From Verrucomicrobiia bacterium (GTDB lineage Bacteria > Verrucomicrobiota > Verrucomicrobiia > Limisphaerales > DSYF01): a DNA stretch of 64,000 nt. The translations under genes were made by a program, and so were the position numbers. The notes beneath the pieces are model-generated. The model had not been told where the DNA came from and did no database searches. It worked only from the letters and a program-made list of their open reading frames with translations. Within the stretch, counting starts at the first letter, position 1. The number at the start of each line of letters is the position of its first letter. The stretch covers positions 1-64,000 of the forward strand of contig DASTWL010000072.1 in NCBI GenBank assembly GCA_035765895.1, read 5' to 3'. This document shows positions 1 to 64,000 of this stretch, piece after piece.

Positions 1-81
1 GGCGTCATCGTAGCGTTTGGCTTGTGGCACCGGCGTCGCCGCAGTCGTGTGCTTGGGTTCAGCAGTCTTGAGCTTGTTCAT
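1..81 (-). CDS. Partial hypothetical protein at left edge
   Basis: An ATG at 81 opens a frame that stays open to base 1 (27 codons, beginning MNKLKTAEPKHTTAATPVPQ). It follows directly the region of the possible phage-type small protein at 120-476, on the same strand, so it may be the next gene of that unit. The visible N-terminus is hydrophilic, Lys/Thr/Ala rich, with no signal peptide. No family can be recognised from this fragment, and the Shine-Dalgarno sequence is weak (AGAAAG about 9 bases upstream). The gene is real only if the frame continues beyond the window. Confidence 0.4.
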   Translation of the reverse strand, partial: MNKLKTAEPKHTTAATPVPQAKRYDDA

Positions 82-119
82 GTGCGCTTTCTGTTAGCGC
101 ACCGCCCCCAAGGTGTCCA

Positions 120-476
120 TCAAACCGGGTGAGGCCCAGGCACTGCGTTCCGCGAATCCTCCGGCGACGATGCTCGTTGCTCGCCCGTGGGGCTCGCACT
201 GCGCGTCTGGGCCTCCGTTGCCATCCGACTCGCTTTCGCTCCCCAGGACCGCCCTCGGCGCGGAAAGCTGCGGTGCCGCGCCTTCGCATGCCTTGCCGAA
301 GGCCGGCAATCTCTGGCGGCGGTCTCGGGCCGCCGTTCAGCCCGGGCCGTCCCGTGGCTGGAAAGTTTGTCCGCCACGCGCACCAGGGACCGCTCCGCCC
401 CCAGCTCCAGATAGATTTTGAATGCCGCAAATGCCCGGTCGCTCTCCTTGGGTTGCTGTTCAAATGCCATTGCCAT
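120..476 (-). pseudogene. Possible decayed phage-type small protein (terminase small subunit-like)
   Basis: The first 40 residues (MAMAFEQQPKESDRAFAAFK, then YLELGAERSLVRVADKL) look like the start of small phage/terminase-small-subunit-type proteins that begin with a short DNA-binding helix-turn-helix. A good ribosome site (AGGAG, 8 bases upstream) supports the start. After residue 40 the frame turns into Arg/Ala/Ser-rich sequence with none of the expected RWS-type second helix, and pieces that look more protein-like sit in the two other frames. I read this as a frameshifted, decaying gene. It could instead be intact and simply divergent. Confidence 0.35.
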
Positions 477-759
477 GCATCCTGCTCCTTTCCGTGTTGA
501 ATACTCCCGGCCCTGATTCGTCGAATCTTGCCGTATGGTTCGTCTGCGTCGTCACTCGCAACAATTGCTTCCGGAGAGTCTTTCAACCCTCCGCCGTTTT
601 CACTTCAAGCAGAACCAGCGGCTGCCGGTGGTGCCAGTCGTTCGCCTCGAACCGGAGTCGCACCCCGCGCGGCCACTGCCGGAAACGCAAGGCACCGCGA
701 CCCACCCGGTCTGAATCCCCCGCCGCCGCCTGCGGGCCCGCCGCACTCTCACTCCTCTG

Positions 760-811
760 GCAGTGCGGAAAGGACAGCCCGAGCCTGACGAGGGCTGTTC
801 CTTTCCACTGC
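760..811. repeat. Long imperfect hairpin in the 477-875 gap
   Basis: Bases 760-780 and 792-811 are inverted copies (GGACAGCCC / GGGCTGTTCC core, extended by GCAGTG...GGAAA / TTTCC-ACTGC) with an 11-base loop and two small bulges. It lies 65 bases beyond the stop of the RepA-like ATPase. There is no T-run on either side, so it is not a standard intrinsic terminator. Apart from this hairpin I see nothing convincing in 477-875. Confidence 0.5.
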
Positions 812-875
812 CCGCCGTTGAGTCCTTCTCTCCTCTCTTTATAGGGATGTGAGAGTGTGAGAGTAAACCACCTGC

Positions 876-1904
876 TCACGACGCAACCTCCTGATGGCTG
901 GCCCAATACAGCCCGCCGGAATGACCAATCATTCCGGCGGCCTTCAGCCGGTTCAAATAACGGTTCGCCGTGGCCTCGCTCATCTCCAGTTGCTCGCGGG
1001 CCTGACCAATCACCCGCTTGTAGCTCAAGGACTCCGCACCGAGCACGGTGTCGATGAATTCCCGGTCTGAGCACACCTTGTTCTTGGACTGGGTCCGGCG
1101 CAGCGCATCCGGGTTCAGATCCTTCGCGACCCGCATCAGGGGAAACTCCCACGCCACGACGAACTCGGGCAGTTGCGGCAGGTTGCGCAGAATGCTCGTC
1201 ACCGTGAAGCAGTTCTCCTCCTCGTGCGGTGTGAGCACCACAATGCTGTCCGGGTCGCGGGACCACGCGCCGGCTCCGCTCATCCGGTCCATGGCGCTCT
1301 TCGTCGTGCTGTCCCCCTTGGCAAAATGATGCGCCACCACCACCGCGGCACCCGTGCGCTGGGCCAGGCCCTCCAGCTCGTTCATCAGCCCGGCAATCTC
1401 GCCGTTGGCATTCTCATCGCGGTTCCCCAGCACCTTGTAGGCCGGGTCCAGGATGATGAGGCCGAAAGGATGCCGCATGAGCTGCTCCTCAAGCTTCGGA
1501 CGGAGCAAGGTCAGGTCCGCATTGTGTCCCCGCAGATTCCAAACGTGCAGCGTCTTGCCCATCGCCTTGCACTCGGGCCGGGCGCCGCACAACGCATTGA
1601 TGCGTTGCGCCACCGCCCAGGTGTGCAGCTCGAAATTGATGTAAACCACGGGCAGCTTCGCGCAGGCTCGCCCCCACCACGGTTGCCCGCTGGCCACCGC
1701 GAGGGCCAGGTCGAGCAGACACCACGACTTGTTGCTCTTGCTCGTGCCGCCGAGGATCATCTTGCAACCCTGGTGCAGGATGCCCTCGATGATGAGCGGC
1801 GGCGGTGGCGTCGCCACGGTGCACAACTGCTCCAGCGTCAGGATTTCCGGCAACGCGGGCGCGGCGGCACCCAGGTCCACCGCAATGTCCACTTGCTCGC
1901 TCAT
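876..1904 (-). CDS. RepA-like AAA ATPase (AAA_25 family)
   Basis: A 342-residue cytoplasmic RecA-fold ATPase of the plasmid/phage RepA helicase type. The degenerate Walker A GGTSKSNKSW lies near residue 50, Walker B reads FGLIILDP, and a sensor-like stretch reads AAVVVAHHFAKGD. The last 60 residues look like a winged helix (FIDTVLGAESLSYKRVIGQA then a YLNRLKAAGMI recognition region). The start at 1904 is preferred over longer options because GGAGGT lies 6 bases upstream. Such proteins are typical of integrated plasmids, phages and mobile islands in Verrucomicrobiota, which fits the neighbouring decayed ORF. Replication initiation or loading is inferred from family only. Confidence 0.8.
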   Translation of the reverse strand: MSEQVDIAVDLGAAAPALPEILTLEQLCTVATPPPPLIIEGILHQGCKMILGGTSKSNKSWCLLDLALAVASGQPWWGRACAKLPVVYINFELHTWAVAQRINALCGARPECKAMGKTLHVWNLRGHNADLTLLRPKLEEQLMRHPFGLIILDPAYKVLGNRDENANGEIAGLMNELEGLAQRTGAAVVVAHHFAKGDSTTKSAMDRMSGAGAWSRDPDSIVVLTPHEEENCFTVTSILRNLPQLPEFVVAWEFPLMRVAKDLNPDALRRTQSKNKVCSDREFIDTVLGAESLSYKRVIGQAREQLEMSEATANRYLNRLKAAGMIGHSGGLYWASHQEVAS

Positions 1905-1930
1905 TTGTAGACCTCCATGCTGGAGCAGGC

Positions 1931-2233
1931 ATGCACGAGGATCTCCTGGGAAAGCTTGATGAGATTGAGGCTGAACTGAAAGCCATCGGCTTCTGGGAAG
2001 GGGAGCCCAACCACAAGCCCGTCTCGCCCCAATTCGAGTTGTGGCTTCAGAAAACATTCCTGCCCAATGCACGGTCTGCCGTTTGTGACAGTAAGCTCCC
2101 GCACCAGAGTCAGGTCGGCCTGGTGGCCATGCGCCAATACGACTATCACTCCACCGTGGACCGGGCCTTGAATCTCGTGCGCCTGCTCAATGAATTTGAC
2201 CGTGCGGTTGAAAGTCGTGCTTCCCGCACGTGA
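1931..2233 (+). CDS. YqcC-like (DUF446) protein
   Basis: A 100-residue soluble protein. The opening helix LLGKLDEIEAELKAIGFW, followed by a central FELWLQKTFLPNAR segment, matches the layout of YqcC/DUF446 proteins, whose biochemical role is unknown. The start is the ATG at 1931 with GGAG 5 bases upstream. The upstream extension of the frame lies inside the opposite-strand ATPase and is not credible. The gene is divergent from the ATPase with only 26 bases between start codons, so each promoter must lie within the other gene's 5' end, unless one gene is translated from a longer transcript. Confidence 0.7.
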   Translation: MHEDLLGKLDEIEAELKAIGFWEGEPNHKPVSPQFELWLQKTFLPNARSAVCDSKLPHQSQVGLVAMRQYDYHSTVDRALNLVRLLNEFDRAVESRASRT

Positions 2234-2297
2234 ACCGTCCTGGCGCTGACCCTCCGCGCCTGCGCGTCTCGGCGGTTGATTGGCCCAGGCGGCTCGC

Positions 2298-2334
2298 CTT
2301 CTGTGGCCGTCCGTGTTCATCCGTGGTTTAACTT
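2298..2334 (+). repeat. Dispersed intergenic motif (CCGTGTTCATCCGTGG type)
   Basis: The string CCGTCCGTGTTCATCCGTGG followed by TTTAA resembles a short motif that recurs in intergenic regions of many Verrucomicrobiota and Planctomycetes and yields spurious MNTDGH peptides on the other strand. Here it sits in the leader of the HEAT-repeat gene. The family assignment is from memory of such genomes. Only one copy is in the window. Confidence 0.45.
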
Positions 2335-2407
2335 TTTCCCTGCGGACCGAACGGGTCGCCTGGCAAAATTCTTTTGCCTCCGGTTCCAAATCGCTCATGC
2401 TGCCATC

Positions 2408-3118
2408 GTGATCTCGAAGCGGCGAAAGTGGGTGCTGGCTCTGGCGGGCGTGCTGTCCATTGCCGCTGGGATTGCCTTGCTTCTCAACCGCGAGGAGGGG
2501 CCGTTCTATCAGGGTAAGCGCCTTAGCGAATGGGTTTCCATTTACAGACTGGAGCCGGATGACGACGTCTCCAGGCAGGCCATTCGCAGCATTGGTGCCG
2601 AGGGTTATCCTTATTTGATAAAATGGATCGATTATGAGAGACCAGCGTGGCGCATCAAGCTGAGCCAATTGATTCCGTATCAAATTGTAGTCAACCGCGC
2701 CGTCGCCCGCTTGGTTTATGGTGATGACTCCAGAGCAACGGCAGCCGCGAGTGCGTTTCGTGCCCTCGGAACCAACGCGGCACCCACCATTCCCGCCCTC
2801 GAAGCGATGATGAATAATTCCAAACGCCCAAGCGCCGCCAGGCTGGCCCTCTTCGCCCTCGGCTATATGGGTGAGCCTGCCCTGCCGGCCTTGACGAACG
2901 CCTTTGCCAACCCACATCAAAACTTGCGATATATGATACCCGTTGCCCTTGATTTGATGGCCGCCAACGCGAGCAACTGCATGAGTCGTTGCACGTCTGT
3001 TCTGCGCGAACACTTGAACGACCCGGATCCAATGGTGAGCCTCTACACCACCATGTGCCTCCGGGATATTACCCATGAACCCCTCACCAATGCGCCCACC
3101 TCCGCACTTCCGCGGTGA
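2408..3118 (+). CDS. Membrane-anchored HEAT-repeat protein
   Basis: A 236-residue protein with an N-terminal membrane anchor (KRRKWVLALAGVLSIAAGIA) then FYQGKRLSEWV, a signature often seen at the start of verrucomicrobial HEAT-repeat proteins. Alanine-rich helical pairs follow (AAPTIPALEAMM, GEPALPALTNAF, DPDPMVSLYTTMCL). The role is probably a protein-binding scaffold at the membrane. A GTG at 2408 is preferred because the upstream part of the frame is encoded by a dispersed intergenic repeat; an ATG at 2276 would add 44 residues of that repeat. It has no operon partner. Confidence 0.7.
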   Translation: MISKRRKWVLALAGVLSIAAGIALLLNREEGPFYQGKRLSEWVSIYRLEPDDDVSRQAIRSIGAEGYPYLIKWIDYERPAWRIKLSQLIPYQIVVNRAVARLVYGDDSRATAAASAFRALGTNAAPTIPALEAMMNNSKRPSAARLALFALGYMGEPALPALTNAFANPHQNLRYMIPVALDLMAANASNCMSRCTSVLREHLNDPDPMVSLYTTMCLRDITHEPLTNAPTSALPR

Positions 3119-3656
3119 ATTGTCCCAGCTTCCTGTTTTCCTGATTTCCAAATTCACAAGCTTGCTCGTGCGGCTCGCACCTTTGTGTCTCTGTGCCTCT
3201 GTGGCTAATCATTGAGCCACACCAGCCGTTGCAGTTTGCCGTCCCGCGCGCGCCGAAGGAACTGCCGGTCACGGCACTCATTGGCAACGCGCACGGCGTT
3301 GCCGAGTGGAAGTTGTTTCTGAACGAATAAGACCACGAGAGGGCGGGTGTCAAAGCTCGCTCTTGGGCCTGCCGGAGTAGTGGCTACTGGCGGCGTGCTG
3401 AGGCGTGCCGTGAAAAGGCGATTGAAATGGGAATCGTGGCGAAGCCGACCGCAAGAGTGATTTCGGCGCCGCTCATCTTCGAGGAAAACAGCACAGCGGA
3501 ATGATCCGGGCGCGGGGGACTCGCGCCGGGAGGACGACGGTCTCCGATGTCCGTGAGCGAAGCCAATGCTCGACGCCGTTTTGACGGAGCACGGGAAGAA
3601 AGCGCGGCCGGTCATGCCGGCCGGTCGCCGTGGGAATTCAGCCGCCGTTGGCCGCG
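3119..3656. other. Intergenic region with dispersed motif and possible gene relic
   Basis: This 538-base gap contains, at about 3182-3207, a CTTTGTGTCTCTGTGCCTCT motif of a type common in intergenic DNA of this phylum. On the minus strand at 3205-3400 one frame reads like a genuine C-terminus (ASFDTRPLVVLFVQKQLPLG then a basic tail ending VWLND), but it lacks a plausible start and is interrupted upstream. I treat it as a possible relic and do not call a gene. Confidence 0.35.
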
Positions 3657-4301
3657 TCAAGTGCGTGCGAGCCGACGGAACTGATACAGAACGAGGAACG
3701 CCAGGCCCATCAAGGCCGCAGTGGCTCCGCCATCCGGGACTGAAACCGGCGTTCCGGCAAAAACCTGCCCGGTGTTGAGGGTGCCGGCCGTGGCGGTCTG
3801 TTCCGAACTCCAGGTGAAATCGGCGTATTTGCCACCCGTTCCAACCAGCTGCAAAGACGATCCCGTGACATCGCCCGGTTCGGACACACCAATGTCCGTG
3901 CTCAACACCCCATCCGCCGCCCCGCCCACCGCAGTGAAGGTGCCTTCGTAACTCAAGAACTGAATCAGCGTGGAGCCATTCACCAACGCCAGCCCATCGG
4001 GCGCTCCGTTTTGAATCCCGTTGGACGCGTAGAAGAACGCCAGCGTGCCAAAGCCGTCCTGCAGATCGGGTATCACGCCCGTCAACGCAGTGGTGTTGTA
4101 GAGCGCGCCACCGCTGCCATTGTATAGCAGTATCGAATAACCTGAGAGATCCGTCCCGGCAAGCCCGGCAATTTCGACAAACTCGCCGGTGTCTGTGCTG
4201 GTATTGTCGTAGTGAATTTCGTTGATCCACGGAGATTCAATGGCGTCGACCGAGAACATGGCAACAGTCAGAACAAGACATGTGAAGAAGCTTTGTTTCA
4301 T
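3657..4301 (-). CDS. Exported lamin-tail-like protein with VPDGG C-terminal sorting signal
   Basis: A 214-residue exported protein. A signal peptide (MKQSFFTCLVLTVAMFSVDA) precedes a lamin-tail/LTD-like domain starting WINEIHYDNTSTDTGEFVEI, a Ca/β-sandwich fold found in surface proteins. The C-terminus has the tripartite form of exosortase substrates: VPDGGA, a hydrophobic helix (TAALMGLAFLVLYQF) and RRLART. The VPDGG form is the VPDSG-CTERM variety seen in Verrucomicrobiota, not classic PEP-CTERM. It is monocistronic, and no exosortase lies in the window. It is probably attached to the cell surface or matrix. Confidence 0.8.
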   Translation of the reverse strand: MKQSFFTCLVLTVAMFSVDAIESPWINEIHYDNTSTDTGEFVEIAGLAGTDLSGYSILLYNGSGGALYNTTALTGVIPDLQDGFGTLAFFYASNGIQNGAPDGLALVNGSTLIQFLSYEGTFTAVGGAADGVLSTDIGVSEPGDVTGSSLQLVGTGGKYADFTWSSEQTATAGTLNTGQVFAGTPVSVPDGGATAALMGLAFLVLYQFRRLART

Positions 4302-4880
4302 GGTTTAAGACCTTTCTGATTCCCAACACTATGAGCGCCAAAAGGTCGAGCAGCTTTAATACCGCAGCAACGGGAGACCGGCGAGCAACAGGACTTAACG
4401 ATTTCAATACGTGGGCGTTACAAACATACCAACACGCTATTCTCAGAGAGTTTGAGCGCCCCAATTTGTAAACCTTACCGACATCGCATTGATGGCACAC
4501 AAGCAGGCCGGCAGCGGATTTCCATTCTTATGGTCACCACCACACATATCGATGGGCCGCCTGGCCGACGTGGCGGAGCCACGGTTTATGTCTGCTTCGG
4601 ACGGGTGTTGGGCTGGATGACCTTCGCTCCGGGCTGCGGCGAACTGCAATTGAGGGATGTCCATGGCGCCGGCGCGCGACGCACGATCCCAAGGCCGGCA
4701 ACCGGCAGTTTTTAAATCGGCAACGCATTTCACTTTCACACCAAATCGAGGGTTTTTTGATATTGATGATCAGCCTTCAGTTCAAAGAAAACCTCAACAG
4801 TCCAAGGCACCGTTTCCTTCCTTCTCAAAAGAAGCTTCGCAGGCTACTCTGGTGCCATTCACCTCCCTGAATATGTTCCC
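4302..4880. other. Intergenic, no supported gene
   Basis: This 579-base stretch has lower GC than its flanks. Short frames are present on both strands but none has coherent composition, a ribosome site and a recognisable motif together. It should hold the promoters of the divergent genes that start at 4301 (minus) and 4881 (plus). Confidence 0.5.
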
Positions 4881-5357
4881 ATGAGTTACAAGCGAAAAAC
4901 CTGGAACGAGAAGCTGGCCGACAACAAGGGCCTTCCCAAAGTGTGCGAGGCGATGGCGAGCAAACGAGGCGGCATCGGCACCTTTGTCATCCCTGCTCCG
5001 AGCGAAGTGGACGCGCTCATGCGCCGCGTGCGCAAAGGCAGGTTGACCACGATTGATGAATTGCGACATGTGCTTGCTCGACAGCACGGCACAAACAGCG
5101 CCTGTCCGATTACAACGGGCATCTTCGCCTGGATAGCAGCACACGCCGCCGCGGAGTCAGCGGCCGAAGGCACGTCGCGAATTACGCCCTATTGGCGCAC
5201 CTTGAAGTCGAAGGGCGAGTTAAATCCAAAATACACGGGCGGTGTTCCGGCGCTAAAGAAACGGCTGCATGCCGAAGGCCACAAGATCGTGCAGAAAGGG
5301 AACCGATTTTTCGTCAAAGATTTCGCCAGGCATTTGGCCGCGTTCAAGGAGGCTTAA
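4881..5357 (+). CDS. MGMT/alkyltransferase-like family protein
   Basis: A 158-residue soluble protein of a family often annotated as MGMT-like (KTWNEKLADNKGLPKV opening; VIPAPSEVDALMRRVRKGRL winged-helix-like middle; ACPITTGIFAWIAAHAA; TPYWRTLKSKGELNPKYTGG). The helix-turn-helix part and the fixed ACPITTG block recall the DNA-binding half of alkylguanine transferases, but the canonical PCHRV active site is absent and a lone Cys takes a different context. Direct methyl transfer is therefore doubtful; a DNA-binding or damage-recognition role is inference. The 43-base gap to the next gene has no clear terminator. Confidence 0.6.
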   Translation: MSYKRKTWNEKLADNKGLPKVCEAMASKRGGIGTFVIPAPSEVDALMRRVRKGRLTTIDELRHVLARQHGTNSACPITTGIFAWIAAHAAAESAAEGTSRITPYWRTLKSKGELNPKYTGGVPALKKRLHAEGHKIVQKGNRFFVKDFARHLAAFKEA

Positions 5358-5400
5358 CGCGAAATACCAAGTGTCACATCCAACCATTCAAATTCCCGAC

Positions 5401-6450
5401 ATGAAACAACACCTGTTGGCCGGGCTCCTGGCCACCGGCATTTTGAGCGTATTATCAGCCGCTTCGGCTGCATCTGCTGCGGACGAAAATCCGGTGGAAG
5501 ATTTGCCCCCCTATATCACGCAAGTCACCTGGTTTGGCGAACGCGCGGACTGGTCGCACGATGGCAGCAAGATTCTCTTCCTTTCGAAAACATTTGGCGA
5601 CGCCATGGAACTCGATGTCGCTTCAAAACGGATTCGCAATCTCACCGCGCATTATCCTCATCACGGCTACACTCGCGCGCTTTACCTGGCAAACGGGGAT
5701 ATTTTGCTGTCCGGGCCGGAAACTTTCGAGCCCAAGCGCGCAGGCGAGGCTCGCGTGCAATGCTGGCTCTACGTGCTGGATAAAAGCCTGACTCGTCCTC
5801 CCATCCCGTTGGGCACCAAATGCAGTGAAGGCCCGGCCGTATCGCGCCGCCGGATGCACATCGCCTGGACCCACGTTGCAGCCGAATATCCGGACGAAAT
5901 GGCAGCCGGCAGTTCGCGCATGCAGGAAGCGGACATTGTCTATGAGGACGGCAAGCCGAAGCTCGCCAATCAACGGCTGATCATCAGCAGCCGAGACCTG
6001 CCGTTTCGTTGCACGTTGGAAACCCAAAATTTTCGGCCACCCGACGAGAAGGAACTGACCTTTAGCGCGTATGGCTACCAGGGCACCGACGTTTGCGGCA
6101 TCGACCTCACGACCAGGAAGGTTACCAACTACTCCAACTCGCCCGACCAATACGACGAACCGGAAGGCATCTTCCCGGACGGACAGTTTACGCTGGTGGA
6201 GTGTGACAAGCAAAACCACCAAGGCCCGAGTCACGTGGACCTCTGGAAACTGAAACTCGATGGAAGCGGCAGTTACGAACGCCTCACTCACTTCAGCGAC
6301 TACCCGGGCTTCAAGGCGTCCAACCCTGTGGTCAGCGACGATGGAAAATTCATCGCCTTTCAAATGGCGAAATCGCGCGAAGCCGCGGGCGTCGGCCACG
6401 GCCTGTTCATTTACGACATCGCAAAGGCAAAGAATGCGGAAAGTAAATGA
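5401..6450 (+). CDS. Exported TolB-type (PD40/WD40-like) propeller
   Basis: A 349-residue exported protein. A signal peptide (MKQHLLAGLLATGILSVLSA) is followed by repeated β-propeller blades with PD40 hallmarks (DWSHDGSKILFLS, PVVSDDGKFIAFQM). The start at 5401 is taken because the signal peptide begins there; the longer frame overlaps the preceding gene. It is probably a periplasmic binding or sensing propeller, and no catalytic residues could be named. It is convergent with the sigma-54 regulator, 28 bases away. Confidence 0.75.
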   Translation: MKQHLLAGLLATGILSVLSAASAASAADENPVEDLPPYITQVTWFGERADWSHDGSKILFLSKTFGDAMELDVASKRIRNLTAHYPHHGYTRALYLANGDILLSGPETFEPKRAGEARVQCWLYVLDKSLTRPPIPLGTKCSEGPAVSRRRMHIAWTHVAAEYPDEMAAGSSRMQEADIVYEDGKPKLANQRLIISSRDLPFRCTLETQNFRPPDEKELTFSAYGYQGTDVCGIDLTTRKVTNYSNSPDQYDEPEGIFPDGQFTLVECDKQNHQGPSHVDLWKLKLDGSGSYERLTHFSDYPGFKASNPVVSDDGKFIAFQMAKSREAAGVGHGLFIYDIAKAKNAESK

Positions 6451-6478
6451 CCCAGGTTGCGCCGCGGCAAACTTTCCT

Positions 6479-8107
6479 TCACGCCTGGCGTTTTAAGCCC
6501 ATTTTTTTCATGCGGGAGAGCAAGGTGGTGGGCTTGATCCCCAGCAGTTCCGCCGCCCCACCGCGCCCTTTGATTTTCCAGCCGGACTTTTCCAGCACAG
6601 CCGCCAGATTCTCCCGTTCACGCTGCTGCATTTCCAGTTCGGTCAAGAATTCAATCTGATTACCCGCTTCACCCTGCGGTTCAGCTAAAGGGATGGACAG
6701 GGGTGCGTTCGCGCCGGGCAAATCGAATTCAAGCAGGCCACCCCGAGCCAGAATCACGGCGCGTTCGATCACATTCCGAAGCTCACGAATGTTGCCCGGC
6801 CAGAGATAACTTTGAAGCTGAACAACCCCCGCACGAGTAAGACGCGGCTGGGCGTAACCGAGTTCCTTTACCGAAGCTTCGATGAAATGCCTGGCCAAAA
6901 GCGGTATGTCTTCGCCGCGCTCCCGCAAGGCCGCGACTTGAATGGGGAAAACATTTAGCCGGTAGTAAAGGTCTTCGCGAAATCTTCCCGCCGCAACCTC
7001 CTTCTTTAAATCACGGTTCGTGGCGCCAATGATGCGCACGTCGGCATGCCGCGTGCGATCTTCGCCGACCCGTTCGTAACATTTCTCCTGCAAGACACGC
7101 AGCAGTTTGCCCTGCAACTCCAATGGCACCTCGCCAATTTCGTCCAGAAAAAGGGTTCCGCCTTCGGCTGTCTCGAACCGTCCCGCGCGGTCCTTGATGG
7201 CTCCCGTGAACGCACCCTTGGCGTGACCGAAAAATTCACTCTCATACAGCTCCTTGGGAACCGAGGCGCAGTTTACGCGAATCAATGGCTTGTCTTTCCG
7301 CCGGCTGCGGCGGTGAATCTCATGCGCGACCAGTTCCTTGCCGGTGCCGGTCTCGCCAAGGATGAGCACCGAGGCATCGGTGGGCGCCACCAGGTCAATC
7401 TGGCTGACAACTTGTTTTAACGCGGCACTCTGGCCAACCAGATCTCCAAACGCCTTGGCTTCGATGACTTCTTCTTGAAGGTAGGCGTTCTGCTGTTCAA
7501 GTTGAGTTTTGAGCCGCTGGATTTCTTCAAACGCCCGCGCGTTTGCGATGGCTCCTGCGACGTGGTCCGCGAAGATGCGTCCCCAAATTTCCGCGCCCGC
7601 AGGAACATTCTGCCGGCTGAATACCGCAATAACGCCAAGCACCTCGCCCTTGAACGAAATCGGCACGCCGTTGAACCCCCGAATTTGTTCCGGCTTGAGC
7701 CAATCAATGTAAGCGAGTTCGCCGGGTTCCTGGTCCAGATCCCGCAGCACGAGTTGCTTTCCGTCAGCTCCAATCCTGCCGACCGGGCCGGCCCCCAGCG
7801 GAATGCGCGCGAAACGATCCGTCATGCGCGCGTATTCCTCTTCCTCTCCGTGCTCTATCAAGTGGCTGCCACCCGCCACCGCATGGAGACATCGCGTTTG
7901 GTCGGGACAATCCTTCCGGCGCACGCAGGTTGCGCAGATATCTCCTTTGTAGATGAGCCAGATCCGGACCCGCGCGACCGCTGGCCGTTCCAGGATCCGC
8001 GCGACCAGTTTTTTGAGCAAAGCCTCCAACGACTGCTCCTGCGCAATCTCCAAGAGCAAAGCACTTGCAAAGGCGGGGTCAAATTTGTCGTTGTCGCCGG
8101 ATTCCAC
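6479..8107 (-). CDS. Sigma-54-dependent activator with GAF sensor domain
   Basis: A 542-residue enhancer-binding protein. Residues 20-190 form a GAF-type sensor with a four-Cys cluster (C58, C61, C67, C73) that could hold metal or an Fe-S centre. The AAA+ module has Walker A GETGTGKE near 250, the sigma-54 contact motif GAFTGA near 297 and Walker [12 protein letters not shown]. The C-terminus is a Fis-type helix-turn-helix ([20 protein letters not shown]). It is transcribed away from the efflux operon, and a perfect palindrome plus a -24/-12-like site lie between them, so control of that operon is plausible. The signal sensed is unknown. Confidence 0.9.
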
Positions 8108-8280
8108 GTTCTGCTAATAGCCGAAGCTCGCCTTCAATTCAACCTGACAAACGGTTCGCACTGAAACGGCAAACTTTGGGCGTCATGTCTGGGGTTGCAA
8201 TGCTTAACGTGTTGCAAGCCGCGACGTCAGCGCCCCAACGGCCAGCAGCAGAAATGCGACCGCCAGCCCGAATGAATAAT

Positions 8281-8296
8281 CATTTGCATGCAAATG
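8281..8296. promoter_or_regulatory. Perfect 16-bp palindrome, candidate enhancer site
   Basis: CATTTGCATGCAAATG is a perfect palindrome located 174 bases upstream of the sigma-54 activator's start and about 65 bases upstream of a -24/-12-like site. Position and symmetry suit a dimeric Fis-type regulator site. The assignment to the neighbouring activator is inference. Confidence 0.4.
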
Positions 8297-8358
8297 GACG
8301 ATGATCGCAGCAATGAAAAACAGGGTGGCATGAATCACTCTCGTGCTTTGTCATGGAT

Positions 8359-8374
8359 TGGCTGGCAATTCGCT
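8359..8374 (+). promoter_or_regulatory. Candidate sigma-54 promoter
   Basis: TGGCTGGCAATTCGCT keeps the essential GG and GC dinucleotides with 10 bases between them and partly matches TGGCAC-N5-TTGCW. It points toward the efflux operon, about 380 bases upstream of its first start. The match is imperfect in the middle and at one base of the -12 box. The rest of 8108-8752 holds no supported gene. Confidence 0.3.
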
Positions 8375-8752
8375 CAAGCATTAAAGGAGACGAACTGGGG
8401 GGAAATTCTGTGACAAGTCCGCTCGACTTTTATCCCGCAACTGATCTGCGTCCCGAGTCGCAAACCCGATTAAAGAATCGTCCGCTTTGTGTCGAAAAAG
8501 GAACGCGAAAGGCATGGCCCTCCAGGAAGTTTGGTTTCGCGTGTCTCGCAGCCAATTGGCAACACAGGCTCGAATGATCAGGACGAACTCTCGACCATTA
8601 CCAGTTCAATTTATCGCACGTTCAACATTTCGTCCCATTGCTTCCATCAAATCAACAATCTCATCTTGCTTACAATAAGCATATTACGAATTAAACTCCA
8701 GATGGCACGAAATCTGAGAAGGGAGGGACAAAGTAAGAACAGAACACGGCCA

Positions 8753-9943
8753 ATGAAAGTAAATGACACCATGAGCACTGCGACAGCCACTCTCCCAGAA
8801 ACCATCTCCCCGCGAGCCGTTGATTCGTCCGTTACACCCGGCAGCCGCGCGGTAGAAGTGCGTGAAACCACCGAAACGCTGACCAAGGCTGTAAACGGAC
8901 ATTCCCATCCGGCTGCCGCCCCCCGGAAAACCAATCGGCAACGCCATTGGATCGTTGGCGTCGCCGTGTTGGCAGTGGCCGCAGCAGTCGGAACCTATTA
9001 TTGGAAATTCGTGGCGCCATACGAATCCACCGACGACGCGTTTATCGAGGCTCATGTTGCGCCGATTGCGCCGCAGGTTGCCGGCCGAGTAACCCGCGTG
9101 TTGGTGAAGGACAACGAAGACGTGAAGCAAGGCGATGTGCTGGTGGAAATCGACGCGAGCGATTATCAAGTGAAACTGGATCAAGCCCGTGCCAATCTCG
9201 CCGCCGCGCAAAGTCAGCTGGATCAAGCCAACGCGCAGTTCTCCGTCGATCAGGCCAAGGCGGCGCAGGAGAAGGCCAGTGTGGAGGCTGCCAAAGCCGA
9301 AGCCAATCGGGCCGAAGCCGATTTGAAGCGGTATCAGGCGGTGGGTGATCTGGGTGTTTCAGCCAGCCAACTGGATCTCGCCGCGACCGAAGCGCGTTCC
9401 ACTGCGGCGCAAGTCGAAGTAGCGCGCAACAAGGAGCTGGCCGCAGAAGCGCAGCTGGGCCTGAGCAAAGCCAACATCCGAACCGCCAAGGCGGATGTTC
9501 AGCGAAATGAAGCGGCGGTGCACCAGGCGGAACTTGATCTCTCCTACACGCAGGTCAAAGCGCCGGAAGCGGGATTTGTGACGCATCGCACTGTCGAGGC
9601 GGGCGCCTACGTGCAAACCGGTCAGCCTCTGCTCGCGATTGTGCCGCGACACGTCTGGGTGGTGGCGAATTTCAAGGAGACGCAGTTGACTCACATGCAT
9701 CCCGGCCAGCCAGTCGAGGTCAAGGTCGACGCGTATCCACAGATCAAGTTTACCGGTCATGTGGACAGCATCCAGTCCGGTGCCGGTGCGCGGTTCAGTT
9801 TGTTGCCGCCGGAAAACGCCTCCGGCAATTATGTCAAGGTCGTGCAGCGCGTGCCGGTGAAGATCACGCTCGATAACGCGAACGCCAGTCAATATGTCCT
9901 GGGCCCGGGCATGTCGGTCGAACCCGAGGTTCGGGTGAAGTAA
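8753..9943 (+). CDS. emrA: EmrA-like efflux periplasmic adaptor (HlyD family)
   Basis: A 396-residue membrane-fusion protein. There is a cytoplasmic tail, one transmembrane helix at about 64-83 (IVGVAVLAVAAAVGTYYW), then the EmrA signature YESTDDAFIEAHVAPIAPQV, a lipoyl half-motif, a long Ala/Gln/Glu-rich α-hairpin, the second lipoyl half and a β-barrel. It would bridge the inner-membrane pump and outer-membrane channel encoded next. Starts at 8753 or 8771 are both possible, neither with a strong ribosome site. It is first gene of the emrA-emrB-tolC-like operon. Confidence 0.88.
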   Translation: MKVNDTMSTATATLPETISPRAVDSSVTPGSRAVEVRETTETLTKAVNGHSHPAAAPRKTNRQRHWIVGVAVLAVAAAVGTYYWKFVAPYESTDDAFIEAHVAPIAPQVAGRVTRVLVKDNEDVKQGDVLVEIDASDYQVKLDQARANLAAAQSQLDQANAQFSVDQAKAAQEKASVEAAKAEANRAEADLKRYQAVGDLGVSASQLDLAATEARSTAAQVEVARNKELAAEAQLGLSKANIRTAKADVQRNEAAVHQAELDLSYTQVKAPEAGFVTHRTVEAGAYVQTGQPLLAIVPRHVWVVANFKETQLTHMHPGQPVEVKVDAYPQIKFTGHVDSIQSGAGARFSLLPPENASGNYVKVVQRVPVKITLDNANASQYVLGPGMSVEPEVRVK

Positions 9944-9974
9944 CTGCAACCGCACCCGCCCACACTTCATCGTC

Positions 9975-11528
9975 ATGAACACCAACGAAACTCAGCCGAG
10001 CGTGAATCCCTGGACGATCGCCGTGTCCGTGATGCTGGCCACGTTCATGGAGGTGCTGGACACGTCGATCGCCAATGTTTCGCTGCGGCACATTGCGGGC
10101 AGCCTCTCGGTGTCCACCGATGAATCCACATGGGTGCTGACGACCTACCTGATTTCCAATGCCATCGTCATCCCGACCACGGCATGGTTTGGACAGAAAT
10201 TCGGCCGCAAACGTTTCCTGATGACTTGTGTGGCCATCTTTACGGCGGCTTCGTTCCTGTGTGGTGTTGCCACCAGCCTGCCGATGTTGCTCGCGATGCG
10301 TGTGCTTCAAGGTGCCGGTGGCGGCGCGCTGCAGCCGATCGCGCAATCCATCCTGCTCGAGAGTTTTCCGAAGGAAAAGCACGGCACCGCGATGGGCGTG
10401 TATGGACTGGGTGTGGTGACCGCGCCGATTCTCGGGCCGGTGCTTGGTGGCTGGATCACCGACAACTACAGTTGGCGCTGGATTTTCTTCATCAATGTCC
10501 CGGTTGGAATATTTGCGTTGATGTTAATGCAACGCTTCATCCATGACCCGCACTGGATTCGCAATGCCCGTCCCGCGCGCCTCGACGTGATCGGCTTCAG
10601 CTTCATGTCGCTCTGGCTCGGCTGTCAGGAAGTGCTGCTGGACAAGGGGCAGGAAGACGACTGGTTCGGCTCACACTTCATCGTGATCATGGCTGCCCTG
10701 GCCGTGGCCGGCTTCATCGCCTTTATCTGGCGGGTATCGAGAACGGAAAAGCCGTTCGTGGACCTGAGCGTCCTGAAGAATTACAACTTCAGCCTCGGCC
10801 TGGGTTTGATGTTCTTTGCCGGCCTGTCGCTCTACAGCCTCACCGCGTTGATTCCCTTGTTCCTGCAATCATTGATGGGTTACACGGCGTTGCAAAGCGG
10901 TTACGCCATGATCCCGCGCGGCCTGGGCGCCTTGGTGGCGATGCCGCTCGCCGGACGGCTCGTGACCAAGATTCAGGGCCGTTACCTCGTGGCCGGTGGC
11001 TTTCTTTCCTTTGGCGGCGCGTCGTTCGTGCTGGCGCACCTGTCGCTCGACCTGTCGATCTGGGTTCTGTTCTGGCCGTTGTTCTTCAGCGGAGTCGCCA
11101 TTGCGTTCATGTTCGTCCCGCTGAACACAATTGCGCTGGGCTCGCTCAAGCCGGAGCAAATCGGCAATGCCAGCGGCATTTTCAATCTCATGCGGAACGT
11201 CGGTGGCAGCGTGGGCATCTCGCTGGTCACAACCTTCGTGGCGCGCAGCGCCCAGGCACACCAAACAATATTGGCCGCGCATTTGACGCCCTACGACACA
11301 ACTTACCAGTCCACCTTGCAAACCATGACCTCTTCGTTTGCGGCTCACGGCAATGCGGCAGCCCATCAATTGGCCGTTGGTTCCATGTATCACACGCTGC
11401 TGAGGCAGGCCAACCTGCTGGCGTATCTGGATAACTTCCGTTGGTTCGCGCTGTTGTGCTCTGTCTGCATCCTCGGTGCGCTGCTGTTGAGAAAAGTCAA
11501 GGTTCACGCGCCGGTCGCGGCTCATTAA
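9975..11528 (+). CDS. emrB: EmrB/QacA-type MFS drug efflux pump (DHA2)
   Basis: A 517-residue protein with about 14 transmembrane helices, the DHA2 size. It shows the family motif A region (WFGQKFGRKRFLM), motif C (GLGVVTAPILGPVLGGWI) and the opening MLATFMEVLDTSIANVSLRH typical of EmrB. It exports hydrophobic toxicants using proton motive force together with the adaptor upstream. The gap to the adaptor is 31 bases. Its stop TAA shares an A with a possible ATG of the next ORF, suggesting coupled translation. Confidence 0.9.
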   Translation: MNTNETQPSVNPWTIAVSVMLATFMEVLDTSIANVSLRHIAGSLSVSTDESTWVLTTYLISNAIVIPTTAWFGQKFGRKRFLMTCVAIFTAASFLCGVATSLPMLLAMRVLQGAGGGALQPIAQSILLESFPKEKHGTAMGVYGLGVVTAPILGPVLGGWITDNYSWRWIFFINVPVGIFALMLMQRFIHDPHWIRNARPARLDVIGFSFMSLWLGCQEVLLDKGQEDDWFGSHFIVIMAALAVAGFIAFIWRVSRTEKPFVDLSVLKNYNFSLGLGLMFFAGLSLYSLTALIPLFLQSLMGYTALQSGYAMIPRGLGALVAMPLAGRLVTKIQGRYLVAGGFLSFGGASFVLAHLSLDLSIWVLFWPLFFSGVAIAFMFVPLNTIALGSLKPEQIGNASGIFNLMRNVGGSVGISLVTTFVARSAQAHQTILAAHLTPYDTTYQSTLQTMTSSFAAHGNAAAHQLAVGSMYHTLLRQANLLAYLDNFRWFALLCSVCILGALLLRKVKVHAPVAAH

Positions 11529-11542
11529 TGGAGAACAAAATC

Positions 11543-13045
11543 ATGAAAGCAAATCAAGTGCTGCTCTTAACCCTTCTGGCGCTCGCCGCCATTGTGGCCA
11601 TCTTAAACTCGGGTTGCGCTGTGGGACCGAACTATCACCGGCCTGAAACCAGCACTCCGGCGCACTGGAGTGAACCCCTTGCCGGCGGCGAAACCAATTC
11701 AACGGCAGCGGTCGTCATGTGGTGGAAGACTTTCAACGACCCCGAACTGGATTCGCTGGTTGATCGTGCGGTGCAGTCCAATCTGGATTTGCGCATTGCC
11801 GAGGCACGTGTGCGCGAAGCCCGGACACAATACCGGATTGCCTCGGCGGATCTTTGGCCGACAGCCAGTGCATCAGGTTCCTATGCGCGAGCGGGGACGA
11901 GTCATCACCAACCTGTGCTGGGGTCTTTGCCCCGTCCTGCGAATGTTCCCTTTGAAAATGACGTTTACCAGGCGGGGTTTGATGCATCGTGGGAACTCGA
12001 CGTATTCGGCGGAAAACGCCGGGCCGTGGAGGCAGCCAAAGCAGATGTCGCGGCCATCGAATTTGGTCAGCGCGCCACCGTGATGACATTGTTGGGCGAT
12101 GTGGCGCGAAATTACGCCGATCTGCGGGGGTATCAACGGCGCCTGGCCATTGCGAACGAGAACATCACGGCACAGGAGGCGGCGCTGGCCATCACACGCA
12201 ATCGTTTCACCAACGGTGTCACCAGCGACCTGGATGTGCAGCAGGCGTCCACGCTGCTGGCCAGCACACTCGCCGAAGTTCCAACACTGGAGAGCGCAAT
12301 CCAGGCCAGCATTCATCGGCTAAGCGTGCTGCTGGGCCAGCCGCCCGGCGCTCTGCAAACCGAACTATCAAGTTCAATCCCCATTCCAGCCGCGCCGCCG
12401 GAGGTTCCGGTTGGACTGCCCTCGGACCTGATGCTGCGTCGCCCAGATGTGCAAGCAGCGGAACGCCAGCTTGCCGCGGCCACAGCCAATATCGGCGTGG
12501 CGACCGCGGACTTGTTTCCAAAATTCTCACTCACCGGTGTGGCGGGATTCCAAAGCGTGAGCGCAAGCGACTGGTTCACGAGCGGCAGCAAGTTTTGGTC
12601 GGTCGGTCCTTCCATCCAATGGAAGATTTTTGACGCCGGTCGCATCCGCGCCAGTATCAAGGTCCAAAACGCCCGACAGGAACAGGCCCTGGCCAATTAT
12701 GAACAAACCGTGTTGGCGGCTTTTGAAGACGTGGAAAACGCGCTGGTATTTTATGCCAAGGAACAGGTGCGCCAGCGCTCGCTGGGAGACGCCGTCAAAT
12801 CCAGCCAGAATTCACTGGTGCTGGCGCAAAAGCTTTATGCTAACGGCCTGACCGACTTTCTCAATGTCCTGGAGGCCGAACGCTCGCTATACCAAGCACA
12901 GGATCAGTTGGTCCAAAGTGAGCGCACCGTTTCGGTGGATCTCATTGCGCTCTACAAGTCACTTGGCGGCGGCTGGCAAGTGGCAGCCCCGCAAACCGCG
13001 CTTATTTCGGCCAACAGCTCCATGCGTTGGAATCAAAGGCACTGA
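11543..13045 (+). CDS. Outer-membrane efflux lipoprotein (NodT/TolC family)
   Basis: A 500-residue outer-membrane factor. The signal peptide ends in a lipobox (AILNSGC), followed by AVGPNYHRPE and repeated TolC-like coiled coils (VDRAVQSNLDLRIAEARVRE; LPSDLMLRRPDVQAAERQLA). It completes the tripartite pump. The start at 11543 has GGAG 9 bases upstream; the ATG at 11528, overlapping the emrB stop, lacks one and would add five residues. The 11-base gap to the following oxidoreductase suggests that gene is co-transcribed. Confidence 0.9.
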   Translation: MKANQVLLLTLLALAAIVAILNSGCAVGPNYHRPETSTPAHWSEPLAGGETNSTAAVVMWWKTFNDPELDSLVDRAVQSNLDLRIAEARVREARTQYRIASADLWPTASASGSYARAGTSHHQPVLGSLPRPANVPFENDVYQAGFDASWELDVFGGKRRAVEAAKADVAAIEFGQRATVMTLLGDVARNYADLRGYQRRLAIANENITAQEAALAITRNRFTNGVTSDLDVQQASTLLASTLAEVPTLESAIQASIHRLSVLLGQPPGALQTELSSSIPIPAAPPEVPVGLPSDLMLRRPDVQAAERQLAAATANIGVATADLFPKFSLTGVAGFQSVSASDWFTSGSKFWSVGPSIQWKIFDAGRIRASIKVQNARQEQALANYEQTVLAAFEDVENALVFYAKEQVRQRSLGDAVKSSQNSLVLAQKLYANGLTDFLNVLEAERSLYQAQDQLVQSERTVSVDLIALYKSLGGGWQVAAPQTALISANSSMRWNQRH

Positions 13046-13056
13046 CAAAAAGAATC

Positions 13057-13986
13057 ATGAAAGCAATTTACCTGAACCGTAAAGGTGGTCCTGAGGCCTT
13101 GAGTTATGGCGACATCCCCAAGCCAGAGGCGGGTGAAGACACCGTGCTGGTCCGGGTCCAGGCCACGGCAGTTACTCCCACCGAGCTGGCCTGGTTTCCA
13201 ACATTTCGCACACCCGCAGGTGGACCACGTCCGTTCCCAATCGTGCTGGGGCATGAGTTCTCAGGCGTTGTTGAATCCGTCGGGCTGAACGTGAAGACGT
13301 TCCGGCCCGGAGATGCCGTTTATGGGATGAATGATTGGTTCAGCAACGGAGCGCAGGCAGAATACGTCGTTGCTCCGGCTGGCGCACTGGCCCGCAAGCC
13401 AAGATTACTCGAACCCGGCCGCGCCGCCGCTGTGCCCATCTCCGCGTTGACGGCATGGCAGGGCTTGTTCGAAAAGGCAGAATTGCATTGCGGGCAAAGC
13501 GTTTTAATTCATGGAGCATCAGGCGGTGTCGGTCTGTTTGCCGTGCAACTGGCGCGCCGTCGCGGGGCCCACGTCATTGCCACGGCATCAGCGCCGCATC
13601 TCGATTTTATTCGGGCGATGGGCGCCGCAGAGGTAATTGACTATCGGGCCACACGGTTTGATTCCCAGCTTCGCGACGTGGATCTCGTCTTCGACACAAT
13701 CGGCGGCGAAACGCTGGACCGCTCCTGGGCTTTGCTCGCGAATGGTGGCAGGCTGGTAACCATTGCCACATCCAGCGCCAGTTCAGCCGACGCCCGTGTC
13801 CGTGACGCCTTCATGTTGGTGCGCGCAGACGGAGCCGAATTGGATGAAATCGGGCGACTGATTGATGCTGGTGAACTTATGGTGTTTGTTGACAACGTGT
13901 TCCCGCTGGCCGACGCCCCCGCCGCTTACGAGCGAGCCCGGCGCGGCGGAAGGCGTGGGAAAATCGTCCTGCACGTGGCGGATTAA
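13057..13986 (+). CDS. NADP-dependent MDR oxidoreductase (quinone reductase-like)
   Basis: A 309-residue medium-chain dehydrogenase/reductase. The GroES-like N-terminus (VLGHEFSGVVESVG) is followed by a Rossmann domain with GASGGVGLFAVQLA for NADPH. The zinc-binding cysteines of alcohol dehydrogenases are absent, which places it with quinone/enone reductases. Position 11 bases after the efflux channel suggests detoxification of electrophiles exported by the pump; that link is inference. Confidence 0.85.
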   Translation: MKAIYLNRKGGPEALSYGDIPKPEAGEDTVLVRVQATAVTPTELAWFPTFRTPAGGPRPFPIVLGHEFSGVVESVGLNVKTFRPGDAVYGMNDWFSNGAQAEYVVAPAGALARKPRLLEPGRAAAVPISALTAWQGLFEKAELHCGQSVLIHGASGGVGLFAVQLARRRGAHVIATASAPHLDFIRAMGAAEVIDYRATRFDSQLRDVDLVFDTIGGETLDRSWALLANGGRLVTIATSSASSADARVRDAFMLVRADGAELDEIGRLIDAGELMVFVDNVFPLADAPAAYERARRGGRRGKIVLHVAD

Positions 13987-14092
13987 TCCAAAAAAGCCGC
14001 CGTTCGGTCGAAGGGAAAATAATTGTCCAAATTCGGCTGGCTCATACGTCGTTACTTCGAGTAAGACAATATCACCTTACAGGAGCATCAAT

Positions 14093-14497
14093 ATGAGCAA
14101 CACATCAGAACACGGATACATGCTGATTTTTCGCGGCACAGACTGGTATAAAGGCCTTTCGCCCGGGGAGATGCAGCAAATCACTGACCGCTGGATGGCT
14201 TGGTTCAACGGCTTGAAGGACGAGGGCAAATGTATTGCCGGCAATCCACTCGAACGCGAAGGCAAAATTATTGCGGGTAAAAATGGCCGCCTCGTTTCCG
14301 ACGGGCCCTTCGCCGAATCAAAAGAGACCATTGGCGGTTATTTTCTACTTCGGGTAGGCACGCTTGATGAGGCGGTGGCCATCGGCCAGCAATGCCCCGG
14401 CCTGCCTTACGGCATCCGTGTTGAAGTCCGGCCCGTGGCAGGCGAATGCCCAATCGCCGAAGAATTACGCGCCGAAGCCCGACTGTCCCATGCTTAA
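14093..14497 (+). CDS. YCII/DGPF-domain protein (first copy)
   Basis: A 134-residue soluble protein of the YciI-like dimeric α/β-barrel family, with the diagnostic SDGPFAESKETIGGYFLL block and C-terminal VEVRPVAGECP. AGGAG 7 bases upstream fixes the start. DGPF proteins are the known genomic partners of ECF42 sigma factors, and one is encoded at 18650. Their biochemical role is not established. A paralogue lies at 18240. The next gene begins 5 bases after this stop. Confidence 0.88.
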   Translation: MSNTSEHGYMLIFRGTDWYKGLSPGEMQQITDRWMAWFNGLKDEGKCIAGNPLEREGKIIAGKNGRLVSDGPFAESKETIGGYFLLRVGTLDEAVAIGQQCPGLPYGIRVEVRPVAGECPIAEELRAEARLSHA

Positions 14498-14502
14498 ATA
14501 AC

Positions 14503-14916
14503 ATGAGCACAGAATTTTCCGCCCGCCCTTCCAAGGTGCTCTTTTGGACAGGATGGGTGCTGACCTTGTTGCCGGCAGCATTGCTGGTGTTTAGCGCGGT
14601 AATGAAACTGATGAAACCGCAGCCCGTCGTGGAGGGGTTTGCGCACTTCGGCATTCCCGAATTGGTCATCGTTCCGCTCGGCGTTTTGGAACTGGGCTGC
14701 ACGGTCATTTATCTCATCCCGCGGACGGCCGTGCTGGGCGCGATCTTGCTCACCGGTTACCTCGGCGGTGCCACCTTCGCAAACGTGCGCATCGGCGATT
14801 CCTTCATTATGACCGTCGTGGTCGGCATCGCTGTTTGGGGGGGACTCTTTCTCCGTGACCCGCGCGTGCGACAATTGATCCCCTTGCGTTCTGGCGGAGC
14901 ACCGGCGGGAAAATAA
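14503..14916 (+). CDS. DoxX-like inner-membrane protein
   Basis: A 137-residue protein with four transmembrane helices (VLFWTGWVLTLLPAALLVFS; LVIVPLGVLELGCTVIYLI; AVLGAILLTGYLGGATFANV; FIMTVVVGIAVWGGLFL). The layout matches the DoxX-like family, which includes membrane proteins linked to redox homeostasis. It is 5 bases from the preceding DGPF gene, so it belongs to the same stress operon. Confidence 0.8.
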   Translation: MSTEFSARPSKVLFWTGWVLTLLPAALLVFSAVMKLMKPQPVVEGFAHFGIPELVIVPLGVLELGCTVIYLIPRTAVLGAILLTGYLGGATFANVRIGDSFIMTVVVGIAVWGGLFLRDPRVRQLIPLRSGGAPAGK

Positions 14917-14993
14917 TTGAACTTCGTTGTCCCAAATCAGCGCCCTGGTTCGTCGTCATTGGGACGGAGACAAACATCAAACGAAAAGAAATC

Positions 14994-15425
14994 ATGAGCA
15001 CCAACAATGATCGTCACCTGGTTCAACCCTACCTCTTTTTCGACGGGCGCTGCGAAGAAGCCGTCGAATTCTACCGGCGCGCGCTGGGCGCGGAAATACA
15101 GATGCTGATGCGGTTCAAGGACGCTCCCGAGCCGCCGCAACCGGGGTGTGCGCCTGGTTCCGAGAACAAAATCATGCACGTCAGCTTTCGCATTGGCGGT
15201 TCTGTGATCATGGCGTCGGACGGACGCTGCGAAGGCAAACCAACCTTCGCCGGCTTTGCCCTGTCGCTCACCGTGGCCAATGCAGCGGAGGCGGAAAAGT
15301 CGTTCAACGCGTTGAGCGAAGGCGGGCAGGTGCAGATGCCGCTCGGCAAGACGTTTTTCTCCCCCAGCTTTGGCATGGTGGCCGACCGTTTCGGCGTGTC
15401 ATGGATGGTTTATGTTGCGCCCTGA
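14994..15425 (+). CDS. PhnB-type VOC superfamily protein
   Basis: A 143-residue glyoxalase-fold protein: LVQPYLFFDGRCEEAVEFYR opening, MHVSFRIGGSVIMASD middle, and PLGKTFFSPSFGMVADRFG then WMVYV at the end. PhnB-like VOC proteins frequently accompany DGPF and AHSA1 genes near ECF sigma factors. The metal and substrate are unknown, and a glyoxalase/bleomycin-resistance-like role is only implied by fold. Confidence 0.85.
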   Translation: MSTNNDRHLVQPYLFFDGRCEEAVEFYRRALGAEIQMLMRFKDAPEPPQPGCAPGSENKIMHVSFRIGGSVIMASDGRCEGKPTFAGFALSLTVANAAEAEKSFNALSEGGQVQMPLGKTFFSPSFGMVADRFGVSWMVYVAP

Positions 15426-15473
15426 CGCGGGCAACATTCCGTAAGCCTCAACAGCAATCAAAACGAATCCGCC

Positions 15474-16037
15474 ATGACTGCTGAAACAATCACGCCGGTT
15501 GGAAGCCCGTTTGTCATCGCCCAGGTCTTCGACGCACCGCGTGAACAGGTCTGGCGCGCCTGGACCGAACGGGCGCGCCTCATGCAATGGTTTGGTCCAA
15601 AGGGATTCACCATGCCCGCCGCGAAGATGGATTTTCGCCCGGGCGGCATGTTCCATTACTGCCTCCAGGCCCCCGACGGCACCGAAATGTGGGGCAAATT
15701 TGTTTATCGAGAAATCGTCCCCCCAGAGCGCATCGTGCTCATCAATTTCTTCTCAGACGAGGACGGCGGCATCACGCGGCACCCCATGAGCGCGACCTGG
15801 CCGCGCGAAACCTTGTCCACCACGCGCTTCCTTGAACAGGACGGCGGCACGACGCTGGCCATTGAGTGGTCGGCCTGGAACGCCACGCCGGAGGAGCAAG
15901 AGACATTCGACGGCGCACACGACGGCATGCAGCAGGGCTGGCAGGGCACATTCGAACAACTCGCCGCGTATCTGGCCAAAGCGACGCAAGCCGGCCCGGC
16001 ATCCGCCAACGCGGCGTCCGGCCAGCCCGCCCAATAA
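15474..16037 (+). CDS. AHSA1/SRPBCC-family protein
   Basis: A 187-residue START-like lipid/hydrophobe-binding protein with the AHSA1 signature: [43 protein letters not shown], and a C-terminal helix ([20 protein letters not shown]). The last 18 residues are an Ala/Pro tail. Proteins of this group are usual members of the ECF/DGPF/VOC stress neighbourhoods. The ligand is unknown. Confidence 0.85.
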
Positions 16038-16096
16038 CCCGCAACGACCCGTCACCGCATTCCACGCTACAACCGCAAAAACCAATAGGAGCATCC

Positions 16097-17263
16097 ATGA
16101 GCAAAGTTCGAGTGTTGGTCGGCACAAAAAAGGGCGCGTTCATTCTTACGGCGGACGGCCGGCGCCAGAACTGGGAAATCACCGGTCCGCACTTCGCGGG
16201 GTGGGAGATTTACCACCTGAAGGGTTCGCCTGTGGATCCCAATCGTCTCTACGCGTCACAATCGAGCGGTTGGTTTGGCCAGATCATCCAGCGCTCCGAT
16301 GACGGCGGCAAAACGTGGATCACGCCCGGCAGCAGTGCGGAGGAACTGAAGAGTCCGGATGGCTTTCCCAAAGGCGAGAGCAACAAGTTTGTTTACGCGG
16401 GCGAAGCCGGAAAACACCTCTGGTATGACGGCACGCCGCATCCGTGGGAGTTCAAGCGCATCTGGCACGTTGAGCCTTCGACAACCGATCCCGACACCGC
16501 CTACGCCGGCGCGGAAGACGCGGCGATTTTCAAAACCGCGGATGGCGGCAAAACGTGGCAGGAACTGCCTGGATTGCGCAACGTCAAGAGCCATCTCTGG
16601 CAGCCGGGCGCGGGCGGCATGGCCGTGCACACCATCCTGCTGGATCCGAAAAACCCAAACCGGATTTACGTCGCCATCTCGGCAGGCGGCTGTTTTCGCA
16701 CGGATGATGGCGGCAAAACTTGGAAACCCATCACGCGCGGACTGAAGTCGCTTTTTGAACTGCCCGACCCCGACGCCGAAGTTGGCCATTGCGTGCATCG
16801 CATCGCCCTGCACCCCACTAAACCTGACGTGCTGTTCATGCAGAAACACTGGGATGTGATGCGCTCGGACAATGCCGGCGATCAGTGGGCCGAAGTCAGC
16901 GGCAACCTGCCAACGGATTTTGGTTTTCCCATCGATGTGCACTTCCACGAGCCGGAGACGATTTACGTCGTCCCCATCACCAGCGATTCGCTGCACTACC
17001 CGCCGGACGGCAAGCTGCGTGTCTATCGCAGCAAAACCGGCGGGAATGACTGGGAGCCACTGGGCAAGGGGCTGCCCGAGAAAAACTGCTATGTGAATGT
17101 CCTGCGTGACGCAATGGCGGTGGACCAGCTCGATGATTGCGGCATTTATTTCGGCACGACCGGCGGGCAGGTCTATTGCTCGCCCGACGGCGGCAACACG
17201 TGGAGCGCCATCGTGCGCGATTTGCCGCCTGTTTACTCGGTCGAAGTGCAGACGCTGCCATGA
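16097..17263 (+). CDS. BNR-repeat/sortilin-type β-propeller
   Basis: A 388-residue protein without signal peptide. Multiple Asp-box blades are visible: [24 protein letters not shown], and a final SPDGGNTW. The start at 16097 has AGGAG 5 bases upstream; the longer frame overlaps the SRPBCC gene. Its stop overlaps the MoaD-like gene's start as ATGA, so the two are almost certainly co-translated. This propeller/MoaD pairing recurs in other bacteria. No sialidase catalytic arginines were identified, so it is probably not a sialidase. Confidence 0.8.
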
Positions 17264-17556
17264 TCCGGGTTCAACTTCCATTTCATCTGCGCACGCTTGC
17301 CGGGGTGAATGGCGAAGTGCAGCTTGCGGTCCCCGCCCCGGTCACGTTGGGTGCGGTGTTGGAGGCCGTGGAAACGCGATACCCCGTGTTGCGCGGCACC
17401 ATTCGCGACCATGTCACCTTGAAGCGCCGTCCGTTTGTCCGGTTCTTCGCCTGCAAGGAAGACCTTTCGCTCGAACCGCCGGAAACGCCGCTGCCCGCGC
17501 CCATCCTCACCGGCGAGGAACCGTTCCTGATCATCGGTGCCATGGCCGGCGGCTGA
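17260..17556 (+). CDS. MoaD/ThiS-like ubiquitin-fold protein
   Basis: A 98-residue β-grasp protein ending in the di-glycine tail typical of sulfur carriers (IIGAMAGG). The opening [20 protein letters not shown] and the helix [17 protein letters not shown] match MoaD/ThiS. It could be adenylated and thiocarboxylated by an E1-like enzyme encoded elsewhere, or be conjugated to a target. It overlaps the propeller gene by 4 bases, making that protein the best partner candidate. Confidence 0.85.
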
Positions 17557-17599
17557 GTCCGGACCGTTTCCAACCGCAACCAACCAACGTTCTCCCGCC

Positions 17600-18148
17600 A
17601 TGCGCCAAAAACCTTTGCTCAAAACCATCCTCATCACGCTGGCCGCGCTGATGGGCATCTTTCTCATCGTGGTGGCGTTCCAGCCGTCTCAGTTCCGGGT
17701 CACCCGGTCGATCCTGATTGACGCTTCCCCCGCCGCGGTTTTCCCGCACGTGAACCAGTTGAAAAACTGGGAAGCGTGGAACCCGTGGGGCAAGGTGGAT
17801 CCGGAAATGAAGCTCACCTATGACGGCCCGGCGGGCGGAGTCGGCGCCAGCTATGCGTGGGTGGGCAACAAGGATGTTGGCGAAGGCCGCGCCACCATCA
17901 CGGAGAGCCGCACCAATGAACTCGTCCAGCTCAAACTCGAATTCTTCAAGCCGATGGCCGGCGTCAGCACGGCGGTGTTCTCCTTCAAACCCAGGGGCAA
18001 TCAAACGGAAGTGACGTGGCTGATGACCGGCGAGAACAACTATCTCGCGAAAGCGCTCTGCCTGTTCATGAACATGGACAAGATGATCGGTGGCCAGTTT
18101 GAAAAGGGCCTGGCCGCGCTCAAAACAGCAGCCGAGACCGCTCAATGA
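17600..18148 (+). CDS. Membrane-anchored SRPBCC protein
   Basis: A 182-residue protein. One N-terminal membrane helix (TILITLAALMGIFLIVVAFQ) is followed by a polyketide-cyclase/START-like fold (RSILIDASPAAVFPHVNQLK, NWEAWNPWGKVDPEM, and QFEKGLAALKTAAE at the end). It probably binds a hydrophobic ligand on the outer face of the inner membrane. It lies 43 bases after the MoaD-like gene, in the same direction as the rest of the ECF42 neighbourhood. Confidence 0.8.
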   Translation: MRQKPLLKTILITLAALMGIFLIVVAFQPSQFRVTRSILIDASPAAVFPHVNQLKNWEAWNPWGKVDPEMKLTYDGPAGGVGASYAWVGNKDVGEGRATITESRTNELVQLKLEFFKPMAGVSTAVFSFKPRGNQTEVTWLMTGENNYLAKALCLFMNMDKMIGGQFEKGLAALKTAAETAQ

Positions 18149-18239
18149 GCACCCACGCCCCAAAATGTCATGTCCTAAAATCCCGGACTCGTTCGTCATC
18201 TTCATGAAGCGGCACAACCGCCGCGACCCAAAGAAAACC

Positions 18240-18653
18240 ATGAACACATCTGCAAAAAACGAATACCTGCTGCTGTTCCGGGGCACGGCCTGGTATAACC
18301 ACCACTCGCCCGAAGAACTTCAGCGCGCCATGAGCCAGTTCAAGGGCTGGTTCGACCGGCTGGCGGAACAAGGGAAAGTCAAGGCCGCGCAGCCGCTGGT
18401 CCGTGAGGGCGCCATCATTACGGGAAAAACTGCCCGTGTGGTGGCGGACGGCCCCTTCGCGGAAACCAAGGAAGCCGTCGGCGGCTATCTCCTGCTGCAA
18501 GCGGACAGCCTTGCCGAAGCGATTGCCATCGCTCAGAGCAGCCCGGCCCTGCAATACGACACGCAGATCGAGGTCCGGCCCGTCGCCGAAGAATGCCCCA
18601 TTGAGGCCCGCATCCGCACCGCGGCCGCGGAACCGCAACTCGCCGCCGCGTGA
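18240..18653 (+). CDS. YCII/DGPF-domain protein (second copy)
   Basis: A 137-residue paralogue of the protein at 14093 (NEYLLLFRGTAWYNHHSPEE; VVADGPFAETKEAVGGYLLL; VEVRPVAEECPI). Its stop overlaps the GTG start of the ECF42 sigma factor (GTGA), the tight linkage expected for a DGPF partner of an ECF42 factor. It is therefore likely the direct partner, with the first copy as an additional regulon member. Confidence 0.9.
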   Translation: MNTSAKNEYLLLFRGTAWYNHHSPEELQRAMSQFKGWFDRLAEQGKVKAAQPLVREGAIITGKTARVVADGPFAETKEAVGGYLLLQADSLAEAIAIAQSSPALQYDTQIEVRPVAEECPIEARIRTAAAEPQLAAA

Positions 18654-19954
18654 ATCCGGCCGCGCCTGCCAGCGACACCCCCACGCCACCACCCGGAGAA
18701 ATCTCCGCGGTGGTGGAACATCTGTTCCGCCAGGAAGCGGGCAAGATGGTCGCCACGTTGACGCGCATTTTCGGCATCGAGCACCTCAGCCTCGCCGAAG
18801 ACGTGGTGCAGGAAGCACTTTCCCGCGCGTTGCAAACCTGGCCGTTCTATGGCATCCCGCAAAATCCCGCGGCCTGGATCATGCGGGCCTCGCGCAACCT
18901 TGCACTGGATGTGTTGCGACGTGAAAAGGTCTTTCGCGACAAGGAGCCCGAAATCACCCGGCTGACCGAACTCCACGCCAGCGCGCCCGCCGAACCGGTC
19001 TTCACCGAACAGGAAATCCGTGATGACCGGTTGCGCATGATGTTCGTGTGCTGCCATCCGCTCATCCCCGCCGAGGCGCAGGTGGCGCTCGCGTTAAAAA
19101 CGCTGTGCGGTTTCAGTCCGGCCGAAATCGCGAAGGCCTTTCTCACCAGCGAAGCCGCCATCGCCAAGCGGCTGACCCGGGCCAAACAAAAAATTCGCGA
19201 AGCGCGCATCCCGTTCGAGATTCCGGCGGGCGAAGAACTGGCGCGCCGGCTCGACGGCGTGCTGCAATCGCTTTACCTGCTCTTCAACGAGGGCTACAAG
19301 GCGTCCATGGGCAACAAGCTCGTGCGCGAGGATGTGTGTTTTGAAGCGGTTCGTCTGGCCACCCTGCTCGCCGAACATCCCGCCGGCAACCAGCCCAAGA
19401 CCCGGGCGTTGCTCGCTTTGATGCTGCTGAACGCCGCCCGCCTGGCGACGCGCGTGGACAATGAGGGCAATCTGCTCCGCCTGCAGGAACAGGACCGAAG
19501 CCGCTGGGATCAGCCGACCATCGCCCGCGGCCTGTTTCACCTCGCCCAATCCGCCGCCGGTCAGGAAATCAGCGAGTATCATTTGCAGGCGGGCATCGCC
19601 GCGTGCCATTGCGCCGCGCGGGATTACGCGGCCACGGACTGGCGGCAAATCCTGAGCCTCTACGACCGGCTCGTGGAGTTTGACGATTCACCGGTCGTCG
19701 CGTTGAACCGCGCCGTCGCGCTCGCGGAAGTGCACGGGCCGCAGGCGGGCATCGCCGCGGTCAGCGCCATTCGCAATCTGCAATCGCTTGATTCATATTA
19801 CCTGCTCCACGCCGTGCTCGGCGAATTTGAGTCGCGCCTGAACCATCCGCAGGCCGCCGCGAATCACTTCCGCCGCTCGCTGCAACTGGCGGAAATCAAG
19901 TCCGAGCAGGTCTTCCTCGCCAAACGGCTCCAGGCCTGCGAAGCCGCCGGTTGA
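18650..19954 (+). CDS. ECF42-type RNA polymerase sigma factor
   Basis: A 434-residue σ factor. σ2 (HLSLAEDVVQEALSRALQTW; NPAAWIMRASRNLALDVLR) and σ4 (TLCGFSPAEIAKAFLTSEAA) occupy the first 190 residues. A 200-residue helical extension follows, with the ECF42 motif DNEGNLLRLQEQDRSRWD and TPR-like repeats; in this group the extension is required for activity. No anti-σ factor is encoded nearby, consistent with ECF42 practice. It is coupled to the DGPF gene by a 4-base overlap and probably activates the upstream genes. Confidence 0.92.
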   Translation: MNPAAPASDTPTPPPGEISAVVEHLFRQEAGKMVATLTRIFGIEHLSLAEDVVQEALSRALQTWPFYGIPQNPAAWIMRASRNLALDVLRREKVFRDKEPEITRLTELHASAPAEPVFTEQEIRDDRLRMMFVCCHPLIPAEAQVALALKTLCGFSPAEIAKAFLTSEAAIAKRLTRAKQKIREARIPFEIPAGEELARRLDGVLQSLYLLFNEGYKASMGNKLVREDVCFEAVRLATLLAEHPAGNQPKTRALLALMLLNAARLATRVDNEGNLLRLQEQDRSRWDQPTIARGLFHLAQSAAGQEISEYHLQAGIAACHCAARDYAATDWRQILSLYDRLVEFDDSPVVALNRAVALAEVHGPQAGIAAVSAIRNLQSLDSYYLLHAVLGEFESRLNHPQAAANHFRRSLQLAEIKSEQVFLAKRLQACEAAG

Positions 19955-20015
19955 TCCGGTTCGCGTTCCCGGCTTGCGTCCCGGGGTGGGTGGGCGAAAG
20001 TTTGGCCCAGCGGGC

Positions 20016-20960
20016 ATGAAGACATTCGACAGCTTGACGGAACGGGAAATTCTCGCGCTGGCCATCTCCCTCGAAGAGGAGGACGCGCGCATCTACGAGG
20101 ATTTCGCGGACGGATTGCAGGACAACCACCCCGAGCAGGCGGCCAAATTTCGCAACCTGCGACGCGAGGAGGACGGTCATCGCCACCGGCTGCTGGAACT
20201 TTACCAGCAGCGTTTTGGTGAGCATGTGCCGTTGATCCGCCGCCAGGATGTGCGCGGCTTCGTAAACCGCCGGCCGGTCTGGCTCGTGCGCCCCCTCGGC
20301 TTGACCGCCGTGCAAAGGGCTGCCGAAGGCATGGAACTGGAGACGAAACGATTTTACGAGGCCGCGGCCGCGCGCGCCGCCGACACGGGGATCCGTCAGT
20401 TGCTCGGCGACCTCGCCGAGGAGGAACGCAACCACGCGCACACGGCGGAACAAATTGGCAAGGCGAAGCTCAGCGAAAGCGAAGAGGCCCGGCGCAAGCG
20501 GCTCTTTGTGTTGCAGGTGGTGCAGCCCGGGCTGGCGGGGTTGATGGACGGCTCGGTTTCCACGCTGGCCCCGCTCTTCGCCGCCGCCTTTGCCACGCAC
20601 AACAGTTGGGCCACCTTTCTCGTCGGGCTCGCCGCCAGCGTGGGCGCCGGCATCAGCATGGGATTTGCCGAGGCGTTGTCGGATGACGGCAGCCTCACGG
20701 GGCGCGGCCACCCGTGGGTGCGCGGACTGGTGTGCGGTTTGATGACGACGGCGGGCGGCATCGGCCACACGCTGCCGTATTTGATTCCGCACGTGCGAAC
20801 CGCCACCACGGTCGCCGTCTGCGTGGTGCTCGTGGAGCTGTTCCTCATCTCGTGGATCCGCCACCGGTTCATGGACACGCCGTGGTCGGCGGCACTGTTC
20901 CAGGTGGCGCTGGGCGGCGCCCTGGTCTTCCTCGCCGGCATTCTGATCGGCATTTCCTGA
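20016..20960 (+). CDS. mbfA: Membrane-bound ferritin/VIT-type iron exporter (MbfA-like)
   Basis: A 314-residue fusion. Residues 1-150 form a ferritin/rubrerythrin-like domain with di-iron ligands in AISLEEEDARIYEDF, REEDGHRHRL and EEERNHAH. The C-terminal half is a VIT1/CCC1-like membrane domain (GLMDGSVSTLAPLFAAAFAT and further helices). In α-proteobacteria MbfA exports iron and protects against peroxide. The start is the ATG at 20016. The neighbours (OsmC, redox enzymes) suit an oxidative-stress context. Confidence 0.88.
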   Translation: MKTFDSLTEREILALAISLEEEDARIYEDFADGLQDNHPEQAAKFRNLRREEDGHRHRLLELYQQRFGEHVPLIRRQDVRGFVNRRPVWLVRPLGLTAVQRAAEGMELETKRFYEAAAARAADTGIRQLLGDLAEEERNHAHTAEQIGKAKLSESEEARRKRLFVLQVVQPGLAGLMDGSVSTLAPLFAAAFATHNSWATFLVGLAASVGAGISMGFAEALSDDGSLTGRGHPWVRGLVCGLMTTAGGIGHTLPYLIPHVRTATTVAVCVVLVELFLISWIRHRFMDTPWSAALFQVALGGALVFLAGILIGIS

Positions 20961-20997
20961 GTGGCGCCGCGGCGCGCCGCACGTTAAGAAGATACGC

Positions 20998-21897
20998 ATG
21001 AACGAGAAAATTGGTTTTGTCGGGGTCGGCCGCATGGGCGCCAACATGGCCCGGCGGTTGCACGACCGTGGCCACGCCGTGACGGCCGTTTATGATCTCA
21101 ACCGGGAGGCCGCCCAGGCGCTGGCCGGCGAAATCGGCGCCGCCGCTTGCGGGCAACTGGCGGACGTGACGGCGCGGGCGGACTGCATCATCACCGTTGT
21201 CAGTGACGACGCGGCGATGCGGCGGATTTTTTCCGAAACGGAGGCCGACAGCCTGCTGCGCAACGCACAGGACAAATTGTTCATCAACTGCGCAACTCTT
21301 TCGCCAGCGGTGCACGTTGAAGTCGAACAGGCGGCACGCCGCGCGGGCGCCGACAGCCTCGAAGCGTGCATGGCGTCGAGCATTCCGCAGGCGCGGCAAG
21401 GCACGTTGTATCTCATGTGCGCCGGGAGCGAAGCCGCCTTTCGCCGGGCGACGCCGGTGTTGCAGGAGCTCAGCGCATCCATGCGTTTTGTGGGCGGTGC
21501 CGGCCAGGCGGCGCAGGTGAAGGCGCTCGTGAACATGGTGATGAACATCAACACCGCCGGTCTGGCAGAGGGCCTCGCGCTCGGCGATGCGTTGGGACTC
21601 GACCTGACCCTGCTGCGCGAAGTGCTGTCGCAAACCGGAGCCGCATCGCGCGTGCTGGAGACCGACGGGGCGGACATGCAGCAGCGTGAGCATTCGGTGT
21701 TTTTCTCCGCCGCCCACGCGGCCAAGGACAGCGGGATCGCCCTCCAGCTCGGCGAGCAATGCGGCCTGCGCCTGCCGCTGGCGCGCGCCACCAAGGAGCA
21801 ATACGACCGCATGGTCGCCGCTGGTCTTGGGGGCCTCGACAAATCCGGCATTGCCGAACTAACCTTCAAAGGCCGTCACGCCGGCCCACAGTCATGA
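20998..21897 (+). CDS. β-Hydroxyacid dehydrogenase-family oxidoreductase
   Basis: A 299-residue NAD(P)-dependent enzyme of the 6-phosphogluconate/3-hydroxyisobutyrate dehydrogenase family. The dinucleotide motif is VGVGRMGANMARRLHDRGH. The all-helical C-domain contains GGAGQAAQVKALVNMVMNIN with the catalytic Lys. The substrate is probably a β-hydroxyacid or aldehyde, but GARD-like or glyoxylate-reductase roles cannot be separated. Its stop overlaps the next start (ATGA). Confidence 0.85.
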   Translation: MNEKIGFVGVGRMGANMARRLHDRGHAVTAVYDLNREAAQALAGEIGAAACGQLADVTARADCIITVVSDDAAMRRIFSETEADSLLRNAQDKLFINCATLSPAVHVEVEQAARRAGADSLEACMASSIPQARQGTLYLMCAGSEAAFRRATPVLQELSASMRFVGGAGQAAQVKALVNMVMNINTAGLAEGLALGDALGLDLTLLREVLSQTGAASRVLETDGADMQQREHSVFFSAAHAAKDSGIALQLGEQCGLRLPLARATKEQYDRMVAAGLGGLDKSGIAELTFKGRHAGPQS

Positions 21898-22304
21898 ACC
21901 CCCTACCCACCGTGAAATATCCCATCCCGGATTACCGGACACTGATTGTCCGCGGGTGGCGGCGCAAATGCCCGCAATGCGGCCAGGGACCGATTTACCG
22001 ACGCTGGCTGAACTTCCACGAACGCTGCCCCGTATGCGGACTGCTCTATCTCCCAAACCAGGGCGATTTGTTCGGGCCGCTCGTGTTCCTCGACCGGGCG
22101 CTGTTTCTCATTCCGTTCATCGTGCTTTTTTACTTCCGCGTCTGGCATCCGCCGCTGGCGGTTTATCTGGTGTGCGGCGGGGCGATGATTTTTGGGCTGA
22201 TTTACACGCTCCCGCACCGCAACGGTGTCAGCCTTGCGTTCGATTACCTGATGCGTCGTCGCGGCGGCGACTTGATGGATCCGAACGAGCCGGACGCAAA
22301 ATAG
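21894..22304 (+). CDS. DUF983 zinc-ribbon membrane protein
   Basis: A 136-residue protein: VRGWRRKCPQCGQGPIYRRW and ERCPVCG form a CxxC/CxxC zinc ribbon, followed by two transmembrane helices (FLIPFIVLFYFRVWHPPLAV, CGGAMIFGLIYTL). DUF983 proteins often sit near cytochrome oxidase genes, but none is present here. It overlaps the preceding dehydrogenase by 4 bases. Confidence 0.82.
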   Translation: MNPLPTVKYPIPDYRTLIVRGWRRKCPQCGQGPIYRRWLNFHERCPVCGLLYLPNQGDLFGPLVFLDRALFLIPFIVLFYFRVWHPPLAVYLVCGGAMIFGLIYTLPHRNGVSLAFDYLMRRRGGDLMDPNEPDAK

Positions 22305-22390
22305 GACGAATTCGCCGCCCGGCGCGGCCGCAAAAAAACTGTTCGCGGGCGGGTTGCGCGACGGCGCTTTGTAGTTCACCTTGCGCGCCT

Positions 22391-23407
22391 ATGGAGCCAA
22401 CCTTCAAAGCTTACGCCGCCCTCAACAAGGGCGAACCACTGCGCCCCTTCGAATTCAACGCGGGCGAACTCGGCGCCGAACAGGTCGAAGTCGCCGTCGA
22501 ATATTGCGGCATCTGCCACTCGGACCTTTCCATGCTCGACAATGAGTGGGGCATGGCAAAATTCCCGTTTGTGCCCGGCCACGAAATCATCGGCAAAGTC
22601 GTGGCCGTGGGCCCGCACGCGAAGAACCTGCGCGTCGGCCAGCGCGTGGGCATTGGCTGGATGTCCGGCAGTTGCATGGCGTGCAAGCAGTGCCTTTCCG
22701 GCGACCACAATCTTTGCGCGCACGGCGAAGGCACGATCGTGCAGCGCCACGGCGGCTTTGCCGACCGGGTCCGCGCGCATTGGGCGTGGACGATTCCCCT
22801 GCCCGATTCGCTCGACCCGGCCCGGACCGGGCCACTGTTCTGCGGCGGCATCACAGTGTTCAACCCGATTTTGCAGGCGGGCGTCAAACCCACCGACCGC
22901 GTGGGGGTGATTGGCATCGGCGGGCTGGGCCACATGGCGCTTTCGTTCCTCGCCAAATGGGGCTGCGAAGTGCACGCCTTCACGTCCAGCGCGGCCAAAC
23001 ACGAGGAGGCCAAACGCCTCGGCGCGCATCACGTGGTGAATTCCCGCGACAGTGCCCAGATGAAAAAACTCGCGGGCGCCCTCGACTTCGTGCTGGTCAC
23101 GGTCAATGTGCCGCTGGATTGGGACGCCATCATCCAGACCCTCGCGCCACGCGGACGATTGCACTTCGTGGGCGCGGTGCTGGAGCCGGTGCCCGTGGCG
23201 GCATTTTCGCTCATCACGGCGCAGCGGGCCATTTCCGGGTCGCCGACCGGCAGCCCGGCCGCCGTCGCGGCGATGCTCGACTTCTGCGCGCGGCACAACA
23301 TCGCCCCCATCACGGAAACCTTCCCGATGTCGCAGGTGAATGCCGCGCTGGACCACGTGCGCGCCGGCAAGGCCCGCTATCGCGTCGTCCTCCAGAACGA
23401 TTTCTGA
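22391..23407 (+). CDS. Zinc-dependent NADPH alcohol/aldehyde dehydrogenase (CAD/YahK-like)
   Basis: A 338-residue MDR enzyme. Catalytic zinc ligands lie in EYCGICHSDLS and PGHEIIG. The structural zinc is held by four Cys in CMACKQCLSGDHNLC. The cofactor motif is GIGGLGHMALSFLAKWG. It most resembles cinnamyl-alcohol-dehydrogenase-type aldehyde reductases. It is followed after 19 bases by an Old Yellow Enzyme, and the pair probably clears reactive carbonyls. Confidence 0.88.
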   Translation: MEPTFKAYAALNKGEPLRPFEFNAGELGAEQVEVAVEYCGICHSDLSMLDNEWGMAKFPFVPGHEIIGKVVAVGPHAKNLRVGQRVGIGWMSGSCMACKQCLSGDHNLCAHGEGTIVQRHGGFADRVRAHWAWTIPLPDSLDPARTGPLFCGGITVFNPILQAGVKPTDRVGVIGIGGLGHMALSFLAKWGCEVHAFTSSAAKHEEAKRLGAHHVVNSRDSAQMKKLAGALDFVLVTVNVPLDWDAIIQTLAPRGRLHFVGAVLEPVPVAAFSLITAQRAISGSPTGSPAAVAAMLDFCARHNIAPITETFPMSQVNAALDHVRAGKARYRVVLQNDF

Positions 23408-23426
23408 TCCACCCCGTCATTGTTTC

Positions 23427-24521
23427 ATGAGCCAGGAAAACCTTTCCGCGCCGCACCTGTTTGCCCCGTTTACCCTGCGCGGGGTCACGCTCCGCAATCG
23501 CGTTGGCATGTCGCCGATGTGCCAATACTCGGCCACTGACGGATACGCCAACGACTGGCATTTCGTTCACCTTGGCACGCGGGCCGTGGGCGGCGCGGGG
23601 CTGATCCTCGTGGAAGCGACGGCGGTGGCGCCGGAAGGCCGCATCACGCCGGGCTGTCTCGGCTTGTGGGACGATGCCCACATCGCGCCACTCGCCCGCA
23701 TCGCCGGCTTCCTCAAACAGCACGGCGCCGTGCCTGGCATCCAAATCGGTCACGCGGGCCGGAAGGCCTCGGCGGCCCTGCCATGGCGCGGCGGCGCGCA
23801 CTTGTCCGAAGCCGAAGGCGGCTGGCCCACGATCGCGCCGAGCGCGATTCCCTTTGGCGCTGATCTGCCCAAAGTCCCCCGCGCCATGACCGCAGCAGAC
23901 ATCGTCCGGGTGAAAAACGACTTTGTGGCCACGGCCCGGCGCGCGTTGGCGGCCGGATTCGAGTGGCTGGAGTTGCATGCCGCGCACGGCTATCTCTTGA
24001 ACGAATTCCTCTCGCCGCTCACGAACCAGCGCACCGATCAATATGGCGGCAGCCTCGAAAACCGCATGCGACTCCTGGTTGAAATCGCCCAGGCCGTGCG
24101 CCAAGCCTGGCCGGACAATCTGCCGCTCGCGGCGCGCATTTCGGCCGTTGATTGGGTGCCCGGCGGATGGCAGATCGAGGACAGCATCGCGCTGGCGAAA
24201 CAACTCAAGGCGGCGGGCGTGGATTTGATTGATTGCAGTTCGGGCGGACTGGTGCCGGACGCAAAGATCAAGGTGGAGCCCGGCTATCAGGTGCCGTTTG
24301 CCGAAAGCGTCCGGCGCGGCGCGGCCATTGCGACCGCCGCCGTCGGTTTCATTACCGAGCCACAACAAGCGGACACCATCATCCGGCAAGGCCAGGCGGA
24401 CCTGGTGCTGCTTGCCCGCGAAATGCTCCGCAACCCCTACTGGCCCATCCAGGCCGCACGCACCCTGGGCCAGAAACCGGCGCTGGCCACGCCCGTGCAA
24501 TATGGTCGCGCGCTCAATTGA
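23427..24521 (+). CDS. Old Yellow Enzyme, NamA/YqjM class
   Basis: A 364-residue FMN-dependent ene-reductase (TIM barrel). Class markers: NRVGMSPMCQYSA with the Cys that tunes FMN, QIGHAGRKAS, and LHAAHGYLLNEFLSPLTNQR then TDQYGGS. It reduces activated C=C bonds with NAD(P)H, probably as part of electrophile defence alongside the dehydrogenase upstream and OsmC downstream. Confidence 0.9.
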   Translation: MSQENLSAPHLFAPFTLRGVTLRNRVGMSPMCQYSATDGYANDWHFVHLGTRAVGGAGLILVEATAVAPEGRITPGCLGLWDDAHIAPLARIAGFLKQHGAVPGIQIGHAGRKASAALPWRGGAHLSEAEGGWPTIAPSAIPFGADLPKVPRAMTAADIVRVKNDFVATARRALAAGFEWLELHAAHGYLLNEFLSPLTNQRTDQYGGSLENRMRLLVEIAQAVRQAWPDNLPLAARISAVDWVPGGWQIEDSIALAKQLKAAGVDLIDCSSGGLVPDAKIKVEPGYQVPFAESVRRGAAIATAAVGFITEPQQADTIIRQGQADLVLLAREMLRNPYWPIQAARTLGQKPALATPVQYGRALN

Positions 24522-24563
24522 CCGGCAGTTACAGAACAACCCGCAACCCAGAAAGGACCAGAC

Positions 24564-24989
24564 ATGAAACGCAAGGCATCCGCCGTTTGGAACGGCAGTT
24601 TGAAGGACGGCAAAGGCGCCATCTCAACGGAAAGTGGCGCGCTCAAGGCATTGCAATACTCGTTCGGCACCCGGTTTGAGAACGGCGTGGGCACGAATCC
24701 CGAGGAACTTATCGGCGCCGCGCACGCCGGCTGTTTCGCGATGGCCTTCTCGGCCGAACTGGGCAAGGCCGGGCTGACACCAGCCTCCATTCAGGCCACG
24801 GCCACGGTGACGCTGGACAAAACGGACGCCGGCTGGACGGTTACCGCCTCGCATCTCGACGTGGCGGCCCGGGTTCCCGGCGCCGACGCGAACCAGGTGC
24901 TGGCCATCGCCAACACGGCCAAGGCCGGCTGCCCCATTTCGCGCCTGCTCAAGGCCGAGGTGACCCTGACGGCCAGGGTGGAATCATAA
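24564..24989 (+). CDS. osmC: OsmC-type peroxiredoxin
   Basis: A 141-residue thiol peroxidase with both catalytic cysteines visible (GAAHAGCFAMAFSAEL and NTAKAGCPISRLLK). AGAAAGGACC upstream gives a good ribosome site. It reduces organic hydroperoxides using lipoylated or thiol donors. A GC-rich hairpin with T5 follows the stop, so it likely ends this transcription unit. Confidence 0.92.
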   Translation: MKRKASAVWNGSLKDGKGAISTESGALKALQYSFGTRFENGVGTNPEELIGAAHAGCFAMAFSAELGKAGLTPASIQATATVTLDKTDAGWTVTASHLDVAARVPGADANQVLAIANTAKAGCPISRLLKAEVTLTARVES

Positions 24990-25001
24990 TCCTCTTCAAT
25001 T

Positions 25002-25048
25002 GCCCCCCGGGGACCGGGCGGACCGGGCCCCGCGGGGCGGCGCTTTTT
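25002..25048 (+). terminator. Probable intrinsic terminator after osmC
   Basis: GCCCCCCGGGG (25002-25012) pairs with CCCCGCGGGGC (25028-25038) with a single mismatch, and GGCGC then TTTTT follows at 25044-25048. It lies 13 bases after the osmC stop. The few bases between stem and T-run make it slightly atypical. Confidence 0.5.
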
Positions 25049-25091
25049 GGTGGCCAGCGGCCGGGCGGCGGGTGATGATGCGCCGCCACCG

Positions 25092-28000
25092 ATGAATGGG
25101 CGAACGCAAGACGGCACGCATGCAGGACGCCGGAACGTGCTGCCAGCCACGGCTCCCAAATTCCGCGCCATCCAGATTCTCCTCAGCATTGTGGGGCTGC
25201 TGATCGGCCTGCCCGCCACGCTGCCCGCGCAGCCGGTCACCAACGCGGTCCTGCGCGTGGTAATGGACGACAATTACCCGCCCTATGTTTTTCGCAACGC
25301 CCAGGGAAAGCTCGAAGGCATCCTCATTGATGAATGGAAACTCTGGGAAAAGAAGACCGGCAGCCGGGCGGAACTGCACGGCATGGACTGGGGCTCGGCC
25401 CTGCAACGCATGCGCGCCGGAGATTTTGACGTCATCGACACCATTTTCCAGACCGAGGATCGTTCCGCCCTCTACGAGTTTTCCAAACCCTACGCGCGGA
25501 TCGAGGTCCCCATCTTCTTTCGCAAGGATCTTTCGGGCATTACCGACATCGACTCACTGCACGGCTTTCCCGTTGCGGTGAAGCGGGGCGACGCCGCGGC
25601 CGACCTGCTGCAAACCCACGGCATCAACACCCTGCTGCTGTTCACCAACTACGAGGACCTCGTCACCGCCGCGGCTTCCGGCAAGGTCAACGTGTTCGTC
25701 GTGGACCTGCCGCCGGCGAATTATTACCTGCACAAGCGGGGCATCGCGGGCGAGTTCCGCCATTCCGCGCCCATCAACGTGGGCGCGTTTCATCGCGCCG
25801 TGCTCAAGGGCGACCACGCCACGCTGCAATTGGTCGAGGACGGTTTCCGCCGCATCAGCGCGGCCGAGCACCAGCAGATTCAGGACAAGTGGATGGGCAC
25901 CTCCCTTGAGAACACGCCCATTCTCCGGCATGCGCTTTACGGCATTGGCGCGGCCGGGGTGTTGATCATCGTGCTGGTCATCTGGAGCTGGACGCTGCGG
26001 TTGGAAATTCGCCGGCGCACCGCGGCGCTCGCCGCCAGCGAAGAAACGCTGCGCCTCGCGGTGACCGGCGGCCACGTCGGGATTTGGGAATGGAACACCC
26101 GCACCGACGTGCTGTTCTGGAACGACGAGCTGAAGCAAATCTTCGGGCTGCCCGAATCCACCAGCGACCTGACGTTGCTGCAATTCGTGAAGGCCATTCA
26201 CCCGGAGGACCGCGCCTGGGTTGAAGAATCCTTTCGCCAGGCGCTCGCGGAACGGACCGGCTTCGACCTCGAATTCCGCATCACCCGCCCCGATGGCCGC
26301 ATCCGCTGGCTCGGCTCGCGCGGCCATGGCGACTACGACGCCAAGGACAATCCCACGCGCATGATGGGCGTCGCCCTGGACGTCACGGAACGGAAGCAAA
26401 ACGAGGCGCTCGTCGCCGGACAAAGGAAGGCGCTGGAAATGATCGCCACGGGCGCGCCCTTGCCGGAAATCCTCGAGCATCTCCTCAACGTGCTCGAAGC
26501 CCAGTCCCCCGAGATGGTGTGCTCCATTCTCCTGTTCGATGCGGATCAGGGCCGTCTGCGGCACGGTGCCGCGCCGCGGCTGCCCCGCGAATTCGTGGCG
26601 GCGGTGGACGGCATGTGCGTCGGGCCGGAGGTCGGTTCGTGCGGCACCGCCGTGTTCGAGCGAACACCGGTGCTGGCGGAAAACATTGCCACTGACCCGC
26701 GTTGGACGCATTTCCGCGAACTGGCGCTGGCCCACGGGCTGCACGCGTGCTGGTCCACGCCGATTTTCGACGCCCAGAACCAGGTGCTGGGCACCTTCGC
26801 CGTTTATTTCCGCGAACCCGGCCGGCCGACGGACAAGCACCGGCGCCTGATGGAGGCCGCCACGCACACCGCCGCCATCGGGATTGTGCATCATCGCAAC
26901 CGCCAGGCCCTGCTGACCCTGAATGAGCGTTACGCCCGGCAGGAGGCGGCACTGAGCACGCTGACACGCAACCACGCGCTGCAGGCCGGCAATTTCAACA
27001 CCATCCTGCAACAACTCACGGAGATTGTTGCCCGGACACTGGACGTGGAACGCGTGAGCGTGTGGCGTTACACTACGAACAAGGCGGCAATCGTTTGCGC
27101 GGAACTGTTCGAGCGCGCCGCCCGGCGTCATTCCAGCGGCACCGAGCTCGCTGCCGCGTTGAATCCGCCGTATTTCCGGGCGCTGGCCGACTCGGATGTC
27201 ATTGCCGCCCACGACGCCGCGCACGACCCGCGCACGGAACAGTTCACCGCCGCCTACCTCCAGCCGCTCGGCATCACGTCCATGCTGGACACGCCCCTGC
27301 ACCTGCGCGGCGACACGGCGGGCGTGCTGTGCTGCGAACACATCGGCCCCGTGCGCCAGTGGACACCGGACGAACAAACGTTCGCCGTGGCGGTGGCCAA
27401 CCTGGTTTCCATGCTGCTCGGCCAGCTCGAGGAGCAGCGGCTTGAGGAACAACTGCGCCACTCGCAAAAAATGGAGGCCATCGGCCAGCTCGCCGGCGGC
27501 GTGGCGCATGATTTCAACAACATTCTCACGTCGATGATGATGCAGGCGGACCTCGCGGCCCTGCACGAAGATCTGCCCGCGGAAACGCGCGATGCGCTCG
27601 CCGACATCCGCACCGCAGCCGACCGCGCCGCCGCACTGACCCGGCAACTGCTCATGTTCAGCCGCCGCCAGGTGATGCAGCCGCGGCCCGTGGACGTGGA
27701 CGAAATCGTCACGCACCTCGTCAAAATGTTGCAGCGCATCCTGGGCGAGGATATCCGCATCGAGCTCAACCTCCACGCCTCGCCGGCGTTGACGCAGGCC
27801 GACGCGGGCATGCTCGATCAGGTGCTCATGAATCTGGCGGTGAATGCGCGGGACGCGATGCCGGACGGCGGACGGCTCACCATCGAAACGTCGCTCCGCC
27901 AGGTCGTGGCCGGCACCGCCGGCGAATTCCCCGACGTGGCGACCGGAGCCTATCTCTGCCTTGCCGTGCAGGACACGGGTTGCGGCATTCCGCCCGAGAA

Positions 28001-28592
28001 TTTGTCGCGCGTCTTCGAGCCGTTCTTCACCACCAAGGCGCCGGGCAAGGGAACGGGCCTCGGACTCGCCACCGTGTTTGGCATCGTCAAACAGCACGGC
28101 GGCGCGGTGCGCGTGCAAAGCGAACCGGGCCAGGGCGCGCGGTTCGAAATCCTGCTGCCGCAACTGACCACGTCCCGCGAAACCGGTCTCGACCCGGCGA
28201 AGCCCGCACCCACGCAAGGCGGCCGTGAAACCATCCTGCTCGTGGAAGACGAGCCCGCCGTGCAACGCCTGACGCAGGCGGTGCTCGAGCGTCACGGCTA
28301 CCGCGTGCACGCGGCGGCCGATGGACCGACGGCACTGGGGCTTTGGCGGGAACATCGGGAACACATTGACCTGCTGTTGACCGACCTCGTGATGCCCGGC
28401 GGACTGGGCGGTCATGACCTGGCCGTCCAGCTCTGCCGTGAGCAGCCCGCGCTGAAGGTCGTCTTCACCTCCGGTTACAGTGCCGAACTGGCCGGCCAGG
28501 AACTGGTCATGACGCCGGGCTGCCAGTTTCTGCCCAAGCCCAGCACACCGCAGCAAATTCTCGAAATCGTCCGGCGAACCATGGACGCCTGA
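25092..28592 (+). CDS. Hybrid sensor kinase: SBP_bac_3, PAS, two GAF, HK, receiver
   Basis: A 1166-residue membrane sensor. After an export segment comes a periplasmic amino-acid-binding-type domain at about 40-270 (VLRVVMDDNYPPYVFRNAQG). Next are a transmembrane helix (GIGAAGVLIIVLVIWSWTL), PAS (VGIWEWNTRTDVLFWNDELK), GAF (residues 460-600) and a second GAF (640-785). HisKA has H near 806 (GGVAHDFNNIL), and HATPase_c has NLAVNARDAMPDGG and GTGLGLATV. The C-terminal receiver has its phospho-Asp in LLLTDLVMPGG near 1096. No cognate output gene is adjacent. The start is the first ATG; an upstream TTG is possible. Confidence 0.9.
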   Translation: MNGRTQDGTHAGRRNVLPATAPKFRAIQILLSIVGLLIGLPATLPAQPVTNAVLRVVMDDNYPPYVFRNAQGKLEGILIDEWKLWEKKTGSRAELHGMDWGSALQRMRAGDFDVIDTIFQTEDRSALYEFSKPYARIEVPIFFRKDLSGITDIDSLHGFPVAVKRGDAAADLLQTHGINTLLLFTNYEDLVTAAASGKVNVFVVDLPPANYYLHKRGIAGEFRHSAPINVGAFHRAVLKGDHATLQLVEDGFRRISAAEHQQIQDKWMGTSLENTPILRHALYGIGAAGVLIIVLVIWSWTLRLEIRRRTAALAASEETLRLAVTGGHVGIWEWNTRTDVLFWNDELKQIFGLPESTSDLTLLQFVKAIHPEDRAWVEESFRQALAERTGFDLEFRITRPDGRIRWLGSRGHGDYDAKDNPTRMMGVALDVTERKQNEALVAGQRKALEMIATGAPLPEILEHLLNVLEAQSPEMVCSILLFDADQGRLRHGAAPRLPREFVAAVDGMCVGPEVGSCGTAVFERTPVLAENIATDPRWTHFRELALAHGLHACWSTPIFDAQNQVLGTFAVYFREPGRPTDKHRRLMEAATHTAAIGIVHHRNRQALLTLNERYARQEAALSTLTRNHALQAGNFNTILQQLTEIVARTLDVERVSVWRYTTNKAAIVCAELFERAARRHSSGTELAAALNPPYFRALADSDVIAAHDAAHDPRTEQFTAAYLQPLGITSMLDTPLHLRGDTAGVLCCEHIGPVRQWTPDEQTFAVAVANLVSMLLGQLEEQRLEEQLRHSQKMEAIGQLAGGVAHDFNNILTSMMMQADLAALHEDLPAETRDALADIRTAADRAAALTRQLLMFSRRQVMQPRPVDVDEIVTHLVKMLQRILGEDIRIELNLHASPALTQADAGMLDQVLMNLAVNARDAMPDGGRLTIETSLRQVVAGTAGEFPDVATGAYLCLAVQDTGCGIPPENLSRVFEPFFTTKAPGKGTGLGLATVFGIVKQHGGAVRVQSEPGQGARFEILLPQLTTSRETGLDPAKPAPTQGGRETILLVEDEPAVQRLTQAVLERHGYRVHAAADGPTALGLWREHREHIDLLLTDLVMPGGLGGHDLAVQLCREQPALKVVFTSGYSAELAGQELVMTPGCQFLPKPSTPQQILEIVRRTMDA

Positions 28593-28654
28593 ACCGCGCC
28601 ACCGGGCAATCGCCCATTGACCATCCCCACGGCTCAAGAATATCGTCGGGCGCG

Positions 28655-29170
28655 TTGGGCGCCAAAATTGCCAGATCATCGCTGCTCGCCGCGCATCCGC
28701 GCGCGGGCGGCGCCATCGTCGCCATGCTCGTGCTGGCGCTGGGCTTTTTCATTGCCGGCCTCTTCCGGCCGTTCACGGCGGTGACGAAGCTGTGGCTGTT
28801 TGAAAACCAGATTTCGGTTTATCGCGGGCTGGTCGTCCTGTGGCAGGCCAGCGAGCTGTTCCTGTTCCTCATCCTGTTCGTGTTCACGGTGTGTTTCCCC
28901 TTCGTGAAGATCAACGCCATGCTCGTGCTATGGCTGCATCCCAAGCTCGACAGCGACCACGCCCGGAAGCTGTTTCACTTCGTCGCCAACCTCGGCAAGT
29001 GGTCGATGCTCGACGTGTTCGTGGTGGCGATTCTCGTGCTGACGGTGAAATCTGGCGGTGTGGCCAGCATCAAGGTTGAGGACGGTTTCTTCCTGTTTTT
29101 CATTTCCGTCATGCTGACACAGTTCGCCTCGTTGTGGACGGGCAAGGTGGTTGCCCGGCTGAACCATTGA
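28655..29170 (+). CDS. PqiA-like membrane protein
   Basis: A 171-residue protein with four transmembrane helices. The pattern PFTAVTKLWLFENQISVYRG, CFPFVKINAMLVLW and WSMLDVFVVAILVLTVKSGG matches the paraquat-inducible protein A fold. PqiA works with MCE proteins in envelope lipid handling, but no MCE gene is here. The start appears to be TTG at 28655; no better in-frame start precedes the first helix. It follows the sensor kinase by 62 bases. Confidence 0.72.
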   Translation: MGAKIARSSLLAAHPRAGGAIVAMLVLALGFFIAGLFRPFTAVTKLWLFENQISVYRGLVVLWQASELFLFLILFVFTVCFPFVKINAMLVLWLHPKLDSDHARKLFHFVANLGKWSMLDVFVVAILVLTVKSGGVASIKVEDGFFLFFISVMLTQFASLWTGKVVARLNH

Positions 29171-29202
29171 ACCCGCCGGAAAGATGCGGGGCGACGCGCC
29201 GG

Positions 29203-30138
29203 TTAAAACACTTCCGCCTTCAGCCCCGACACGAGCCGGACGGTTTGGGCGATACGGGAGAGGCTTTTCAGCGGGAGATGACTGCAGCCGACGTTCTGTA
29301 TCGGGCGCGAGGCTGAATAGATTTGCACCAGCGAAATCTGCGCCCCCTTCTCCTTCAACTCGCGCAACCGGAGCGCAAACTGCTCGATTTCCTCGGCCGG
29401 CGGCTCCTCGCCGTTGATGGCGGGAAAGAGGCTTTGAATCACCACGGGCCGTTGCTGGCCGACGAGCACAATGTTCGCCAGCGTCTGTTCCAGGGTCACA
29501 CTGCGCGGACGGTTGACGCGGTTGATGTAGGCCTGCGTGCCGCCGTCGAGCTTGATCCAGATTTCGTCCTGGCGCGTCAGGAGTTTCAGCCCCTGTTGAA
29601 CTTCCGGGCGGTCCAGCCCGGAGCCGTTCGTGATCAGGACCAGTTTGAAGAAGGGGAATTTGCCCAGCGCACGGATGTGCACCACCTCGCGCACGGCCGT
29701 GGCAAACTGCGGTGACAGCGTGGGTTCACCATCGCCGCTGAGCGCCACATGCCGCAGTTCCAGCAGTTCCACCGGCAGATTGCGATAGGCCGGCCGTTCC
29801 CGCAGTTGATTGGAGGCCACGAATTCGAGCGTGCGCTGCAATTCGACCGCCATCACGTCCGTGTCGAGCCGGGTGTCGCGCGGCGGCTGGGTGCGGTTCA
29901 CCTCGCAATACACGCAGTCGAAGTCGCAGTAGCGGTCGGGGTTCAAGTTGACGCCCACTGACAAGCCGCGGGCCCGGGGTGAGAGCACGACATAGACGAA
30001 CCGATTGTCGAGGAAGTCGCGCGGGCAGCCGAACGCCGTTTCGCGGGGCAGGTGCGACAGCGAACCGCCGCGCCGTTTCTTGTCGAACGGCTCGGTCGCA
30101 ACGGCGGATTTGGAAGTCAACTCTTCCACAGTATTCAT
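29203..30138 (-). CDS. Radical SAM protein
   Basis: A 311-residue radical SAM enzyme with the [4Fe-4S] motif in DRYCDFDCVYCEVNRT (CxxxCxxC), and GDGEPTLSPQF, typical of the family of wyosine/MoaA-like small radical SAM proteins that lack a SPASM domain. The substrate is unknown. The C-terminus (VQIYSASRPIQNVGCSHLPL) carries an extra conserved Cys. The ATG at 30138 is used because the ORF's first in-frame start is only TTG. It is convergent with the PqiA-like gene. Confidence 0.85.
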   Translation of the reverse strand: MNTVEELTSKSAVATEPFDKKRRGGSLSHLPRETAFGCPRDFLDNRFVYVVLSPRARGLSVGVNLNPDRYCDFDCVYCEVNRTQPPRDTRLDTDVMAVELQRTLEFVASNQLRERPAYRNLPVELLELRHVALSGDGEPTLSPQFATAVREVVHIRALGKFPFFKLVLITNGSGLDRPEVQQGLKLLTRQDEIWIKLDGGTQAYINRVNRPRSVTLEQTLANIVLVGQQRPVVIQSLFPAINGEEPPAEEIEQFALRLRELKEKGAQISLVQIYSASRPIQNVGCSHLPLKSLSRIAQTVRLVSGLKAEVF

Positions 30139-30251
30139 TGGCAATCTAGGTTTGCGCCGGCCCGCCTACTACACCCGCCTTGGCAATTCTCGGCCATTTC
30201 TTGGCAGGTCGCCGGATTCGGCGCCGGTCCGGCACGACATCATTGACCGGT

Positions 30252-31262
30252 CTAGCCAAGCCGGGACGTGGGCACTGGATAACTCGAGATGGCGCGCATG
30301 TATTGGGCGCGCTCAAAGGCGCTCGGATCGGCACAATTCCTCTGGCTCAAGCTGCCCTTGAGCTGCGTCACCGATTCGTATTCGTGTTCCTCCAGCCACG
30401 CGACCAGGTCCTTTTCCACGTCGGCGATGTGCTTGACACCGTGCCGCAACAAGGTGGAGCACAGCATCGCCACATCCGCGCCGGCCATCAGCACCTTCAA
30501 CACGTCGGTCGCCCGGTGCACGCCGCTGGTCGCTGCAAGGCTCGCCTGGATGCGGCCGTGGAGAATTGCCACCCAGCGCAACGGCACCCGCATGGCCATC
30601 GGCGTGCTGAGGAGAATGTTCGGCTGGACTTCGAGCGTTTCGAGGTTGATGTCCGGCTGATAGAAGCGATTGAACAGCACCAGCCCGTTGGCCCCGGCTT
30701 CGTCCAGCCGTTTCGCCATGTTGGCAAAGTTGCTGAAGAACGGGCTCAACTTCACCGTCACCGGAATGCTCACCTCCGACTTCACGGCCTGAAGAATGTC
30801 GAGGTAGGTCTGTTCGACGTCAGTGCCCGTGAGGTTCACATCCGTCGGGATGTAGTAGATGTTCAGTTCCAGCGCGTCGGCGCCCGCCTGCTGGATTTGC
30901 CGGGCGTATTCCGTCCAGCCGCCCGCGGACGAACCGTTGAGGCTTGCGATGACGGGGATGTTCACCGCCGCCTTGGCCTGGGCGATGTGCTTGAGGTATT
31001 CCTCGGGACCGAGCTTCAGGTTCTCCGGCTCCGGGAAATAGGTCAGCGCCTCGGCGAAGCTCTCCGTCCCGTGCTCGAGGTGCTGCGCCAGCTCGATGCG
31101 ATCCAGACGCAACTGCTCCTCGAAGAGCGAATACAACACCACCGCCGCCGCGCCCGCGTCTTCCATGCGCTTGATGTTGCCCAGATCCTCCGAGAGCGGC
31201 GACGCCGAGGGCACCAGTGGCGTGCGGAGTTTCAGTCCGAGATAATTTGTGCTGAGGTCCAT
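30252..31262 (-). CDS. Dihydroorotate dehydrogenase-like flavoprotein
   Basis: A 336-residue TIM-barrel protein: [47 protein letters not shown] and [15 protein letters not shown]. This DHOD-like subgroup is commonly encoded directly after PFOR genes, and here it follows nifJ by 27 bases, so it is probably co-transcribed and coupled to ferredoxin redox rather than pyrimidine synthesis. It lacks a PyrK partner. Its true substrate is unknown. Confidence 0.85.
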
Positions 31263-31289
31263 GAGACAGTCCTGGTTGTGGGCGGCAGA

Positions 31290-34200
31290 TCAGTTTTCGA
31301 CCGTTGAGGGCGTCGCCGGTGCGGGTGCGGGCTGGGCCGGCGCAAACGGGCGCTGGGCGAGGTATTCGTAGAACTTCCACCGCCGGTCGGCGTCCGCCTG
31401 TGCCTGGGCGAAAAACTTCTTCGCGTCGTCGGGCCGGCTCTTGGTGAGCATCTTGAACCTGTTTTCCGTAAGCATGTAGTCCTGCACCTTCATCCGGGCC
31501 GCCGCGGAATCCAGTTGCAGCGGATTCTCGCCACGCTCGGCGCGCCGGGGGTCATAGCGGTAAAGCAGCCACTGGCCGGACTCCACCGCCGCCTTCTGCT
31601 GCCGGGCGCCCACTCCCAGGTCGAGCGCGATGCCGTGCGCGATGCAATGGCTGTAGGCGATGATCAGGGACGGTCCCGGATAACTCTCCGCCTCGACGAA
31701 CGCCTTCAACGTATGCTCATCCTTAGCACCCATCGCGACACTCGCCACGTAGATGTTGCCGTAAGTCATGGCGATGAGGCCCAGGTCCTTTTTTCCGGCC
31801 GGCTTGCCGCCCGCGGCGAATTTCGCCACCGCGCCGCGCGGCGTGGACTTCGACATCTGGCCGCCCGTGTTGGAATACACTTCCGTATCCATCACGAGCA
31901 CGTTCACATCACGGCCGCTCGCCAGCACGTGGTCCAGGCCGCCGTAGCCGATGTCATAGGCCCAGCCGTCGCCCCCGAGAATCCACACGCTGCGCTTTAC
32001 GAGCGTGTCGGCGAGCGAGGCCAGCAACCGGGCCTCGGGCGTGGTCAAAACAGCAAGTTTCCGCTTCAAAATCTCCACGCGCTCGCGCTGCTCCTGGATG
32101 CCGGCTTCATCGTGTTGATCGGCCAGCAGCAGGCCCGTGATGAGATTGTCGCCGAGCTGCGGCGCCAGTTTTTTCACGAGTTCGGCCGCGAACTCCCGTT
32201 GCTTGTCCAGCGACACCCGGAAGCCGAGGCCGAACTCGGCGTTGTCCTCGAACAACGAATTGCACCACGTCGGCCCGCGGCCGCATTTGTTGGTGGCGTA
32301 GGGCGTGGTCGGCAGGTTCCCGCCGTAAATCGAGGAGCAGCCGGTGGCATTGGCGATCACGGCGCGGTCCCCGAACAGTTGCGACAGCATCTTGATGTAG
32401 GGCGTCTCGCCGCAGCCGGCGCACGCGCCGCTGAATTCGAAGAGCGGCTGCATCAACTGCTGCTGGCGCAACGTGGTGGTCTTCACCTTGCGCCGGTCCA
32501 GTTCCGGCAGGCCCAGGAAGAAATCCCAGTTGGCGCGCTCGGCCTCGCGCAACGGCGCCTGCGGCCGCATGTTGATCGCTTTCAATTTGGCCTCGGCCTT
32601 GTTGCGCGCAGGGCAGACATCCACACAGATGCCGCAACCCGTGCAGTCCTCCGCCGCCACCTGCAGGGTAAACTTCTGGCCCTTGAATTCCGGCAGGCGC
32701 GAGGCGGTGGACTTGAACAGGGCCGGCGCGTTCTTCAATTCCGCATCGTCATACACCTTCGCGCGGATGGTGGCATGCGGACAAATCGCCACGCACTTGA
32801 GACATTGGATGCAGACCTTCTCATCCCACACCGGGATTTCGAGGGCCAGATTGCGCTTCTCAAACTGCGCGGTGCCCGTGGGAAAGGTGCCGTCCGCCGG
32901 AAAGGCGCTCACCGGCAGTTCGTCGCCCTCCCCGGCCGTGAGCCGGCCCAGCACGTCCCGCACGAATGCGGGAGCCGCCGGGCTGACCGGCGGGAGCAAC
33001 GGGCCGGCACCGTTGACGGGCTGCGTGAGCGGCACTTCATGCAGGTGCTCCAGCGTGTGATCCACCGCCTTGAGGTTCATCGCCACCACCTCCTCGCCTT
33101 TTTTGCCGTAGGTTTTTTTGATGGAATGCTTGATGGCCTCGATGGCGGTTTCGCGCGGCAGCACGCCGGCCAGGGCGAAGAAGCAAACCTGCATGATGGT
33201 GTTGATGCGCCCGCCCATGCCGCTGTTCCGGGCCACGGTGGTGGCATCGATCACGTAAAATTTCGCCCGCTTGGCGAGGAGCTGCTTCTGCACCGGCGTC
33301 GGCAGGTGCGACCACACTTCGTCCCGGCCGTAAGGCGTGTTGAGCAGGAAAACGCCGCCCGGCACGAGGTTCTTCAGCAGGTCGAACTTCTCCAGAAACC
33401 CGGGCAGGTGGCAGGCCACAAAATTCGCGCGGCTGACGAGATAGCTGGACCGGATTTGCTGCGGCCCAAAACGCAGGTGCGACACGGTCATGCTGCCGGA
33501 TTTCTTGGAGTCGTAAACGAAGTAGCCCTGCGCAAAATTGTCCGTGCCCTCGCCGATGATCTTGATGGAATTCTTGTTCGCCCCCACTGTGCCATCCGCC
33601 CCCAGCCCGTAGAACATGGCGCGCACCACGCTGTCCGGCTCGGTCGAAAAGTCCGGGTCCACGGGCAGGCTGGTGTGGGAGACGTCATCCTGAATGCCCA
33701 CGGTGAAACCATGCCGGGGTCTGGCCTGTGCCAGATTGTCGAACACCGCCTTGACCATGGCCGGCGTGAATTCCTTCGATGACAAACCGTAGCGGCCGCC
33801 GACGATTTTCGGCATGGCTGCAAACTGGCTGGAGCCGTTCATCACCGCCTCGGCCACGGCGGCCACCACGTCTTGGTAAAGCGGCTCGCCCGCCGCGCCC
33901 GGTTCCTTCGTGCGGTCAAGGACGGCCAGCTTCTTCACCGTCGCCGGCAACGCGGCCAGGAACTTGCCCAGGTCAAAGGGGCGAAACAGCCGCACCTTGA
34001 GCACCCCGACCTTCTCGCCCTGTTTCATCAGATGTTCGACCGCTTCGTGCGCAACCTCGCAGCCTGAGCCCATCAGCACGATGACACGATCAGCGTCCGG
34101 CGCGCCGACATAATCGAAGAGGTTGTAGCTGCGGCCCACAATGCGGGCGAATTGCGCCATGGCCTCCTGCACAATGTCAGGGCAGGCCTGGTAATAGGGA

Positions 34201-34901
34201 TTGCACGCTTCGCGACCCTGGAAAAACGCGTCGGGATTTTGCGCCGTGCCCCGCAACACCGGCCGGTCAGGTGACATTGCCCGGGCGCGGAATGCATTGA
34301 CCAGCGAATCATTGATCATCGCCCGGATGTCCGCCTCCGCGAGCATCTCGATTTTTTGCACCTCATGCGACGTGCGAAATCCGTCAAAGAAATGCACGAA
34401 CGGCAGGCGCGCCTTCAGTGACGCCGCCTGCGCGATGAGCGCGAAATCCGTGGCTTCCTGCACGCTGGCGGAACACAACATGCCCCAACCGCACGAGCGC
34501 ACCGCCATCACGTCACTGTGATCGCCGAAAATGGACAGCGCATGCGTCGCAATCGTGCGGGCCGTGACGTGAAACACGCAGGGCAGCAGTTCGCCCGCGA
34601 TCTTGAACATGTTGGGGATCATCAACAGCAGCCCCTGCGACGCCGTAAACGTGGTCGCCAGCGATCCCGTCTGAAGCGCGCCGTGCACACCGCCCGCGGC
34701 ACCGCCCTCGCTCTGGTATTGAACCACCGACGGCACCGTGCCCCACAAGTTCTTCCGCCCCTCGGACGACCATTGATCGCAAAACTCGGCCATGGGTGAG
34801 GACGGAGTGATGGGATAGATTGCCATGACCTCGTTCAGGCGGTAGGCGATGTTGGCGACCGCCTCATTGCCATCGAGGGTGACCAGTTTTCGTGCGTTCA
34901 T
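31290..34901 (-). CDS. nifJ: Pyruvate:ferredoxin (flavodoxin) oxidoreductase, NifJ type
   Basis: A 1203-residue single-chain PFOR that converts pyruvate and CoA to acetyl-CoA, CO2 and reduced ferredoxin. N-terminal domain: DGNEAVANIAYRLNEVMAIY and PSSPMAEFCDQW. γ/EKR part follows. Two [4Fe-4S] motifs are CIQCLKCVAICPH and CTGCGICVDVCPA. The TPP domain contains FSGACAGCGETPYIKM, ATGCSSIYGG and GGDGWAYDIGYGG. Length is normal for NifJ. It shows a strictly or facultatively anaerobic branch of metabolism, linked to the acetate locus downstream by acetyl-CoA. Confidence 0.96.
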   Translation of the reverse strand: MNARKLVTLDGNEAVANIAYRLNEVMAIYPITPSSPMAEFCDQWSSEGRKNLWGTVPSVVQYQSEGGAAGGVHGALQTGSLATTFTASQGLLLMIPNMFKIAGELLPCVFHVTARTIATHALSIFGDHSDVMAVRSCGWGMLCSASVQEATDFALIAQAASLKARLPFVHFFDGFRTSHEVQKIEMLAEADIRAMINDSLVNAFRARAMSPDRPVLRGTAQNPDAFFQGREACNPYYQACPDIVQEAMAQFARIVGRSYNLFDYVGAPDADRVIVLMGSGCEVAHEAVEHLMKQGEKVGVLKVRLFRPFDLGKFLAALPATVKKLAVLDRTKEPGAAGEPLYQDVVAAVAEAVMNGSSQFAAMPKIVGGRYGLSSKEFTPAMVKAVFDNLAQARPRHGFTVGIQDDVSHTSLPVDPDFSTEPDSVVRAMFYGLGADGTVGANKNSIKIIGEGTDNFAQGYFVYDSKKSGSMTVSHLRFGPQQIRSSYLVSRANFVACHLPGFLEKFDLLKNLVPGGVFLLNTPYGRDEVWSHLPTPVQKQLLAKRAKFYVIDATTVARNSGMGGRINTIMQVCFFALAGVLPRETAIEAIKHSIKKTYGKKGEEVVAMNLKAVDHTLEHLHEVPLTQPVNGAGPLLPPVSPAAPAFVRDVLGRLTAGEGDELPVSAFPADGTFPTGTAQFEKRNLALEIPVWDEKVCIQCLKCVAICPHATIRAKVYDDAELKNAPALFKSTASRLPEFKGQKFTLQVAAEDCTGCGICVDVCPARNKAEAKLKAINMRPQAPLREAERANWDFFLGLPELDRRKVKTTTLRQQQLMQPLFEFSGACAGCGETPYIKMLSQLFGDRAVIANATGCSSIYGGNLPTTPYATNKCGRGPTWCNSLFEDNAEFGLGFRVSLDKQREFAAELVKKLAPQLGDNLITGLLLADQHDEAGIQEQRERVEILKRKLAVLTTPEARLLASLADTLVKRSVWILGGDGWAYDIGYGGLDHVLASGRDVNVLVMDTEVYSNTGGQMSKSTPRGAVAKFAAGGKPAGKKDLGLIAMTYGNIYVASVAMGAKDEHTLKAFVEAESYPGPSLIIAYSHCIAHGIALDLGVGARQQKAAVESGQWLLYRYDPRRAERGENPLQLDSAAARMKVQDYMLTENRFKMLTKSRPDDAKKFFAQAQADADRRWKFYEYLAQRPFAPAQPAPAPATPSTVEN

Positions 34902-35082
34902 GAGTTGAAATTGCGTTCACGAAGCCCGTGTGCAGGTTGGCTCCGTGCCATTTCAAACTAGGCCGACGGCCAATCGGAGCCTTCCCTATTTTGCCAAAGG
35001 CACAACATGGTTTGGCTTGTCCCGCGCCGCGAAGTCGCGAAGATGCGGATTTTGACGCCCGGCGGCCCGGGCCGGTTCTCTT

Positions 35083-35122
35083 AAAAAAATTTGCCGGCAA
35101 CGCCCGCGGCATTGCCGGCAAA
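35083..35122 (-). terminator. Intrinsic terminator after GH92 gene
   Basis: TTTGCCGGCAA (35090-35100) and TTGCCGGCAAA (35112-35122) form an 11-bp stem with an 11-base loop. On the minus strand it is followed by seven T (35083-35089). It lies 28 bases downstream of the mannosidase stop. Each arm is itself a palindrome (TTGCCGGCAA). Confidence 0.8.
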
Positions 35123-35150
35123 CATGGTCCGCGAAGGACGCGGAAAAACT

Positions 35151-37418
35151 TCAATTCACGACGCCGGGGCGATCGTTCGGAGCACTGCCCCAGGCGCGAT
35201 TGGGCTGCGGCCCCATGGTGAGTTCCAGGCGGCCACCCGCCGCGATTTCGTCGTGGGCCAGCCAGGTCCGCTCCAGCGGCCGGCCATTCAAACGAGCCGA
35301 CTGGATGTAAACATTCTGCGGCGAGTTGTTTTTCGCCACCACCCTGAAGGTGTGCGCGTGGTAATGCTGATCGTCCAGCCGCAGCGTCACCTGATCCGCC
35401 ATCGGACTGCCAATCACATACCGGCCGCTGACCGGATCCACCGGGTAGAAGCCCATGGCCGTAAACACATACCAGGCCGAGGTCTGCCCGCAGTCGTCGT
35501 TGCCGCACAGGCCGCCGGGGTGATTGTTGTAAAGCGACGTTGCGATGTGCCGGACGCGCGCCTGGGTTTTCCACGGCTGGCCGGCGTAATCATACAGGTA
35601 GGCCACGTGATGACACGGCTCGTTTCCGTGCGCATACATGCCGATCAGGCCCGTCACGTCCGAGAGCTGGTTGGGAATTTTTTCCCGCGTGTCGAACATC
35701 TCATCCAGCTTGGTCACGAACGCCTCGTCGCCGCCGAGTTTGGCGATGAGCGCCGGGACATCCTGCGGCACGAAGAACGTGTATTGCCAGGCGTTGGCCT
35801 CGGTGTAGTCGTTGAACTGGATGCGCTTCGGGTCAAACGGCGTGACCCAGCTGCCGTCGCGGTTCTTGCCGCGCATGAAGCCGGTGGACGCATCGAAGAC
35901 ATTCTCCCAGTTGCGGGCTCGCGTGGCATACTTGCGCGCCACGTCGGCCTGGCCGAGCGCCTGCGCAAATCGCGCAATGCACGAATCGTCGTAGGCATAT
36001 TCCAGCACCTTGGAAACGCTCTGCACATCGCGGCGCGACGGGATGAAGCCCCGTTCGCGGTAGCTGTCGAGTTCGGCGCGGTTTTTGTCCGTGGTGGCGA
36101 TCATGTCGGCGAGCGCCTCCTTGGCGTCCCAGCCGCGGAACCCCTTGCGATACGCTTCGGCAATGACGGGGATTGCGTGGTTGCCAATCATGCACCAGTT
36201 CTCCTTGCCGCCCTCCGTCCAGACCGGCAGGGTGTTTTGGCCGAAGCACGTGAAGTGCGTCAACATCGTCTGCACGATGTCATTCACGCGCTGGGGCTGG
36301 GTGAGCGTCAGCAGTGGTTGCTCGGCGCGGAAGGTGTCCCAAAGCGACAGTTCCGTGTAGTATTCGTAGCCTTTGGCCTCATGCACCTTCAGGTCGGGAC
36401 CGCGAAACTGCCCGTCCACATCACTCAAAAGGGTCGGCGCCATCATCGTGTGATAAAGGGCCGTGTAGAAGGTCTGTTTGAAGGCTTCGCCATCGCTGCT
36501 CACCTCGACACCGTTCAGCGCCTGTTCCCATTGCCGCCGCGCCGCCTTGACGACGGCGTCAAAATCCCAGTTCGGCAGTTCGGCGTTCAAATTGCGTTGC
36601 GCACCGGCCACGCTCACGGTGGACAATCCCACGCGCACGAGCACCGGCTTGCCTGCCTGGGTTTTGAAATCGAAATGGCCGCGAATGTCCTTGCCCTGGG
36701 CCTCCTCGCCCGTGACTTCCTGCCCGTTGAATTGGATGCCCGACGTGGCAAACGGCTGGGAAAACTCGAGGTAGAAGTAATACACCTTGTCGCCGCCCCA
36801 TCCGGCACTCCGGCGGAAACCGCTCGCGGCATGGTTGTTTTCCACCTTCAACTGCGCATCGGTCGGTTCATTCCCGACACCGTGGTGCAGGTCGATGATG
36901 ACGTGCGCCTGGTCGGTCTGGGGAAACGTGTAACGGTGCATGCCCGCGCGGGCGGTGGCCGTGAGTTCCACGTTGATTTTTTCATCGGGCAGAAACACGC
37001 AGTAGTAGCCGGGGCGCGCCTCCTCCTGCTCGTGCGAGAACCGCGCGCGATACCCTTCTCCGGGTTTGTCGCCGGGGGCCAGTTTCACCTCGCCGACCAG
37101 CGGCATCAGCAGCACGTTGCCCAGATCGGCGCAGCCCGTGCCAGTGAGATGGTTGTGCGAAAACCCCATCACGGAGCCGTCCGAGTAATGATAACCGGAA
37201 CAGCCGTCCCAAGTCGTGTCGCGCGTGTCGGGTGACAATTGCACCATCCCGAAGGGCACGGTCGCCCCGGGAAAAACGTGGCCGTGTTCATCCGTGCCGA
37301 TGATGGGATTGACGTAATCAACCGGCGACTTGGCGAAGGCAGGGGCGGCGCCCAGCCCGAGCAGCAACAGCGCGAGGGCGGAACGCGATACGTGTCGAGG
37401 GATGTTTTGCATGGTCAT
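35151..37418 (-). CDS. GH92 α-mannosidase, exported
   Basis: A 755-residue secreted glycosidase. A signal peptide (SRSALALLLLGLGAAPAFA) is followed by the GH92 N-domain (DYVNPIIGTDEHGHVFPGAT; TGTGCADLGNVLLMP) and the (α/α)6 domain with HPGGLCGNDDCGQTSAWYVF then TAMGFYPVDP. GH92 enzymes are Ca-dependent exo-α-mannosidases acting on N-glycans or yeast/plant mannans. Starts at 37418 and 37412 are equivalent; the longer frame is not exported. It has no neighbours in a mannan locus and ends at a strong terminator. Confidence 0.92.
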   Translation of the reverse strand: MTMQNIPRHVSRSALALLLLGLGAAPAFAKSPVDYVNPIIGTDEHGHVFPGATVPFGMVQLSPDTRDTTWDGCSGYHYSDGSVMGFSHNHLTGTGCADLGNVLLMPLVGEVKLAPGDKPGEGYRARFSHEQEEARPGYYCVFLPDEKINVELTATARAGMHRYTFPQTDQAHVIIDLHHGVGNEPTDAQLKVENNHAASGFRRSAGWGGDKVYYFYLEFSQPFATSGIQFNGQEVTGEEAQGKDIRGHFDFKTQAGKPVLVRVGLSTVSVAGAQRNLNAELPNWDFDAVVKAARRQWEQALNGVEVSSDGEAFKQTFYTALYHTMMAPTLLSDVDGQFRGPDLKVHEAKGYEYYTELSLWDTFRAEQPLLTLTQPQRVNDIVQTMLTHFTCFGQNTLPVWTEGGKENWCMIGNHAIPVIAEAYRKGFRGWDAKEALADMIATTDKNRAELDSYRERGFIPSRRDVQSVSKVLEYAYDDSCIARFAQALGQADVARKYATRARNWENVFDASTGFMRGKNRDGSWVTPFDPKRIQFNDYTEANAWQYTFFVPQDVPALIAKLGGDEAFVTKLDEMFDTREKIPNQLSDVTGLIGMYAHGNEPCHHVAYLYDYAGQPWKTQARVRHIATSLYNNHPGGLCGNDDCGQTSAWYVFTAMGFYPVDPVSGRYVIGSPMADQVTLRLDDQHYHAHTFRVVAKNNSPQNVYIQSARLNGRPLERTWLAHDEIAAGGRLELTMGPQPNRAWGSAPNDRPGVVN

Positions 37419-37543
37419 TTGGTAAACCGGGCGCGGCTGCGAATCAAGGAATGACGCGGCGCGGCCAGCCAACCGGGCCACCCAAACAGCGCCTCTGCGA
37501 TTGCTTTCGCCCTGGCAACTCCGGTAAACCTTCGCCACTTCCC

Positions 37544-37882
37544 ATGCCAAATACGCCGCCGGAAAAGGTCGACGTGCACAGCGAAGGATTTCTTCATTCG
37601 CTGATGCGCAAGCAGCTCAAACTGTCCATCGCCTGCGCACTCGCCTTCCTGCTGGTGCTGCTCGGCCTGCCGCTGGCAAACTACTTTGCGCCCGGGCTGA
37701 TGGCCACGCGCATCTTCGGCTTCACGCTCACGTGGTTCCTGCTCGGCATCGGTTTCTTCCCCGCCGTGTGGTGCATTTCGTTTTACTTCATCAGGCGGTC
37801 CATTGCGCTGGAGCAGGAAGAAGTAGCTGAAGTTGCAGAGGAGAAAGGGGGAAAGGGAGAAAGGGAGAATTTCAGCCGATGA
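37544..37882 (+). CDS. DUF485 (YjcH-type) membrane protein
   Basis: A 112-residue protein with two transmembrane helices (LSIACALAFLLVLLGLPLAN; FGFTLTWFLLGIGFFPAVWC), the standard partner of ActP-type acetate symporters. The last 15 residues (EKGGKGERENFSR) are encoded by the purine-rich left inverted repeat of the inserted four-helix ORF, so the natural C-terminus has probably been replaced. The stop overlaps the start of that ORF as ATGA. Confidence 0.85.
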   Translation: MPNTPPEKVDVHSEGFLHSLMRKQLKLSIACALAFLLVLLGLPLANYFAPGLMATRIFGFTLTWFLLGIGFFPAVWCISFYFIRRSIALEQEEVAEVAEEKGGKGERENFSR

Positions 37883-38316
37883 GAGCAGCCGGCAAAATCA
37901 CTCATCACTGGCAGTTGGAAGTCTATCAACTTTCCATCGCGACCGGAATGCGACTGTTCGAACTTTCCAAGAAGTTTCCACGCGAGGAGACATATTCGCT
38001 GACCGACCAGGTGCGCCGATCCTCCCGTTCCGTTTCCAGTCACATTTCGGAAGGCTGGCGCCGCCGGCGTTACGAGGCCGCATTTTGTGAGAAACTGAAC
38101 GGCGCTGAAAGCGAGGCGGCTGAAACTCAGACTTGGATCGAATACGCCGTCCGGTGCGGCTACATCACCGCCAAGGATGGCCGGGAACTTCACCGCGCCT
38201 ACGATTTCATCATGGGCAAGCTGGTAAAAATGCAGAACACCCCCGAAGTCTGGCTCCTCAAGAATCCACGCACGCGGTGCTGATCTCTCTTTCACCCCTT
38301 CACCCTTTCTCCCTTT
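37852..38316. mobile_element. Putative IVS-like unit: four-helix ORF between 14-bp inverted repeats
   Basis: AAAGGGAGAAAGGG (37852-37865) recurs as its exact reverse complement at 38303-38316, enclosing the four-helix-bundle gene and little else (465 bases in all). The unit separates DUF485 from actP, which are normally adjacent. The arrangement recalls intervening sequences in 23S rRNA of Leptospira and Coxiella, where a stem encloses an ORF of this family. Mobility is inferred from structure and position; no target duplication was found. Confidence 0.5.
37879..38283 (+). CDS. Four-helix-bundle protein (23S rRNA IVS / S23 family)
   Basis: A 134-residue all-helical protein: LEVYQLSIATGMRLFELSKK, TDQVRRSSRSVSSHISEGWR, RYEAAFCEKLNGAESEAAET and WIEYAVRCGYI. 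This matches the S23/four-helix family encoded in 23S rRNA intervening sequences and in diversity-generating retroelements (Avd). It is basic on one face, consistent with nucleic-acid binding. Its role here is unknown. It sits inside an acetate-transport operon, bracketed by inverted repeats. No reverse transcriptase is nearby, so Avd function is unlikely. Confidence 0.85.
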   Translation: MRAAGKITHHWQLEVYQLSIATGMRLFELSKKFPREETYSLTDQVRRSSRSVSSHISEGWRRRRYEAAFCEKLNGAESEAAETQTWIEYAVRCGYITAKDGRELHRAYDFIMGKLVKMQNTPEVWLLKNPRTRC

Positions 38317-38325
38317 CAAACCGAC

Positions 38326-40626
38326 ATGGAACCCATGCTCGCCCTCGCCTTCGACTCCTACATCCTCGCCTTCAGCTCCCTCACCGTCGTCGTGACGATC
38401 TGGATGGGCTTTCGCGCGGCGAAAACATCCAAGACCGCGAGCGACTTCTTCGTGGCGGGCCGCAGCGTGAGTGTGGGCTGGAATGCCAGCGCCATCTCCG
38501 GCGAATACCTCAGCGCCGCCAGCTTCATGGGCATCGCGGGCATGGTGATGTCGAGCGGTTACGATGCGCTGTGGTATCCGGTCTGTTACGCGTGCGGCTA
38601 TCTGTTCCTGCTGCTGTTCATCGCCGGCCCGTTGCGCCGCTTCGGGGCCTACACAATTCCGGATTTCGCCGAGGGCCGGTTCGACTCGCCGCTGTTCCGC
38701 AAGATCGCCGTGTGCTTCGTGCTGTTCATTGGCTTCTTCTACACGATGCCGCAGATGAAAGGCGCGGGGACGACGCTGGCCTACATCTTCCCGGGCCTGC
38801 CGTATTGGGCGGGCGTGGTGCTGGTGGGCGCGGTCATCACGCTCAACGTCGCGCTCGGCGGCATGAAAGGCATCACGCTGGTGCAGGCGTTTCAATACTG
38901 GGTCAAGATGTTCGCCATCTCGGTGCCCATCTTCGTGCTCATGGCGGTGTATGGGCATTATGGGAAACAACTCGGGGCGAATGGGGGAAACGTCCAACAT
39001 CCAGTGTCCAACGTCCAACGTTCAACGAACGGGACGAACGCTGCTTTGGAAGTTGGAAGTTCAAAGTTGAGCGTTGAACGTTCAGTTCTTCCGTTGACAG
39101 GGCTTGAAGTTCAAAAGCATCCCGATTTCCAAAAAAGCTTCATCAGCTTCGCGCTTAATTCTGAGCGTAAGATTGAGCAAATTGTTCCGGCACTTGCGAG
39201 TGATGCCACGGTTAAAGAAAAGGCTGACGTCGTTGCGGATTGGTTGACCGATGCTCCGCAGGTGGACGGAATGAAAACTCGGACAACGCTACAGACCATC
39301 GGTGCATATAATGCAGCCATTCGTCGCACCGTTTGGGTGGCAATTAGTCTGACAAACTCGTGGATGCAGAATGCAAGAACCAACCCGTCCTTTGGCGTAA
39401 AACAAACGCGCCAGCAAGCCGAGCTAGCGCTAGAAAAATTCTTGAACGAAGCTGGTATTGGCTTGGCAAGACTGGCTGGCGATGAGGTGGCAGCAATTCC
39501 GAACAGTGAAGCGGCGCAGTATGCGAAGTTATTCGCTGCGTGGAATTCGGCAACCATTGTTCGCAAACCGCTCCCCGAAAAAGCTCCCAAGGACGAAACG
39601 TGGCTTTCCCCCTTCGGCCCGCTCACGACCAAAGCCGCCAAGGCCGCGAAACTTTCGCCTGAAGAAGCCAAGCCTTACTCGCTGCTCTACACCTATTCGC
39701 TCATCATCGCGCTCATCTGCGGCACGGCGGGATTGCCCCACATCCTCGTGCGCTTCTACACCAACCCCGACGGCGGCGCGGCCAAGCGCACCACCATGTG
39801 GGTGATGATTCTCATCGGCATCTTCTACGTCTTCCCGCCCGTGTTCGGCGTGATGGGTCGCAACCTGTTCCCCGAGCTTTACTCCGGCATCGGCGCGAAA
39901 GGCACGGACAAGATCGTCCTCGAACTCCCGCGCCTGCTGAACGACAAATACGCGCCGCTCGGCTCAATCCTCTCCGGCATCACCTGCGCCGGCGCGTTCG
40001 CGGCGTTCATGAGCACGTTCAGCGGCCTGCTCGTCAGCATGACCGGCGCGATGGCCCACGACGTCTATGGCCGGATGCTGCGACCCAAGTCCACGCCCGA
40101 GCAGCGCATGAAGATGTTCAAGCTCTTCGCCATCGTCATCGGCGCGGTGGCGATGTTGTTGGGCAGCTTCGTTGAGGCGCTGGAAATCAACTTCATGGTC
40201 GGCCAGGCGTTTGCCATCGCGGCGGCAAGCTATTTCCCGCTGCTGTTCATGGCCGTCTGGTGGCGCAAGCTCACCATGAAGGGCGCCGCCACCGGCATGT
40301 TGACCGGCGGGTTGAGCGCGGTGGCGGCCATTTCGCTGACGAGCTTCAGCACGCTGGCGGCCGCGCCGGGCCAGGCGGGTGAGCTCTTCGCCGTGTTCAA
40401 ACCGTTGAATGACTTTTGGGCGCACCATCCCCTGCTCCGCATCCTGTGCGAGCAACCCGCCATCTGGGCCGTGCCGCTGGCCATCGGCCTGATGATCGTC
40501 ATTTCCAAGCTCACGCAAAAGGACGTGCCGGCGGACATCCGCATGAAGATGCTGGTATTGCACGCACCGGAGAAGCTGGGCCTGAAACAAGAATACATCC
40601 AGGAGCATCAACCCGGCGCGCACTGA
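38326..40626 (+). CDS. actP: ActP-like sodium/acetate symporter with large internal insertion
   Basis: A 766-residue member of the sodium:solute symporter family, about 200 longer than usual. The start (YILAFSSLTVVVTIWMGFRA; KTASDFFVAGRSVSVGWNAS; ISGEYLSAASFMGIAGM) and end (LPHILVRFYTNPDGGAAKRT; LGSILSGITCAGAFAAFMST) are canonical. Residues about 222-420 are extra: first a palindromic repeat read in frame, then a lower-GC helical segment (QTRQQAELALEKFLNEAGIG). The extra part lies between two transmembrane helices, and the frame stays open. The stop TGA is the first base triplet of a REP element. Confidence 0.9.
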   Translation: MEPMLALAFDSYILAFSSLTVVVTIWMGFRAAKTSKTASDFFVAGRSVSVGWNASAISGEYLSAASFMGIAGMVMSSGYDALWYPVCYACGYLFLLLFIAGPLRRFGAYTIPDFAEGRFDSPLFRKIAVCFVLFIGFFYTMPQMKGAGTTLAYIFPGLPYWAGVVLVGAVITLNVALGGMKGITLVQAFQYWVKMFAISVPIFVLMAVYGHYGKQLGANGGNVQHPVSNVQRSTNGTNAALEVGSSKLSVERSVLPLTGLEVQKHPDFQKSFISFALNSERKIEQIVPALASDATVKEKADVVADWLTDAPQVDGMKTRTTLQTIGAYNAAIRRTVWVAISLTNSWMQNARTNPSFGVKQTRQQAELALEKFLNEAGIGLARLAGDEVAAIPNSEAAQYAKLFAAWNSATIVRKPLPEKAPKDETWLSPFGPLTTKAAKAAKLSPEEAKPYSLLYTYSLIIALICGTAGLPHILVRFYTNPDGGAAKRTTMWVMILIGIFYVFPPVFGVMGRNLFPELYSGIGAKGTDKIVLELPRLLNDKYAPLGSILSGITCAGAFAAFMSTFSGLLVSMTGAMAHDVYGRMLRPKSTPEQRMKMFKLFAIVIGAVAMLLGSFVEALEINFMVGQAFAIAAASYFPLLFMAVWWRKLTMKGAATGMLTGGLSAVAAISLTSFSTLAAAPGQAGELFAVFKPLNDFWAHHPLLRILCEQPAIWAVPLAIGLMIVISKLTQKDVPADIRMKMLVLHAPEKLGLKQEYIQEHQPGAH
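38991..39084. repeat. Palindromic repeat inserted in frame within actP
   Basis: AACGTTCAACG (39017-39027) and CGTTGAACGTT (39072-39082) are exact inverted copies 44 bases apart. They are flanked by imperfect repeats of a GTCCAAC unit on the left and a GTTGGAA unit on the right. The opposite strand would read MDVGHWMLDV, a spurious peptide typical of dispersed repeats in this phylum. The element is translated as part of ActP. Confidence 0.6.
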
Positions 40627-40741
40627 CGGAGCGCGGCTGTCCCCAGCCGCAGCACCCTCGATCTTGCGGACGATGCTGGAATTGGATTCGGCGGTCGCCC
40701 CGCATCCGCACCCGCTGCGGCTGGGGACAGCCGCGGTCCGT
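40624..40741. repeat. REP pair (BIME-like), left copy
   Basis: Two 22-bp inverted sequences (40632-40653 and 40714-40735), each with an internal GCGGCTG/CAGCCGC hairpin, enclose a 60-base spacer (contains CTTGCGGACGATGCTGGAAT). The element begins TGACGGA at the actP stop codon. The spacer and arms recur almost unchanged at 41490-41606. Confidence 0.85.
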
Positions 40742-40847
40742 AAGCGGCGGCCGATCCGAACTTGCCAGCACTGCGGCTTTTCCATCCAATGCCTCGGTGA
40801 GCCAGCAATTACCGAAGTCTGGTCGAGGCCTGCCGCACAACCCCGAC

Positions 40848-41492
40848 GTGCGCGAACTGGTGGCCGACAAACGGAAATGGTCGGCCACGTCACCGCAGGA
40901 ACTCGGCAAACGAGGCTTTCCCGGCTGGCACGAACGGGGCTACCTGCCACATCGTGACGAGCCGGGCTTGATCCAGTTCGTCACGTTTCATCTGGCGGAT
41001 TCATTCCCTGCCGCATTGCGTTCGGAGTGGGCGGCGATGCTGGAAGTCGAGGATGTGCCGGCGCGGCGTGAAATGTTGCAGGAGTATCTCGACAAAGGAC
41101 GCGGCAGCCGTGTCCTCCAGCAGCCAGACGTGGCGAAGGTGGTGGAAGATTCACTGCGGTTCCGGCACAACCAAAGTTACGAGCTTCGGGCGTGGGTGGT
41201 GATGCCAAATCATGTTCACGTCCTGCTCAAGGTGGGAAACGTGAGCCTGTCGCGCGTTGTGGAGGATTGGAAGAGATTCACGGCCCACGCAATCAACCAG
41301 CGGGTGGGCAGAAAGGGACAGCTCTGGTTCAGCGATTATTGGGACACTTACATGCGCCATGCCGGGCATGAAGCGCATACCCAACATTACATCGAGGCGA
41401 ATCCAGTGAAAGCTTTGCTGGCCCGCGAGGCGAAGCAATGGCCGTGGAGTAGTGCCCGATTGCGGGATGACTTCGGTCGACTGTGCCTTTGA
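40848..41492 (+). CDS. RAYT (REP-associated tyrosine transposase, Y1_Tnp)
   Basis: A 214-residue HUH-type transposase: FVTFHLADSFPAALRSEW, the HxH motif in RAWVVMPNHVHVLLKV, W-K-rich SRVVEDWKRFTAHAINQRVG, and the catalytic Tyr in THYIEANPVKALL. RAYTs are single-copy domesticated relatives of IS200/IS605 transposases that cleave REP hairpins. The start is uncertain (GTG at 40848 or 40860; no ATG). It is bracketed by two near-identical REP pairs, the right one starting at its own stop codon. Confidence 0.88.
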   Translation: MRELVADKRKWSATSPQELGKRGFPGWHERGYLPHRDEPGLIQFVTFHLADSFPAALRSEWAAMLEVEDVPARREMLQEYLDKGRGSRVLQQPDVAKVVEDSLRFRHNQSYELRAWVVMPNHVHVLLKVGNVSLSRVVEDWKRFTAHAINQRVGRKGQLWFSDYWDTYMRHAGHEAHTQHYIEANPVKALLAREAKQWPWSSARLRDDFGRLCL

Positions 41493-41606
41493 CGGACCGC
41501 GGCTGTCTCAGCCGCAGCACGCCCGAGCTTGCGGACGATGCTGGAATTGAATTTGGCGGTCGCCTCACCTTTGCACCCGCTGCGGCTGGGGACAGCCGCG
41601 GGCCGT
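41490..41606. repeat. REP pair (BIME-like), right copy
   Basis: A near copy of the element at 40624. The right arm (41579-41600) is identical to that of the left copy; the left arm has TCTC in place of TCCCC, so one hairpin loop is shorter. It begins TGACGGA on the RAYT stop codon and ends exactly at the acs stop codon (TAA on minus, 41607-41609). Confidence 0.85.
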
Positions 41607-43577
<1,971 letters not shown>

Positions 43578-43629
43578 GTTCGTGAAATGGATTTCAACCT
43601 TTTTTGCCAAATGCCATGCCAAATAGCAA

Positions 43630-43653
43630 GGAGCGCGGCTTGCGCCGCGCTCC
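43630..43653 (-). repeat. Perfect 10-bp hairpin in acs leader
   Basis: GGAGCGCGGC and GCCGCGCTCC form a perfect stem. On the minus transcript the loop is GCAA, a stable GNRA tetraloop. It lies between the CoA-transferase stop and acs start and has no T-run. It may be an RNA processing or stability element, or a member of another REP family. Confidence 0.55.
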
Positions 43654-43698
43654 CTTCAACCAACCCAACTAACCCACGAACACCAACCACGGAACCAA

Positions 43699-45576
43699 TC
43701 ACTCAAAATCCAGCTCGTAGCTGAAGACGTCGCCGCGGTAGTGGCTCTGCACCTTCAGCCCGCTGCGGTTGAACACGGTCTGCATGCCCTTGTTTTCCGC
43801 CAGCACCTCCGCCGTGAAGCCGCCGATGCCGTTCCGCCGCGCGATGCGCGTCAGGTGTTTCAGCATGAACGTGCCGATGCCGCGCCGCTGCCAGCTGTCC
43901 GCCACGGTGAACGCCACCTCGGCCTTGTTCGTCTTCGGATCGAGGTAGTAGTTGCCCACGGCGATGATTTCCTCGCCGGCGGCCGACGGCAGCACGCCGA
44001 CCACGCACACTTCGCTGCGGTGGTCGATGTAAACGAAGTCCTCGATCTGGCTGCGGGGCACGCGCGTGAGGTGGCCCATGAAGCGGTAAAACTTGGACTG
44101 CTCGCTCAGCTTGTAGAACAGGTCGCGCATGCGCGGCTCGTCCGTGGGATGAATCGGGCGATACACAATCTGCGTGCCGTCGTGCAGCAGGTGCGTGGTG
44201 CGGAGTTCCTTCGGGCCGACCAGGAGCTTGCCTTCCTTGTCCGCGAGTTCGGCGCTGAGATACTTCGCCTCGATGGCTTCGCGGAGCAGTTTGGCGCGGA
44301 ACTTGGGATGCGCCACGCAGATGAGCGCCAGGGCGCGTTCCTGAATGCTCTTGCCGTGCAGGTAGGCCACGCCGTGTTCGGTGACGACGTAGTTCACGCC
44401 CGCGCGGGTGGTCACCACGCCGGCGCCGGGGCTCAGGTTCGTCACGATGCGGGAGATCGTGCCGTTGTGCGCGGTGGAGGGCAGCGCGATGACGGCCTTG
44501 CCGCCCGGCGCCTTGGCCGCGCCGCGGTTGAAATCCACCTGCCCGCCCACGCCGGAGAAGAACTTGCTCCCGAGCGAATCCGCGCAAACCTGGCCGGTCA
44601 GATCGATTTCCAGCGCGGTGTTGATGGCCACCATCTTGTATTGCTGGCTGATGATGGACGGGTCGTTGACGTATTCCGTGGGATGGAACGCGAACTTCGG
44701 ATTGTTGTTCACGTAGTCGTAAAGCTTCTTCGTGCCAAGGCAGAAGCTGGCCACGACCTTGCCCTTGTCCACCTTCTTGCGGCTGCCGTTGGCGGCGCCG
44801 CTTTGGACAAGGTCCACAATGCCGTCGGTGATCATTTCGGTGTGGATGCCGAGATCCTTTTTGGTCTTCAGAAAGCGCAGCAACGCCTGCGGAATGCGGC
44901 CGATGCCGACTTCGATGGTCGAGCCGTCCTCGATCAACGAGGCGAGATACTCGGCGATGGGCCGGGTCTCCTCGTCCTCCGGCCCTTCCTGCACCTCCAG
45001 AATCGGCTCGTCCACCGGCACCAGCACGTCCAGCTCGTGGATGTGCACCGCGGTGTCGCCGTGCGTGCGCGGCATGTTCGGATTGACCTGCGCAATGACC
45101 AGCGAGGCGTTGGCCGCCGCGCTTTTCACGATGTCCACCGACACCCCGAGGCTGCACATGCCGCGCTCGTCCGGCGGGGTGACTTGAATCAGCGCCACGT
45201 CGAGCGGCAACTGGCCGGTGTCAAACAGACGCGGAATGTCCGAAAGATGAATCGGCGTGTAGTCACCCAGCCCCTCTTGAATGATGCCGCGCACGTTTTC
45301 CCCGATGAAGAAGCTGTTGACGCGGAAATATTGCGCGAGTTCGCGGTGCGCGTAGGGCGCCTCGCCAAATGTGAGCAGGTGGACGATTTCCGTGTCCGGC
45401 AAATCATAGGCGCGTTTGGTGAGCGCGCGGACGAGTTCAAGCGGTTCCGCCACGCCGGTGCCGATGAAAATGCGCTGGCCGGGCTTGATCCGGGCGACCG
45501 CCTGGGCGGACGTCGTGATCGTGGCGCTGTATTTCTCCCTCCAGAACGGATCGAAGCTGGTTTTTTCAGAGTTCAT
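43699..45576 (-). CDS. Acetyl-CoA hydrolase/CoA-transferase with C-terminal GNAT domain
   Basis: A 625-residue fusion. Residues 20-440 are a class I CoA-transferase of the 4-hydroxybutyrate/acetate type (PGQRIFIGTGVAEPLELVRA; IEVGIGRIPQALLRFL; catalytic Glu in YVVTEHGVAYLHG). Residues 455-620 form a GNAT acetyltransferase with the acetyl-CoA loop WQRRGIGTFMLKHL. It can move CoA between acetate and another acid, while the GNAT tail may acetylate a protein; neither substrate can be fixed from sequence. It is one base from the ADP-forming synthetase gene upstream. Confidence 0.88.
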   Translation of the reverse strand: MNSEKTSFDPFWREKYSATITTSAQAVARIKPGQRIFIGTGVAEPLELVRALTKRAYDLPDTEIVHLLTFGEAPYAHRELAQYFRVNSFFIGENVRGIIQEGLGDYTPIHLSDIPRLFDTGQLPLDVALIQVTPPDERGMCSLGVSVDIVKSAAANASLVIAQVNPNMPRTHGDTAVHIHELDVLVPVDEPILEVQEGPEDEETRPIAEYLASLIEDGSTIEVGIGRIPQALLRFLKTKKDLGIHTEMITDGIVDLVQSGAANGSRKKVDKGKVVASFCLGTKKLYDYVNNNPKFAFHPTEYVNDPSIISQQYKMVAINTALEIDLTGQVCADSLGSKFFSGVGGQVDFNRGAAKAPGGKAVIALPSTAHNGTISRIVTNLSPGAGVVTTRAGVNYVVTEHGVAYLHGKSIQERALALICVAHPKFRAKLLREAIEAKYLSAELADKEGKLLVGPKELRTTHLLHDGTQIVYRPIHPTDEPRMRDLFYKLSEQSKFYRFMGHLTRVPRSQIEDFVYIDHRSEVCVVGVLPSAAGEEIIAVGNYYLDPKTNKAEVAFTVADSWQRRGIGTFMLKHLTRIARRNGIGGFTAEVLAENKGMQTVFNRSGLKVQSHYRGDVFSYELDFE

Positions 45577-45577
45577 G

Positions 45578-47731
45578 TCAGCGGGAAAGGGTGGACAAAG
45601 TCATGCGGGCGTCGGCGACATACGGCTCGGTGCCGACTTCGCCGACAATCATGGGGTTGATGTCGAGTTCCGCGATCTGCGGGTAATCGGTGGCCAGCTG
45701 GCTGATGCGTTGCAGCGCGCTGGCGATGGCCTCCAAATCCACGGGCGCCTGGCCGCGCGCGCCCTTGAGCAGCGCGTAACTCCGCGTGCCCTTGAGCATC
45801 TGCATCGCCTCATCCTGCGTGATGGGCGCCAGGTAGAACGTCACGTCCTTCATCACCTCGACGAAAATGCCGCCGAGGCCGAACATGAGCATCGGACCGA
45901 ACTGCGGGTCGCGCGTCATGCCGAGAATCACCTCGCGGCCCCGGGTGCCCATCTTCTCGATGAACCCGCCGCGGATGTAGGCATTGGGCGCACGCCGCTG
46001 GATGCGGAGCATCATCAGTTCGAAGGCGTCGCGCACCTGCTCGGCGTTGGCGAGGTTGATGCGCACGCCGCCAAAATCCGATTTGTGAATGATGTCCGGC
46101 GAGCTGATCTTCAGCACGACCGGATAACCGATGCGTTCCGCCGCGGCCACGGCTTCATCCGCCGTCGCGGCCAGATGGCTGTCGAGCACCTTGAAATCGT
46201 AGGCGCGGAGAATTTCCTTCGCCTCCACTTCGCCGACCTGCGTGATGCCGGCGCGCGTCTGCCATTGAATGACGCGATCCACGCGGCGGCGGTTCACGCT
46301 GAAGCGCGTGACCACGCGCGCGGGCCGGCGCCGCCACGCGGCGTAATCGCACATGGCCTTGAGCGCCGCCACGGCGCGATCCGGCGAGGGATAGCTCGGA
46401 ATGCCCACGTCCATGAGAAAATCACGCGCGCCTTCAACTTCCTTGCCGCCCATGAACGCGCAGAGCAGCGGCTTCTTCTTGTTGTGTGTCGCGTGCAGGC
46501 GTTGCGCGAGTTCGAGCGGTTTGGTCATGTTCTGCGGCGTCACCACGATGACCATTGCGTCCACGTTCGGGTCTTCCTGGATCTGCTCCAGCGACTTGAT
46601 GTAGCGATCCGGCTCGGCGTCGCCGATGACGTCAATCGGATTGCCCACCGCCGCCGCCGCGGGCAGGAACGAACGCAGCTTCGCCTGCGTCTCCGGCGAG
46701 GGCGGCGTCATGCGCAGGCCGAGCAGCTCCGCCGCGTCGGCCGCCATGATGCCAGGGCCGCCGGCGTTGGTGATGATGGCCACGCGCTCGCCGTGCGGAA
46801 TCGGCTGCGTGGCGAACGCGAGCGCATAGTCGAACAGGGCTTCGAAGCTTTCCGCGCGAATCACGCCGCTGCGCTTGAAGGCCGCCCAATAGGCCATGTC
46901 CGCGCCCGCCAGACTGCCGGTGTGCGACGAGGCCGCCTTGGCGCCCGCCTGGGTGACGCCGACCTTCAGCACGACGACGGGCTTCACCTTGGCGATTTCC
47001 TCGGCCACGTCCATGAAGGCGTCGCCTTCCGTGATGCTCTCCAGGTAGGCGGCAACCACGTTGGTTTCCGGATCGCTCTGGAACGCCGTGAGAAAATCCA
47101 CCTCGTTCAAATCCGCCTTGTTGCCGAAGCTGACCACCTTGCTCAGGCCGAGCTTCACGCTGGCGGCCCAGTCGAGGATGCCCACGCACAGGGCGCCAGA
47201 TTGCGAGATGACGGAAATCCTGCCCGCCGGCGGCCAGGATGGCGCGAAGGACGCGTTCAAATTGGCGTGCAGATTGACCACGCCCAGACAGTTCGGTCCG
47301 ATGAAACGCACGCCGCCCTCGCGCGCGGCCTGCACCACCTGCCGCTCCAGTTCCAGACCGGCGGCGCTGGTTTCCTTGAAGCCGGCGGAAATGATGATGG
47401 CGGCCTTGACGCCGGCGTGCCCGCACTCGCGAATGACGCCCGCCACCGTCGCGGCGGGCGTGATGATGACGGCGAGATCGCATTTCTCGGGCACGGCGCC
47501 AATGCTGGGATAGGCCTGCAATCCCAGGATGCTGGGCCGCTTGGGGTTCACCGGAAAGACCCCGCCCGGAAATTTGATGCGCTGGAGGTTCTCGACCACG
47601 GTGCGTCCGACGGCGCCGGGCGTTTCAGTCGCGCCGATCACGGCGATGTTTCTGGGCGTGAAGATCGCCTCGAAATCCCGGCCGTCAGGCGCAGGTTTGG
47701 CTCCGGAATTGGCAGTGGCAGTGTGCATCAT
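45578..47731 (-). CDS. ADP-forming acetyl-CoA synthetase (α-β fusion)
   Basis: A 717-residue NDP-forming acyl-CoA synthetase. The CoA-binding domain (FTPRNIAVIGATETPGAVGR; GPNCLGVVNLHANLN) is followed by a ligase domain with the phospho-His in AKAASSHTGSLAGAD, then an ATP-grasp part (GYPVVLKISSPDIIHKSDFG; AELDINPMIVGE). It interconverts acetyl-CoA and acetate with ATP formation. ATG at 47731 (or the next codon) replaces a TTG. The stop lies one base from the CoA-transferase start, so the two are a tight operon. Confidence 0.9.
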   Translation of the reverse strand: MMHTATANSGAKPAPDGRDFEAIFTPRNIAVIGATETPGAVGRTVVENLQRIKFPGGVFPVNPKRPSILGLQAYPSIGAVPEKCDLAVIITPAATVAGVIRECGHAGVKAAIIISAGFKETSAAGLELERQVVQAAREGGVRFIGPNCLGVVNLHANLNASFAPSWPPAGRISVISQSGALCVGILDWAASVKLGLSKVVSFGNKADLNEVDFLTAFQSDPETNVVAAYLESITEGDAFMDVAEEIAKVKPVVVLKVGVTQAGAKAASSHTGSLAGADMAYWAAFKRSGVIRAESFEALFDYALAFATQPIPHGERVAIITNAGGPGIMAADAAELLGLRMTPPSPETQAKLRSFLPAAAAVGNPIDVIGDAEPDRYIKSLEQIQEDPNVDAMVIVVTPQNMTKPLELAQRLHATHNKKKPLLCAFMGGKEVEGARDFLMDVGIPSYPSPDRAVAALKAMCDYAAWRRRPARVVTRFSVNRRRVDRVIQWQTRAGITQVGEVEAKEILRAYDFKVLDSHLAATADEAVAAAERIGYPVVLKISSPDIIHKSDFGGVRINLANAEQVRDAFELMMLRIQRRAPNAYIRGGFIEKMGTRGREVILGMTRDPQFGPMLMFGLGGIFVEVMKDVTFYLAPITQDEAMQMLKGTRSYALLKGARGQAPVDLEAIASALQRISQLATDYPQIAELDINPMIVGEVGTEPYVADARMTLSTLSR

Positions 47732-47924
47732 GGTTTCGTCCAAAAAGAGCGGTCACAACCGGTTAACAGGGAAGCATCGCGGGGGGATTCCCAGGATTGG
47801 GGAAATTCGCCGGCGCACTTCCGGCCGCTGCGGGCAACGTGTCAAACCTCCGCACGCCGCTCTTCCCCGTGCTTGGCAAAAGTTCTCCGTTTTTTGCCGC
47901 CGCCAGGCAAACCCATGGTGCGTC

Positions 47925-48962
47925 TCAAATGCCGAGCACCTTGGCGCGATACTCCGTGGGCGACTGGCCGAGCACCTTCTTGAACACGCGGTTGAAATGC
48001 GTGAGCGACTGGAAGCCGACTTCGAACGCAATTTCACTGACGCGCAGATTTGGATTGAGCAGCAGGTTCTTCGATTTCTCGATCCGCACGCGCGACAGGT
48101 AGTCGGTGAAATTGATGCCCGTGGCCTTCTTGAACATCTTGCAAAAGTAAAACGTGCTCGTGTTCACCGCCTTCGCCACCTGGCCGAGCGTGAGGTCCTC
48201 GGTCTGATGTTCGTTGATGAACTCCTTGGCGCGGCGGATGACCGGCGGCTCGGAATTTTCCTGCTGCACGACGAGCTGGTTGCTCAGGATGGAGAGATGC
48301 TGCGCAAAGATGCTGAGCAGTTTGACCACGGACTCGTGCTGCCGCGATGAAACAACGCGCGTGCCGAAGAAGGCTTCGCGGAGTTCCGCCGGGCTGACTT
48401 CAAGGCCCCATTCCTTGGTCAGGCCCAGCACCTTCTTGAACTGCGCCTCGGTTGGACGTCGGCGGAACACCTGGCCCGTCTGGAGAAACCCCACCACCTT
48501 GTCGCCCAGGCGCACCGGCACCGCCGTGTCGCACATGCCGACCTCGCACGCCACGGTGGCCGGCTCCTGCGTTGCGGCGTCCAGCAGCTTTTCCTGAACC
48601 TGCAGGCACACCGCGCACGATTTGCTTTTCTCGGCCACCATCGCGCAAAACGGGCTTTCGCCCCGCTTCCCGTGATGCGGCAGCTGCCACGACTCGACGG
48701 GACGCAACGCCACCGGCAAGCCTGTGGCCTCGGTGAACGCGCGTTCGTAATCCTGGTAAATTTTGGAGGTCACCAACGCATCGATCAGCGTGCGGTGATT
48801 GTTCTCCACTGAAGGAGCCGACACCGGGTCTCCCATCCGCGCCCGACGCTTGGAGCGCTCCGGGGCGGTTTTGACCACCGGCGCGCTAACCGGAGATTCA
48901 GCTTGCAGGACACCGCCAGCACCGCTGCCGTTCGTTTCGCCCCTGACAAAACTTGTTGGCAT
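47925..48962 (-). CDS. PocR-domain AraC-family regulator
   Basis: A 345-residue regulator. Residues 58-220 are a PocR ligand-binding domain with its Cys pattern (FCAMVAEKSKSCAVC; ATVACEVGMCDTAVPVRLGD), which binds small hydrocarbon derivatives such as diols in relatives. Residues 240-345 are a double AraC helix-turn-helix (DLTLGQVAKAVNTSTFYFCK; EIAFEVGFQSLTHFNRVFKK). It is upstream of, and co-directional with, the acetate enzymes and is the natural candidate to control them; this is inference. Confidence 0.85.
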   Translation of the reverse strand: MPTSFVRGETNGSGAGGVLQAESPVSAPVVKTAPERSKRRARMGDPVSAPSVENNHRTLIDALVTSKIYQDYERAFTEATGLPVALRPVESWQLPHHGKRGESPFCAMVAEKSKSCAVCLQVQEKLLDAATQEPATVACEVGMCDTAVPVRLGDKVVGFLQTGQVFRRRPTEAQFKKVLGLTKEWGLEVSPAELREAFFGTRVVSSRQHESVVKLLSIFAQHLSILSNQLVVQQENSEPPVIRRAKEFINEHQTEDLTLGQVAKAVNTSTFYFCKMFKKATGINFTDYLSRVRIEKSKNLLLNPNLRVSEIAFEVGFQSLTHFNRVFKKVLGQSPTEYRAKVLGI

Positions 48963-49168
48963 GAACGCAAATTAGGCGAAAGCCCCAACTCTCTCAAGTG
49001 GCAACTAGGTCAACATCGAAAGAATTAGCCCAAGTTCAAACGTGTGTTAACCAGCACGACTGAAACCGCCAATTACGGATTTAATATAATGGCCATTAAC
49101 ACTTTACGAAGCGCACCCGGCACAGATGCCTGGGCATGGGGATAATATCAAATGCCTGTTTAACAATT

Positions 49169-50938
49169 CTAACTTTGAATTGGATTTAGGTTCTCGTCCA
49201 AGGGCCTCATTTTCGGCATCAACAAGTGAACGACTCCCAAAAGTATCATGTAGGCCGAACCGGAAACTAGAAAAGCAAAGAAGTAACCACTTGGACCGCT
49301 TGAAGCTAAGACTTCGCCCAACGTGAAATTGGCAATGATCGAAGCAACTGCGCCAACCATACCGCCAATGCCGGTCACTGATGCTATCGCCTTCTTCGGA
49401 AACACGTCCGAAACAAGAGTGAAGATGTTGGCCGACCACGCTTGATGACTTCCGGCAGCCAAAGCAATAAGCAAGACAGCAATCCAGTAAAGGTTATCGG
49501 ATCGGGCGCTCGAGATCAGCGCCGATTCCATCTTGCCTACACGAGCCTTGCCAATCGCCGAAGACAGCGCTTCCAAGAAGGCCTCCTGAGAAGAGTATAC
49601 TTTACCATGCAAAGCGTGAACAGCTCCTGATATGTCTGCTGGCAGCGCTTTCTCACCACGAGAAATAAAATCATCAGTCACTTCAAATCGACCAGCTGCC
49701 AGCTCCAGCAACACCGTTTGGTTGGAGGCAAGACCAGTCGCACCCAAAACCTCTGCGGCGGCGCCCGTAAACTCCTTGGCCGATTTGAAGCTCTTTTTGT
49801 CGAGCGAGTGCATTGCGGCTTGTATTTCAGCAGGCACGCTTTGTTCGACTTTTCTTTGCACCGGACGGCCATCAACAGTTTCGATATGTTCCGTCGTGAA
49901 TTTGGCAGTTTGAAGCCGTTCAAAAAACCGTGCATCGACATTAAACTTCGTGCCCAACTGCGTGCTGAACATGACCGGCAAGATGCACAAGGCGCAAATA
50001 AAAAGGGTCGTTTTGCGTGCCCGACTTACCGCCCAACCGCGCTTGATAAAGTGCGAGGATAACCAACCTCCACCCACGCTGCCAATGTCAGCAAGCAGGT
50101 AAATGGTGATCAATGGCAAGGCGAGACTCTTAATATTCAGCCCGAACTGGTCATACAAAAACTTCCCCCCCCAAAACAAATAGAACCACCACACTGCGTC
50201 AGTGATCTTCGCACATGCGAATGCCCAAGTTTGGCGGTGAGGCAGCAGTTTTGCCCAAGATATCTTTTTGCCAGTCGTCTTGGTTTCAGAATCGCTGTTA
50301 ATGTAGGCAAGTTCCGCCGCAGAAAGGTGCTTGTGTCGCTCCGGTGCTTGGTAAGCCTTAAGCCAAATTATGACCCATAACGCGCTAAAAAAGCCGGTCG
50401 TCAAGAACGCGTATTGCCAATGAGTGCCATCGGGCCAGACGATCAGAGGGATTACCAATGGAGCGAGAATGGCCCCCACATTGGAGCCGGCATTGAAGAT
50501 TCCCGTGGCCAAAGCTCGCTCTTTTTTGGGAAACCATTCGCCCACGGATTTGATCGCCGCCGGAAAGTTGCCCGATTCACCCAGTCCAAGACCAAACCGA
50601 GCCACGCAAAACCCTAACAAACCAAACACCGGACGAATGGCCGCGTGCAGCATCCCAAAGATACTCCAAGCCGCAATGGAAAGTGTGTAACCAATCTTCG
50701 TGCCGAGTTTGTCGATCAGCGCCCCTATGGTCAGCATTCCAAGAGCGTAGGCGACCATGAAGGAAATGTTTATCAACGCATAGTCTTTGTCTGTCCAATT
50801 GAAGACTTTGTATTGCAAGGTAGGCGCGAGCACTCCGAGAATGCTGCGATCCATGTAGTTGATGGTTGTGGCAAAAAACAGCAATGCACAAATGCGCCAG
50901 CGGTATTTTCCAATTGGTGTTGATTGTTCAGCGTGCAA
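49169..50938 (-). CDS. ExuT-like MFS transporter with an extra ~150-residue loop
   Basis: A 589-residue anion:cation symporter-type MFS protein. The N-half (FFATTINYMDRSILGVLAPT; GLGLGESGNFPAAIKSVGEW) is typical of hexuronate transporters. Between the helices ending FICALCILPVMFST and starting YWIAVLLIALAAGSHQAW there are about 150 extra polar residues (TEHIETVDGRPVQRKVEQSV), where normal ExuT proteins have a short loop. GC content is clearly lower than in the flanking kdu genes. Its start overlaps the kduD stop by 11 bases, and it probably imports uronates. Confidence 0.88.
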   Translation of the reverse strand: MHAEQSTPIGKYRWRICALLFFATTINYMDRSILGVLAPTLQYKVFNWTDKDYALINISFMVAYALGMLTIGALIDKLGTKIGYTLSIAAWSIFGMLHAAIRPVFGLLGFCVARFGLGLGESGNFPAAIKSVGEWFPKKERALATGIFNAGSNVGAILAPLVIPLIVWPDGTHWQYAFLTTGFFSALWVIIWLKAYQAPERHKHLSAAELAYINSDSETKTTGKKISWAKLLPHRQTWAFACAKITDAVWWFYLFWGGKFLYDQFGLNIKSLALPLITIYLLADIGSVGGGWLSSHFIKRGWAVSRARKTTLFICALCILPVMFSTQLGTKFNVDARFFERLQTAKFTTEHIETVDGRPVQRKVEQSVPAEIQAAMHSLDKKSFKSAKEFTGAAAEVLGATGLASNQTVLLELAAGRFEVTDDFISRGEKALPADISGAVHALHGKVYSSQEAFLEALSSAIGKARVGKMESALISSARSDNLYWIAVLLIALAAGSHQAWSANIFTLVSDVFPKKAIASVTGIGGMVGAVASIIANFTLGEVLASSGPSGYFFAFLVSGSAYMILLGVVHLLMPKMRPLDENLNPIQS

Positions 50939-51704
50939 GCCAGCCTCCGTCGATGTTCAGGATCGTGCCGTTCAAATAGTCGGCTTCCGGGGAGCTCAGG
51001 AAGACGATGCCGCCCGCGATGTCGGCGGGCGATCCCCAACGGCCCTCGGGGATGCGGTCTTGAATGGCCTTGTTGCGCACGGGATCTTCGCGCAACGCCC
51101 TGGTGTTCTCGGTCGCAATGTAGCCGGGCGCCACGGCGTTCACGTTGATGCGTTCCCGGGCCCATTCGTTGGCAAGCGCCTTGGTCACACCCGCGATGCC
51201 GTGCTTGCTCGCCGCGTAGGCGGGCACGGTGATGCCGCCCTGGAATGACAACAGCGACGCGACGTTCACGATCTTCAGCCGCGCGTCCGCCGGGGATTTT
51301 TCCCGCCCCCCCGTGACCCACCACTTCGCCACCGCTTGCGACAAAAAGAAGGGCGCATTCAGATTGGTGCGGAGGACGTCATTCCAGTCGGCTTCGGAAA
51401 AATCCACCGCCGGCGCGCGGCGGATGATGCCGGCGTTGTTCACCAGACCGTCCACGCGACCGGCCTGCGCCAGCACCTGCGCGACGAGCGCCCTGGCTTC
51501 AGCCTGCGTGCCCTGGCCGAGGTCCGCATTCAGCGCGATGAATTTGCCGCCGGTGCCGGTCACGGCCGCGCCGGTCGCCGCCAGATCGCTGCGGGCCACG
51601 CCAACCACGGTGGCGCCAGCCCGGCCAAACGCCTCGCAAATTGCCTGCCCGATGCCCCGGCTGGCGCCGGTCACCACGATGACTTTGCCTTCGAAACGTG
51701 CCAT
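50928..51704 (-). CDS. kduD: 2-Deoxy-D-gluconate 3-dehydrogenase-type SDR (KduD)
   Basis: A 258-residue short-chain dehydrogenase. Cofactor motif VTGASRGIGQAIC, NNAGI, catalytic Ser in IVNVASLLSFQGG and YAASKHG, and the C-terminal DGGWLAR. It reduces 2,5-diketo-3-deoxygluconate made by KduI. A gluconate 5-dehydrogenase assignment is an alternative, but linkage to KduI favours KduD. The next gene (transporter) overlaps its 3' end. Confidence 0.87.
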   Translation of the reverse strand: MARFEGKVIVVTGASRGIGQAICEAFGRAGATVVGVARSDLAATGAAVTGTGGKFIALNADLGQGTQAEARALVAQVLAQAGRVDGLVNNAGIIRRAPAVDFSEADWNDVLRTNLNAPFFLSQAVAKWWVTGGREKSPADARLKIVNVASLLSFQGGITVPAYAASKHGIAGVTKALANEWARERINVNAVAPGYIATENTRALREDPVRNKAIQDRIPEGRWGSPADIAGGIVFLSSPEADYLNGTILNIDGGWLAR

Positions 51705-51769
51705 AGAAATTAAAATGCGGGGCGCTCACCACCGCCCGCCTGCACAAACGCCGTCCACGCCGCAGTCGT

Positions 51770-52606
51770 TTACCGCAAGTCGAGCGGCCTGATGCCATCC
51801 ATGTCGTCGAACCGCTGGTTCTCGCCGGCCATGCCCCAGATGAACTTGTAGTTCCCCTGCCCGCAGCCGCTGTGGATGGACCACGCCGGGGAAAGCACCG
51901 CCTCCTCGTTGTGCATGAACAGGTGCCGCGTCCCGGCGGCCTCGCCCATGAAATGCGCAAGCACGCGTTCGCCAAGGTCAAAGTAGAAATACACCTCCGT
52001 CCGGCGGTTGTGGGTGTGCGGCGGGAAAGTGTTCCACACGCAGCCTTCCGCGAGCGCCGTGTAACCCATCACCAACTGGCAGCTCTTGATCCCGTTCTCA
52101 TGGATGTATTGGCGGATGACGCGCTGATTGGCCGCGGCCGTCGTGCCAAGCGGAATGGTGTTCGCCTGCTCCGGCGTGACGGCGATCGTCGGATGCGCCG
52201 CGTGCGCGGGGCAGCTCAGGATGAAATATTTTGCCGGATTTTTCGCGTCCTTGCTCGCGAACTGCACGTCCCTGGCGCCCATGCCCACGTAAATGCAACC
52301 CTCGGATTCCACCGTGAGCGGTTTTCCATCCACCGTCACCACGCCGGGTCCGCCGGTGTTGATGGCCCCGAGTTCGCGGCGTTCAAGGAAAAAGGCACGG
52401 CCGGTTTCCTTGTGATTGAGCAACGCCAACGATGCGCCGACAGGCACCGCCCCGCCCACGGCAAAGCGGTCGAGATCGGTGAATTGCACCCGGAGTTCGC
52501 CCGGTGCGTAAAGGCCCGTGAGCAAAAAAGCGTCGCGCAGTTCAGCCGTGGTCATGCGCGCCACATCCTGGGGACGCGGCAGGCGGCGAATGGCATCATT
52601 GATCAT
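51770..52606 (-). CDS. kduI: 5-Keto-4-deoxyuronate isomerase (KduI)
   Basis: A 278-residue cupin-type isomerase that converts 5-keto-4-deoxyuronate to 2,5-diketo-3-deoxygluconate. Metal ligands are visible in NTFPPHTHNRRTEVYFYFDL, with the further His in WSIHSGCGQGNYKFIWGMAG. The N-terminal RRLPRPQDVARMTTAELRDA matches KduI. ATG at 52606 is chosen over TTG at 52624. It is followed after 65 bases by kduD. Confidence 0.93.
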   Translation of the reverse strand: MINDAIRRLPRPQDVARMTTAELRDAFLLTGLYAPGELRVQFTDLDRFAVGGAVPVGASLALLNHKETGRAFFLERRELGAINTGGPGVVTVDGKPLTVESEGCIYVGMGARDVQFASKDAKNPAKYFILSCPAHAAHPTIAVTPEQANTIPLGTTAAANQRVIRQYIHENGIKSCQLVMGYTALAEGCVWNTFPPHTHNRRTEVYFYFDLGERVLAHFMGEAAGTRHLFMHNEEAVLSPAWSIHSGCGQGNYKFIWGMAGENQRFDDMDGIRPLDLR

Positions 52607-52734
52607 GATGTGCAGCCTAATCAACCCGGCAAGCTCGGGTCAACGGATGCTTTGTGCATTCTCCCTGACGAAAACTGCACCGCAATGACGAGCCGCTGGC
52701 AATCCTCAAGCGCCACCGTTCGCTGGCGGCGGCT

Positions 52735-53967
52735 TCATTTCGAGTTGGGCAGCGCGTGGTCGGGTTTGATGTCGTCCCCCGCCCAAATGCGCTTCTGCGT
52801 CCACGGCGCCGCGGGTGCAGTCCAAAACGCATCGTCGGCCGGCAGGCCCAAATCGGCCAGGCCCGCAAGACACAAATAGAGGCTGCCCGTCGAGATGTAG
52901 CCTTCGCGAATGGAAGGCTGATGCCCGACCGCGCCGACCTGCAACCAGCCCTGGGCGTTGAACGTGCCGGGCGCCTCCACCATCCGCCGCACGACCGCCG
53001 TCAGCGCGGAACGCACCGCACCAGCATCCATATTTTGGGGCAGTTCATGTCGCAGCGCCATGGTCGAGAGGAGTTGAAACGCCCCGAAACGATACGCACT
53101 CGAACGGCCCATTACGGGAAACGTGCCCTCGGGCGAAATCAACCGTTCCTGCACCGCGGCGTAACGTTCCGCCCGGGCCCGCACCTTGGGCAGCAGCGCG
53201 CCCAGCGGATGCTGCTTTTCGGCGCACACACTCACGACCTCGAGCAGCATCGGCTGGATGACGTAACTATTGTAGTAATCCCAGTGAAATTCCGGACCGT
53301 CACCGTAGGTGCCATCGCCCAGATACCAGTCCATGTGCCGGCCCACGGCGTATTCGATGGGTTTCAACTCGCATTCGCCAGTGAACTTCCACAGTGCCGT
53401 CTCCACCATCGCGGAAAAGAGCAGCCAGTTGCTTTCGTAGGGCTTGATGACCCGCGTGGCCTTCAGCGCGGCAATGACGTTGGTTTGCTGGGCCGCACTC
53501 AACCGGGCCCAGATTTGCGTTGGCGAACGCAACAACCCGTGCGCGAGAAACGCCGCGTCCACGAGCGGCTGGCCGTCGTGATTGAAGTTCATGTAGTCCG
53601 GCGAATGCGGATCGGTGGCGTTGGCCAGGGCGCGAACCGTCAGGTCGATGAAGCGCGCCCGCGTTTTTCCCTCCGGCGTTTCGTCCGGCCCCAGTTCGAG
53701 CCACGGCGCAATGCCGACGAACGTGCGGCCGAACGCTTCGAGCGGCGCGTAATTCGTGCGGCTCAACTCCCATTCATGCACGGGCAGCCGTTCGCGGAGC
53801 CGGCCGTCCGCCAGCGCCGTCAACACTGGTTCGGCCGTCCGCGTCAGCACCGCCACCGTGTAGGCGCGATCCGCGGCCCCGGCGGATTCCTGATCCGCCC
53901 GCGCCATGGAACCGGTCAACGTGGCCAGGGCAAAAACGATGGCGAAAAGGCGGGGCGCAGCATTCAT
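52735..53967 (-). CDS. Exported DUF2264 protein (polysaccharide-locus)
   Basis: A 410-residue exported protein. A signal peptide (APRLFAIVFALATLTGSMA) is followed by an (α/α) toroid-like DUF2264 domain (WLELGPDETPEGKTRARFID; HMDWYLGDGTYGDGPEFHWD; FPVMGRSSAYRFGAFQLL). DUF2264 proteins occur in pectin/rhamnogalacturonan and ulvan loci and are thought to act on uronate-containing oligosaccharides. It is 128 bases upstream of kduI on the same strand and divergent from the GH105-type gene. Confidence 0.82.
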   Translation of the reverse strand: MNAAPRLFAIVFALATLTGSMARADQESAGAADRAYTVAVLTRTAEPVLTALADGRLRERLPVHEWELSRTNYAPLEAFGRTFVGIAPWLELGPDETPEGKTRARFIDLTVRALANATDPHSPDYMNFNHDGQPLVDAAFLAHGLLRSPTQIWARLSAAQQTNVIAALKATRVIKPYESNWLLFSAMVETALWKFTGECELKPIEYAVGRHMDWYLGDGTYGDGPEFHWDYYNSYVIQPMLLEVVSVCAEKQHPLGALLPKVRARAERYAAVQERLISPEGTFPVMGRSSAYRFGAFQLLSTMALRHELPQNMDAGAVRSALTAVVRRMVEAPGTFNAQGWLQVGAVGHQPSIREGYISTGSLYLCLAGLADLGLPADDAFWTAPAAPWTQKRIWAGDDIKPDHALPNSK

Positions 53968-54103
53968 GTGTGCGCCGATTCAACCACATTCCTGCGCCAC
54001 GGCAATCCCGGCCTGCGCCCACAGCCCCGCCCGTCGCCGCGCAAGCGGGTTTGGAACGTTTTTTCGATTGAATCAAACAACGGCCATCGCCATCTATGGC
54101 CCC

Positions 54104-55198
54104 ATGCGAAATCTCCTGCCCGGTCTCGTGTTGTGCGTCGCCGCCGGCTGCGCCGCGCGTTCGCCCATGAACGCCATGCTCAAACGCACCGATGTGCTGA
54201 CAATCATGGAAAGTGTGGCGGACTGGCAGCTCGCCAATCCCGGCAAGCACCCGGCCGACGACTGGACGCAGGGTGCGCTCTACACGGGCATCATGGCGCT
54301 CGACGGGATTTCCCCCAGCCCGCGGTTCCGGGAGGCGATGCGGCGGATGGGTGAAAGCAACGAATGGAAACTCGGTGCGCGCACGTATCATGCCGACGAC
54401 CAGTGCGTGGGCCAGACCTACGTCGAACTCTGGCAGCGCTACCACGACGACCGGATGATCGCGCCCATGCGCGCGCAGTTTGACGAAATCCTCGCCCACC
54501 CGCGGAACCTTCCGACGCTCGAATTCAAGCAAAAGGGCGTGCAGGATCTCTGGTCGTGGTGCGACTCACTGTTCATGGCGCCGCCCGCGTGGGTGCGGCT
54601 TGCCGCCGCCACCCATGACGAACGTTACCTGAATTTTGCCGTCACGAACTGGTGGCGCACCTCGGATTACCTTTACGACCCCGGCGCGCATCTGTTCTTC
54701 CGGGACAGCACCTACTTTACAAAACGCGAGGCCAACGGCGCGAAGGTCTTCTGGAGCCGCGGCAACGGCTGGGTGATGGGCGGACTGGTCCGCGTGCTGG
54801 AATACCTGCCAAAGAATCATCCGGACCGCCCGCGGTTTGAACGGCAGTTCAAGGAAATGGCGGCGAAGATTCTCACCTGTCAGCAACCCGATGGTCTCTG
54901 GCGCGCCAGCCTGCTCGATCCCCAAAGCTACCCGCTCAAGGAAACCAGCGGCTCGGGCTTTTACACCTACGCGCTCGCCTGGGGCATCAACCACGGGTTG
55001 CTTGACCGCGCCACCTACGAACCCGCCGTGCTCAAGGCGTGGCTGGCGTTGGTGAACTGCGTCTCGCCCGAAGGCAAGCTCACGCACGTGCAGCCCATCG
55101 GGGCCGACCCGCGCCATTTCCCGGCGGACGCGACCGAAGTTTACGGCGTCGGCGCGTTTCTGCTGGCCGGCAGTGAAGTTTACCGGCTGGCGGAATGA
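54104..55198 (+). CDS. GH88/GH105 unsaturated uronyl hydrolase, lipoprotein
   Basis: A 364-residue glycosidase that removes the Δ4,5-unsaturated uronate left by polysaccharide lyases. The signal peptide has a lipobox (LVLCVAAGC), so it is likely anchored. (α/α)6 fold markers: DDWTQGALYTGIMALDGIS with the catalytic Asp, DDQCVGQTYVELW, WSRGNGWVMGGLVRVLE, and ETSGSGFYTYALAWGINHG. It is closest to GH105 rhamnogalacturonyl hydrolases. The product feeds KduI/KduD encoded divergently. Confidence 0.88.
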   Translation: MRNLLPGLVLCVAAGCAARSPMNAMLKRTDVLTIMESVADWQLANPGKHPADDWTQGALYTGIMALDGISPSPRFREAMRRMGESNEWKLGARTYHADDQCVGQTYVELWQRYHDDRMIAPMRAQFDEILAHPRNLPTLEFKQKGVQDLWSWCDSLFMAPPAWVRLAAATHDERYLNFAVTNWWRTSDYLYDPGAHLFFRDSTYFTKREANGAKVFWSRGNGWVMGGLVRVLEYLPKNHPDRPRFERQFKEMAAKILTCQQPDGLWRASLLDPQSYPLKETSGSGFYTYALAWGINHGLLDRATYEPAVLKAWLALVNCVSPEGKLTHVQPIGADPRHFPADATEVYGVGAFLLAGSEVYRLAE

Positions 55199-55227
55199 TC
55201 CACATCCCGGCCGGGGGTGTTTCCGGA

Positions 55228-56913
55228 TCAAAACAATTCAAGCTCGTTGATCGTTGGGCCCTCGGACGCATCGAGAATGTTCAAACGGAATTCCTGCGCC
55301 TTGACCGGCGCGAATGTCCGTTGGAAGGCCCGGCCCAATTGGGCCGTCGTGAAAATGGTTTTCCACGCGCCACCGTCGCGATACTGAAATTCGCATTGCT
55401 GCACCCGGCCGGCGAACGCTTCGTTGATGCGCACACCGCGCACCATCCGCGGCTCCTTGAAGGCCACCGCAATCCAGGCCTGCCGGGTGCCGCCATCCGT
55501 GGCCCAGCGGGTTCCGGCGTCACGGTCGAACGCGCGTTCAGGACCATAATCCGCCTCGTCGTGCTGGAACACATTCGAGGCGGTGACCTTGAAGCTCAAG
55601 GGAACGGCCACCGCCGGCAAATCCATTGCCGAACCGGCCAAAACCAGTTTCACCACGGTATCGATGCGGTCCCGCATCATCGCGGGCACGAAAAGCTCGA
55701 GGCCTGCCGGGCTTTGCCGGAAACGGATGGGACGCCCGTCCAGCAGTGACGCGGATTGAATCGTTTGCCCGATGTCCGGCAGCGCAACAGTGTCGCCATC
55801 GGCGCGCAGGACGTGCACGTAAACAAGATTGTCCCGCCGCGTGCTGACGACGCCGGCCGCGGGTTTCCAAGGTCCACCGCGCGTGCCGTAGATGCTTTCA
55901 CCATTTTTCTGCAACCACGCGCCGATTTCCCGGAGCAGGCCGGCTTGCGCTGGATCAATTACTCCGTCCGGGCGCGGGCCCACGTTGAGCAGCATGTTGC
56001 CGTCGCCGCCGGCACAACGAATCAACATGTCGAGGCACGCGGAAACCGGCTTCACGCCATCGGCCGGCCCGCCCCAGGCCCATTGATTGTGCGCCGAAAC
56101 GGTCATGCAGGATTCCCACGGACGGTCGAACTGATATTTGCCGATGCGTTGCTCGGGCGTGTCGTAATCGCCGCCATCGCCCGTGCGGTCGTTGATGAGA
56201 ATGTCCGGCTGCAACTGCCGCGCCAGCTTGATGGTGGCGGCGCCCCGTCCCTCGAACCGTTGCGGCACGTCGTTCCAAATCGTGATCAACGGCCCGTAAT
56301 TGACGATGAGTTCCCGGACCTGCGCGAGCAGGTAGCGGTTATACGCGTCGAGATCGCTCTTCTCCCGCTTCACGCTTCCCCCCGGACTGGTCAACGGAAA
56401 ATCCGGGTGATGCCAGTCGCACGTCGAGTAGTAGGCGCCGAACGCGATGCCCTGCCGTTTGCAGGCCGCGGCGAGTTCCTTCACCACGTCCCGGTGGAAA
56501 GGGGTGTTCATGATGTTGTAATCGGTTTCCTTCGTGTCCCAGAGGCAGAAGCCATCATGATGTTTCGTGGTGAGCACGATGTATTTCATGCCGGCCGCCC
56601 TGGCGATACTGACCCATGCGTCGGCGTTGAAGTTCGAAGGATTAAACCGCTGGTAGAGGTGGTCGTAATCCGCCACGGAAATTGCGTCGCCGCGCGACCA
56701 GCCAATTTCCTTTCCGGTGAGACTGACCGGCCCCCAATGAATAAACATGCCAAAGCGGAGCGAACGCCAATGAGCAACCGCCTCCGGCGACGCGGCCGGC
56801 CATTGCGCAGCCGCCGCGGCGGGCTTCACCGGAACCGGTTCCGCCTTGAGCTCAGCCGTTGCGCCCACGGCCAGGCACCACGCCAGCACACCGACCACCA
56901 GAAAGGATTTCAT
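55228..56913 (-). CDS. GH29 α-L-fucosidase with C-terminal F5/8-type domain
   Basis: A 561-residue exported retaining fucosidase. Signal peptide (KSFLVVGVLAWCLAVGATA); GH29 core FGMFIHWGPVSLTGKEIGWS, LTTKHHDGFCLWDTKETDYN and GNMLLNVGPRPDGVIDPAQA; then from about residue 425 a discoidin-like carbohydrate-binding domain (FDRDAGTRWATDGGTRQAWI). The nucleophile Asp is probably in TIWNDVPQRFEG. It is convergent with the GH105-type gene and divergent from an AraC regulator with a shared 68-base promoter. Confidence 0.92.
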   Translation of the reverse strand: MKSFLVVGVLAWCLAVGATAELKAEPVPVKPAAAAAQWPAASPEAVAHWRSLRFGMFIHWGPVSLTGKEIGWSRGDAISVADYDHLYQRFNPSNFNADAWVSIARAAGMKYIVLTTKHHDGFCLWDTKETDYNIMNTPFHRDVVKELAAACKRQGIAFGAYYSTCDWHHPDFPLTSPGGSVKREKSDLDAYNRYLLAQVRELIVNYGPLITIWNDVPQRFEGRGAATIKLARQLQPDILINDRTGDGGDYDTPEQRIGKYQFDRPWESCMTVSAHNQWAWGGPADGVKPVSACLDMLIRCAGGDGNMLLNVGPRPDGVIDPAQAGLLREIGAWLQKNGESIYGTRGGPWKPAAGVVSTRRDNLVYVHVLRADGDTVALPDIGQTIQSASLLDGRPIRFRQSPAGLELFVPAMMRDRIDTVVKLVLAGSAMDLPAVAVPLSFKVTASNVFQHDEADYGPERAFDRDAGTRWATDGGTRQAWIAVAFKEPRMVRGVRINEAFAGRVQQCEFQYRDGGAWKTIFTTAQLGRAFQRTFAPVKAQEFRLNILDASEGPTINELELF

Positions 56914-56914
56914 G

Positions 56915-56963
56915 GCCGCAGGATGGCAGACCAGGCCGGGCGCGTCTTGCAATATCCTGCGGC
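56915..56963. promoter_or_regulatory. 10-bp inverted repeat in shared fucosidase/AraC promoter
   Basis: GCCGCAGGAT (56915-56924) and ATCCTGCGGC (56954-56963) are perfect inverted copies with 29 bases between, filling most of the 68-base gap between divergent starts. Candidate operator or looping site for the AraC regulator next to it. Confidence 0.45.
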
Positions 56964-56981
56964 GAAGATTATTGAACATCG

Positions 56982-58034
56982 ATGCGCCGCCCGCCCATCT
57001 ACCGCACGCGCCATACCCGCTACGAGATCGACCGTTGCGAGCCGCAAAGGCAGGCGATCCAGAACGGCAAAATCCATTTCCACGCGTTGACCAAGGGGCA
57101 CTACCCCGGCACGCCGGTGCCGCACAACATCCTGCCGGGACTGAGCAGCATTGGTTTCTGGAACGCTGGCGGAAGCCCGGATTGGGGGCTGGACGAGCAT
57201 CGCAACGAGGGCATCGAAATCATGTTCCTCGAAACCGGCACCACGGCATTCATGGCGGATCAGAAAAAATTCACGCTGCGCGCCGGGCAGTTCACCATCA
57301 CGCGGCCCTGGCAACTGCACAAGCTGGGCGCCCCGAACATCGGACCCGGCCGTTTGCACTGGCTGATTCTGGACGTCGGCGTGCGCCGCCCCAACCAGGA
57401 ATGGGTCTGGCCCAAATGGGTGGTGCTGACCAGGGCGGACCTGGGCGAACTGACGCGCAAATTGCGGCACAACGAAAACCCGGTCTGGCATTCAACGCCC
57501 GCCATCGCCCGGTCGTTCCGCGAACTGGCGCGCACCGTGACTGGCTGGAACCAGCCGCGCGCCGTTTCCCATCTGGCCACGTATCTCAATCAACTGCTCA
57601 TCGGCATTCTCGACGCCCTGATGGAGCAGCAGAAGCACGAGAGTGAACAGCTCACATCACGACGCCGCGTGGTGGACCTGTTCCTGCGCGATCTGGAAAA
57701 CAACCGCGTCAACGTCGGCGAACCGTGGCCGCTGGACCGCATGGCCGCGCATTGCGGCATGGGCGTGACCGCCTTTTCGAAATACTGCCGGGAACTGGTA
57801 AACGCCGGGCCGGTGGAGTTCCTCAATCAGTGCCGGCTCGAACGCGCCGCGCGCCAGTTGCGCAGTCAAACCGGGCTGTCCATCACGAAAATCGCCCTCG
57901 CGAACGGCTTCAACTCCAGCCAGTATTTTGCGACCGCCTTCAGCAACCGCTTCCATTCCAGCCCGACCGATTATCGACGAAAAAATGGCGCGCTGCAAAA
58001 CCGCCATGCGGACCGCGACGCAACTCGCACCTAA
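56982..58034 (+). CDS. AraC-family transcriptional regulator
   Basis: A 350-residue regulator with a cupin-type sensory N-domain (EGIEIMFLETGTTAFMADQK; TLRAGQFTITRPWQLHKLG) and a C-terminal AraC helix-turn-helix (PLDRMAAHCGMGVTAFSKYC; ITKIALANGFNSSQYFATAF). The divergent arrangement makes the fucosidase its likely target, with the ligand probably a sugar. It ends with a 4-base overlap with the convergent membrane-protein gene. Confidence 0.87.
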   Translation: MRRPPIYRTRHTRYEIDRCEPQRQAIQNGKIHFHALTKGHYPGTPVPHNILPGLSSIGFWNAGGSPDWGLDEHRNEGIEIMFLETGTTAFMADQKKFTLRAGQFTITRPWQLHKLGAPNIGPGRLHWLILDVGVRRPNQEWVWPKWVVLTRADLGELTRKLRHNENPVWHSTPAIARSFRELARTVTGWNQPRAVSHLATYLNQLLIGILDALMEQQKHESEQLTSRRRVVDLFLRDLENNRVNVGEPWPLDRMAAHCGMGVTAFSKYCRELVNAGPVEFLNQCRLERAARQLRSQTGLSITKIALANGFNSSQYFATAFSNRFHSSPTDYRRKNGALQNRHADRDATRT

Positions 58035-58594
58035 GCCAGCCACCCGCCCGTGCCCGCCTCGTTAAAACCGCCCGGCCCGGTTGGTTCGCCCACGCTCCGG
58101 CTCTGCCCGGCGTTGGCGGGTGGCGGACCCGTGCGGAATTCACGGTGCCGGATCTTGCCACCGTCGTCGGCAATGACGCCTCCGGCCACCAAACTGCCCA
58201 CGGCCAGCAGCGCCACGATGATCCCCGCCGCGCGCAAATAGCGCGGCCATTTCCATCCCGTCACCAGCGCAACCACGCCGGCGGCGGCCGTCGCGTAGTA
58301 AAGAAACATCCACCGGTCGGCGAGACGCACATGTTCCTTCAAATAGGCCTGCCCGTCGTCATCAGCCATGGCCAGCACGCGGTCGTAGCCGCGTTCACCA
58401 TATTCCGCGACGGGCCAGACGGAAACCGCCGTCAACGTCACCAGCGACAGGGCGAGCAGCAGCGCGGCCCGCCGGTTGAAGATCAATGCAGCCACCAGCC
58501 CGAGCAGCGCCACCAACAGGCCCGTAATCGGCAGATGATTGAGCAGCACATGCACGTATTCCGGCTGCTCAAGGGCCTTGAAAAAGGAGTTCAT
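58031..58594 (-). CDS. Small membrane protein, DUF2231-like
   Basis: A 187-residue protein with four transmembrane helices (LNHLPITGLLVALLGLVAAL; AALLLALSLVTLTAVSVWPV; YYATAAAGVVALVTGW; AAGIIVALLAVGSLVAGG). The opening EYVHVLLNHLPITG carries two histidines, as in heme- or quinone-associated DUF2231 proteins. The C-terminal tail is Gly/Pro rich and periplasmic. It begins right after the T-run of the preceding terminator, so its expression may depend on read-through. Confidence 0.65.
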   Translation of the reverse strand: MNSFFKALEQPEYVHVLLNHLPITGLLVALLGLVAALIFNRRAALLLALSLVTLTAVSVWPVAEYGERGYDRVLAMADDDGQAYLKEHVRLADRWMFLYYATAAAGVVALVTGWKWPRYLRAAGIIVALLAVGSLVAGGVIADDGGKIRHREFRTGPPPANAGQSRSVGEPTGPGGFNEAGTGGWLA

Positions 58595-58647
58595 AAAAAA
58601 AGCCGGCCGCCACCGGGGTCTTCTCAGCCCAGACCCCGGGTGGCGGC
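58595..58647 (-). terminator. Strong intrinsic terminator abutting next start codon
   Basis: A 16-bp stem (58606-58621 with 58631-58647, one bulged G) and 9-base loop, followed on the minus strand by GCCGGC and T7 (58595-58601). The T-run directly touches the ATG at 58594. It ends the upstream small exported-protein gene; any read-through transcript would place the hairpin over the downstream ribosome site. Confidence 0.85.
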
Positions 58648-58661
58648 GGTGAAACGGCGAA

Positions 58662-59027
58662 TTACTTTTGAATCTCGGCGTTTTCGATCAGCTTCATGCC
58701 GTTTCGCTCAACCACCTTGCCCTTGACGGTGATGGTTTTCGCGGCATACGCGGCGAGTTGGTCATTCATCGGCTTGTGGTCGCCCACAACGAGATACAGC
58801 TGGTTGTCCGCGGTCAAAAGGCCGACCGGGCCGCCGGATTTGATGCAGGTCTCGGCACAGCCCGCATGTTTGTCTCCTTTGGCGCCGTGATCGAGGTAGC
58901 ACATCAGGTCCACGACTTCGCCTTTGATGGTTTCGGTCGCCGCGCGCGCGGCCGGCACCGCCACCAGGCCCAGGAACGCGGCCGCCAGCAGGGAGGTTTG
59001 CAACAATTTGAATTTTTTCATGGTCAT
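58662..59027 (-). CDS. Small exported Cys-containing OB-like protein
   Basis: A 121-residue exported protein. A signal peptide (LLQTSLLAAAFLGLVAVPAARA) precedes an OB-like β-fold (TIKGEVVDLMCYLDHGAKGD; TVKGKVVERNGMKLIENAEI). Three Cys lie in MCYLDHGAKGDKHAGCAETC, a possible metal or heme site, followed by GGPVGLLTADNQLYLVVGDH. Related proteins occur in Verrucomicrobiota and Acidobacteriota without a known role. Starts at 59027 and 59021 are both possible. Confidence 0.75.
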   Translation of the reverse strand: MTMKKFKLLQTSLLAAAFLGLVAVPAARAATETIKGEVVDLMCYLDHGAKGDKHAGCAETCIKSGGPVGLLTADNQLYLVVGDHKPMNDQLAAYAAKTITVKGKVVERNGMKLIENAEIQK

Positions 59028-59119
59028 GCTTTGTGTTTCGAATTGAATTAACGGATCAGGCGCCAGTATAGCGCATCTAATCCAAACGTTCAAACATCCT
59101 TCGCCGCAAACCGCAAAAC

Positions 59120-61699
59120 TCAGTCGTCATCATCGTCATCGGTGCGCACCAGCACGAAGCCGGCCCGCACGGGTGCCGGCATCGGGTGATCCGCACCCTT
59201 CACCGAACGCCAGATGACTTCGTTGAACTTGAGATCGTCGTTGGCGTCTTCGCGGGCGAAGTTGAATTTTTCCCGTGCGCCCCACGCGGCCAGACTGTTG
59301 GTGGCGTGCAAATCCACCGTGGCCGGCAGCGCCTCATAGGGACGCGTGTCCGCCGCGGCGTGGAATGCGTTGAACATCGGTGTCGCCGCCGCATCGAATT
59401 GCGTCATCGGCTGCAACCCGAGAATCAGCTCCATCGTGCGCAGCATGCTGGAGGTTGAATACAGCGTCGAATCCGTGCCGCGGCCGCGCGTGTAGGGGCT
59501 GATCGCCAGCGCCACCGTGCGATGCGCGTCCACGTGATCAGGGCCGTTTTGCGCGTCGTCCTCGACGACAAAAATCGCCGTGCTCGGCCAGAATTTGGAG
59601 CGGCTGACCGCTTCCACCACCCGGCCCAGTGCCGCGTCGTTGTCGGCGACGTAGGCGGTGGGTGTCAACGTGCCGGCCGTCACGCCGTGCGTGTGATCAT
59701 TGGGCAGGCGCACGATTTGGAGCTGCGGCATTTCCCCTTCCGCTTCGAACCGGTGCAATTCACTGATGAAGCGGTCGGCGCGTTTTGCGTCGGGATAATT
59801 GAGATCAAAGCTGCGGAACCACGGATCGAAGTGGCCTCCCAACGCCTTCACGCGGCTCGTGGCCGGCTCCTTGGTGGAGCGGGCGTTCTGCACAAACTCG
59901 CCATAGCTGCGGTAGCTCACCCCGGCGGCGTGGGCGCGATCCCACAGGTAACCGCTGGCCGGCGCCGCGATGGGAAAGACGCCCTCGCTCGGATAGGGAA
60001 ACTTGGACTGCTTGTGGCCGTAGTTCAGCGGCCAGGTTTTCTCGACAAAATCCGTCGCGTAGGCGGCCATGCTCCACTCGTGGCCGTCGGCGCTGACTTC
60101 GCCTTCCGCGTAAAAATTGTCCAGCAGCACGAAGTCGCGGGCGAGCCGGTGATGGTTCGGGGTGACGCGCTCGGGAAAGAGGCACAGCGTCGCGTCACCG
60201 TTGCCCTCCGCCATGTCGCCAAAAACCTGATCGTAGGTGCGGTTTTCCTTGATGATGTAAATGCAGTGCGTGATCGGACCGGGGTCACCGGGCTTTGCCG
60301 GAATCGGATTGCCGGCCGGGCGCGCCGCGCTGACGGCGGCATCGGCCCGCAGCGGCGTGCATTGCAACACCGTCGCGGTCCACGCGGCCATCTGCGTTGC
60401 GAGCTGTTTGCGGGACGGCAGGTCGATCACACTCAACGTGCCGCGAAACAACTTGGCGATGTATTCCTCGTTGGAACGGCCGGGCGCCGGTTGCGGCCCG
60501 TGCGGATTGGCGCTGGCCACGTTGCCCTTGCCGTTGGTAACGAGGAGCCGCCGGCCATCGGGCGTCACGCGCACCGACGTGGGATACCAGCCGACCGGGA
60601 TGAAACCGAGCGCGCGGCTTTTGCCGGGCTGCGCAACGTCGAACACACCGACAGCATTGATGTTCGCGTTGGCCACGAACAACAACTCCTCATCCGGCGA
60701 AAGCGCGAGGCTGTTCGGCGTGGCGCCGCGCGGCGAGGCTGGGAACAGCGTGGCCCAGATGGTCTCCGCCGGGCGGCCGGTGCGCGTGTCGAGGACCGTG
60801 ACCGTGTTGTCGTTGGCGTTGGCCACGAACAGGAATTTACCATCGCGGCGCAACGCCATTTCGCACGGATGCTCGCCCACCGGCCAATGCGCCACGACCC
60901 GTTCGGACTTCAAATCCACCACGGCGACGCCCGCCGCGCCCCACAAGCTCACATACAAACGACCGTGCTTTTCATCCAATGCGCAGGCATATGGAAACAC
61001 GGCGTCCGGATTTTTGGCCAGCGCCGCGGCCTTCGCGCGCTTGGTGGCGGCGGCCGTGTCGAAGTCCGGTTCCGGTGCGGGCAGACCAACGGCCGTGGCC
61101 TGTTGATTGGTGGTCAGCCGGATGTTGCGGACCGATTTGTCACCCAGATTCACGCGTGACACTTCGTCGCCCCATACATTGGCCGCGAACAAGGTCCGCC
61201 CTGCGGCATCAATCGCCAGACCCGCGGGCACGCCGCGCTCTTCGACGGTTCGCAGGGCGAAGCGCTGGCGGTGCGTGAGCTCACCATCCGCAAACGAAAA
61301 CGCCAGCACCGTCTCGCGGCTGGCCCCGCTGCAATAGAGCATTTTACCGTCGCGGCTGAACGTGAGGCCGTAGAACGCCTCGGGCAGACGCGTGTGTGAC
61401 ACGACTTTTTGGGCCGCGAGATCCACCACCAGCACCTCGTGCGCGCTGTAGCCACAATGCAGGATGGCAGCGAATTTTCCCGCCGGATGCACCGCGATGT
61501 TCACGGGAAAATCCGCCAGTTCAATCTGTTCACCCGCCGGCCGGAGCGACCATTGATTCGGCAGCAGCATGGAACCATCGGGCCGCGGGCCGGGCCGCAA
61601 CACGGGTTCCGCGGCGAAACCGCGCGGGCCGACGACGCCCAGAAAAGCAGCCAGACCCAACGTGGTAAGAACCGGACAAAGGCGGAATCGCATGTTCAT
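59120..61699 (-). CDS. Exported YVTN β-propeller fused to phosphoesterase domain
   Basis: An 859-residue exported protein. A signal peptide is followed by a seven-bladed YVTN/YncE-like propeller to about residue 460 (FLFVANANDNTVTVLDTRTG; LLFVANANINAVGVFDVAQP). An alkaline-phosphatase-fold phosphoesterase domain follows (ITHCIYIIKENRTYDQVFGD; DFVLLDNFYAEGEVSADGHE; IFVVEDDAQNGPDHVDAHRT). The metal-binding Asp/His pattern matches acid phosphatase/phospholipase C-type enzymes, although the usual nucleophile is replaced by an Asn/Thr context (ENRTYDQ). The protein ends in an unusual run of six Asp. Substrate unknown. Confidence 0.85.
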   Translation of the reverse strand: MNMRFRLCPVLTTLGLAAFLGVVGPRGFAAEPVLRPGPRPDGSMLLPNQWSLRPAGEQIELADFPVNIAVHPAGKFAAILHCGYSAHEVLVVDLAAQKVVSHTRLPEAFYGLTFSRDGKMLYCSGASRETVLAFSFADGELTHRQRFALRTVEERGVPAGLAIDAAGRTLFAANVWGDEVSRVNLGDKSVRNIRLTTNQQATAVGLPAPEPDFDTAAATKRAKAAALAKNPDAVFPYACALDEKHGRLYVSLWGAAGVAVVDLKSERVVAHWPVGEHPCEMALRRDGKFLFVANANDNTVTVLDTRTGRPAETIWATLFPASPRGATPNSLALSPDEELLFVANANINAVGVFDVAQPGKSRALGFIPVGWYPTSVRVTPDGRRLLVTNGKGNVASANPHGPQPAPGRSNEEYIAKLFRGTLSVIDLPSRKQLATQMAAWTATVLQCTPLRADAAVSAARPAGNPIPAKPGDPGPITHCIYIIKENRTYDQVFGDMAEGNGDATLCLFPERVTPNHHRLARDFVLLDNFYAEGEVSADGHEWSMAAYATDFVEKTWPLNYGHKQSKFPYPSEGVFPIAAPASGYLWDRAHAAGVSYRSYGEFVQNARSTKEPATSRVKALGGHFDPWFRSFDLNYPDAKRADRFISELHRFEAEGEMPQLQIVRLPNDHTHGVTAGTLTPTAYVADNDAALGRVVEAVSRSKFWPSTAIFVVEDDAQNGPDHVDAHRTVALAISPYTRGRGTDSTLYSTSSMLRTMELILGLQPMTQFDAAATPMFNAFHAAADTRPYEALPATVDLHATNSLAAWGAREKFNFAREDANDDLKFNEVIWRSVKGADHPMPAPVRAGFVLVRTDDDDDD

Positions 61700-61736
61700 G
61701 GTGCGGACAGGCAGACGGCGGATTCAGTTCGCATGT

Positions 61737-61979
61737 TCATTTCGTGAGGGCATGGGATCGTGCGCGGCGATTCCCGCGGGGATGCCAGCGGCCGTTGCCT
61801 TCCTCCAGATAACGCACACCGTTCAATTCGGTAAAGGTCAGATGTTGCTCCCAGATGCCGCCCGGCAGTTCGCTGCGCGCGTCGTCCCCATGAACCACAC
61901 CTTGAAGCACCCTGACTTTGTCCTCCAAAATTAAATACCGTTGCTCCCATCCCGTCCGATGAGGAGCAACCCCCAGCAC
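61737..61979 (-). CDS. Possible small hypothetical protein
   Basis: An 80-codon frame from a GTG at 61979 has protein-like composition (GWEQRYLILEDKVRVLQGVV; LTFTELNGVRYLEEGNGRW). It lacks a clear ribosome site, signal peptide or known domain, and ends basic. It lies between thiH and the phosphoesterase on the same strand. The rest of 61700-62125 shows nothing convincing. Confidence 0.35.
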   Translation of the reverse strand: MLGVAPHRTGWEQRYLILEDKVRVLQGVVHGDDARSELPGGIWEQHLTFTELNGVRYLEEGNGRWHPRGNRRARSHALTK

Positions 61980-62125
61980 CTCGACTGCCGTGCGCTTGGA
62001 AACGGTGGGGCGTTAAAGTTTGCTGTTCCTTGAAGTGCTGCGCGGCGGTAGGGAAAGCGAAACGGTCCCTATGAGCCAGAGACGGGAGGAAAAGAAAAAA
62101 ATTTCCCGCGAACCGGTGACGCGCC

Positions 62126-63322
62126 TCACGCCGTCAGTGCCGCGTCCCAATCCTTCCACACCGGTTCGTAGCCCAGCCGGCGGATGACCTCCGCCACTTC
62201 GTGGGAGGGACGCTCATCCGCGATGTTGAACTGGCCCGTGGCCGCGGTCGCGCTGCCCTTGGCCGGCGCCCATTCGCTCGCGCCCGTCTCCACAATGCGC
62301 CCGCGCACGGTCTGATGGATGTGTTCCTTGCCAGCCCCGGTGTAACCGCCCGGTTCGGTGTGACTGCCCGCGCTCGCCAGCGTGATGCCGAGCGGAAACA
62401 ACCCGTCGCGCAGCTTCGGTGATTCACGCGTCGAAAGCACCAGGCCCACGTCCGGAAACATGAGGCGGAACGCGCAGACCAGTTGCACGAGGTCGCGGTC
62501 CGTCATGTGCGTGAGCGGCTGGAACTCGCCCGCGCAGGGCCGCAGGCGCGGCAGCGAAATGGTGTAATAGGCCTTCCAGCAATGGCGCAGCAGATGGGCA
62601 CAATGCGCCGCCACCGCGAGCGCCTCGTAACGCCAGTCGGCCAGACCATAAAGCGCCCCCAAACCAATGCGGCGGAAGCCGGCGGCGTAGGCGCGTTCCG
62701 GTGTCTCCACGCGCCAGTCGAAATTCTTCTTCGGTCCCGCCGTGTGCATCTCGTCGTAAATCGTGCGGTCGTAGGTTTCCTGATACACGACCAGCCCGTC
62801 CGCGCCCGCCTGCACCAGCGGCACATATTCGTGCGTCTCCATCGGACCGACTTCGAGCGATACGCTGGGCACGTCGGCATGCAACGCCGCCACACAATCG
62901 CGCAGGTAATGGTTCGAAACGAACTTCGGGTGCTCGCCCGCCACGAGCAGCACGTTGCGGAAGCCCTGCGCCTTGATCGCCACCGCCTCACGCCGCACCT
63001 CATCGAGGGTGAGCGTCACGCGCAAAATCGGATTGTCGCGCGAGAAGCCGCAGTATTTGCAGTTGTTGATGCATTCGTTGGAAAGGTAAAGCGGTGCGAA
63101 GAGGCGGATGACCTTGCCGAAACGTTGTTGCGTGAGCGCCTGGGAACGGCGGCTCATGGGCTCCAACAGTTCGCCCGCCGCCGGCGAAATCAGTTGCGCG
63201 AAATCCGCCAGCGTGAGGCTGGCTTTGGCGATGGCCGCTTGCGCGGCCTCCCGGCGGGTCGTTTGGGAACGGCGGGCCAGCTCGGCGAGCGGCAGCGAAT
63301 TGAATTCAGCAACAAAACTCAC
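62126..63322 (-). CDS. thiH: 2-Iminoacetate synthase (ThiH)
   Basis: A 398-residue radical SAM lyase that splits tyrosine to dehydroglycine for the thiazole of thiamine. The [4Fe-4S] motif is in YLSNECINNCKYCGFSRDNP (CxxxCxxC). Other markers: VLLVAGEHPKFVSNHYL, VYQETYDRTIYDEMHTAGPK, STRESPKLRDGLFPLGITLA and GQFNIADERPSHEV. No other thi genes are in the window, and I see no THI-element core upstream. Confidence 0.93.
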   Translation of the reverse strand: MSFVAEFNSLPLAELARRSQTTRREAAQAAIAKASLTLADFAQLISPAAGELLEPMSRRSQALTQQRFGKVIRLFAPLYLSNECINNCKYCGFSRDNPILRVTLTLDEVRREAVAIKAQGFRNVLLVAGEHPKFVSNHYLRDCVAALHADVPSVSLEVGPMETHEYVPLVQAGADGLVVYQETYDRTIYDEMHTAGPKKNFDWRVETPERAYAAGFRRIGLGALYGLADWRYEALAVAAHCAHLLRHCWKAYYTISLPRLRPCAGEFQPLTHMTDRDLVQLVCAFRLMFPDVGLVLSTRESPKLRDGLFPLGITLASAGSHTEPGGYTGAGKEHIHQTVRGRIVETGASEWAPAKGSATAATGQFNIADERPSHEVAEVIRRLGYEPVWKDWDAALTA

Positions 63323-63440
63323 AGCCCCATCCTAGCAAACGGCGGCCGGAAGTCCAAATCGTCCGCACCCGCACCGGGCGCGGACGGCCATATTTGCACC
63401 GACTGGCGTGGGTGGCTGTGCAGATTGTTGGCTGATGTTT

Positions 63441-64000
63441 TCATGTGCGGACCTTCCCCCATTGGCGCCAACCCAGCCCAAGCAGACCGAGGGCAAGCAA
63501 ACTCAACGCGCTGGGCTCGGGAACAGCGGAGGGCGAGAAGTAAATATTGTCCAACAAGACCTGTTGCCGGGTGCTTCCCTGCCGGGTAACGGAAAAGAGC
63601 AATTCTCCAGTTTGGTTCGCAAACATGGAAACATCCCCGCCGTAAAGCGTGTAGCCAGAGGAGGCCCCCAAAGCAGTGACTTGTATTTCCTGACCGGCGA
63701 ATGTCACCTGCGGCACGCCGAAGCCCGCAACAAAAAACACCGACATTGCATCAGAAGGAATCATTCCTGTTTGGCCGATTCCCGCGCTCAATGAGGAACC
63801 AGAAGGCACTCCGATGGTGGCCGATTGCAAATATACTGAGTAGCTTCCTTGAATTATTGAAAAGCCAGAAGCAGGGTCTTCGAGGATGACTGCAGCCGCA
63901 TCAAGCGCGAAACTGTTATAGTATACTCCGGTCTGCGGATTGCCCCCAAGATATGCCGTCCATCCTGGCAGCGCGTTGGATGCTGGAACAAATCCGCCGG
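63441..64000 (-). CDS. PEP-CTERM exosortase substrate, 5' end outside window
   Basis: The frame stays open to the right edge; visible residues run from GGFVPASNALPGWTAYLGGN through AVILEDPASGFSIIQGSYSV to the C-terminus. The C-terminal signal is VPEPSA, then LSLLALGLLGLG and WRQWGKVRT. The NALPGWTAY segment and β-rich repeats are typical of verrucomicrobial exported PEP-CTERM proteins. The start codon is beyond the window, so an internal TTG or ATG should not be used. Confidence 0.85.
   Translation of the reverse strand, partial: GGFVPASNALPGWTAYLGGNPQTGVYYNSFALDAAAVILEDPASGFSIIQGSYSVYLQSATIGVPSGSSLSAGIGQTGMIPSDAMSVFFVAGFGVPQVTFAGQEIQVTALGASSGYTLYGGDVSMFANQTGELLFSVTRQGSTRQQVLLDNIYFSPSAVPEPSALSLLALGLLGLGWRQWGKVRT

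Follow-up and report, generated by a model that had tools for sequence, protein, structure and literature searches.

Background

The intervening sequences (IVSs) of 23S rRNA in Coxiella burnetii and Leptospira carry genes of the PF05635 family, which is also the family of the locus described here. In many bacteria such genes bear the annotation 'S23 ribosomal' or 'four helix bundle protein', no function being given, and to our knowledge no catalytic activity has been assigned to the family. The S23p protein of Xanthomonas is a toroidal homopentamer (PMC4990558), and a survey of CRISPR systems counts '23S rRNA IVP' among the associations of adaptation modules (PMC10910872). Arrays of short tandem repeats have been described separately, and three papers report 70-75 convergent inverted pairs of GGGAATC arrays in Xanthomonas (PMC4692102), paired hepta- and octanucleotide sites in Geobacter (PMC2700814) and TAACTGA arrays in Beggiatoaceae and Cyanobacteria (PMC4679880).

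The cassette between DUF485 and actP

The window, i.e. the whole 64-kb stretch of DNA that was analysed, holds a PF05635 gene of 134 amino acids (37879..38283) between a DUF485 gene (37547..37882, profile match E 3e-9) and a gene for an actP-like sodium/solute symporter of the SSF family (38326..40626), all on the forward strand. In profile searches the ORF matches PF05635 and TIGR02436 with E 1.4e-27 and 3.9e-25, above the curated cut-offs (96.4 bits against 33.8 and 88.2 against 24), which bears out the four-helix bundle named in an earlier sequence-only reading of this DNA. The structures 2gsc and 2rld, with five chains in each entry, match the protein, hereafter called IVP.

On both sides of the gene a 7-8-nt repeat forms arrays, the two being inverted relative to each other. 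A repeat search places these arms at 37833-37868 and 38284-38319 (36 nt, 81% complementary), with a tighter pair at 37851-37869 and 38299-38317 (19 nt, 95% complementary) that contains AAAGGGAGAAAGGG, the exact 14-bp inverted repeat reported there before, and TRF finds period-8 tandem arrays at 37840-37869 and 38289-38318. The left arm (37833..37869, forward strand) is a tandem array of a GGAGAAAG-like unit with period 8 and is G-rich when read inwards. The right arm (38284..38319) is its inverted counterpart, C-rich on the forward strand, and its end at 38319 lies 6 nt ahead of the actP start codon. The sequence-only reading had located the unit correctly, but because the arms are tandem arrays it is slightly wider (arms 37833-37869 and 38284-38319) than the 37852-38316 given there. 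As also noted then, the tail of DUF485 passes through the left arm, which overlaps the 3' end of the gene, and its stop codon (37880-37882) overlaps the ATG of the ORF at 37879 as ATGA (37879-37882). The anatomy recognised at that time, an inserted unit with an S23 gene and stem-forming ends as in ORF-bearing 23S intervening sequences, is thus present. Between the arms there is only the PF05635 ORF, and no transposase or known recombinase was found inside the cassette; PF05635 is not a catalytic family.

A strict scan of the window found period-7/8 arrays in the cassette (period 8) and at one place inside actP (period 7), and none was seen in Markov shuffles of the window. The array in actP (38989..39082, forward strand) is an ORF-less hairpin array of CCAACGT units, translated in frame, and is possibly a miniature relative of the cassette arms. 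Similar in-frame stretches are found at the same place of actP in the genomes G006, G009, G040 and G024 and are seemingly missing in G053, G016 and G008, and in G000 (the genome of the window), G009, G024 and G028 this region of actP also has in-frame insertions that are larger and differ in length. Directly 3' of actP lies the ORF of a Y1 transposase (IS200-like, RAYT-type; 40990-41492, PF01797 E 3e-9), flanked by repeats, likely of REP type, that appear in translation as MRTMLELDSAVAPHPHPLRLGTAAV near 40664 and as a similar peptide, MRTMLELNLAVASPLHPLRLGTAAG, near 41529.

Arms at other PF05635 loci

The PF05635 family is present in 46 of 58 genomes of the same order. A search for further four-helix ORFs with the same repeats in the genome of the window had been suggested, and six PF05635 genes are found there, each within an inverted pair of short tandem units. 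The units themselves differ: GGAGTGC (L005), GAACATC (L006), GTTGATG (L001), AGTGACA (L002), GGAGCGA (L004) and GGAGAAAG (the window cassette), the arm pairs of L001, L002 and L004 being weak by score (23-30) and partly read by eye.

Arms were scored in 95 loci of the order by aligning each left flank to the reverse-complemented right flank under a single scoring scheme. A score of at least 28 was reached by 71 of the 95 loci compared with 0.55% of 2000 random windows of G000, and 58 of 95 were above the 99th percentile of controls that pair the left flank of one locus with the right flank of another. The further statistics for the order rest on 69 to 71 arm-bearing loci, with a median arm of 33 nt and a median unit of 482 bp. 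Autocorrelation at period 7 is 0.64 in the arms and 0.25 in the flanks, and of 68 elements 45 fit period 7 best and 19 period 8 (64 together). The arms are G-rich inwards in 67 of 70 cases and show the opposite polarity in 3. The right arm ends at a median of 6.5 nt before the next start codon, the left arm is near the IVP start, and the cassettes are usually co-oriented with their neighbours, as far as rough longest-ORF calls of the flanking genes tell.

The same features were found across phyla. Genomes were scanned with an alignment of four sequences, representing one IVP subgroup, which returned 80 loci in Planctomycetota, Acidobacteriota, Chloroflexota, Bacteroidota, Cyanobacteriota, Firmicutes, Spirochaetes, Proteobacteria, candidate phyla and others. 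A score of at least 28 was reached by 65 of 77 loci, and 48 of 77 were above the 99th percentile of the control, although AGT-type units that the loci have in common inflate this control. Among the 47 elements scored, 44 have their best period at 7 and 3 at 8, and 57 arms against 8 are G-rich inwards. The arm unit differs from copy to copy and is alike only between close relatives, so that there is no constant terminal inverted repeat. Arms far longer than five units exist (L199, L022); L199, from Terriglobia, has perfect arms with 16 AGTTCTC units on each side, which suggests that the arrays of the two arms were recently expanded together.

Two other roles for the left arm were considered and rejected. 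As a device for stop codons in all frames it shows no excess in the order set (1.30 frames against 1.32 for column-permuted heptads), and the higher value in the cross-phylum left arms (1.94 against 1.41 permuted) could not be separated from the common AGT/TAG unit. Its richness in G does not signal the transcribed strand, because inverted arms give inward polarity on both strands.

Genes for GxxExxY proteins (PF13366) with inverted tandem arms are best read as a second class of cassette. Within the order, 25 of 30 such loci score at least 28, 20 of 30 are over the 99th percentile, and the best period is 9-10 in 19 of 24. The inverted tandem arms at the PDDEXK_3 loci L104 / L142 (G024) and L114-L143 consist of units of 8-10 nt (CACGGAG, CGCGAAGG, CGCTAAT), often starting with TTTAACC. 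The sequence-only reading overlooked this cargo, as it did the tandem make-up of the arms from 7-8-nt units and the arm sequence private to each copy.

Arrays are also found apart from the cassettes. In 838 kb of G000 there are 17 period-7 arrays against 0 at 18/21 matches, a strong excess; many of them are ORF-less, and arrays and hairpins are scattered. The ORF-less arrays match the units of the resident cassettes better than those of other genomes (25.4 against 17.2; 500 controls, maximum 23.25). Such scattered arrays could mean that heptads propagate themselves, by slippage or by hairpin-mediated copying of arms, and that the IVP and GxxExxY genes are carried passively, having been trapped between two arrays. 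The heptamer arrays of Xanthomonas and Nostoc (PMC4692102), Geobacter (PMC2700814) and Beggiatoaceae (PMC4679880) would fit this reading, these genes not being mentioned in the available parts of the papers. However, the rate at which PF05635 genes lie within arms was never approached by random windows, the period depends on the cargo (7-8 for IVP, 9-10 for GxxExxY) and the ORF-less arrays have the units of the resident cassettes. We find self-propagating arrays with passive cargo quite improbable.

Occupied and empty sites

Comparisons within the order indicate that the PF05635 cassette is mobile, the same gaps being empty or otherwise filled in close relatives. In G000, G001, G005, G006, G008, G009 and G028, direct reading shows an IVP gene in the gap between DUF485 and actP, and for G036 and G041 its presence follows from the similarity of the flanks. 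The two genes lie next to each other with no insert in G040, G053 and G016, which agrees with the earlier statement that they are normally adjacent and provides the empty site that had been proposed for comparison. G024 has a GxxExxY gene in the gap (PF13366, PDDEXK, E 3e-35) with GCGAAGG-type inverted tandem arms. The sequence-only reading took the same ORF without repeats in distant relatives as the mark of a stable operon member; in the relatives read, the ORF of this gap has inverted arms. A quick tree of the IVPs at the actP site gave no single clean clade (5 changes; row L075 mis-framed).

The gap between ubiX and ubiA has a cassette in G000 and an arm-like remnant in G002 and is empty in G001, of the same genus, and in G004. 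The DUF58-BatA gap has orthologous cassettes with the same unit in G000 and G003 and an unrelated IVP in G002, and in G004 it is empty with an ATGA overlap. For the L002 cassette no empty site was seen, the downstream gene not being found in near relatives. A recurrent site lies between the membrane-fusion and permease genes of RND efflux systems in four genomes of the order (L048, L083, L058, L071), the flanks being named from their translations. No near-identical cassette copies were found within one genome (the best 75% among the loci compared), and movement is therefore not frequent.

Plasmids give a closer view of a junction. The cassette L289 of Trichormus variabilis ATCC 29413 is missing from plasmids of Tolypothrix PCC 7601 and Nostoc linckia NIES-25 with about 98% identity, and a decayed remnant is found at this site in Nostoc C052. 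The filled site reads AAAAA GTAAT, then the cassette from AAATCAG to CTTCTTT, then GTAAT TAAC, and the empty site reads AAAAAGTAATTAAC. The 5 bp GTAAT, which contain the stop codon of the upstream gene, are probably a target duplication. In the pair pNsp_a/pNsp_c of Nostoc ATCC 53789, TTCTA stands at the junction, but these letters could be the last degenerate heptad. Target duplications thus amount to one clean (GTAAT) and one ambiguous (TTCTA) case, the other filled/empty pairs being too diverged. Cyanobacterial plasmids also have PF05635 cassettes within CRISPR-Cas operons (L291, L287, L305), once as cas10-[IVP]-cmr3, an arrangement of Picosynechococcus PCC 7003 in which the IVP is missing from PCC 7002, and twice, in two genera, as cas6-[IVP]-cas4. 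Such cassettes could explain the reported association of PF05635 with CRISPR.

As these sites show, cassettes evidently enter gaps between genes, often at the upstream stop codon and usually in the direction of the host, so that the neighbouring genes stay intact. The suggestion that this type of element moves into protein operons is upheld by the filled and empty sites of PF05635 units. The rRNA element does not seem to be the parent type, as had been supposed. Screening around PF05635 loci for a 23S motif gave no convincing case and none of these loci is in 23S rRNA, and the rRNA element therefore looks like a special case. The PF05635 element seems to occur most commonly as an operon cassette.

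The protein itself is under strong purifying selection, with a dN/dS of 0.03-0.08 at shared sites, where synonymous sites are near saturation. Such selection at one site over saturated synonymous divergence is also what a stable regulatory gene of the operon would show, if IVP bound the arms by its own start and that of the next gene and regulated translation of the operon, the arms not being transposon ends. The closeness of both arms to start codons and the occupation of the same gap in several families agree with this. On the other side, mobility is shown by sites found empty within one genus and on almost identical plasmids, by unrelated cassettes or other cargo in the same gap, and by arms that travel with the gene to unrelated operons. 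A purely regulatory gene is for these sites a doubtful reading, and a regulatory role additional to mobility can be true.

Arms and gene as one unit

The arms travel together with the gene. Similar arms tend to go with IVP identity above 70%, and less related IVPs are without arm likeness. L012 and L018 have a protein identity of 77% and an arm similarity of 0.94 with unrelated flanks, and L030 and L046 likewise have arms but not flanks in common. The two arms of one copy keep their complementarity while the sequence drifts between copies: at shared sites, arm pairing within copies is 42.1 against 25.5 for arms swapped between copies at the same site (p = 2e-9, p-values over pairs being optimistic because such copies are related and the pairs not independent).

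As another reading, the unit would be an RNA-level intervening sequence. The arms would pair in the operon mRNA and RNase III would cut the stem, as the sequence-only reading had in mind; the ORF would be removed or separated as in ORF-bearing 23S rRNA IVSs, and the unit would be tolerated as silenced or processed. For the orthologous groups that were folded, prediction gives stems of about 25-40 bp in cis, the whole-element RNA fold of the window cassette has z = -3.5 with the arms paired, the usual co-orientation with neighbours is as expected and RNase III is documented to process the IVS of Coxiella (PMC4990558). However, mismatches between the arms avoid G-U pairs in the sense RNA (58 sense against 112 antisense, p = 4e-5), which was replicated in a second set (47 against 92, p = 2e-4); in these two independent sets, A in the left arm where the right arm implies G is about twice as frequent as the reverse case. 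This bias speaks against selection on a sense-RNA stem, and coding or ribosome-binding constraints on the left arm may contribute to it. Some cassettes oppose the direction of the host operon, such as the IVP between the ribonucleotide reductase genes of Nostoc edaphicum, on the opposite strand, and the 7-nt period is left unexplained. We therefore hold processing of an mRNA stem to be rather unlikely as the explanation of these units.

Proposed movement

The unit in the window is probably a small mobile cassette of about 430-560 bp, with one PF05635 gene and inverted arms of tandem 7-8-nt units. As a homopentamer, the four-helix protein is predicted to recognise the units of its own arms, roughly one heptad per subunit, a match that is only suggestive because arms can far exceed five units. 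IVP would then use host nucleases and polymerase to excise or copy the hairpin-ended unit, which would be inserted with a short target duplication, and the ORF-less genomic arrays with cassette units would be miniature or solo derivatives. The predicted binding of arms by IVP could also serve to regulate the host operon and would then account for why the protein is under strong purifying selection.

Other drivers were considered. Y1 transposases are common, but none was found in G021, which has 7 cassettes, nor in G024 and G045. An Avd-like IVP might lend the cassette RNA to a reverse transcriptase in trans, given that PF05635 resembles Avd of diversity-generating retroelements (PMC10053308). 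However, no RVT_1 gene was found in G000 (96% complete, six cassettes), which largely refutes retro-mobility for that genome. Of 56 genomes from the order, 37 also had none, among them the cassette-rich G005, G009, G041 and G053, and we give this mode of movement hardly any credence. A part in anti-phage defence was rejected, since the one PADLOC match was weak (E 0.008), with an unnamed candidate as its target, and PHROG gave no match.

A wider reading can be put forward tentatively, as one that may well not hold. The cassettes would form a transposase-free mobile class across phyla, in which the pentameric IVP, or a PDDEXK nuclease in the parallel 8-10-nt class, mobilises any unit between its own inverted arrays. 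The arrays would drift while period, inward G-rich polarity and complementarity are kept, and the heptamers scattered over many bacterial genomes would be miniatures.

The cassette is probably an overlooked kind of mobile element. In the open-access literature searched, no paper links PF05635 or GxxExxY to inverted heptad arms; this novelty is provisional, with subscription literature and preprints outside the search. If PF05635 genes are genes of mobile cassettes, the family gains a biology, the heptamer repeats of Xanthomonas, Geobacter, Beggiatoaceae and Cyanobacteria may have a common source, and context associations such as cas10-[IVP]-cmr3 and cas6-[IVP]-cas4 may be passengers. The elements also pose the question of how a unit moves and matches its ends without a recognisable recombinase and with ends of unfixed sequence.

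Comparison with known systems

The IVSs of 23S rRNA are similar to the cassettes in size (428-444 nt in Coxiella against 430-560 bp) and in their complementary ends that form a terminal stem (PMC4990558). In contrast, the cassette lies between protein genes and the IVS in helix 9, 25 or 45 of 23S rRNA, the cassette ends in tandem arrays of heptads, each copy having a unit of its own, and its ORF is under strong purifying selection whereas the Coxiella IVS ORF is decaying.

Elements of the REP/REPIN type (RAYT Y1) resemble the cassettes in having short hairpin-forming repeats in intergenic gaps and a single-gene driver. The cassette arms, unlike these, belong to no fixed palindrome family, and the seven cassettes of G021 are in a genome where Y1 was not found. 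The Avd protein of diversity-generating retroelements has a four-helix fold homologous to PF05635 (PMC10053308), but unlike in those systems no reverse transcriptase was found in G000.

The heptamer and octamer arrays of Xanthomonas (GGGAATC), Geobacter and Beggiatoaceae/Cyanobacteria (TAACTGA) consist of tandem 7-8-nt units like the cassette arms, and in Xanthomonas and Geobacter they are often inverted pairs in intergenic regions, again like the arms. They have been read as G-quadruplex or regulator sites, with no link to PF05635 or GxxExxY in the available parts of these papers (PMC4692102, PMC2700814, PMC4679880). The PF05635 structure 2gsc comes from Xanthomonas campestris, and the link between arrays and PF05635 is therefore directly testable in that species.
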